Assembly (NCBI GenBank): GCA_947491305.1
Contig: CANLIL010000029.1
Span: forward strand, 1 to 35,620
Source: Flavobacteriales bacterium
GTDB taxonomy: Bacteria; Bacteroidota; Bacteroidia; Flavobacteriales_D; Crocinitomicaceae
Direction: 5' to 3'
Length of the DNA stretch: 35,620 bases
Part shown: one piece after another, positions 1 to 35,620 of the stretch
How positions within the stretch are numbered: the first letter of the stretch is position 1
Layout of the letters: each line of letters opens with the position of its first letter
Notes under the pieces: model-generated
What the model saw: the letters and a program-made list of their open reading frames with translations, nothing else
Databases searched by the model: none
What the model was told of the DNA's origin: nothing
Program-made: the position numbers and the translations under genes

Positions 1-6
1 AATTTC

Positions 7-33
7 TTCGTGTTCATTTGTGCTTGCGGGGCT
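7..33. repeat. Right half of GxxExxY-associated repeat
   Basis: This stretch closely matches the right-hand part (TTCGTGTTCAT...GTGC...CG.GGCT) of the full repeats at 528-584 and 604-660, with about four mismatches. It is probably the end of another repeat copy whose left part lies outside the window. Confidence 0.6.
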
Positions 34-42
34 TTATTTATT

Positions 43-70
43 GCCACTAAACCACGAATGGGAACTAATT
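43..70. repeat. Left half of GxxExxY-associated repeat
   Basis: It starts GCCACTAA, continues through ACGAAT and ends ACTAAT, matching the left 28 bases of the full repeats at 528 and 604 with a few substitutions. The right half does not follow. Instead the sequence runs into the leader of the GxxExxY gene, so the gene sits between a half copy upstream and two full copies downstream. Confidence 0.6.
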
Positions 71-146
71 AATTGAGATTTCTTTATTTATTAGTTTTCA
101 AGTATGCTATAAATATCTTTTTATTATCTTCAATAAAACGTTAATT

Positions 147-521
147 ATGAAAGATTTGATTTACAGTCATGAAGCCTATGAAATTATTGGAAAATGTATG
201 GAAGTTCATTCAGAACTAGGCCATGGTTTTTTGGAAATCGTATACAAAGATGCCCTTGAAAAAGTTTTTTTTGAGGATGGTATTTTTTTTGAACGGGAAA
301 AGAAATATATCGTTGAGTTTAGAAATGAAGTATTAAAACATTTTTTTTATGCTGACTTTGTAGTTCACGATAAAATTATTTTAGAAGTAAAGTGTGTTTC
401 TTATGTTACTGACGAACACATTGCTCAGTGTATTAATTATTTAAAAGTATCTGATAATAGACTTGCATTGCTAGTAAATTTCGGTCGTGGAAAACTGGAA
501 TATAAAAGAATAGTATATTAA
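147..521 (+). CDS. GxxExxY family protein (PD-(D/E)XK nuclease fold)
   Basis: A 124-residue protein with the family signature Gly27-Phe-Leu-Glu30-Ile-Val-Tyr33. The core of a PD-(D/E)XK nuclease fold follows: Asp70 in YADFVV, then Glu80-Val-Lys82 in ILEVKC. The length is normal for the family. What these proteins do in the cell is not established; the acidic and lysine residues suggest a metal-dependent nuclease, but that is inference. It has no operon partner. Related repeats lie on both sides (7-33, 43-70, 528-584, 604-660), which suggests a mobile or recombining cassette. The ATG at 147 gives the expected N-terminus. Confidence 0.85.
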   Translation: MKDLIYSHEAYEIIGKCMEVHSELGHGFLEIVYKDALEKVFFEDGIFFEREKKYIVEFRNEVLKHFFYADFVVHDKIILEVKCVSYVTDEHIAQCINYLKVSDNRLALLVNFGRGKLEYKRIVY

Positions 522-527
522 TTATTT

Positions 528-584
528 AGCCACCAATACACGAATTGTCACTAATCTATTCGTGTTCATTCGTTCATTCGTGGC
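528..584. repeat. 57-bp imperfect palindromic repeat, copy 1
   Basis: It begins AGCCACCAATACACGAAT and ends ATTCGTGGC. The outer ends (AGCCAC/GTGGC) and inner blocks (ACACGAAT/ATTCGTGT) are complementary, so the repeat can fold into a long imperfect hairpin. The first 42 bases differ from copy 2 at one position. It lies 7 bases after the GxxExxY stop codon. Confidence 0.85.
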
Positions 585-603
585 ATTTCTTTAATATGTT
601 TTT

Positions 604-660
604 AGCCACTAATACACGAATTGTCACTAATCTATTCGTGTTCATATGTGCCTTCGTGGC
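604..660. repeat. 57-bp imperfect palindromic repeat, copy 2
   Basis: Same length and layout as the copy at 528-584, differing at one base in the left part and at several bases near the right end. The two copies are 19 bases apart. It ends 16 bases before the stop codon of the convergent cytochrome/monooxygenase gene and could also act as a structured 3' end for either gene. Confidence 0.85.
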
Positions 661-676
661 TTTATCTTTGCTCTAG

Positions 677-2245
677 TTAAAACTTCACCAATTGTTTTGA
701 ACTTTCAACGCCATTTATCCTAAGGGAAATATAATAAACACCTTTTTTAACAAGTACATTTTCTTCAGTGTTACCATCCCAATTGATCGTATATCCGTCT
801 TGCTGTAGCTCGAAATTATCGCTCAGTTTTTTAATTAATTTACCCTGACTGTCATAAATATATGCCGATAAAATATCTCCAGCTTTCAGTGATTTTACGT
901 CTATAGAAACCTCTTTCTCAAATGGATTTGGGTAAACTAAAACCGGAGCATCAGTATTCGACAATAATTCTTCTGCGCTTAAATTCATATAATCTTCTAT
1001 GTTGTAGTTTTCATCACCGTTTTGATACAACATGTAATGAAAATAGACCAAGAACATTTCATCTGATGTGTTAAATCCCGCATTAACGGTAATCGGAGGA
1101 TTATTAGGATTGTGCATGTTATTACTGGTATTATCATAAATCCCGGAGCCATAAATAGTAGTTCCAATTGGCGCTTTTTGAATGGACTGGAAAAAATAAA
1201 AATCTTGCCAATGAAAATCCCAATGCGGTATATCAATTAATTTTAACGTATCGCCATTAGGTTTAATACCAAACGATTTTATTGATTTTCCCAATAAATG
1301 CATGTGAGGAAAGACACTTAATATCGACACATTATTTGTTAAACCGCCTGAAGCTGGATACTGTGCATTTACTGTTGTTTCTTGATTTGGCGGCAAGGAA
1401 AATGCCCAATTTTCAATTATTGGACTCGCCATTACTTGTCGAATACCAGTAGTTCCAACCGGATAAAAGTGGAAAATAACTTTTGTACTATCTTTTTGTC
1501 CAAAACTTCCAGCAGGATAATGCATGGCAAAATAAATTTGTGAACCAGCACTGATGTTGATGCCCAATTTTAATGGCGCAATGGAAGGCAATAGCATTGG
1601 AGTAGCTCCGGGTGTATAGCCAGCAATTAATTTCGTATTGGCATTGCTTGGACTTGCACAATTTCCACCTATTGAATCTGTAGATTCTACGCCATTTGGA
1701 TCCAAATAAATCAATGCATGGTGAACTATTTCGCGATTTCCTGGAATGATTTCAACGGCTTTTATAACGCGATTTTGCAATAAACCTGATGGAACTGCAA
1801 AACAAGCGTAATCATCTTTTGTACTTGTTGCTTTACTCGTATATGTTGGAATTTGAACCGTTAAATCACCTGCACCAAATATCGCAGCGGATGAATAAAC
1901 TGGAGCAGGGGGAATTGCGTTGGCATTCCCGAGTGGCATTCCATTTAAAATCCAGGAAGAAAGTGTTGTTTTTTCAGTTGCGGATAACGCGCGATTGTGA
2001 ATGTAAGTTTGGTAATTATTGTTAGGTGGCCACGGTGGCATATGCCCATCATTTATAGCATGGCTGACGGCAGTTGCCATCGGTGTAATTTCTGCATGTG
2101 TCATTAGTGAAAAGCCTCCAATACCTCCTTGATGGTGGCATTTTGTACATTTATCGTAAACAATACTTGCCACATCGTTGCTCCAAGTTTGAGCAAAGCT
2201 TGCGCTAATAATAAATAGAAAAAAAAGGGTATTGGACAGTTTCAT
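677..2245 (-). CDS. Secreted cytochrome c/PHM-like copper monooxygenase, T9SS
   Basis: 522 residues. Signal peptide 1-19 (ends SFAQ). A monohaem cytochrome c segment has Cys33-x-x-Cys36-His37, and Met69 in HMPPW is a possible axial ligand. Then comes a copper type II, ascorbate-dependent monooxygenase-like region. All six ligand positions known from peptidylglycine alpha-hydroxylating monooxygenase have counterparts: His175-His176 (VHHAL), His242 (MHYPAG), His314-x-His316 (HMHLLGK) and Met397 (TSDEMFLVY). The C-terminus (about 435-522, YPNP at 438) is a T9SS sorting domain. The protein is therefore probably outside the cell or on its surface and oxidises an unknown substrate using electrons passed through haem. 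The substrate cannot be read from sequence. It is transcribed separately from the lipoprotein gene upstream, which has its own terminator. Confidence 0.85.
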   Translation of the reverse strand: MKLSNTLFFLFIISASFAQTWSNDVASIVYDKCTKCHHQGGIGGFSLMTHAEITPMATAVSHAINDGHMPPWPPNNNYQTYIHNRALSATEKTTLSSWILNGMPLGNANAIPPAPVYSSAAIFGAGDLTVQIPTYTSKATSTKDDYACFAVPSGLLQNRVIKAVEIIPGNREIVHHALIYLDPNGVESTDSIGGNCASPSNANTKLIAGYTPGATPMLLPSIAPLKLGINISAGSQIYFAMHYPAGSFGQKDSTKVIFHFYPVGTTGIRQVMASPIIENWAFSLPPNQETTVNAQYPASGGLTNNVSILSVFPHMHLLGKSIKSFGIKPNGDTLKLIDIPHWDFHWQDFYFFQSIQKAPIGTTIYGSGIYDNTSNNMHNPNNPPITVNAGFNTSDEMFLVYFHYMLYQNGDENYNIEDYMNLSAEELLSNTDAPVLVYPNPFEKEVSIDVKSLKAGDILSAYIYDSQGKLIKKLSDNFELQQDGYTINWDGNTEENVLVKKGVYYISLRINGVESSKQLVKF

Positions 2246-2277
2246 ATTAGTTAAATTTTATTCTAAGGTATAAAAAA

Positions 2278-2301
2278 AGCCTGAGAATGAAATCCCAGGC
2301 T
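2278..2301 (-). terminator. Rho-independent terminator of the lipoprotein gene
   Basis: On the minus strand an AGCCTG...CAGGCT stem encloses a short loop and is followed by a run of seven T, 18 bases after the stop codon of the gene that ends at 2320. Confidence 0.85.
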
Positions 2302-2319
2302 CTAAAAAAATTAGTTATT

Positions 2320-3177
2320 TTAATTGATTGTGTACGTAACTCCGTTAACAGTTACTGTAAATGTATCATCACATGTACCAGTACCATAATCAATTACACG
2401 TAATGGTTTGTTTATCGGTGTAAAATTGATTGTACCACTAACAAATTTACCACAACCAAAGATTTTGTGTAACGGATTTGTAATTACTGATGTCCAACCT
2501 CCACCGTTTGAAATAGAAGCATTTGCAGAACCTGTAATTGAATATTCATTATCCCAATGTGTTGGAGTTGTGTAACCAGCTATAACTGTTCTAACGCGCG
2601 TTGCAGTATATGTTACTACTTCACCAGAAGTCAACGTAACTAAACCGTTAACTTGTACATTGAAATATGGTTGATTAGAACTATTTAACCCCATATTAGT
2701 AACTGTTTTTGTTCCTTCAATATGATTGTCATTTACATAGTAATCAACTGGTGTAATTGTTTTAACAGTTCCAACTGTATAGAATGATCCAGTAAATGTA
2801 ATTACCAACTTTCCTCGGCGTTGTTTTCCATCATTACAATCGCAATTAACTGTTCCCCAGTCAACTGTTACTGTATGTCCAACTCCAACTGTATCAATTG
2901 TAATTACAACATTACATGCCGCTTTTTCAATATCTACTGGTTTGTCATTTCCGGACACAACAATAACTTCGCCATGTTTGTAAAAGTCCAAATTCCCTTT
3001 AATTGCTTGGTCCGCAATTGTTGACATTTCGTCATACGCATTATCAACGGTTCTATTGATTGAAGGCGTATTACTATTATCGTAATCGTTGTCTTTCTTT
3101 TTACAAGCTTGAATTCCAAGCACTAACGTTAAAAGCATCATTCCTACTAACGTTTTGTTCATCCACTGTTTTTTCAT
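2320..3177 (-). CDS. Uncharacterised lipoprotein
   Basis: 285 residues. A type II signal peptide ends in the lipobox Leu-Gly-Ile-Gln-Ala-Cys25, followed by KKKDND; Lys/Asp-rich residues after the Cys are usual for Bacteroidetes lipoproteins. The mature part is rich in Thr, Val and Asn with alternating hydrophobic residues, suggesting a beta-rich fold. It has few Cys, among them the Cys pair CNC around residue 113. I do not recognise the family. ATG codons at residues 1 and 6 are both possible starts. It lies 65 bases downstream of the sigma factor/barrel operon on the same strand with no clear terminator between, so it may be cotranscribed or belong to that sigma factor's regulon. It is closed by a strong terminator. 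Confidence 0.75.
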   Translation of the reverse strand: MKKQWMNKTLVGMMLLTLVLGIQACKKKDNDYDNSNTPSINRTVDNAYDEMSTIADQAIKGNLDFYKHGEVIVVSGNDKPVDIEKAACNVVITIDTVGVGHTVTVDWGTVNCDCNDGKQRRGKLVITFTGSFYTVGTVKTITPVDYYVNDNHIEGTKTVTNMGLNSSNQPYFNVQVNGLVTLTSGEVVTYTATRVRTVIAGYTTPTHWDNEYSITGSANASISNGGGWTSVITNPLHKIFGCGKFVSGTINFTPINKPLRVIDYGTGTCDDTFTVTVNGVTYTIN

Positions 3178-3242
3178 AAGTTATAATTTAAGTGTGTTCT
3201 TTTCTAAAGATGTAAGTTCTTAAAAAAAGGTTGGGTATAAAA

Positions 3243-4604
3243 TTAAAAAATATAATTTAATCCAACTTTTAATTGCAAATTAGTTGAATTTATTGACATT
3301 TTTGAGGTTTCAACAATTTTTGTAAAGGATCTGTAATAATTTAATTCTGCATTTAAACGCCAAGATGGACTCAAAACATACGTTCCACCCATACCTACAA
3401 ATGCATTGAACGAGTTTTTACGGATAATTTCATTTCCTTTAAAGGTGAATGTTCGTTCATTTCCGTCCTTTTCAATATTCAACAAAGAGACATTGTTAGT
3501 AATTCGCTCAAGCGCAACACCCAATTTTAAGTAGGGATGAAATTTCTTTACGGTAAAGTCGTATCGAACAATTACAGGCAATAGCAGGGAACTAGAAGTG
3601 TGGTTTACTTTTACGTTTAATAGGGTATAACTCGTCGTTTGAAAGTAATCGTTTAGTTCTACTGCTGCAATTTTTAAATTACCATCATTAGTAGAAAATT
3701 CATACGAATCATTGTCTGCTTTGTCTTCAATTTCTTTCGTGAACCACTTACTTTCAAACGTATATCGATTAAATATAAGCCCTGTTTCTAAAGATAATTT
3801 TTTCGTTAATTGATAACCGAAATCCATACCGATGTGTTTGTTTCGCATGGGAATGGCGCGATCGACTAAATCTTTTGTGTTCGGGTGATTACTATTAAAA
3901 TCCCCATTGATTTCTTGAATTCTAACGCCTCCACCAATTGCCACACCAGCATAAAACGAGTGTTTTTTTCTTATTTTTTCTAACGGTCTATTGCGCGTTA
4001 TTAAATCAAAAGTAGCGTGTGCAATTTGCATTAACGGAGTTAGTTTCAAATAAAGAAGCGGTCTATTTTCAAGCTCAGCCTGTAGTGTATTTATAGTTGT
4101 TTGTTCATTTTTAGTTTGATTTTCTTCTTTGTTTGAGGCATTACTTGTTAAAATTTCAGCAGACAAAGTTTCATTAGCTGCTCTCAATTTTTTAGGTTGG
4201 ATTGTTCCAATAGAATTTTTTAGTTCAAGCTTTGAAACGGGTCCAACCGTTAATGATTGTTGCTGATTGTTATTTATACTTGCTTTTTCTTGAATCGATT
4301 GTTTTTTGGCAATTGTGAAGTTTGTTTTAGTTTCAGTAGTTTGTTTTTGAATGATTGAAGTACTTACTTCAGTGTTATTAAGATTAGTTTGTTTCGTATT
4401 ATTTAACTGAATACCAATAAAAGTTGACACAACTAACAGTCCGGATAAACCGAAAAAATAAAAACGGAAGCGGTTGTTTCGAAATAATTTTTTTTCAATA
4501 GTAGCCCACGATTGTGAAGGAACAGCCTGTTCTTCATTTTCAAATTTTGATTGAAAAAGCGCTCTTAAATCTGCATCGTTCTGTTGTGGTTCGTTTCGTT
4601 CCAT
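3243..4604 (-). CDS. Membrane-anchored protein with anti-sigma-like N-terminus and beta-barrel domain
   Basis: 453 residues in three parts. Residues 1-46 are charged and probably cytoplasmic, with an LFQSKFENEE...VPSQSWATIEKKL pattern like the N-termini of many Bacteroidetes sigma-linked membrane proteins. Residues about 47-66 form one hydrophobic transmembrane helix. After a low-complexity Asn/Gln/Thr linker (about 67-210), residues about 215-453 look like an outer-membrane beta-barrel: HSFYAGVAIGGGVRIQ at the start, alternating strands and a terminal Phe. The ATG lies one base after the stop codon of the ECF sigma gene, so translation is probably coupled. I infer that the protein controls, or is controlled by, that sigma factor. 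How one chain holds both a helix and a barrel is unclear. Confidence 0.7.
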   Translation of the reverse strand: MERNEPQQNDADLRALFQSKFENEEQAVPSQSWATIEKKLFRNNRFRFYFFGLSGLLVVSTFIGIQLNNTKQTNLNNTEVSTSIIQKQTTETKTNFTIAKKQSIQEKASINNNQQQSLTVGPVSKLELKNSIGTIQPKKLRAANETLSAEILTSNASNKEENQTKNEQTTINTLQAELENRPLLYLKLTPLMQIAHATFDLITRNRPLEKIRKKHSFYAGVAIGGGVRIQEINGDFNSNHPNTKDLVDRAIPMRNKHIGMDFGYQLTKKLSLETGLIFNRYTFESKWFTKEIEDKADNDSYEFSTNDGNLKIAAVELNDYFQTTSYTLLNVKVNHTSSSLLLPVIVRYDFTVKKFHPYLKLGVALERITNNVSLLNIEKDGNERTFTFKGNEIIRKNSFNAFVGMGGTYVLSPSWRLNAELNYYRSFTKIVETSKMSINSTNLQLKVGLNYIF

Positions 4605-4605
4605 C

Positions 4606-5148
4606 TTATGCTTTATTTGCTAATTCTATTAATTTTTTTAATTCTTTTTTAGCATCGTGTAATTGCGATTTAGAAGTGCCTTCACTAATTCCTAATTCCT
4701 GTGCAATTTCTTTGTGTGTATAACCTTCTATGTAATATGCTGAAAATATTTGCTTTCTGCCATTTGGCAATTTATTTAAATAATAGGTAATTTCTTCTAG
4801 GTTTAATGCTTCAATAAGTGTTGTGTCAATGAGAAAAATATCGTCCACGCTTTTAGTATCTTTCAATACTGCAGCATTTTTTTTACGAAAACTCCCTAAC
4901 GCTGTATTTACAGTAATTTTCTTCATCCAACCTTTAAAAGAATGCGTGCCTGAATATTGATGTAAATTGTTAAAAATCAATACAAACGCATCTTGTAAAA
5001 CATCTTTTGCCTCGTCCTTATCTGAAATGTAACGCAAACAAACTGCATATAACCAATTACTATAAGTTGCATACAATTCAGCACAAGCCTTTCGGTCGCG
5101 CTGGATACATTTTGCGATTAAATCTATTTCGTTTTCTTGACGATGCAC
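4606..5148 (-). CDS. ECF-type RNA polymerase sigma factor
   Basis: 180 residues, the usual size for extracytoplasmic-function sigma-70 factors. Region 2 spans about 10-85, with the DEAKDVLQDAFV helix that binds core polymerase and the FKGWMKKI -10 recognition part. Region 4 spans about 122-173, with a helix-turn-helix (YTHKEIAQELGISEGTSKSQ) for the -35 element. It directs transcription of an unknown regulon. The barrel gene follows after one base on the same strand, and a lipoprotein gene lies beyond it. A TACCTTTG element sits 26 bases upstream of the ATG, so the gene is probably expressed from the housekeeping promoter type. Confidence 0.95.
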   Translation of the reverse strand: MHRQENEIDLIAKCIQRDRKACAELYATYSNWLYAVCLRYISDKDEAKDVLQDAFVLIFNNLHQYSGTHSFKGWMKKITVNTALGSFRKKNAAVLKDTKSVDDIFLIDTTLIEALNLEEITYYLNKLPNGRKQIFSAYYIEGYTHKEIAQELGISEGTSKSQLHDAKKELKKLIELANKA

Positions 5149-5174
5149 GCTTATTCAAAGGTTTAAATCCTTCA

Positions 5175-5182
5175 CAAAGGTA
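5175..5182 (-). promoter_or_regulatory. -7 element TACCTTTG of the sigma factor operon
   Basis: This is an exact match to the Bacteroidetes -7 consensus TAnnTTTG, read on the minus strand. It lies 26 bases before the ECF sigma ATG. No convincing -33 TTTG was seen. Confidence 0.55.
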
Positions 5183-5251
5183 GATGTAAAAATGGATTAA
5201 TTGGTTGGGTGACTTTGTGAATTTATTTATTTTTCGGTAACATACGTCACA

Positions 5252-5267
5252 ATTCAAGCGCTTGAAT
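5252..5267. promoter_or_regulatory. 16-bp perfect palindrome, candidate operator
   Basis: ATTCAAGCGCTTGAAT is a perfect 16-base inverted repeat with no spacer. It ends 24 bases upstream of the ATG of the heavy-metal-binding gene and lies between the two divergent genes. It has the size and symmetry of a dimeric repressor site. The regulator is unknown. Confidence 0.5.
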
Positions 5268-5291
5268 ACCATTAATTAGTAGAAAAAAGTT

Positions 5292-5552
5292 ATGGAAACT
5301 GAAAAAATAATAGTAGAAAACATTAAATGTGCGGGTTGTGTGAAAGGAATTACTAACGCGTTATTGAAAATTGATGGCGTTGAAACTGTTGCGATTGAAC
5401 TTGAAACAGAAACTATTTCGGTGTCTGGCACGCACGAAAGAAATGCATTAATTGCACAATTAGCACACATGGGTTATCCTGAAAAAGGCCACAATACATT
5501 GTATAAACAAGCAAAATCTTACGTTTCTTGTGCAATTGGTAAAATGAGTTAA
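5292..5552 (+). CDS. Heavy-metal-associated (HMA) domain protein, copper chaperone-like
   Basis: 86 residues. One HMA/ferredoxin-like domain spans about 4-68, with the metal-binding pair Cys13-Ala-Gly-Cys16 in IKCAGCVKG and the usual DGVETVAIELET and GYP segments. The family carries Cu(I) or related soft metals to P-type ATPases or sensors. The consensus Met before the first Cys is Lys here. A further Cys is near the C-terminus (VSCAIGKM), outside the domain. No transporter or regulator gene is adjacent, so metal and partner are unknown. A 16-bp palindrome lies just upstream. Confidence 0.85.
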   Translation: METEKIIVENIKCAGCVKGITNALLKIDGVETVAIELETETISVSGTHERNALIAQLAHMGYPEKGHNTLYKQAKSYVSCAIGKMS

Positions 5553-5618
5553 TGTTCCCTTCCGCTCAATAAGAAGGACGGTTTACATTTCGTTATCCTA
5601 TTAATTTAGATTTTCAAT

Positions 5619-5626
5619 TAACTTTG
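5619..5626 (+). promoter_or_regulatory. -7 element TAACTTTG of the TPR lipoprotein gene
   Basis: Exact TAnnTTTG match 28 bases before the ATG at 5655. The -33 element is not clear. Confidence 0.5.
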
Positions 5627-5654
5627 TTGAAATTCTATGTAACGATTTTATTGT

Positions 5655-6647
5655 ATGAAGTATTTAATTTTTTTAGTGCCGTTTTTACTTTTTTCATGTG
5701 GAAAGAAAGAAGATGTTGTCACTTCAACAACTCAAAATTTAGATAGTTTATTAAAAGTCTATCCAGATAGTGTTGAATTATTAGTGCTTCATGGGAATAA
5801 AATGATTAAAAATTACCGCTTAGAATTAGCCTTGTCGGACGGAGCTAAAGCCTTTCGTTTAGACAGTACTAACAATGACGCACGTTTGTTATATGCTGAT
5901 GCGTTGAATAATCGACCAAACAGAACTCCCGGTGATGTTGCACGTGCTCAAAAATTCTATGCTTTTTTATTAAAAAAAATGCCGAAAGAACCAAAGATTT
6001 ACGTGAGTTTGGCTTCGACGTATAGCCAACAAATGGATTTTGACAAATCATTTTTATACATCAATCAAGCATTAAAAATAAATCCACGTTACCGAGACGC
6101 ATATGTGATGAAAGGATCTAATTACTTGGTCTTAAATAAAATCGACTTAGCGAAATCATCGTATGAAACGGCGGTGCAACAAGATCCAAAATTTTTTGAA
6201 GCATATTTGATGTTGGGTTCTTTGTATCAAGCAGAAAGCGACAAAATTTGTTTAGAATATTACACAACAGCCGCTGAATTACAACCTAAAAATGTAGATG
6301 TTATTTACTCTTTAGCATATGCAGAACAAGTTTTTGGTCAAACATATAAAGCTATGGCACATTACAAACGCATGTTGCAGTTGAAACCAGATTATCACCA
6401 AGCTTTAAATCAAATAGGTGTCATTCAACAATACGACCTTAACCGAATTGATAGTGCGATGTATTATTACAATTCTGCATTGGAACTTGAGCCGCGTTTT
6501 GTTGAAGCTTGGCACAATTTAGGAACGTGTTATGAAAGTCAAAAAGATATCACACTTGCCTTACAATCGTATGCGAAAGCCTTGAAATACGATCCTTCAT
6601 TTGAATTGTCACGAAATCGTGCTGATGCATTAAAAGGAAAACGATAA
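5655..6647 (+). CDS. TPR repeat lipoprotein
   Basis: 330 residues. A short lipoprotein signal has the lipobox FLLFSC with Cys15, followed by GKKED. The rest is tetratricopeptide repeats (about seven or eight, residues 45-325), seen as recurring patterns such as Y..LAS.Y, AL.INPRY.DAY, A..LQPKNVDVIY, LKPDYHQALNQIG and LEPRFVEAWHNLG. Such proteins are scaffolds anchored to a membrane facing the periplasm. The partner is unknown; gliding or T9SS accessory lipoproteins are among possible roles, without direct evidence. It stands alone between its own promoter and the convergent ileS gene. Confidence 0.88.
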   Translation: MKYLIFLVPFLLFSCGKKEDVVTSTTQNLDSLLKVYPDSVELLVLHGNKMIKNYRLELALSDGAKAFRLDSTNNDARLLYADALNNRPNRTPGDVARAQKFYAFLLKKMPKEPKIYVSLASTYSQQMDFDKSFLYINQALKINPRYRDAYVMKGSNYLVLNKIDLAKSSYETAVQQDPKFFEAYLMLGSLYQAESDKICLEYYTTAAELQPKNVDVIYSLAYAEQVFGQTYKAMAHYKRMLQLKPDYHQALNQIGVIQQYDLNRIDSAMYYYNSALELEPRFVEAWHNLGTCYESQKDITLALQSYAKALKYDPSFELSRNRADALKGKR

Positions 6648-6655
6648 AAGATGAA

Positions 6656-6689
6656 CCTGCGCTAGCAAATTAGAGAACCAGGCTTTTTT
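6656..6689. terminator. Possible weak terminator between convergent genes
   Basis: CCTG (6656-6659) can pair with CAGG (6679-6682), with one bulge extending the stem, followed by six T on the plus strand. The stem is short and the loop about 19 bases. It could end the TPR gene and, less well, ileS. Confidence 0.35.
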
Positions 6690-9600
6690 AAAGTTTTATT
6701 AATTCTATACGCGCATCTTCAGGTGCCTCAAGATCAGTTAACAAACCGCTTATCAAGGATTCAAAGGAGATGCTATCGGCTAAAACTTCAGCACAAACAT
6801 ACACTTGATTTTCAGAAATTGCTACTTGGATTGCTTCGGAAGTATCTATTTTTAACGCAATGCGATCTGTTACATCTAAACCTGAATCTTTTCGTAAATT
6901 TTGAACTCTGTTGACCAACTCACGGGCAATTCCTTCCGCTTTTAAGCTTTCAGAAATCGTGCTATCCAACGCAACGGTTAAACTTCCTTCAGAAGCAACT
7001 AACCAACCTGGAATGTCTTGCGCAACGATTTCAAAATCTGCTAAATCTAACGAAATTTCAACGCCTTCAATTGTTCCATTCCAGCCTCTATTACTTTCAA
7101 TAGCTGCAATGGTATCGTTGGTAAAGTCTTTCACCAACTCTGAAATTGCTTTCATTTGTTTGCCGTATTTCGGGCCAATTGTTTTAAAATTTGGTTTGAT
7201 ACTTTTCACCAACATGCTATTGCCTTCTTCCAACAATTCTAGTTCTTTTACATTTACTTCAGATAGAATTAAATCCTTAACATGTAAAATATTGTTCGCA
7301 AATGCTTTGTCTAAAATAGGCACCATTATTTTTTGCAAGGGTTGACGCACTCTAATTTTCTCTTTTTTACGCAATCCTAAAATTAAAGATGAGGTGCGTT
7401 GTGCAATGTCCATTTGTGCCTCAAGTGCTTCGTTAATAAACGCTTTATTAACTTTTGGAAAATCAGCTAAATGAACCGATGAAACAGCAAAACGTTTGGT
7501 AACCAAATTCAAATCGTTGAACAGTTGGTCCATAAAGAATGGCGCTATTGGAGAACCTAAAATAGAAATGGTTTCCAAACACGTGTACAAAGTTTGGTAT
7601 GCTGACAATTTATCTTGCGCATCGTCGCTTTTCCAAAATCGTCTTCTACATAAACGAACGTACCAATTTGACAATTGATCAGTAACGAAATCTTGAATTA
7701 ATCTTCCAGCTTTTGTAGGTTCAAATTCATCAAATGAATGATCTACATCTTGAATCAATGAGTGTAATTTTGAGAGAATCCAACGGTCAATTTCCGGACG
7801 ATTTTCCAACTCAATTTCTTTTTCAGAATAGTCGAATCCATCAATATTGGCATACAATGAAAAGAAAGAATAGGTGTTGTAAAGCGTACCAAAGAATTTT
7901 CGTTGAATTTCAGTAATACCGTCTAAATCAAATTTTAAATTATCCCATGGTTGCGCATTTGTAATCATGTACCAACGTGTAGCATCAGCGCCATATTTAT
8001 CGAGCGTTGAAAACGGATCGATTCCGTTTCCAAGGCGTTTCGACATTTTTTGGCCGTTTTTATCCAAAACTAAGCCATTCGAAATCACGTTTTTATATGC
8101 AACAGAATCAAATACCATGGTTGCAATCGCGTGTAAAGTATAAAACCAACCTCTTGTTTGGTCAACACCTTCCGCAATAAAATCAGCAGGATATGAAGTT
8201 TGATTGTCAATCAATTCTTTGTTTTCAAACGGATAATGCCATTGTGCATAAGGCATTGAGCCAGAATCGAACCAAACATCAATCAAATCACTTTCGCGTT
8301 TCATTGGCTTACCTGATGGCGAAACTAACGTAATTTTGTCCATGTAATTTTTATGGAAATCGATGCTGTCGTAATTTTCTTTTGAAAAATCACCCACTGT
8401 AAAATGTTCGAATGGGTTGCTAGACATGAAACCTGCATTTACAGCTTTCGCGCATTCATTTTTAAGTTGTTCAGCTGAAGAAATACACATGCGTTCATCC
8501 CCTTCTTCCGTTGACCAAATTGGAATTGGAATCCCCCAATAACGGGAACGAGACAAGTTCCAATCATTTACATTTTCCAGCCATTTTCCAAATCTACCAG
8601 AACCTGTAGATTCAGGTTTCCAGTTGATTGTTGTGTTTAAGTCCATCATTCGGTCCTTCACATCTGTTACGCGAATGAACCAAGAATCTAACGGATAATA
8701 TAAAACGGGTTTATCAGTTCTCCAGCAATGTGGGTAGCTGTGAACGTATTTTTCAACTTTAAAAGCTTTGTTTTCTGTTTTCAATAAAATAGCTAACTCA
8801 ACATCCACCGATTTCTCTGGTTTTTCTTGATCAGCATAGTATTCATTTTTTACAAATTTACCGGCAAATTCACCCATTTCTGGTCTAAATTTTCCTTGTA
8901 AATCAACCAAAGGAACGAGGTTTCCTTTATCGTCTTTCACTAACATTCCAGGCACACCAGCTTCAGCTGCAACGCGCGCATCATCTGCCCCAAAAGTAGG
9001 GGCAATGTGTACGATACCGGTTCCATCTTCCGTTGTCACAAAATCGCCTCCGATGACACGAAATGCTTGTTCAGGGTGTTCAGCTGGAACGGTAAAGGGC
9101 AACAATTGTTCGTATTCGATTCCAATTAAATCTTTACCTTGGCATTCATCGATGATACAGTATGGAATTGTTTTGTCGCCAGCAGTATAAGAAGATAATT
9201 CTTCACGTGTTTCGCAAGCAACAAATCCTTTTCCGAACTGATAATTTACTAAGTTTTTAGCTAAAATAACAGTAATTGGTTCAAAGGTATATTGGTTGAA
9301 AGATTGAACAGTTACGTAATCAATTTTAGGGCCAACACACAAAGCTGTATTAGATGGCAATGTCCAAGGAGTAGTTGTCCAGGCTAAAAAGTATTTATTT
9401 TCGTTTTTAATTTTAAACTGAGCCACAACAGTTGTATCTGTAACATCTTGGTAGCAACCAGGTTGGTTCAATTCATGCGACGACAAGCCTGTTCCAGCCG
9501 CAGGTGAATAAGGTTGAATGGTATACCCTTTGTACAATAAATTCTTTTCAAACAATTGACCAATTAACCACCAAACAGATTCCATGTATTTTGAATCATA

Positions 9601-10056
9601 GGTAACGTATGGATCTTCCATATCGACCCAATAGCCCATTTTCAGCGTTAGATCATTCCAAATGTCAGTGTAGCGCATGACTGCTTCTTTACAGGCTTTG
9701 TTGTAATCTTCAACAGAAATTTTTGTTCCAATATCTTCTTTGGTGATGCCAAGTTCTTTTTCTACGCCTAATTCGACAGGTAAACCATGCGTATCCCACC
9801 CAGCTTTTCGTTTAACTTGAAATCCTTTTAGTGTTTTGTAGCGACAAAAAATATCTTTAATAGCACGACCCATCACGTGGTGAATACCAGGTAATCCATT
9901 GGCAGATGGCGGACCTTCAAAGAAAATAAAAGGTGTTTTTCCCTCACGTGTTGCGATAGATTGTTCAAAAACAGCTTCGTTTTGCCACTTTTCTAACACC
10001 ATTTTCGCCACATTAGGCAAATTTAAACCTTTGTATTCTGGATATTTGTTTGTCAT
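6688..10056 (-). CDS. ileS: Isoleucyl-tRNA synthetase, type 2
   Basis: Attaches isoleucine to tRNA-Ile in the cytoplasm. 1122 residues from the ATG at 10056; an in-frame TTG four codons earlier (10068) is less likely. The N-terminus NKYPEYKGLNLP, the length over 1,100 residues and the overall pattern fit the type 2 group, related to eukaryotic and Thermus enzymes, rather than the roughly 940-residue E. coli type. The class I signature reads PPSANGLPGIHHVMG (GIHH at 57-60), so the first and third positions of HxGH are exchanged. KMSKR is at 670-674. Between them is the CP1 editing domain, and the catalytic part includes WYFDSGSMPYAQ-type sequence (DVWFDSGSMPYA) and GWFYTL. The C-terminal anticodon-binding part has FEPTKAGRLIQDFVTDQLSNWYVR. 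Type 2 enzymes are known for mupirocin tolerance. Confidence 0.96.
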   Translation of the reverse strand: MTNKYPEYKGLNLPNVAKMVLEKWQNEAVFEQSIATREGKTPFIFFEGPPSANGLPGIHHVMGRAIKDIFCRYKTLKGFQVKRKAGWDTHGLPVELGVEKELGITKEDIGTKISVEDYNKACKEAVMRYTDIWNDLTLKMGYWVDMEDPYVTYDSKYMESVWWLIGQLFEKNLLYKGYTIQPYSPAAGTGLSSHELNQPGCYQDVTDTTVVAQFKIKNENKYFLAWTTTPWTLPSNTALCVGPKIDYVTVQSFNQYTFEPITVILAKNLVNYQFGKGFVACETREELSSYTAGDKTIPYCIIDECQGKDLIGIEYEQLLPFTVPAEHPEQAFRVIGGDFVTTEDGTGIVHIAPTFGADDARVAAEAGVPGMLVKDDKGNLVPLVDLQGKFRPEMGEFAGKFVKNEYYADQEKPEKSVDVELAILLKTENKAFKVEKYVHSYPHCWRTDKPVLYYPLDSWFIRVTDVKDRMMDLNTTINWKPESTGSGRFGKWLENVNDWNLSRSRYWGIPIPIWSTEEGDERMCISSAEQLKNECAKAVNAGFMSSNPFEHFTVGDFSKENYDSIDFHKNYMDKITLVSPSGKPMKRESDLIDVWFDSGSMPYAQWHYPFENKELIDNQTSYPADFIAEGVDQTRGWFYTLHAIATMVFDSVAYKNVISNGLVLDKNGQKMSKRLGNGIDPFSTLDKYGADATRWYMITNAQPWDNLKFDLDGITEIQRKFFGTLYNTYSFFSLYANIDGFDYSEKEIELENRPEIDRWILSKLHSLIQDVDHSFDEFEPTKAGRLIQDFVTDQLSNWYVRLCRRRFWKSDDAQDKLSAYQTLYTCLETISILGSPIAPFFMDQLFNDLNLVTKRFAVSSVHLADFPKVNKAFINEALEAQMDIAQRTSSLILGLRKKEKIRVRQPLQKIMVPILDKAFANNILHVKDLILSEVNVKELELLEEGNSMLVKSIKPNFKTIGPKYGKQMKAISELVKDFTNDTIAAIESNRGWNGTIEGVEISLDLADFEIVAQDIPGWLVASEGSLTVALDSTISESLKAEGIARELVNRVQNLRKDSGLDVTDRIALKIDTSEAIQVAISENQVYVCAEVLADSISFESLISGLLTDLEAPEDARIELIKL

Positions 10057-10277
10057 GCTTTTGATCAATTTGAACGTGTAAAGATAGAAATTATGGAGGA
10101 AATATTGTTTTTTTCTGAAGGAACACCCAGAAATTATTTTTTAGTTACAAACCAACCTTTTTAAGATTAATTACATCTTTGAATTAGTGATCGTCGTTTT
10201 GATTGTTTTTTAACATATATTACAACTTTTACTACAATAATAATATGAAATCATCAGTTAATAAAAAAAACAAACAC

Positions 10278-11138
10278 ATGAAAAAACACACCATTGTCTT
10301 ATTTGCCGCAAGTGCATTAAACTTAACCCCTCTTTTTGCTCAAGAAGCAACACCAACAAAAACGGATAAAAAATGTTCGTTTCACATCACCGAAGTTCAA
10401 TTGCAAAACGGTTTTCAACTAAATCCAATGCCGCGCACGAACTTACTTGATTTTCAAAGTTTAGCACCAAATTCTATTTTATTGGGAACAGACTTTTCTT
10501 CGTATTCGTTGGTAAATCGACCAGCGACTGGAGGTTCATTTCACGCCTTATCGGTCGGAATAAAATTTAAGAAAAGTAATCCAACTTTACGTTTAGGCGT
10601 GAGCTATTTGACCAATAATAATTTAAACATGGCGCATGAAAAAGTCATTAAATATGCTTACGACACGTTGACATCAACACAGACAGGCACACAAACAGTT
10701 TTAACACACGATACATTGTACCGTTATTCAATGACCAATCTTTCTAAGCAATTGCGTTTAGAGGCGTCGTTGATTTTCAGGTCAAATGAAGCGGCTCGTT
10801 GGTCTTTGTATGCTGGGGTTGGCGCAAGTTTAGGTTATACAATTGAATCTACAACGCGCGTTGATTACACCGTTGAAAGCATAGATCGCCCAAAAAATAA
10901 TGGAAACACAATTGCTTCACGTCAAACAGAAATTTTTGAAAACAAAAACTATTTGACATCAACTATTTATGCGCCACTAGGAATAGATTTTAGAATTGGT
11001 AAAAAACGTGAATTCTGGAAGCACCTTCATTTAACGTATGAATTAAAACCATCGATTAATTTTGTTGCAATTCCAGAGATTAAAACGTTTACAACAGTTG
11101 GTTTAGTTTCTACAGGAGGCTTGCGCTACACATTTTAA
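10278..11138 (+). CDS. Outer-membrane beta-barrel protein, uncharacterised
   Basis: 286 residues from the ATG at 10278, chosen because it begins a signal peptide (MKKHTIVLFAASALNLTPLFAQ, residues 1-21, cleaved near FAQ). An in-frame ATG at 10245 and a TTG at 10203 would only add a polar extension. The mature protein has many alternating-residue strands (LSVGIKFKKS, LRLGVSYL, SLYAGVGASLGY, IYAPLGIDFRIG) and ends in Tyr-Thr-Phe, the usual terminal aromatic of BAM-inserted barrels. Function and specific family are not recognised. It is a single-gene unit closed by a strong terminator. The 200-base divergent region to ileS shows no clear TAnnTTTG. Confidence 0.75.
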   Translation: MKKHTIVLFAASALNLTPLFAQEATPTKTDKKCSFHITEVQLQNGFQLNPMPRTNLLDFQSLAPNSILLGTDFSSYSLVNRPATGGSFHALSVGIKFKKSNPTLRLGVSYLTNNNLNMAHEKVIKYAYDTLTSTQTGTQTVLTHDTLYRYSMTNLSKQLRLEASLIFRSNEAARWSLYAGVGASLGYTIESTTRVDYTVESIDRPKNNGNTIASRQTEIFENKNYLTSTIYAPLGIDFRIGKKREFWKHLHLTYELKPSINFVAIPEIKTFTTVGLVSTGGLRYTF

Positions 11139-11160
11139 ATTAATACAAATTCAATTTTTA

Positions 11161-11187
11161 AAGGCTTGATTCATTCAAGCCTTTTTT
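11161..11187 (+). terminator. Rho-independent terminator
   Basis: AAGGCTTG pairs with CAAGCCTT around a 7-base loop, followed by a T run. It lies 22 bases after the barrel gene's stop codon. Confidence 0.92.
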
Positions 11188-11245
11188 CGTTTAAAAAAGG
11201 TGTATAAATTTCAAAAATCCTTAAAGAGAAGCATATATTTCTGTG

Positions 11246-11253
11246 TATCTTTG
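11246..11253 (+). promoter_or_regulatory. -7 element TATCTTTG of the fumarase gene
   Basis: Exact TAnnTTTG match, 18 bases before the ATG at 11272. No clear -33 element is seen. Confidence 0.6.
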
Positions 11254-11271
11254 TAAAAAAATTAGAGTAAA

Positions 11272-12879
11272 ATGGCAGACTTTTTTTACCAAGATCCGTA
11301 TCCAATTTTATCAGATAAAACGGAATACCGCAAAATTTCTTCTGACTTTGTAAAAGTTGAGCAATTAGGTGATCGTGAAATTCTTACAATTGATCCAAAA
11401 GCCTTGGAAGTATTGACACAAGAAGCGATGAGTGACGTTTCTTTTTACTTACGTCCTTCACATTTGCAACTTTTAAACAACATATTAGAAGATCCTGAAG
11501 CAACGGATAACGATCGTTTTGTAGCGTATAATTTATTGCAAAACGCTGTTGTTGCGGCTGAAGGTCAGTTGCCTTCTTGTCAAGACACAGGGACGGCGAT
11601 TGTTATGGCCAAAAAAGGGGAAAATGTATTTACAGGTGTGGATGATGCTATTCCTATTTCGAAAGGAATTTTCAACACGTATCAAGAACGCAATTTGCGC
11701 TACTCACAAGTTGTTGCACTGTCTATGTTCGACGAAAAAAATTCTGGTTCAAATTTACCTGCTCAAATAGATATTTACGCTAAAAAAGGGAATTCCTTTG
11801 AATTCTTATTCTTAGCAAAAGGGGGAGGCTCTGCCAATAAAACCTTCTTATATCAAAAAACAAAATCATTGTTAAACGATGCTTCATTAGAAACGTTTAT
11901 CCGTGAAAAAATAATGGATTTAGGAACTGCTGCTTGTCCTCCGTACCATTTAGCATTAGTTATTGGAGGCACATCAGCAGAAGCAAATTTAGCAGCTGTT
12001 AAAAAAGCATCCGCAGGATATTTCGATGAATTGCCTACTGAAGGAAACATGGGCGGACAAGCATTTCGCGATTTAGAATGGGAAAAACGCGTGCAATTAA
12101 TTTGTCAAGAAAGTAAAATCGGAGCACAGTTTGGGGGTAAATATTTTACCCATGATGTGCGCGTTATTCGTTTGCCACGTCACGCCGCATCGTGTCCTGT
12201 TGGATTAGGGGTTTCTTGTTCGGCAGATCGTAATATTAAAGCAAAAATTACCAAAGAAGGTTTGTTTGTTGAGCAATTAGAAAAAAATCCACGCAAATTT
12301 TTACCAGAATTTCCACCACATTTGCAAGCGCCTGTTGAGATTAATTTAGACCGTCCAATGGCAGATGTGTTGGCGGATTTAAGTCAATACCCAATCAAAA
12401 CGCGCTTGAAATTAAACGGAACATTAATTGTTGCCCGCGATATGGCGCATGCGAAAATCAAAGAATTAATTGATGCTGGCAAACCAATGCCTGACTATTT
12501 CAAAAATCATCCAATTTATTATGCTGGACCTGCAAAAACTCCTGAAGGAATGCCATCTGGAAGTTTCGGTCCAACAACAGCAGGAAGAATGGATGCATAC
12601 GTTGATCAATTCCAAGCATTGGGTGGAAGCATGATTATGTTGGCAAAAGGTAATCGTTCAGCAGCTGTTAAAAACGCATGTCAAAATTACGGAGGCTTTT
12701 ACTTAGGTTCAGTTGGAGGTCCAGCCGCAATTTTAGCAAAAGACAGCATTACCTCAGTTGAGATCGTTGATTTTGAAGAAATGGGTATGGAAGCAGTCCG
12801 TAAAATCACCATTAAAAATTTCCCAGCGTTCATTATTACGGATGATAAAGGGAATGATTTTTTTGAAGATTTAGTGTAA
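11272..12879 (+). CDS. Fumarate hydratase, class I (iron-sulfur)
   Basis: Interconverts fumarate and malate in the TCA cycle using a [4Fe-4S] cluster. 535 residues, close to E. coli FumA/FumB (548), with both alpha and beta domains in one chain. Cluster ligands are Cys103 ([10 protein letters not shown]), Cys222 (AACPPYH) and Cys316 (GVSCSADR), each two positions before the corresponding FumA residues. The C-terminal part has [16 protein letters not shown] and GPTTAGRMD, typical of the beta domain. It is monocistronic with its own promoter; dxs follows after 87 bases with a separate promoter. The cluster makes it oxygen- and iron-sensitive, and the nearby feo genes supply iron, but a regulatory link is not shown. 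Confidence 0.95.
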
Positions 12880-12915
12880 ATTAATTTTTTCAGAACAAAA
12901 TAAAACACTTGATTG

Positions 12916-12947
12916 TTTGTTACTATTGAGCAGAAGCATTAAATTTG
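12916..12947 (+). promoter_or_regulatory. Bacteroidetes promoter of dxs (TTTG-N20-TAAATTTG)
   Basis: -33 element TTTG at 12916-12919 and -7 element TAAATTTG at 12940-12947, separated by 20 bases (consensus about 19). The ATG follows 19 bases later. This is the best complete promoter in the window. Confidence 0.7.
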
Positions 12948-12966
12948 ATTTTTCACACTGAATACT

Positions 12967-14922
12967 ATGGCACATTTTAAAGCAGGACCTTATTTAGAAC
13001 AAATCGACATTCCAGCTGATTTGCGCGCAAAATTTGCCGTAGATGATTTACAACATGTTTCGGATGATGTAAGAAATTACATTGTTGATGTGATTTCTGA
13101 AATTGGAAATAGTCACTTTGGAGCAAGTTTAGGTGTTGTAGAATTGACAGTTGCTTTACATTATGTGTTTGACACACCTTATGATCAATTAGTGTGGGAC
13201 GTTGGTCACCAAGCTTATGGGCATAAAATATTAACCGGAAGAAGAGATGTTTTTCATACCAATCGATTAAAAGGTGGTATTTCTGGTTTCCCAAAACGTT
13301 CAGAAAGTGAATTTGATACCTTTGGTGTAGGTCACTCTTCAACGTCTATTTCAGCAGCTTTAGGAATGGCCGTTGCGAATAAATACAAAGGAGAAAAAAA
13401 TCGTCAGCACATTGCTGTTATTGGAGATGGCGCTATGACAGCAGGTTTAGCCTTCGAAGGAATGAATCATGCTGGTTTTGAAAAAGACGCTAATTTATTG
13501 GTGATTTTAAACGACAATTGCATGTCTATTGACCCAAATGTTGGCGCTTTAAAAGAATATTTAACAGACATTACAACTTCACATACGTACAATAAAGTAA
13601 AAGATGAGGTTTGGAAATTATTAGGAAAAATATCCAAGTTTGGTCCGGATGCTCAAACAGTTGCTTCTAAAATTACGCATGCATTAAAAGGTTCTTTATT
13701 GAAACAAAGTAATTTGTTTGAAGCATTGAATTTTAGGTATTTTGGTCCTGTAGATGGCCATGATGCAATCGGTTTAGCAAAAGTATTGGAAGATTTAAAA
13801 GCTATTCCTGGGCCAAAAATTTTACATTGCATCACTCGAAAAGGAGCAGGGTATAAATATTCTGAAGAAGGAAATCCAACAAAATGGCATGCTCCTGGCG
13901 TATTTAATAAAGAAACAGGGGAAATTGTAAAAATTGTACCAAAATCTCCTGAGCCTCCAAAGTACCAAGATGTTTTTGGTCATACGATTGTTGAATTGGC
14001 AGAGCAAAACCCAAAGATTATGGGAGTTACACCTGCTATGCCATCAGGTTGTTCGTTGAACATTATGATGCAAGCAATGCCAGATCGTGCGTTTGATGTT
14101 GGTATTGCAGAGCAACACGCAGTGACTTTTTCGGCTGGTTTGGCAACTCAAGGTTTGGTACCTTTTTGTAACATTTATTCGTCGTTTATGCAACGTGCAT
14201 ACGATCAAGTATTGCACGATGTTGCCTTGCAAAAATTAAACGTTGTATTTTGTTTGGACCGAGGCGGATTAGTGGGTGCTGACGGTGCAACACACCATGG
14301 CGCATATGATCTTGCTTACATGAGAAGCATTCCAAATATGATTGTTTCAGCGCCAATGAACGAACAAGAGTTACGTAATTTGATGTTCACGGCACAGCAA
14401 GAAAATGTAGGGCCATTCTCAATTCGTTACCCACGTGGAAACGGAGTTATGTTGGAATGGAAAACTCCTTTAAAAGCTGTTAAGATTGGAACTGGAAGAA
14501 AAGTAACTAATGGGGAAGATTTAGCTATTTTAACCATTGGTCATCCAGGAAATTTTGCGCAGAAAGCCATCGATCAATTGAAAGAAATGGGCGCTTCGGT
14601 AGCACATTACGACATGCGATTTGTGAAGCCGATAGATGAGTTGATGTTACACGAAGTGTTTTCTAAATTCAAGAAAGTAATAACGGTCGAAGATGGTTGT
14701 TTGATGGGCGGTTTTGGTTCAGCAGTAATTGAATTCATGGTCGATCAAAAATACCAAGCAGAAGTTGTTCGTTTAGGAATTCCGGATGAATACATTCACC
14801 ATGGTACACAAGAAGAATTGTGGGCAGATTGTGGATTTGATCCTGCGTCAATTGTTAATGAAGCACAACAGCTTTTACAATTAAAATCGCTTGTTGCTGA
14901 TACGATTCAAAACGCAGGTTAA
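12967..14922 (+). CDS. dxs: 1-deoxy-D-xylulose-5-phosphate synthase
   Basis: Joins pyruvate and glyceraldehyde 3-phosphate with loss of CO2, the first step of the MEP isoprenoid pathway and a source for thiamine and pyridoxal. 651 residues. His50 (NSHFGASLG) is the conserved catalytic histidine near the N-terminus. The thiamine diphosphate motif runs from Gly153-Asp-Gly155 to Asn182 (ILNDN). The transketolase middle domain carries the conserved Glu in GIAEQHAVTF, and the C-terminal domain spans about 520-640. It has its own promoter. The stop codon is one base from the stop of the convergent feo operon, so the two transcripts probably overlap. Confidence 0.97.
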   Translation: MAHFKAGPYLEQIDIPADLRAKFAVDDLQHVSDDVRNYIVDVISEIGNSHFGASLGVVELTVALHYVFDTPYDQLVWDVGHQAYGHKILTGRRDVFHTNRLKGGISGFPKRSESEFDTFGVGHSSTSISAALGMAVANKYKGEKNRQHIAVIGDGAMTAGLAFEGMNHAGFEKDANLLVILNDNCMSIDPNVGALKEYLTDITTSHTYNKVKDEVWKLLGKISKFGPDAQTVASKITHALKGSLLKQSNLFEALNFRYFGPVDGHDAIGLAKVLEDLKAIPGPKILHCITRKGAGYKYSEEGNPTKWHAPGVFNKETGEIVKIVPKSPEPPKYQDVFGHTIVELAEQNPKIMGVTPAMPSGCSLNIMMQAMPDRAFDVGIAEQHAVTFSAGLATQGLVPFCNIYSSFMQRAYDQVLHDVALQKLNVVFCLDRGGLVGADGATHHGAYDLAYMRSIPNMIVSAPMNEQELRNLMFTAQQENVGPFSIRYPRGNGVMLEWKTPLKAVKIGTGRKVTNGEDLAILTIGHPGNFAQKAIDQLKEMGASVAHYDMRFVKPIDELMLHEVFSKFKKVITVEDGCLMGGFGSAVIEFMVDQKYQAEVVRLGIPDEYIHHGTQEELWADCGFDPASIVNEAQQLLQLKSLVADTIQNAG

Positions 14923-14923
14923 T

Positions 14924-15043
14924 TTACGATAGTCCACAGCCATCACAGCCTTTTTTTTCATTAAAGAAATGTCGGTATAATTTTCGTCCGATGAAAAACA
15001 CTGCACTTGCAATAATGGAAATAACTATTATTTTTTGTACCAT
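14924..15043 (-). CDS. FeoB-associated Cys-rich membrane protein
   Basis: A 39-residue protein. The N-terminal transmembrane helix spans about 3-19 (VQKIIVISIIIASAVFFIG-like: Ile/Val/Phe-rich). A basic stretch RKLYRHFF follows, and the C-terminal tail is GCDGCGLS with Cys33 and Cys36. This matches the small Cys-rich membrane proteins that follow feoB in many bacteria and are thought to assist ferrous iron transport, possibly by binding iron at the cytoplasmic face. Its ATG is one base after the feoB stop, so it is the last gene of the feoA-feoB operon and is probably translationally coupled. Confidence 0.88.
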   Translation of the reverse strand: MVQKIIVISIIASAVFFIGRKLYRHFFNEKKGCDGCGLS

Positions 15044-15044
15044 T

Positions 15045-17000
15045 TTAAGCTAATAAAGTGTAAGCAATCCAAGCGCCGGTATATGCAAGCGCCGCCATAA
15101 ATCCAATTTGAATCAGCGGCCATTTCCAGGATTTTGTTTCACGTTTCACAACTGCTAACGTAGCCATGCATTGCATCGCGAAAACATAGAAAATCATTAA
15201 AGAAACTCCTGATGCTAGCGTATACGTTGGCTTTCCATCCGCGCGCTTATCTTCGCGCAAACGATCAATTAAACGTTTGTTTTCACCGCCATCATCTTGT
15301 ACCGCATAAATTGTTGCCAATGAACCCACAAAAACTTCGCGCGCCGCAAAAGATGTAATCAGCGAAATCCCAATTTTCCAATCGTATCCCAAAGGACGAA
15401 TTACAGGTTCAATTGTTTTTCCTAAGATACCAATATATGAATTTTCCAAGCGAATGGCCGCTACTTTTTGTTCTGTTTCCGCTTTCGATAAAGTGCTATG
15501 TTTTGCGCTTTGGCGTACATTCTTTTCTGCAAGTTGCATTTGATTGCTTGGTCCAAATGTTGCCATTGCCCAAAGAATGATTGATATGGCTAAAATTACT
15601 TTACCTGCATCCGTTACGAAAACACGTAATTTTTCCCAAACAACCATTCCAACATTTTTCCATTGCGGCGGTTTAAAGCTTGGTAATTCAAGTAATAAAT
15701 AACCTTTTTCTTTTGTTTTAATGGTTTGTTTTAAAATAAATGCAATTAATAAAGCAGCGAATAATCCTAATGCGTACAAACCAAATAAAACCAATCCTTG
15801 CAAGTTGAAGAAATGAAATAATGTTTTGTTTGGAATCACTAATGCAATTAATAAAGTATATACAGGAATTCGAGCACTGCAACTCATTAATGGAGCGACC
15901 AAAATCGTTATTAATCGTTCTTTCCAATCTGAAATTGTGCGTGTTGCCATCACTCCTGGAATAGCGCATGCAACACTTGACATCAATGGAACAACACTTT
16001 TCCCATTCAATCCTAATGGACGCATAATTCGATCCATGATAAATACAACGCGCGCTAAATAGCCACTTTCTTCCAATAAAGAAATGAAAAAGAACAACAA
16101 TGCAATTTGCGGCACAAAAACAACAACGCCCCCAATTCCTGGAATGATACCTTGTGCAATTAAATCACTTAAAATTCCTTGAGGCAATAAACTACTTATG
16201 TAAGCACTAAATTTTGAAAAAGAACCGTCAATTAAGTCCATCGGAATCGTAGCGACTGCAAAAATGAATTGAAAAATTATCAATAGAATTGCTGAAAAAA
16301 TGACGTATCCGAATATTGGATGAACTAATATTCGGTCCAATTTTGTGTCAAACGATTGTTTTTTTGGAAGGGTAACTTTTTTTATTTTTTGAACCAACAA
16401 TTGAATGTGTTCGAAACGAGCTGCTGCTTCTGCTTCTTGCGCTTTATAATCTTCAACAGCTGCTAACTTTGCATTTGGCAAAAATGGCGCATGTACTGAT
16501 TTTCGATCAGCCGTTTCCAGCGCATTTAATAAACGGTCTTTCCCAAAACCTGCTCTCGCATTTGTTTCTACAATTTTAGCAGCAGGGAATGCTACTTCTA
16601 ATGCTGTTATGTCGATTTCAATGCCTTTTCCTTTTGCTAAATCGCGCATATTCAATGCTAAAACACACGGAATATTCAAATCATATATCTGAGAAAATAA
16701 CAATAAATTTCGCTCGATGTTTGTTGCATCAGCTACTACAAGTGCAACCGATGGATAGTCTTTATGTGCTGAATTTGATAATACATCATAAACAACTTGT
16801 TCGTCTTTAGATCGTGGATAAACGCTGTATGTACCTGGAAAATCAATGATAGAATAGGTTTCCCCTTTTATTTTTACAGTTCCCTCTTTTTTATCAACGG
16901 TAACACCCGGAAAATTTCCAACGTGTTGGCGCATTCCCGTTAATAAATTAAAAATGGAACTTTTTCCCGTATTTGGATTTCCTAAAAGGGCGATTTTCAT
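15045..17000 (-). CDS. feoB: Ferrous iron transport protein B
   Basis: Inner-membrane Fe(II) importer with a cytoplasmic GTPase. 651 residues from the ATG at 17000, which starts MKIALLGNPNTGKSS as in the family; an ATG at 17042 would overlap feoA by 32 bases and add 14 unusual residues. G1 is GNPNTGKSS (7-15), G2/G3 follow with VTVDKKEG and DFPGTYS, and G4 is NMRD. The helical spacer contains KKVTLPKKQSFDTKLDRILVHP. The membrane part holds two Gate motifs: VPQIALLFFFISLLEESGYLAR with MSSVACAIPGVMATRTI, then SCSARIPVYTLL and the second gate region TSFAAREVFVGSLATIY. It is slightly shorter than E. coli FeoB (773). Operon: feoA-feoB-Cys-rich gene, all minus strand. Confidence 0.97.
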   Translation of the reverse strand: MKIALLGNPNTGKSSIFNLLTGMRQHVGNFPGVTVDKKEGTVKIKGETYSIIDFPGTYSVYPRSKDEQVVYDVLSNSAHKDYPSVALVVADATNIERNLLLFSQIYDLNIPCVLALNMRDLAKGKGIEIDITALEVAFPAAKIVETNARAGFGKDRLLNALETADRKSVHAPFLPNAKLAAVEDYKAQEAEAAARFEHIQLLVQKIKKVTLPKKQSFDTKLDRILVHPIFGYVIFSAILLIIFQFIFAVATIPMDLIDGSFSKFSAYISSLLPQGILSDLIAQGIIPGIGGVVVFVPQIALLFFFISLLEESGYLARVVFIMDRIMRPLGLNGKSVVPLMSSVACAIPGVMATRTISDWKERLITILVAPLMSCSARIPVYTLLIALVIPNKTLFHFFNLQGLVLFGLYALGLFAALLIAFILKQTIKTKEKGYLLLELPSFKPPQWKNVGMVVWEKLRVFVTDAGKVILAISIILWAMATFGPSNQMQLAEKNVRQSAKHSTLSKAETEQKVAAIRLENSYIGILGKTIEPVIRPLGYDWKIGISLITSFAAREVFVGSLATIYAVQDDGGENKRLIDRLREDKRADGKPTYTLASGVSLMIFYVFAMQCMATLAVVKRETKSWKWPLIQIGFMAALAYTGAWIAYTLLA

Positions 17001-17010
17001 TGGATCAAAT

Positions 17011-17259
17011 TTAGGAAAAATCTTTCGATTGCCCGGCAACATTCACTTGAATTAATGCTGCTTCTTCTAAGCGAAGTGAAAGAACGTAACCCTGAACATC
17101 AATTGCAATAGGGTCACCCAGTGGCGCACAAAAAAGCACTTCAATTTCTTTTCCAATTACCAAACCCATTTCCATCAACTTTGGTTTCAAGAATGAATCT
17201 TGAATTGAAGCTACGGTTACGTGTTGACCAGGACGAATTGTTGAAAGCAATTTTTGCAT
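17011..17259 (-). CDS. feoA: Ferrous iron transport protein A
   Basis: 82 residues from the ATG at 17259; the in-frame TTG at 17265 is not needed. A single SH3-like FeoA domain: LSTIRPGQHVTVASI, LMEMGLVIGKEIEV, LGDPIAIDVQGYVLSLRLEEA. It is a small cytoplasmic partner of FeoB that is needed for normal ferrous iron uptake. Ten bases separate it from the feoB ATG. A TAATTTTG element (plus-strand 17263-17270) lies only 3 bases before the ATG, and an inverted repeat at 17294-17309 lies upstream, so iron-dependent control is plausible though unproven. Confidence 0.95.
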   Translation of the reverse strand: MQKLLSTIRPGQHVTVASIQDSFLKPKLMEMGLVIGKEIEVLFCAPLGDPIAIDVQGYVLSLRLEEAALIQVNVAGQSKDFS

Positions 17260-17293
17260 GTGCAAAATTAAGGCAAAGAATAGTATTTTGCAG

Positions 17294-17309
17294 TACCTTG
17301 TTTAAGGTA
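17294..17309. promoter_or_regulatory. Inverted repeat upstream of feoA, candidate iron-regulator site
   Basis: TACCTT and AAGGTA are perfect 6-base arms around a 4-base spacer (GTTT). It is centred about 43 bases upstream of the feoA ATG, in the 135-base divergent region with the helicase gene. Metal-dependent repressors of the DtxR type bind similarly spaced short inverted repeats. Assignment is inference. Confidence 0.4.
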
Positions 17310-17394
17310 TTTTCAATTCAAAAAATGGATTTTTAAGCGAAGTATTAATCCCAAATACAATTTCTAGCTTCGTGATAATTTGTATTTTAGCATC

Positions 17395-20300
17395 GTGAAG
17401 ACTGAACTTGAACATACAATTCGTACATTACTTATAGAAACGCGCCAATTCAATGCGAATGATGTGTTGGTGAATTGTTTGTCAGATTCAATATTAACGT
17501 TAAAAAGTGAGGTTGAACTAGCTGAACCTTTCCCAAGAGAAAAAGTCAAGAAAATTGTCTCTTTTGCAACGAAAGTTCAGAAGGAAAGCGGGATTTTTCC
17601 ATTGTGTTATGCACGACTTGCATTTAAATGGAATTATAAAAATTCCGAAATTCTAACACCCTTGTTTTTAACACCCTTGGAAGTCACTTTAAATAAAGTA
17701 ACCCAAGAGTTTACCTTTCAAATGGATGCTGACGATTGTTTTATTAATCCATTCATCCATCAAGTATTTAAAGATGAATGGGAACTTGAGTTACCTTCAG
17801 ATATTAATTCATACGAAACGATTGATTCATTTATTCAGTTAAATAAGTTGCCAATTAGTATTCAATCATTTTTTGCAATTGGAAATTTTCATCACCATCG
17901 GTATGAATTGGTGAAGGAATTGGAAGCATTATTGCAACAAGAGCCTTCTGCATCGATTGCGTCATTATTTGGTGAAGCAGTAACTGGAGAACCAGAAAAA
18001 TTAGATTTACCTGACGGCTTGTTGTTTCCAGCAGATGTAGATCAATTAGCTGTATTTGATCAAATTTCCATAGATAATTGTGTTGTTCAAGGTCCTCCTG
18101 GAACAGGAAAGTCGCAAGTGCTTGGAACTTTAATTGGAAAATTAGTTGGTCAAGAAAAACAATTATTGGTCGTATCTGAAAAACGTGTAGCGCTCGAAGT
18201 ACTTCAAAAAAAACTCCAGCAATTTAAATTAGATCAATTGTGTTTTATCGCAAGTTCAGAAATTGTAAGTAAAGAATTCATTGTTTCATTGAAACAAGAA
18301 TGGATTGATTTGGAACAACAATCACACACTAATGCGCCAATTTTTGTTGCGGACTCTTCTCAAAAAATAAACCAACTCAATTACTTTTTGGATTTGTTAA
18401 ATCACCCAACTTTAATAGGTGGAATTTCTTATGACCAATTTCAACAAGTAGCAAAAAACAGTTCATTCGAGCAAGCAATTTTTGACTCTAATTTACCGGC
18501 AGTTGACGAGTGGATTTTGTACGAAGAAATCGTCAAAGAATTGTATGAAAATGACTTGGCATTTTATGTTGGTTCGACATCTTTTTCCGTTTTTAGAAAC
18601 GCGATTTTTTTTCAATTAGACACCAAAGTTAGAGCGTGGATTTTGACCTTAAAAAAGTTGCAAGAAATTTTTGAAATTCAAACGTGGAGCGATGTGCAAT
18701 TGGCACTTAAAAAAGCCGCACTTTGTCAAAATTTCAGTAACCCATTTTTTAGAAAATTTGAAGCGATTTTAACGCACAATTCGAAAGAACAAAAATCGTT
18801 TTTACGCCTTCAAAAAAAATGGAACAAGCTGCATAAGGAATTTTCAGTATTGGAAAAAAATAGTCCAAATTGGAAACAAACTCCAAATTTTTCAATGGGT
18901 GAGTCGCTGCTTTTAATGCTAAAAAAATCGTCCATCTTTTCAAGAATTAAGGCTAAAAAAATGTGGGCAACTTATTCTGTTTTTCCAATCGATCAAGCAA
19001 AAGAATTGCTTCAACTCCAACAACTAATTAATGCTAAAAAGAATGAAATAGCTCAATTAACAATTGAATTTTGCGAAATTGGAGTAAATTATCCAGAATC
19101 TGAAATAGATCAATTGGCGCACCAGCTACATTTATATTCTGATTTTGAAACGAATATTCGCGTCAAATTATCCCACGAAGAACAGGAAAAATATGCAGCA
19201 TATAATTCAACGTTGAATTCATTTTATTCGGATTTGAAAGTGCATTTTAATTTTGATGATGTTGATCGATTGCTTCCATTTTTGGAACAATTTCTATTAA
19301 AATTTGAGGACTTGTGCACGTACAAAAAAGAACTCCAAAATTGGAACACAACTATTTTAAAAGCTTTAAAATCGCGTTCAAATTTTGCACAATTAAAAAC
19401 AGATATTTTAAAAAGTTCATGGACTAAATTTACGTTTCAGTTTCCAAATTTTAGTCATTTTCAAGTGCAAGATTTAGTCAAATTGAGCGCTGAAATTTGT
19501 GAAATACAAGCGCATGAAGCGGAACAATTTGCGCAAATTATTTTATCAAAAAGAGCTAAAAAATTTGCTGCTTATCACACCCTTTTACAAACTCAAACCT
19601 CCCAATTATCGCTTGCGCAAAAAGCCCAAAAAAAGCGCTTAAAAAATGGAAAATCACAGCTGATTAAATTATTTGCACGCTCGAAAAATTTTCCAAGTTT
19701 ACGTGAATTATTTGCATCAGATGCGTTGGAGTGGATTCAATTGTTGAAACCGATTTGGTTGAGTAACCCTGTTCAAGTTGCCAAATGTTTTCCGCTACAA
19801 AAAGAACTCTTTGATGTGGCAATTTTTGATGAAGCGAGTCAAATTCCTCTTGCTAATGCGTTGGGAACCATTCACCGTTCTAAACGAATTTTAGTTGCTG
19901 GTGACGCTCATCAAATGGGGCCGCATACTTTTTTTAAAACTCAATCTGAAGATTTAGTCAGTGTATTGCACCAAGCTTCGTTTCATTGGAAAAATGTTGC
20001 ATTGCATCACCATTATCGAAGTGAGCATCCTGGATTAATTCAATTTTCAAATCAACATTTTTACCACAATCAATTAATTGCTTTTCCAACCTATCAACAA
20101 GAAGAACAACCCATCGAATGGCATTATTTACCAGAAGGTCGTTTCATTGAGCGGGAAAACAATCTTGAAGCGCAAGCTGTTGCACAGCATATTTCGACTC
20201 AGATTGACCGTTCTGAAACAATTGGAATAGTTGCCTTTTCAGAGACGCAATTAGCAGCGATTTACCGCCATTTATCTCCTGATATTCAACTCAAATTAGC

Positions 20301-20754
20301 GGATAGAATTGAATCAAATACTTTATTTTTTAAAGCGCTGGAAAATGTGCAAGGTGAAGAATGCGACCGATTAATTATTAGTTTCGGATATGCTAGAAAC
20401 GAAGCAGGTGAATTTGCGCTACGATTTGGGCCAATAAATTCTAAGAATGGGACGAAACGTTTAAATGTTTTGTTAACTAGGGCGCGGAAAAAAATTCATT
20501 TTTTCTCCTCTGTTAATGCTGCCGATTTCAAATTGAGTTCGAATGAAGCGATTCGTTTGTTGCGTTTATTTTTCTTGCAATTAGAAACTATTCAACAAAC
20601 TCAATCACCAGTTTTCCCTTTTCAGTTAGCGCCAAGAATAGAAGATAGCAAATTGTATTTTGACAAAGCGTACACCAAACTTCATAAAGGAGAAGAGTTA
20701 ATTACGTTTGTTCGTGTTTTAACCAGCAGATCCTGGCAGCTGAATTTCACGTAA
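17395..20754 (+). CDS. Superfamily 1 helicase-like ATPase with large insertion
   Basis: 1119 residues from the GTG at 17395; the frame also has a TTG at 17380 but no ATG near the start. Helicase motifs are clear: Walker A GPPGTGKS (233-240), Walker B/II with Asp812-Glu-Ala-Ser-Gln (AIFDEASQ), motif III-like LVAGDAHQMGP, motif IV/V-like HHHYRSEHPGLI and VQGEECDRLIISFGYA, and motif VI LNVLLTRARKK (about 1022-1032). This is the pattern of Upf1-like SF1 helicases (AAA_11/AAA_12). About 570 residues rich in Lys, Gln, Leu and Phe, probably alpha-helical coiled coil, separate Walker A from B. Unlike some relatives, no C-terminal nuclease domain is visible after motif VI. A role in DNA/RNA handling or repair is inferred. 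Its stop codon is 13 bases from the convergent polA stop. Confidence 0.85.
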   Translation: MKTELEHTIRTLLIETRQFNANDVLVNCLSDSILTLKSEVELAEPFPREKVKKIVSFATKVQKESGIFPLCYARLAFKWNYKNSEILTPLFLTPLEVTLNKVTQEFTFQMDADDCFINPFIHQVFKDEWELELPSDINSYETIDSFIQLNKLPISIQSFFAIGNFHHHRYELVKELEALLQQEPSASIASLFGEAVTGEPEKLDLPDGLLFPADVDQLAVFDQISIDNCVVQGPPGTGKSQVLGTLIGKLVGQEKQLLVVSEKRVALEVLQKKLQQFKLDQLCFIASSEIVSKEFIVSLKQEWIDLEQQSHTNAPIFVADSSQKINQLNYFLDLLNHPTLIGGISYDQFQQVAKNSSFEQAIFDSNLPAVDEWILYEEIVKELYENDLAFYVGSTSFSVFRNAIFFQLDTKVRAWILTLKKLQEIFEIQTWSDVQLALKKAALCQNFSNPFFRKFEAILTHNSKEQKSFLRLQKKWNKLHKEFSVLEKNSPNWKQTPNFSMGESLLLMLKKSSIFSRIKAKKMWATYSVFPIDQAKELLQLQQLINAKKNEIAQLTIEFCEIGVNYPESEIDQLAHQLHLYSDFETNIRVKLSHEEQEKYAAYNSTLNSFYSDLKVHFNFDDVDRLLPFLEQFLLKFEDLCTYKKELQNWNTTILKALKSRSNFAQLKTDILKSSWTKFTFQFPNFSHFQVQDLVKLSAEICEIQAHEAEQFAQIILSKRAKKFAAYHTLLQTQTSQLSLAQKAQKKRLKNGKSQLIKLFARSKNFPSLRELFASDALEWIQLLKPIWLSNPVQVAKCFPLQKELFDVAIFDEASQIPLANALGTIHRSKRILVAGDAHQMGPHTFFKTQSEDLVSVLHQASFHWKNVALHHHYRSEHPGLIQFSNQHFYHNQLIAFPTYQQEEQPIEWHYLPEGRFIERENNLEAQAVAQHISTQIDRSETIGIVAFSETQLAAIYRHLSPDIQLKLADRIESNTLFFKALENVQGEECDRLIISFGYARNEAGEFALRFGPINSKNGTKRLNVLLTRARKKIHFFSSVNAADFKLSSNEAIRLLRLFFLQLETIQQTQSPVFPFQLAPRIEDSKLYFDKAYTKLHKGEELITFVRVLTSRSWQLNFT

Positions 20755-20767
20755 TTATTCACGAAAA

Positions 20768-23581
20768 TTAATGCGCGTCTAACCAATTATCTCCAAATTG
20801 CAGTTCAACTTCCATCGGAACTTCTAATTGAATGGCATTTTCCATTGCTTCTTTCACCAGCTTTTTCATCAAATCTTTTTCTGAATTGTGGACATCAAAC
20901 ACTAACTCATCGTGTACTTGTAAAATCATTTTAGATTTCAAATCTTGTTGTTGCATCGCACGGTAAACTGCGACCATTGCCATTTTGATGATGTCAGCTG
21001 CTGAACCTTGAATCGGCGCGTTGACTGCATTTCGCTCCGCAAAACCGCGTACAACAGCATTCGAGGAATTGATGTCTGGTAAATAACGACGACGTTGCAT
21101 AATGGTTTCAACGTATCCTTTTTCGCGTGCTTGTGTTACGGCGCCATCCATGTAGTTTTTTATGGTTGCATATTGTTCAAAATAACTATCAATGATTCCT
21201 TTCGCTTCTGTTCTTGAAATGCCTAAATTTTGTGACAAACCAAAAGCAGATTGACCATAAATAATTCCAAAATTGACTGCTTTTGCAGCGCTTCTTTGTT
21301 CACGTGTCACTTCGTCTAGTTGCACATGAAATACTTTTGCAGCGGTTGCTTTGTGAATATCGTGTCCACTTTTGAACGCTTCGATCATTGCGGCATCTTT
21401 ACTTAAAGCGGCTATAATTCTTAATTCAATTTGTGAGTAATCGACTGCCATTAAGGTAAAATCTGCATTTCTAGGAATGAATGACTTTCTTATTTCACGA
21501 CCATTTTCTGTTCGAATAGGAATGTTTTGCAAATTAGGATTATTTGAACTTAAACGTCCCGTTGCCGTTACTGTTTGCATAAAACTAGTATGTATGCGCC
21601 CGTCAATTTTATCTGTCATGGTTGGTAACGGATCCACATACGTACTTTTCAATTTGCGCAATTGACGGTATTGCAAAATCATCGGTATAATTGGGTGGTC
21701 TTTCTCGTGTTTTTGAAGAATATCTTCGGAAGTAGCATATTGCCCTGTTTTGGTTTTTTTCGCTTTTGCGGATATTTTTAATACGTCAAATAAAATTTCT
21801 CCCAATTGTTTCGGTGAATCAACATTGAAATCCATTCCAGCTTCTGCTTTGATTCCTTTTTCTAATTCAATTAAAGTGATTTCTAATTGTTTCGAATATT
21901 CATTTAATCCAGCAACATCAATGGCAATTCCCTCTTGTTCTATTTCTTTCAAAACTTCTACTAAAGGCATTTCCATTTCATAGAACAGTTCTTTCAAATG
22001 GTCTTTTTGAATTTCAGGTTCAAATAATTGTTTTAGTTGAAAGGTAATATCCGCATCTTCACAGGCGTAGTCAGAAATATCTTCTGGCTTTAAATCGCCC
22101 ATATTTCCTTGGCCTTTTCCTTTTTTACCAATCAATGTTTCGATAGAAATCGGTTGATAGTTCAAGTAAAATTCAGCTAAGAAATCCATGTTTTGCTTCG
22201 ATTCTGGATTGATCAAATAATGCGCAATCATGGTATCAAACAATGGAGTTTCCACTTTTATTCCATAGCGATTCAATACTTTTAAATCGTATTTTATGTT
22301 GTGAGCGATTTTTTCAATCGTTGGATGCTGGAAAAATGGCAAAAATTCTTCCACAATTGATTTTGCAGCTTCAAAATTCGCCGGTACAGCTACATAAAAT
22401 GCTTCGCGTGCTTTGTAAGAAAAGGAAAGTCCAACTAAATCCGCATGCAAGGCATCTATACTGGTTGTTTCAGTATCAAAACACACGTGTTTTTGGGCCA
22501 ATAAAAGCGCTAACAATTCTTTTCGTTCTTCAGGGTTTGTAATTAAATGGTAGCTTGGCTTTTCAGTAGCAATGGTTTTGTATTCAGCAGTTGGTGTCGG
22601 ATTTTGTTCGACCAACATACTTTGCATACCAAATAAATCTAGCTGTGCATTTTCTCCATTATTAATGGAAGGTTGAGCGGTAATTACAATGTCTTCACCA
22701 ATAACGCGGCGCGCTAAATTCCGAAATTCCAATTCCGTAAAAATATCTTTCACTTTTTCTGTATCGACATCGCAGACTAACAAATGCGCATCATCAAAAG
22801 GAACTTCAACATCAATAATTATTGTTGCCAGCATTTTAGAAACCAATCCTTGCGCTTCAAAATTGATGACATTTTCTTTTTGTTTTCCTTTTAAATCGTC
22901 CACATTTTTGAAGATGTTTTCCATTGTTCCATATTTCTGGATCAATAGTTTCGCTGTTTTTTCTCCAATTCCAGGAATTCCAGGAATGTTATCTGCTGCA
23001 TCTCCCCATAATCCTAAAATATCAATGACTTGAATCGGGTCTTGAACTTCAAATTTTGCACACACTTCAGGTACGCCCCAGATTTCTGGTGGATTACCGC
23101 CTCTTCCTGGTTTAAACATAAAAATATGCTCAGAAACCAATTGCGCATAATCTTTATCCGGCGTCATCATATAGGTTGTGTAGCCTTTTTTCTCAGCAAC
23201 TTTTGCTAGCGTTCCGATCACATCATCTGCTTCGAAGCCTGCAACTTCCAGCATTGGAATGTTAAATGCGCGGACAATATTTTTTATTGGCTCAATCATC
23301 GATCGAATGTCTTCCGGCATTTCTTCGCGGTGTGCTTTGTAGAGGGCAAAATCTTCTTGACGGTGTGTTGAACCTCCTGGAGGATCAAATACAACTGCAA
23401 TATGTGTTGGTTTTTCGTTTTTTATAACATCGATTAAAACATTGGTAAACCCAAATGCGGCAGAGGTATTTTGTCCTTTTGAGTTAACTCTAGGGTTTTT
23501 TGCAAATGCAAAATAAGCTCTGTAAATCAACGCATACGCGTCCAATAAAAATAATTTTTTGTCGATGTCTTTAGATAACAT
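20768..23581 (-). CDS. polA: DNA polymerase I
   Basis: Fills gaps and removes RNA primers in replication and repair. 937 residues with all three domains. The 5'-3' exonuclease is at 1-300 (LFLLDAYALIYRAYF; EADDVIGTLA; TPDKDYAQLV). The 3'-5' proofreading exonuclease begins near 350 with Asp369 and Glu371 (CFDTETT) intact, unlike the inactive version in some bacteria. The polymerase domain has catalytic Asp714 (VDYSQIELR), the O-helix RSAAKAVNFGIIYGQ and Asp891 (VHDELVF). The start MLSKDIDKKLFLLDA is as expected. The upstream gene on the same strand is a protease, only 31 bases away, with a weak hairpin between. The minus-strand leader shows no strong promoter. Confidence 0.97.
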   Translation of the reverse strand: MLSKDIDKKLFLLDAYALIYRAYFAFAKNPRVNSKGQNTSAAFGFTNVLIDVIKNEKPTHIAVVFDPPGGSTHRQEDFALYKAHREEMPEDIRSMIEPIKNIVRAFNIPMLEVAGFEADDVIGTLAKVAEKKGYTTYMMTPDKDYAQLVSEHIFMFKPGRGGNPPEIWGVPEVCAKFEVQDPIQVIDILGLWGDAADNIPGIPGIGEKTAKLLIQKYGTMENIFKNVDDLKGKQKENVINFEAQGLVSKMLATIIIDVEVPFDDAHLLVCDVDTEKVKDIFTELEFRNLARRVIGEDIVITAQPSINNGENAQLDLFGMQSMLVEQNPTPTAEYKTIATEKPSYHLITNPEERKELLALLLAQKHVCFDTETTSIDALHADLVGLSFSYKAREAFYVAVPANFEAAKSIVEEFLPFFQHPTIEKIAHNIKYDLKVLNRYGIKVETPLFDTMIAHYLINPESKQNMDFLAEFYLNYQPISIETLIGKKGKGQGNMGDLKPEDISDYACEDADITFQLKQLFEPEIQKDHLKELFYEMEMPLVEVLKEIEQEGIAIDVAGLNEYSKQLEITLIELEKGIKAEAGMDFNVDSPKQLGEILFDVLKISAKAKKTKTGQYATSEDILQKHEKDHPIIPMILQYRQLRKLKSTYVDPLPTMTDKIDGRIHTSFMQTVTATGRLSSNNPNLQNIPIRTENGREIRKSFIPRNADFTLMAVDYSQIELRIIAALSKDAAMIEAFKSGHDIHKATAAKVFHVQLDEVTREQRSAAKAVNFGIIYGQSAFGLSQNLGISRTEAKGIIDSYFEQYATIKNYMDGAVTQAREKGYVETIMQRRRYLPDINSSNAVVRGFAERNAVNAPIQGSAADIIKMAMVAVYRAMQQQDLKSKMILQVHDELVFDVHNSEKDLMKKLVKEAMENAIQLEVPMEVELQFGDNWLDAH

Positions 23582-23594
23582 ACATTAGATTTAT

Positions 23595-23609
23595 AAGGAA
23601 AATTTCCTT
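23595..23609 (-). terminator. Possible weak hairpin after the protease gene
   Basis: AAGGAA and TTCCTT arms with a 3-base A/T loop lie between the protease stop and the polA start on the minus strand. There is no good T run after it, so termination may be partial. Confidence 0.25.
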
Positions 23610-23612
23610 GTT

Positions 23613-25877
23613 TTATTTTTTAATAAGTTGCTTCGTTATTTTCCCTGATTTGGAATGAATAACAATGAAATATACGCCTGCTGAATAAGCTTCAAGCGAT
23701 AGAGTTGTTTTCAAAGTTGCTGGTTCAATCGTTATCAATTCATCTCCAGTTATTGTTGTAATACAAATTTTATCTGCGGGGAATTTTGTTTCAACAGTAA
23801 GCCAATTTGTTGTAGGATTTGGATATACGTTAATTTCATTTTCAACGAGTTCACCTATATCAACAGTTCCACTTAAACAAAACGGGATGGATAATGAATC
23901 TCCAAAATCTGCATTTGCTTCCAAAATTTCTCCAATTACAGAATCGTTAAATGTTAAGTTTAAATCACCGTTTCCGCTATTTTGTGCCGAGCAACTCGAC
24001 ATTCCATCACCATATTTGTCGTAAATTCTATACGTATAACAGGTTGATGTTAAACAAAATTCTTTGGTAACTGCAATTGGATTATTATTGCTGTATCCAT
24101 TTCCGCTGTATAGAATTGCGCCATTACTCGCTAACAATTTCCAAGAAGTTTCTGAAGCATAACAATCTAGGTTTAAGTTCATCGTAACAATGTTTCCATT
24201 GTTTAGAGTAGAGAAATTTCCAGTCACAGAATTATTACTTGCATTCAAATCTAAGCTAGATTGTATGGTAGCAGTAAATGAATGATTGCCATTTGGTAGG
24301 ATTGAAAAAGGCAGATTAATGACCGTACTTTGCCATTGTGGCAGTATTCCCGTCCAATTGTATGTTTGAACAGCACCTCCATCAAAACTGTATTGAATTG
24401 GCAAAGTGGTGATGGTTGTTGCTCCAATATTTGACAAGCTAAAAGAAGGATAAATTGTATCGGTGCAGTTGATTCCTTTTATTCCTGATGGATTTGAAAG
24501 TTGTCCATCAAAATTAATAGTAATTGGATTTACTGGATCTAAACCATTTAAAAATTGCGCACCTGTGTTTGTTGGGTCTAACCAATATTTTAACTGATTG
24601 TTACTATCACTTGCATTTGGTAACCACGATTTAGAGAACCGTCCATAAAAATCAGTTGCAGTTAAGTTATTACACGAAGCGCCACCACCCCACAATTGAC
24701 CAATTATTCGATGATTTTCATCAAACAATGGTGAACCTGAAGAACCACCTTCTGTTGTTGTGTTACGGTCCCATTTAACAGACCAAGTAGCATTCGCTTC
24801 CGAAGAATTCATTCCTTGTGAAATAGTAGGGGATTGATCATGGAACGATATTTTTTTAATGTCACCCGATGGATGATGAATGCACGTTGTGTTTTGTGGA
24901 ATTGCCCCAGTATTGTCCCAGCCAGAAAAATAAGGATTGCAAATTGCAGGAACCGTATTGTTGACCAAGCCGCCGGTAATTTCTACCAAGCAAAAATCGG
25001 ATGGCGTGCGTTTTGCGCGTAAAACAGCACCAGAAATTGATTCAAACGATGGAGCAGTAATTGGGTCTAAACAGTCAAGTGATTGCCAACTAAATCTGAA
25101 AATCCAGGTTGCAGGATTACTATAACAATGGTTGGCAGTTAACACGTACGGTTTTTTGTTTTGAAGAACATTGTTAACGAGCGCACCAGAGCAAAATCCG
25201 TTGCTGCCAGAAACTAACATTATGGAACTGTTGCGTTGATTTACCCATGCACTTCCATCTGGGCAATTCACGTTCATGTTGCAATTGCCCGAACTTCCAA
25301 ACGCTTTTGTTTGAAACTCTTTAGCTGTTCGGTAACCATGCGTCACCGTATGAATCGTTAATCCTTTCGATAAATTCACATTACTTGCAGGAACGTAATA
25401 TTCAACAATGGCGGTGTTTCCTGGAATTAATTCCGTTCCTAATTGACCTTCATACAAATGATTTTCAGTAAATTTTCCTAAAATAAATGATTTGTTTTCG
25501 TTGTAAACATACAATTCATTTCCTTCAGGAAGTTGAACATTTTCTAAGGTTAGGTTGACGGTTAAAGCTGCTTCGCACACAATTTTCAATTGCCAAAGTT
25601 GATCGCCGTTTGGTAAATTTGTCCACGTTCCACTATTCGTTAAATTTAACTGCGTATAATTGTTAAACCCAAAGCGCCATGGACCTGTTTTTTCAGCATC
25701 GACAATACTGTCTTCTGCTCTAAGATTGGCAATTGATGGCTCATTAAACGAAACAGAAGCAAGTGCTTGAACCTGTGAAAAAAGTGTGCTTTTAGGCAAG
25801 CCACCATCACCTTGTTGCGCCCATGCTTGTTGAAAAGCTAAAAGAAAACACACACTTAATGTTAAAAAATTACGCAT
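23613..25877 (-). CDS. Secreted trypsin-like serine protease, T9SS
   Basis: 754 residues. Signal peptide 1-20 (ends QAWA). A propeptide-like region with beta sandwich character (about 60-195) precedes the peptidase domain at about 200-440. The chymotrypsin-fold triad is visible: His250 (LTANHCY), Asp294 (SDFCLVEI) and Ser380 (EGGSSGSPLF). Many Cys could form disulfides, and the layout resembles lysyl endopeptidase-like secreted proteases. After it come a CARDB-like or beta-sandwich segment (about 455-560, TATIQSSLDLNASNNS) and a further beta domain. The T9SS sorting domain at about 680-754 has YPNPTTNWLTVE and ends KQLIKK. The protein is exported through the outer membrane and probably digests extracellular protein. 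Confidence 0.9.
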   Translation of the reverse strand: MRNFLTLSVCFLLAFQQAWAQQGDGGLPKSTLFSQVQALASVSFNEPSIANLRAEDSIVDAEKTGPWRFGFNNYTQLNLTNSGTWTNLPNGDQLWQLKIVCEAALTVNLTLENVQLPEGNELYVYNENKSFILGKFTENHLYEGQLGTELIPGNTAIVEYYVPASNVNLSKGLTIHTVTHGYRTAKEFQTKAFGSSGNCNMNVNCPDGSAWVNQRNSSIMLVSGSNGFCSGALVNNVLQNKKPYVLTANHCYSNPATWIFRFSWQSLDCLDPITAPSFESISGAVLRAKRTPSDFCLVEITGGLVNNTVPAICNPYFSGWDNTGAIPQNTTCIHHPSGDIKKISFHDQSPTISQGMNSSEANATWSVKWDRNTTTEGGSSGSPLFDENHRIIGQLWGGGASCNNLTATDFYGRFSKSWLPNASDSNNQLKYWLDPTNTGAQFLNGLDPVNPITINFDGQLSNPSGIKGINCTDTIYPSFSLSNIGATTITTLPIQYSFDGGAVQTYNWTGILPQWQSTVINLPFSILPNGNHSFTATIQSSLDLNASNNSVTGNFSTLNNGNIVTMNLNLDCYASETSWKLLASNGAILYSGNGYSNNNPIAVTKEFCLTSTCYTYRIYDKYGDGMSSCSAQNSGNGDLNLTFNDSVIGEILEANADFGDSLSIPFCLSGTVDIGELVENEINVYPNPTTNWLTVETKFPADKICITTITGDELITIEPATLKTTLSLEAYSAGVYFIVIHSKSGKITKQLIKK

Positions 25878-25986
25878 ACTGTTTTGTTTAAAAATTGTAG
25901 TTTACGAAAATAAGGTATTTTTTACTTTTTTCAACGAAAAACAAGGCCAAAGTCAGCTCGAATTTTAGCACACAAAAAATTTGCCC

Positions 25987-25994
25987 TATATTTG
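25987..25994 (+). promoter_or_regulatory. -7 element TATATTTG of the uridine kinase gene
   Basis: Exact TAnnTTTG match, 60 bases before the ATG at 26055. The -33 region is T-rich without a clear TTTG. Confidence 0.5.
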
Positions 25995-26054
25995 AAGGAT
26001 TCTTTTAGGAAGTAATTTTAAAAAGCAACTGCATTAATAATAAGATAAACGAGC

Positions 26055-26666
26055 ATGATCATTGGTATTTGTGGAGGAAGTGGTTCTGGGAAAACAACAC
26101 TTTTAAAACGTATTTCGTCTGAATTAAATCATTTAAAACCGTCTATTTTTTCGATGGATAATTATTACCATCCAATCTCAAAACAAGTATTGGATGAAAA
26201 TGGTGAAGTAAATTTTGATTTACCCACAGCTCTTGATCGTTCACGCTTACACTCGGATTTATCGACTTTATTAAAAGGAGAATCAATCGAAGTCAAAGAA
26301 TACCATTTCAATTCTCCGCCTGATAAAAACACCTTGGTAACGATTCACCCTTCCGATTTGGTCATTGTTGAAGGCTTGTTTTTGTTTCATTACGAAGAAA
26401 TTCGTGGGCAATTAGATTTTACAATTTTCATGGAAGTTGATTTAGCCACGCAATTAGACCGTCGTTTGTATAGAGATCAAGAAACACGTGGTTATTCAAG
26501 AGAAGCAATTTTATACCAATGGAACAATCATGTTTTACCGTGTTATAAAAATTACTTACAACCGTTTGAGCAAGACGCCGATTTTCGTTTTCACAATGAC
26601 TCCCGAGCAGATGATGAATTTGAACGTTTAATGTATGAGCTGCACCAGCAAATGGCAAAAAAATAA
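26055..26666 (+). CDS. udk: Uridine kinase
   Basis: Phosphorylates uridine or cytidine in pyrimidine salvage. 203 residues, normal length. The P-loop is GGSGSGKT (7-14). Other family features are the MDNYYHP segment (about 35-41) for nucleoside binding, FDLPTALDRSRL, VIVEGLFLFHYEEIR (Walker B-like) and the lid region LDRRLYRDQETRGYS with Arg residues. It could alternatively be a related phosphoribulokinase/uridine kinase family member, but the size and DNYYHP motif support uridine kinase. Own promoter; gpsA follows after 90 bases with its own promoter. Confidence 0.9.
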   Translation: MIIGICGGSGSGKTTLLKRISSELNHLKPSIFSMDNYYHPISKQVLDENGEVNFDLPTALDRSRLHSDLSTLLKGESIEVKEYHFNSPPDKNTLVTIHPSDLVIVEGLFLFHYEEIRGQLDFTIFMEVDLATQLDRRLYRDQETRGYSREAILYQWNNHVLPCYKNYLQPFEQDADFRFHNDSRADDEFERLMYELHQQMAKK

Positions 26667-26710
26667 ATGCGGTAAACTACGACTTTATTTAATAGTGTAA
26701 AAAGTACACA

Positions 26711-26742
26711 TTGAAGCAGTTTAAAAAAATTAATTACATTTG
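26711..26742 (+). promoter_or_regulatory. Promoter of gpsA (TTG-N21-TACATTTG)
   Basis: -7 element TACATTTG at 26735-26742 with a TTG at 26711-26713 as -33 element, 21 bases apart. The ATG begins 14 bases after the -7 element. Confidence 0.6.
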
Positions 26743-26756
26743 CGCAACAATACTAC

Positions 26757-27755
26757 ATGGAGAAACAACGAAAAATAGCAGTGATTGGCGGTGGAAGTTG
26801 GGCAACAGCTTTGGTCAAAATTTTATGTAACAATGTTCCACAAGTTAATTGGTGGATGCGTAACCAAGCAGCTGTAGATCACATTCTTAATTTTCGTCAC
26901 AATCCAAATTATTTGCAATCGGTTGAATTTGATTTAAATAAAGTCAACGTTAGCACTGATTTAGTCGCTTCAATTCAAGACGCTGACATCGTTATTATCG
27001 CGACGCCTTCTGCTTTTTTAACAAAAATGTTTGAAGGTTTTCCAACAGAAATTATGGCAAATAAAATTGTTTTTTCTGCCGTGAAAGGAATTATTCCAGA
27101 ATACAATGCCATTCCTGCCCGTTTTATTCACAAAACATTTGGAACGAAGTATAAAAACATTGGAATTATTTGTGGTCCTTGCCATGCTGAAGAAGTTGCC
27201 TTAGAACGCCTTTCTTATTTAACCATTGCAAGTCAAGACGACAATGTAGCCGAAGAAATGGCGAAATTATTAGCGTGTCGTTACATCAAAACAACCGTTT
27301 CAGATGACTTATTTGGAACAGAACTTTCAGCCGTTTTGAAAAACGTGTATGCCTTGGCTTCTGGAATTTGTTCTGGATTAGGTTACGGAGATAATTTTCA
27401 ATCAGTATTGATTTCAAACGCCATTCAAGAAATTGAAAATTTCATCGATGAGGTAAGTCCAATTCACCGCGATGTAAAATCTAGTGCTTATTTAGGGGAT
27501 TTATTGGTGACAGCCTATTCGAAATTTTCTAGAAATAGAACCTTTGGTTTTATGATTGGAAAAGGCTATTCTGTAAAAGCGGCACAATTAGAGATGGACA
27601 TGATTGCTGAAGGCTATTACGCTACAAAATGCGTGATGGAAATCAATAAAAAGTTCAATGTCGAAATGCCAATATTAGATGCCGTTTACAATATTTTATA
27701 CGAAAACATTTCGCCTGTTATTGAAATGCGTATTTTAACTGATAAGTTTAGTTAA
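26757..27755 (+). CDS. gpsA: Glycerol-3-phosphate dehydrogenase [NAD(P)+]
   Basis: Reduces dihydroxyacetone phosphate to sn-glycerol 3-phosphate for phospholipid synthesis. 332 residues. The Rossmann nucleotide-binding loop is GGGSWATAL (11-19). Catalytic Lys195 lies in LSAVLKNVYALASGI, followed by GLGYGDNFQS in the C-terminal helical domain. The usual GPSFAxE motif is GPCHAEEVA (140-148), a variant I associate with Bacteroidetes sequences. The ATG follows closely on a good promoter, supporting the start and a short leader. Confidence 0.95.
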   Translation: MEKQRKIAVIGGGSWATALVKILCNNVPQVNWWMRNQAAVDHILNFRHNPNYLQSVEFDLNKVNVSTDLVASIQDADIVIIATPSAFLTKMFEGFPTEIMANKIVFSAVKGIIPEYNAIPARFIHKTFGTKYKNIGIICGPCHAEEVALERLSYLTIASQDDNVAEEMAKLLACRYIKTTVSDDLFGTELSAVLKNVYALASGICSGLGYGDNFQSVLISNAIQEIENFIDEVSPIHRDVKSSAYLGDLLVTAYSKFSRNRTFGFMIGKGYSVKAAQLEMDMIAEGYYATKCVMEINKKFNVEMPILDAVYNILYENISPVIEMRILTDKFS

Positions 27756-27809
27756 TCATTTCCCTTGCTGTTTCCCTTTTTTTTACTGTCCGATAAACTT
27801 GTTTTTAGT

Positions 27810-27817
27810 TATTTTTG
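27810..27817 (+). promoter_or_regulatory. -7 element TATTTTTG of the aspartate kinase gene
   Basis: Exact TAnnTTTG match 15 bases before the chosen ATG at 27833. The 12 bases TATTTTTGTACA recur exactly at 29102-29113 before the next gene. Part of it forms the palindrome TTTTGTACAAAA (27813-27824). Confidence 0.55.
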
Positions 27818-27832
27818 TACAAAATAATATGC

Positions 27833-29098
27833 ATGAAAATTTTTAAGTTTGGTGGAGCATCCGTGAAAAATGCGGCAGCTGTTCGCAATGTTGCTGAAAT
27901 CGTTTCGTTATACGATGGACAAAAAATCACAATTGTGGTCTCTGCAATGGGTAAAACCACGAACAAATTAGAAGAAATTGTTCATGCATTGGCAACAAAA
28001 GACCGTAAAATATTTATGGCTTTAGTTGATGATTTGCTCGTTTTTCACGAAACTATTTTAGGCGAATTATTCCCAGAACGCCATTATGCTGTTTATGCTG
28101 AAATGGAGGCTATTTTTGAAGCGCTTCGATTGCGTTTTGACCAGCCTTTTTCAGATAATTATAGTTTTGAATACGATCAAATTGTTTCGATTGGCGAAGT
28201 GTTTTCATCGGTTATTTTAGCTGCTTTTTTAAGAGAAAAAGGATTTCCAGCGGTTTGGGCTGACGCACGAAAATTGATTCGAACAGACCATTTATACCAA
28301 GAAGGAACTGTTGATTGGAACAAAACAGCATCCTTGATTCAAGAACATTTTTTGCCACTTTTTTCAGAAGTGAACATTCAAGTAACGCAAGGTTTCATTG
28401 GTCACACGCCCGAAGGCTTCACCACTACGTTGGGTCGTGAAGGCTCTGATTATACTGCTGGAATTTTTGCGTATTGTACCAATGCGGAAAGTGTCACGAT
28501 TTGGAAAGATGTGCCAGGAATGTTGAATGCCGATCCAAAGTACTTTGAAAACACCATTAAATTAGACCAAATATCTTTCAAAGAAGCAATCGAATTGTCG
28601 TATTACGGTGCTTCTGTAATTCACCCAAAAACAATCAAACCGCTTCAAAATAAAGACATTCCGTTGTATGTGAAATCCTTTTTGGACCCAATGGCTCCAG
28701 GAACAATCATTCAAAAAAATTCAGAGAACGATGCTTTAATCCCATCGTTTATCTTCAAAAAAGACCAAGTTTTGTTTTCGTTTACAACAACTAACTTTTC
28801 TTTCATAGTTGAAGAAAATTTAAGCGATATTTTCAGTCGTTTGGCAAAAATCAATGCAAAAATTAACTTAATGCAAAATTCAGCGTTGGATTTTTCAATT
28901 TTGATAGATCGTTCCAAAGTGGACATTCATCAGGTGCTTGAGTTGTTTAAAGATACGTATTCGGTGAAATTCAATGAAGGATTAACCTTAATTACCATTC
29001 GTCATTACGACCAAGCTACGATTGATCGCGTTACAGCAAACAAAGAAATTATTTTGGAACAGAAAACACGTCAAACTGCTAGGATTGTGGTGAAATGA
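27833..29098 (+). CDS. Aspartate kinase
   Basis: Phosphorylates aspartate, the first step toward lysine, threonine and methionine. 421 residues from the ATG at 27833 (MKIFKFGGASVKN); the six extra residues from a TTG at 27815 would overlap the promoter. The kinase signature KFGGASV is at 5-11, with GRGGSDYT-like sequence TLGREGSDYTAG (about 210) and KDVPGMLNADP. The C-terminal third (about 300-421) resembles an ACT regulatory region (FSFIVEENLSDIFSRLAKINAKINLMQ), so feedback inhibition is likely. It is monofunctional: no homoserine dehydrogenase is fused. The following gene acts in methionine/cysteine metabolism, downstream in the same pathway. Confidence 0.92.
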   Translation: MKIFKFGGASVKNAAAVRNVAEIVSLYDGQKITIVVSAMGKTTNKLEEIVHALATKDRKIFMALVDDLLVFHETILGELFPERHYAVYAEMEAIFEALRLRFDQPFSDNYSFEYDQIVSIGEVFSSVILAAFLREKGFPAVWADARKLIRTDHLYQEGTVDWNKTASLIQEHFLPLFSEVNIQVTQGFIGHTPEGFTTTLGREGSDYTAGIFAYCTNAESVTIWKDVPGMLNADPKYFENTIKLDQISFKEAIELSYYGASVIHPKTIKPLQNKDIPLYVKSFLDPMAPGTIIQKNSENDALIPSFIFKKDQVLFSFTTTNFSFIVEENLSDIFSRLAKINAKINLMQNSALDFSILIDRSKVDIHQVLELFKDTYSVKFNEGLTLITIRHYDQATIDRVTANKEIILEQKTRQTARIVVK

Positions 29099-29101
29099 TG
29101 C

Positions 29102-29109
29102 TATTTTTG
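29102..29109 (+). promoter_or_regulatory. -7 element TATTTTTG of the trans-sulfuration gene
   Basis: Exact TAnnTTTG match 26 bases before the ATG at 29136 and 3 bases after the aspartate kinase stop. It shares TATTTTTGTACA with the aspartate kinase promoter. Confidence 0.5.
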
Positions 29110-29135
29110 TACACAAAGAAATTAAAATTACACAT

Positions 29136-30275
29136 ATGAAATTTGGAACAAAAGCCATTCATGCAGGTGTTCATCCTGACGAAGCAACAGGCGCAATTAT
29201 GACCCCAATTTACCAAACATCAACGTATGTTCAAGATGGAGTTGGCAATCACAAAGGGTACGAATATTCGCGTACGCAAAATCCTACCCGCCATGCACTT
29301 GAAAAAAACATTGCTGCGATTGAAAACGGAAATTATGGCGCGTGTTTTGGTTCAGGTTTAGCTGCAATTGATTGTGTGATTAAAATGCTGAATCCTGGTG
29401 ATGAAGTGATTTCTACGAGCGATCTTTATGGTGGTTCTTACCGAATTTTCAATACAATTTTCGCAAAATATGGCATTAAATTTCATTTTGTTGACATGCA
29501 ACATCCAGCAGCGGTAGAAGCGTTGGTAAATGCGAATACGAAATTGATTTGGGTGGAAACACCAACGAATCCGATGATGAATATTATCGATATCAAAGCC
29601 ATGGCTCAAATCGCTAAAAAAGCGAATGCCATGTTAGCTGTTGACAATACCTTTGCGACACCTTATTTGCAAAATCCCTTGGATTTAGGCGCTGATATCG
29701 TGATGCATTCTGTAACGAAATACTTGGGCGGACACTCGGATGTTGTGATGGGTGCCTTGGTTTGCAACGATGAAGAAATATCGAAAGAAATGTACCGCAT
29801 TCAAAATTCATCGGGAGCTGTTACGGCACCAATGGATTCATTTTTAGTTTTACGAGGAATTAAAACTTTGCACTTGCGCATGCAACGTCATTGTGAGAAT
29901 GGAGAAAAAATTGCACACTTTTTAGCGACGCATCCTAAAATTGAAAAGGTTTACTGGCCAGGGTTCACAACACATCCGAATCACGAAGTTGCGAAAGAAC
30001 AAATGCGTGGATTTGGTGGAATGATTTCATTTACCTTAAAAGGAAATAAATTGGAAGACGCTTTAGCCATCGTAAAAAAATTAGAATTGTTTGCTTTGGC
30101 CGAATCATTGGGAGGAGTAGAATCCTTGATTGGTCATCCAGCAACTATGACACATGCTTCGATTCCAAAAGAGGTAAGAGAAAAAACAGGCGTTGTTGAT
30201 TCATTGATTCGATTAAGCGTTGGAGTTGAAGACGTTGACGATTTGATTGATGATTTAAAAAATGCATTAGCATAA
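29136..30275 (+). CDS. Trans-sulfuration PLP enzyme (cystathionine gamma-synthase or beta/gamma-lyase)
   Basis: 379 residues of the Cys/Met metabolism PLP-dependent family, which makes or splits cystathionine in methionine and cysteine synthesis. The PLP lysine is Lys195 in SVTKYLGGHSD. Other family features are YEYSRTQNPTR (42-52), GSGLAAI, LYGGSYRIF, ETPTNPMM, VDNTFATPYLQNPL and, near the C-terminus, AESLGGVESLIGHPATMTHA. These features are shared by synthase (MetB) and lyase members, so sequence reading does not decide the reaction. Position just after aspartate kinase favours a biosynthetic role in methionine supply. A strong terminator follows. Confidence 0.9.
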   Translation: MKFGTKAIHAGVHPDEATGAIMTPIYQTSTYVQDGVGNHKGYEYSRTQNPTRHALEKNIAAIENGNYGACFGSGLAAIDCVIKMLNPGDEVISTSDLYGGSYRIFNTIFAKYGIKFHFVDMQHPAAVEALVNANTKLIWVETPTNPMMNIIDIKAMAQIAKKANAMLAVDNTFATPYLQNPLDLGADIVMHSVTKYLGGHSDVVMGALVCNDEEISKEMYRIQNSSGAVTAPMDSFLVLRGIKTLHLRMQRHCENGEKIAHFLATHPKIEKVYWPGFTTHPNHEVAKEQMRGFGGMISFTLKGNKLEDALAIVKKLELFALAESLGGVESLIGHPATMTHASIPKEVREKTGVVDSLIRLSVGVEDVDDLIDDLKNALA

Positions 30276-30291
30276 ACAAAAAAATTCATTT

Positions 30292-30318
30292 AAAAGCTCT
30301 CACATTGGGAGCTTTTTT
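30292..30318 (+). terminator. Rho-independent terminator
   Basis: AAAAGCTC pairs with GAGCTTTT around a short loop, with a further G-T and C-G pair inside, followed by a T run. It lies 16 bases after the trans-sulfuration gene and just 12 bases before the next ATG. Confidence 0.9.
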
Positions 30319-30330
30319 AATACCATTAAA

Positions 30331-31029
30331 ATGCACATTTTCATCACTGGCGTATCTTCTGGAATAGGAGAAGCTTTGGCAAAAAAGTATTTATCCGACG
30401 GTCATTCTGTAACAGGAATCGGAAGAAGCCATGCTTTTGAGCACGCTAATTTCACGTTTATTTCGTTGGATTTATCCGATGTAAAAGCACTTGAAACGAT
30501 TCAATTTGTAACATCACACACAGACGTGGTATTGATTAATAATGCTGGACAAATCGGCGCTATCAAACGAATTAGCGAGCAAACTGAATCTGACATTGAA
30601 CGTGTGATGACCATAAACGCCATTGCTCCAATGATTTTGTGTCAACAATTTTTAAAACAAGTTCCTTTAACAACACCACAAACTATTGTGAACATTAGTT
30701 CAGGAGCTGCCAACAGAGCAATTCCTGCTTGGGCTAGTTATTGCGCTTCAAAAATTGCATTGGATCGTTTTTCAGAAACAATTGATTTAGAAGAAAAAGA
30801 GCGCGGAAGGAATTTACGTGTTTTTTCGATCGCGCCGGGTGTGATTGATTCGCCCATGCAAGAAAAAATTAGAGCGGCATCTGAAACAGATTTTTCTAGT
30901 CATGCGAATTTTGTTCAACTGAAAAATACAAATGAATTAGCCTCTGCCGAACAAACTGCTGCTAAAATTTGTTTATTAATCGAAAATGCATCAAACGATT
31001 GTGTTATCCAAACATTAAAAGCGTATTAA
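30331..31029 (+). CDS. Short-chain dehydrogenase/reductase (SDR)
   Basis: 232 residues, a classical SDR. The NAD(P)-binding loop is GVSSGIG (7-13), the NNAG motif is at 70-73, and the catalytic set is Ser123/Ser124 with Tyr137-x-x-x-Lys141 (SYCASKIALD). IAPGVIDSPMQ after the active site is the usual PG motif. Such enzymes oxidise or reduce an alcohol/carbonyl; the substrate is not predictable from these motifs. Resembles the sepiapterin reductase-like or YdfG-like group by its short length, but I am unsure. The ATG is 12 bases after the terminator of the previous gene, leaving little room for its own promoter. Confidence 0.85.
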   Translation: MHIFITGVSSGIGEALAKKYLSDGHSVTGIGRSHAFEHANFTFISLDLSDVKALETIQFVTSHTDVVLINNAGQIGAIKRISEQTESDIERVMTINAIAPMILCQQFLKQVPLTTPQTIVNISSGAANRAIPAWASYCASKIALDRFSETIDLEEKERGRNLRVFSIAPGVIDSPMQEKIRAASETDFSSHANFVQLKNTNELASAEQTAAKICLLIENASNDCVIQTLKAY

Positions 31030-31106
31030 TTTATTTCGATTGAAATTTTTTATTGTTTAAACCATTTCGTATTTTGTGCCGTCATTTATACATACATAAT
31101 TTTTAT

Positions 31107-33266
31107 ATGAACAAATTTTTCTTTTTTGTAGTCGTTTCTTTTTTGTTTAACGCATTGAATTTAAGTGCTCAAAGCACTTTTTTTGACGCAACGAACGCAC
31201 GTGATGGGGAATCAGTTGAGTATTGTTACCAACATAAATTACACGTTAAAAATTTAGCGAATCCTGCGTATGTTCAAAGCTTGCAAAACGATGAAGTAAT
31301 TCGTCAACATGAAGCATTGAATTCAGCTTCAACGAAAGGAATAATTTATAAAATTCCAATTGTTTTTCATGTGTTGCATATAAATGGTGCTGAAAACATC
31401 AGCGACGCACAAATTAAAGATGCCTTATTCATCTTAAACAGAGATTATAGAAAACAAAATGCAGATGCTGCAAACGTACATGTAGATTTTCAAGGAATGC
31501 CTTCTGATATTGAAGTGGAGTTTGTATTAGCTACGAAAGCACCAAATGGGGCTTGTTTTAAAGGGATTACACGCACGTATTCTTCGTTAAGTTACCAAGG
31601 CAATGATGGTGGGGATCAAGTGGGCGCAATAAAAACAGGAAATGATGTTTTTCAAGGGGAATGGCCAAGCAACAAGTATTTAAATATTTTTATCTGCGGA
31701 AATATTGGTGGTGCGGCAGGATATACGTATAAACCAGGAGGTTGGCAAGGAACAAATATGTCAATTGGTGGAATTTGGGTTTTACATAATTACGTTGGTT
31801 CAATTGGAACTTCTTCATTGAATACAAGCAGAACCTTAACCCACGAATGCGGTCATTGGTTAAATTTAGATCACACATGGGGAGGGAACAACAATCCTGG
31901 AAATGCATCGAGTTGCTCTACAGACGATGCTGTAACTGACACACCAAATTGTATCGGCGTAACAGGTTGTTTAATAAATTCTAATACGTGTAATTCTGAC
32001 GATCCTTATTGGGGTTTCCCAATGCGTGACAATGTTGAAAATTACATGGATTATTCGTACTGTTCAAAAATGTTTACTACAGGACAAAAAACACGCATGC
32101 GTGCAGCACTTACATCATCTGTTGCAGGAAGAAATAACTTGTGGACAACATCAAATTTAGCTGCTACAGGCGCTGATGGGAACGTGAATTTGTGTAAAGC
32201 TGATTTTACAGTGAATAAAACATCGATTTGTGTGGGTGAATTATTGCAATTTACGGATGGAACGTATAATGCTGCAACGGGTTGGTCGTGGACTTTCCAA
32301 AACGGAACTCCAGCAACTTCAACAGCTCAAAATCCGCAGGTTTCATATGATACTCCAGGAATTTATACGGTTACTTTAACAGCTACAGACGGTACAACCA
32401 CGCAAACAGAAACCAAAACACAATACATTCATGTGTTACCAAAATTTGGTTATTTACCATTCTTAGAAACCTTTGAAAATTACACAGATTTATCTAATAC
32501 CCCGAATTGGGAAATTGTAAATCCAACAGATTTTATTTCATTTCAAATTGGAACAACAGGCTTGTCTTCAGCAAAATCTGCCTACTTAAACAATTACAAT
32601 TCAAACGGTAGTCAATCCGATGAACTAATTTCTGCAGCAGTGGATTTATCTTCGATTACTTCATCTGCGACTTTGAGTTTCCGTTTTTCTTACCGTAAGA
32701 AAGCAACTGCTAATTTCGAGTCTTTGAAAGTTTATTTATCGAAAGATTGTGGTGTTTCTTGGGCGCAACGTAAAACGTTAACGGGAAGTCAATTGTCAAC
32801 TATAGTAGTGCCATCCCCATGGATCCCTGCAACGCCTGAAGATTGGACAACTGTTCACATGACGAATGTAACGTCAGAATATTGGGTGGATAATTTCCGT
32901 TACAAATTCAAATTTGATGGCAATGGTGGAAATAACTTATACCTTGATAATATTAACATTTACTCAGGTTCGCCTTCTGACAATGTTGTTTCTGGAATTG
33001 ATGAAACGCTGCAAATGAATGGGGTGAATTTATACCCAAATCCTGCAGATGAAGAAGTAACGCTTTCGTTTTCTAGCATTAACACGCAAGCTATTACCGT
33101 TGCAATTCAAGATGTCTTTGGTAAAACCATTCAATCCCACAATATTTTAGCACAAAACGGTTCTAATTTAGTATTCTTGGATACACAAAAATTAGCAGCT
33201 GGAACGTATTTTGTTTCTTTAATAAATGGAGGAACTCCAGTGACGATCAAATTCGTGAAAGAATAA
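31107..33266 (+). CDS. Secreted M43 family zinc metalloprotease with PKD domain, T9SS
   Basis: 719 residues from the ATG at 31107, which begins a signal peptide (1-22, ends LNLSAQ); the longer frame starts only at a TTG. The M43 (cytophagalysin/pappalysin) catalytic site is His246-Glu247-Cys-Gly-His250 with third ligand His256 (HECGHWLNLDH), then the Met-turn in ENYMDYSYCSKMF. Asn replaces the usual Gly between the second and third His. A PKD domain follows (about 372-445, ATGWSWTFQNGTP...VTLTATDG), then a jelly-roll/MAM-like beta domain (about 455-625) and the T9SS sorting domain with NLYPNPADEEVTL to the end. Predicted function is extracellular proteolysis. A TATTTTG element lies 30 bases upstream of the ATG, and a terminator follows the stop. 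Confidence 0.93.
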   Translation: MNKFFFFVVVSFLFNALNLSAQSTFFDATNARDGESVEYCYQHKLHVKNLANPAYVQSLQNDEVIRQHEALNSASTKGIIYKIPIVFHVLHINGAENISDAQIKDALFILNRDYRKQNADAANVHVDFQGMPSDIEVEFVLATKAPNGACFKGITRTYSSLSYQGNDGGDQVGAIKTGNDVFQGEWPSNKYLNIFICGNIGGAAGYTYKPGGWQGTNMSIGGIWVLHNYVGSIGTSSLNTSRTLTHECGHWLNLDHTWGGNNNPGNASSCSTDDAVTDTPNCIGVTGCLINSNTCNSDDPYWGFPMRDNVENYMDYSYCSKMFTTGQKTRMRAALTSSVAGRNNLWTTSNLAATGADGNVNLCKADFTVNKTSICVGELLQFTDGTYNAATGWSWTFQNGTPATSTAQNPQVSYDTPGIYTVTLTATDGTTTQTETKTQYIHVLPKFGYLPFLETFENYTDLSNTPNWEIVNPTDFISFQIGTTGLSSAKSAYLNNYNSNGSQSDELISAAVDLSSITSSATLSFRFSYRKKATANFESLKVYLSKDCGVSWAQRKTLTGSQLSTIVVPSPWIPATPEDWTTVHMTNVTSEYWVDNFRYKFKFDGNGGNNLYLDNINIYSGSPSDNVVSGIDETLQMNGVNLYPNPADEEVTLSFSSINTQAITVAIQDVFGKTIQSHNILAQNGSNLVFLDTQKLAAGTYFVSLINGGTPVTIKFVKE

Positions 33267-33289
33267 CGTTCACTGAAACTCATTTTTTG

Positions 33290-33320
33290 AAAGCGTGGAT
33301 CTTGGTTCACGCTTTTTTTT
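33290..33320 (+). terminator. Rho-independent terminator
   Basis: AAAGCGTG pairs with CACGCTTT around a 10-base loop, followed by a run of eight T. It lies 23 bases after the metalloprotease gene. Confidence 0.92.
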
Positions 33321-33396
33321 GCTGATTTTTTAATTGATTTTCAAAACCTTAGCAAGCTTCTCATCTCCTCAATGTATAAAAAAGGTTAAATTTTCG

Positions 33397-33425
33397 TTAC
33401 TTAGCGTAAAAATGACACTAAGTAA
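33397..33425. promoter_or_regulatory. Inverted repeat upstream of gap, candidate operator
   Basis: TTACTTAG (33397-33404) and CTAAGTAA (33418-33425) are perfect 8-base arms separated by 13 bases. The second arm ends 11 bases before the -7 element of the gap gene, so the site covers the -33 region. The bound regulator is unknown. Confidence 0.5.
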
Positions 33426-33436
33426 AAATATTACCG

Positions 33437-33444
33437 TATATTTG
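33437..33444 (+). promoter_or_regulatory. -7 element TATATTTG of the gap gene
   Basis: Exact TAnnTTTG match 26 bases before the ATG at 33471. The -33 region is occupied by an inverted repeat and has no clear TTTG. Confidence 0.6.
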
Positions 33445-33449
33445 TTTGA

Positions 33450-34469
<1,020 letters not shown>

Positions 34470-34500
34470 TTGATTGTATCATAAGTTACGTTTAAGTTTT

Positions 34501-34532
34501 AATGCGAGATGGAAACGTCGCGCATTTTTTTT
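34501..34532 (+). terminator. Rho-independent terminator of gap
   Basis: AATGCG pairs with CGCATT, with a further GAT/GTC-type inner pairing after one mismatch, followed by eight T. It lies 32 bases after the gap stop codon. Confidence 0.88.
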
Positions 34533-34725
34533 ATCAAAAAGTTAAGGGGTTAAAACCCAAAAAACAGTTTAAAGCAATTAACTAAACACTGAAGCTGTAG
34601 ATCATTATTTATGAATAAGTTAGCGAAATAAACGTGCTCTTTTTAAATGCGCGAAGTTACAGTTTCGCATACTTTATTGGTATTTTTTGTATTTTGTTGC
34701 ACATCTTCGTTAAAAATATTGCTAG

Positions 34726-35620
34726 ATGCGTACAATTTACCGTTTAATTTTCCTTTTACTAATTATGGTTTCGCCTATTTTTTTGCAGGCGCAATCAGAG
34801 CGATTAACGGTGTCAAAAACTGCCATTTATTGTTTGAATAAGAAAACGAATTCATTTTTGGTATTCGACGATTCTACGTTTTATTACTCCAAATTAGCAG
34901 CTGCAAAAAAATGGAAAAAACATCCTTTTATTTTTAAGGGAGATCATACAAATTTCGAAACATTCAAAGAATCGTTTCGTCCAATTACACTGTCTAATGG
35001 CCGTTTGTTTTTTGTTTACAAAGCCATTGGTGAAGTATATGAGTTAAAAAATGATACGCTTCAGCGAATAGATCATTCCTTCAAACAGGAGAATCAATAC
35101 CATCATTCGCTTTTCGAACACAACAATCGAATCTATGCATTTGGTGGATACGGCTTATTTACATTTAAAAACATTTTGGTTTATTTTGATGATGTATCAA
35201 AAGAATGGTTTCAAGTCATTACACCGATTAAACCACCAGAGAGAGGCGCGCAGTTTTATCAATACAATAAGGGCGTATTGTATATATTTGGTGGGGGAAA
35301 TTCAGATGGGATTCATTCGCTATTTAGGTATGATTGTTGGGCGTTTCATTTTAAAACAAAAAAATGGCACAAAGTTGGAGACATTAATTTAGATTTTTAT
35401 CATTTACACATTGCTGGAGGGGCATTTAAAGAGCATTTGCCCTATAATATTTCCTTCAATTATCCGAGTTTTCAAATGGTGAATATCGAAAACAATGAGG
35501 TTGCAGATTATGAAAACACAAGTATTCAACACATTAAATTTGCATTTTTTGATTTAACCAAAAAGTACTTGTTGTTGGAAAAAATGTCAACAAATTCGAT
35601 GGTTCTGTATACTATTTCCA
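34726..35620 (+). CDS. Secreted kelch-like protein, 3' end beyond the window
   Basis: An open frame of 298 codons from the ATG at 34726, without a stop, running off the window. It begins with a signal peptide (about 1-23, MRTIYRLIFLLLIMVSPIFL then QAQ). Two segments look like kelch beta-propeller blades: IYAFGGYGLF with EWFQVITP (about 137-167), and LYIFGGGNSDG with KKWHKVGD (about 187-220), each with the Gly-Gly pair and following Trp. The protein is probably exported to the periplasm or beyond. What follows the propeller, such as a membrane or signalling domain or a sorting tail, cannot be seen. A TATTTTG element (34690-34696) lies 29 bases before the ATG. Confidence 0.82.
   Translation, partial: MRTIYRLIFLLLIMVSPIFLQAQSERLTVSKTAIYCLNKKTNSFLVFDDSTFYYSKLAAAKKWKKHPFIFKGDHTNFETFKESFRPITLSNGRLFFVYKAIGEVYELKNDTLQRIDHSFKQENQYHHSLFEHNNRIYAFGGYGLFTFKNILVYFDDVSKEWFQVITPIKPPERGAQFYQYNKGVLYIFGGGNSDGIHSLFRYDCWAFHFKTKKWHKVGDINLDFYHLHIAGGAFKEHLPYNISFNYPSFQMVNIENNEVADYENTSIQHIKFAFFDLTKKYLLLEKMSTNSMVLYTIS

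Follow-up and report, generated by a model that had tools for sequence, protein, structure and literature searches.

Can a single protein carry a signal from the outer membrane of a Gram-negative cell to a sigma factor in its cytoplasm? This question is raised by a gene pair of a Flavobacteriales bacterium of the family Crocinitomicaceae (assembly GCA_947491305.1; 2.53 Mb in 88 contigs), in which an ECF sigma factor gene is followed by a gene for a membrane-helix and beta-barrel protein. The window, i.e., the whole stretch of DNA analyzed here, comprises positions 1 to 35,620 of contig CANLIL010000029.1 (35,620 nucleotides). The genes of main concern are the following.

4606 to 5148, minus strand: ECF sigma factor gene, 180 amino acids, GTG start, with Pfam sigma regions 2 and 4
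3243 to 4604, minus strand: whole gene of a putative Dma-type anti-sigma factor, 453 amino acids, ATG start
2320 to 3177, minus strand: lipoprotein gene, 285 amino acids, predicted target, with the pair as its neighbor in each of the two orthologous loci

Dma denotes a family of dual membrane-spanning anti-sigma factors in Bacteroides thetaiotaomicron, which the available text of a 2026 paper (PMC13088901) describes as proteins with an anti-sigma domain at the N terminus, followed by a transmembrane helix, a disordered tether, and a barrel at the C terminus, encoded beside an ECF21 sigma factor. That text refers to a 2024 paper (PNAS e2321910121) for the first publication of the family. We found the same arrangement in the window, namely, an ECF sigma factor gene beside a gene for a head-helix-tether-barrel protein. 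The pair is very probably a Dma-type sigma/anti-sigma pair, for which we infer sigma binding, location, signal, release, and promoter use; gene order, domain layout, conservation, and the promoter motif were computed directly.

Layout of the gene pair and its products

The sigma factor matched Sigma70_r2 (E value, 2.5e-12) and Sigma70_r4_2 (E value, 7.4e-17) in Pfam, and its counterparts in two orthologous loci are of equal length and 91% and 87% identical. The open reading frame coordinates (5148-4606 and 4604-3243) agree with the initial annotation in that a single base (4605) separates the sigma TAA codon from the ATG codon of the barrel gene. This one-base junction was also found in two same-genus orthologues, the barrel proteins of which have 449 and 447 amino acids. 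At an E value of 1e-5, a related barrel protein occurred in 6 of 99 genomes, with its own genome included, and in 3 of 25 same-genus genomes, with its own left out, and the distribution of the pair is hence patchy. The search for conserved sigma-barrel pairs that had been suggested at the outset found a sigma gene adjoining the related barrel gene in five of the six loci (own locus included), the sixth stopping at a contig end. The gene pair is more than a chance arrangement.

The 453-residue protein is divided into four parts.

4473 to 4604, minus strand: residues 1 to 44, predicted cytoplasmic two-helix anti-sigma head (helices 8 to 21 and 32 to 42), from the AlphaFold2 model and the head-profile match
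4392 to 4472, minus strand: residues 45 to 71, predicted single inner-membrane helix with a net positive N-terminal side, from the model and the sequence
3969 to 4391, minus strand: residues 72 to 212, predicted disordered tether, from the model and orthologue comparison
3246 to 3968, minus strand: residues 213 to 453, predicted OmpA-like outer-membrane barrel with F as its last residue, from PF13505, the model, and fold matches

In the AlphaFold2 model, which was built from an input alignment of 40 barrel relatives, the head consists of two short helices (residues 8 to 21 and 32 to 42) with a loop between them, followed by a helix at residues 45 to 71. The pLDDT values of the head were 75 to 83 at residues 11 to 40 and 54 to 59 at its ends. 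Residues 36 to 46, on the N-terminal side of the membrane helix, carry a net charge of +3. The initial annotation had named a cleaved signal peptide in place of a helix anchor as an observation that would speak against its reading; since 44 residues with two predicted helices lie ahead of the membrane helix, the layout is not that of a cleaved signal peptide, and the single membrane helix can be retained. The identity of the head to its counterparts in the two orthologues is 91% and 70%.

The long linker seen at first also appears in the model, as a tether of about 140 residues (71 to 210) with block pLDDT values of about 40 to 50. Compared with the orthologue in locus L003 (the same protein as that in L007), the head is 70% identical, the tether 22%, and the barrel 73%, whereas total length differs by no more than 6 residues. 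The tether thus appears to be a spacer, the length of which seemingly matters more than its sequence. The barrel part was likewise borne out: PF13505 (OMP_b-brl) matched with an E value of 6.1e-7 and 30.2 bits against a cutoff of 28.7, and the model places eight long and four short strands within residues 216 to 452, with pLDDT values mostly of at least 88 (62 to 64 at residues 231 to 250). It overlaid on the solved eight-stranded barrel NspA (Z, 20.1; rmsd, 2.5; 154 residues aligned), and an OmpA model (Z, 19.7) and OmpW (Z, 18.0) also matched.

Contact between the head and the sigma factor was approached through a Parabacteroides relative (L045), in which the two genes share a frame. We folded its sigma factor together with the first 50 anti-sigma residues by reading through the stop codon, which makes the linker artificial; the alignment had 36 rows, 5 of them holding a head. 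The model had a pTM of 0.71, and five head blocks had pLDDT values of 61, 74, 90, 90, and 64. Its sigma factor overlaid on those of the complexes SigW/RsiW (rmsd, 4.5; 150 aligned), RpoE/NepR (4.4; 142 aligned), and CnrH/CnrY (5.2; 149 aligned). The overlay was poorer for sigma-E/RseA (13.3 over 151) and for RNA-polymerase-bound ECF forms with both domains aligned (about 21 to 27). SigG1, crystallized without a separate anti-sigma factor, overlaid equally well (3.9; 143 aligned); because of this and because there was no sigma-alone control, compactness by itself is little proof. The model is therefore compatible with a head clamp on the sigma factor without proving it, and the absence of a predicted contact, named beforehand as evidence against the idea, is countered by the compact model of this relative in a weak manner only.

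Relatives and exchange of the C-terminal part

To place the pair among its relatives, we used sigma-selected loci, i.e., the best 80 of at least 562 confirmed candidates. Two of these (L033 and L036) are titled as other phyla and lie on contigs of less than 4 kb, and two (L042 and L083) have record titles without a phylum. A complete open reading frame of at least 100 amino acids starting between -60 and +300 bases from the sigma stop was present in 72 of the 80 loci; among the other eight, five stop no more than 350 bases from the sigma gene and two more before 1 kb, and the last, L068, extends for 5 kb without any such reading frame. By a hydropathy rule, 69 of the 72 proteins have a membrane helix starting at residues 30 to 120. 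The misses were the window orthologue L007 (1.33 against a cut of 1.4), L072 (with a poorly chosen start), and L077 (a transporter-like protein). The pattern W..[ILVM] occurs within the first 60 residues of 67 of the 72 proteins, a count given without a background rate.

We compared the profile of the window group with one from 15 relatives in Bacteroidales that share its layout (Bacteroidaceae, Parabacteroides, and others, apart from Dma1 to Dma3 themselves). The whole profiles matched with a probability of 98.7 and an E value of 4.4e-16, with only the barrel part aligned. Heads alone matched with a probability of 94.9, the maximum of 40 column shuffles being 1.2. The anti-sigma-like N-terminal segment proposed in the initial annotation thus corresponds to a modeled two-helix head that matches the heads of sigma-linked Bacteroidales relatives.

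By eye, a head motif (P..xW..I...L) occurs as two or three tandem copies ahead of the membrane helix in L015, L019, L023, L029, L035, L053, L057, and L086; the records of L015, L029, and L035 are titled Chitinophagaceae. Such tandem motifs might perhaps provide several sigma-binding sites per chain.

The tails were surveyed in 100 proteins, i.e., that of the window and 99 whose genes follow related sigma genes. OMP_b-brl was found in 46 and OMP_b-brl_2 in 43 of the 100, in overlapping sets, and CHU_C, a type IX secretion sorting domain, in 12; 27 of the 99 had been obtained by barrel-protein searches. All 10 CHU_C proteins picked by eye matched TIGR04131, the type-B sorting domain, with E values of at most 2.2e-5 (five above its cutoff, one at it, and four below). 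In profile comparison, the heads of 12 sorting-tail proteins matched the barrel-type heads of Bacteroidales (97.5; shuffled maximum, 1.8) and those of the window group (89.6; shuffled maximum, 1.9). Sorting-tail proteins lie beside related ECF sigma genes in L026, L039, L042, L044, L047, L050, L061, L064, L067, and L078.

The host genome itself holds such a pair. On contig C3, an anti-sigma match (21602-22444) is accompanied by a sigma match at 22455-22970 (L191:1495-2346 and L200), and the anti-sigma protein scored 49.8 bits for CHU_C (cutoff, 27) and 32.3 for TIGR04131 (cutoff, 35). A third head-helix protein of this genome is located by a sigma factor on contig C4 (L201:2048-3256; sigma match, 47178-47711). 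This protein of 403 amino acids had no Pfam match, and its tail resembles, by eye, a diverged PKD plus sorting domain.

Among titles and abstracts, with partial coverage of the literature, we found no description of anti-sigma factors that carry a type IX sorting domain. It is conceivable, at somewhat less than even chances, that the head and helix constitute a general reporter module of Bacteroidota, with either a barrel or a sorting domain as the surface anchor, and that one genome reads both the state of a barrel and type IX export. These tail-swapped relatives are the most interesting lead of this analysis.

Promoter motif and candidate target gene

We aligned the locus with the two orthologous loci and obtained a promoter-like motif, CCCAACC-N14-TACATCT, with the following sites in the window.

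5182 to 5209, minus strand: predicted sigma operon promoter, CCCAACC-N14-TACATCT, from the motif aligned in the two orthologous loci
3208 to 3235, minus strand: a further predicted promoter with this motif, ahead of the lipoprotein gene
10151 to 10178, plus strand: uncertain third site with one mismatch, before the gene at 10278 to 11138

The genome has exactly two perfect sites, one before the sigma gene and the other before the lipoprotein gene, and its sole one-mismatch site is that at 10151 in the window. With up to two mismatches, 17 sites were found in the genome versus 13 for the reversed pattern, and thus only the best sites are meaningful. G016 and G025, both of which carry the pair, likewise have two perfect sites, one at each of the corresponding genes, and the other eight genomes searched gave a single perfect match, in G005, to a pattern that had been widened slightly. 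Neither of the orthologous genomes has an equivalent of the third site, which is therefore uncertain. The gene behind it (10278-11138, plus strand) encodes a signal-peptide protein that ends in RYTF and looks, by eye, like an outer-membrane barrel; it had no Pfam match.

ECF promoters in general have AAC at -35 and a CGTC-like element at -10, and the motif resembles these. We searched for a looser form, AACC-N16-C[AG]TC, in 100 upstream regions of sigma genes, with that of the window included and two duplicate loci dropped. It was present in 19 of the 100; shuffling gave 0.44 on average and 3 at most, the reverse strand gave none, and other spacings from 10 to 21 gave 0 to 3 matches each. Three of the 19 belong to the window group, the source of the pattern, which leaves an independent count of 16 of 97 at one exact spacing. 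Two of the 19 loci (L088 and L089) are close kin, and the site in L061 begins 4 bases inside a called gene. The occurrence of the looser motif before these 16 independent sigma genes makes self-activation of the sigma factor likely for the wider group. For Flavobacterium psychrophilum, the available text of PMC9723704 describes a CGT-box ECF motif before T9SS genes and one sigma/anti-sigma pair.

The lipoprotein gene is the best candidate target here, as predicted from its promoter-like site. Two less closely related loci, L006 and L004, also have a relative of the lipoprotein (29% and 25% identity, respectively) next to a related barrel gene. The family was found in 40 of 296 sampled genomes, its own included, and is widespread in Bacteroidota. 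In 29 loci fetched for the lipoprotein (L162 to L190, with flanks of about 1.5 kb), no sigma-Dma pair lay beside it, and one of them, L189, carries a sigma-like fragment; the lipoprotein thus does not by itself indicate the system. The same two neighbor genes flank it in 9 of the 29. NigD1 is the Dma1 effector according to the available text of PMC13088901, and a NigD-like identity was therefore weighed; this was set aside, the lipoprotein having no Pfam match up to an E value of 1.

Proposed working and relation to known systems

In the working that we propose, a two-helix clamp formed by the first 44 residues or so would hold back the activity of the ECF sigma factor at the inner membrane, a single helix would pass through this membrane, and the disordered tether would cross the periplasm. 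The OmpA/OmpW-like barrel would reside in the outer membrane and read its own state or a ligand. A change in the barrel, or failure of its assembly, would loosen or degrade the inner part and free the sigma factor, which would then activate both the operon in which it is encoded and the lipoprotein gene from CCCAACC-N14-TACATCT promoters.

A variant of this explanation, and not its opposite, is that the barrel serves as a gauge of outer-membrane assembly and that nothing outside the cell is sensed, which we consider possible, at somewhat less than even chances. In this variant, an uninserted barrel would lead a periplasmic protease to cut the tether and an intramembrane protease to free the sigma factor, as for RseA, except that the sensed protein would here be fused on. 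The disordered tether of about 140 residues would be a natural protease target, and stepwise proteolysis is among the known routes of anti-sigma release in the available text of PMC4183432. The barrel, however, is conserved like the head (73% and 70% against L003), which also suits ligand sensing.

Sigma factors often control neighboring envelope genes. The N-terminal helix might accordingly be the signal or anchor of an ordinary barrel protein, merely a target gene that shares the sigma operon; we regard this as very unlikely, because 44 residues and two predicted helices precede the helix in a manner unlike a signal peptide, because this head is well conserved in both orthologues and matches other sigma-linked heads, and because the same head and helix stand before nonbarrel tails beside related sigma factors. 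A FecR/FecI-type surface signaling pair with its receptor lost or fused would equally combine a Bacteroidota ECF sigma factor with a membrane anti-sigma factor, but is highly improbable, since Pfam at E values up to 1 gave neither a FecR domain nor a TonB-dependent receptor in the barrel protein, the sigma factor, the lipoprotein, or the protein encoded at 680-2245, the sigma factor scored 93.6 bits against a cutoff of 126.4 for the Bacteroidetes sigma model TIGR02985 (which we take to be the model for FecI-like sigma factors), and the barrel is of the OmpA-like kind and not a TonB-dependent receptor.

The Dma-type reading of the pair shares features with several known systems. Like CnrY and NepR, the head has two short helices with a loop, and the L045 model lies near CnrH/CnrY and RpoE/NepR; to our knowledge, CnrY and NepR have no barrel. 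As in the FecI/FecR/TonB receptor relay, an outer-membrane event would be reported to an ECF sigma factor, although receptor and anti-sigma factor are separate in that relay and the barrel is of another type, whereas the window encodes one anti-sigma chain. We classify the pair as Dma-type by its layout and its kinship to Bacteroidales relatives, Dma of B. thetaiotaomicron being known here by description, and its function would follow by analogy. The initial idea of one chain that spans the envelope and links the surface to the sigma factor is supported by anatomy, kinship, and the conserved pair; what does not stand as new is the contrast with the FecR/FecI relay, since this design has already been published for Bacteroides as Dma.

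In the available text of PMC13088901, loss of Dma1 or Dma2 takes effect via the sigma factor, and neighboring genes are among the most induced in the dma2 mutant; in the window, a neighbor, the lipoprotein gene, is the predicted target. Unlike Dma of gut Bacteroides, the present pair belongs to a Crocinitomicaceae-type host and has a predicted target without a Pfam match. A paper on TamL in Bacteroidota (PMC12045153) lists the Dma paper as a reference, and the word "Dma" occurs zero times in its available text. We found no report of Dma in Flavobacteriales among titles and abstracts with partial coverage of the literature, which is weak evidence of absence. New here are this member, the promoter motif with its candidate target, and the tail-swapped relatives.

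A signaling design known by experiment from gut Bacteroides is thereby extended to a lineage of Flavobacteriales, and the Dma-type design gains a candidate target gene as well as a promoter sequence that can be tested. Furthermore, if the tail-swapped relatives work alike, the same switch may also report type IX secretion.
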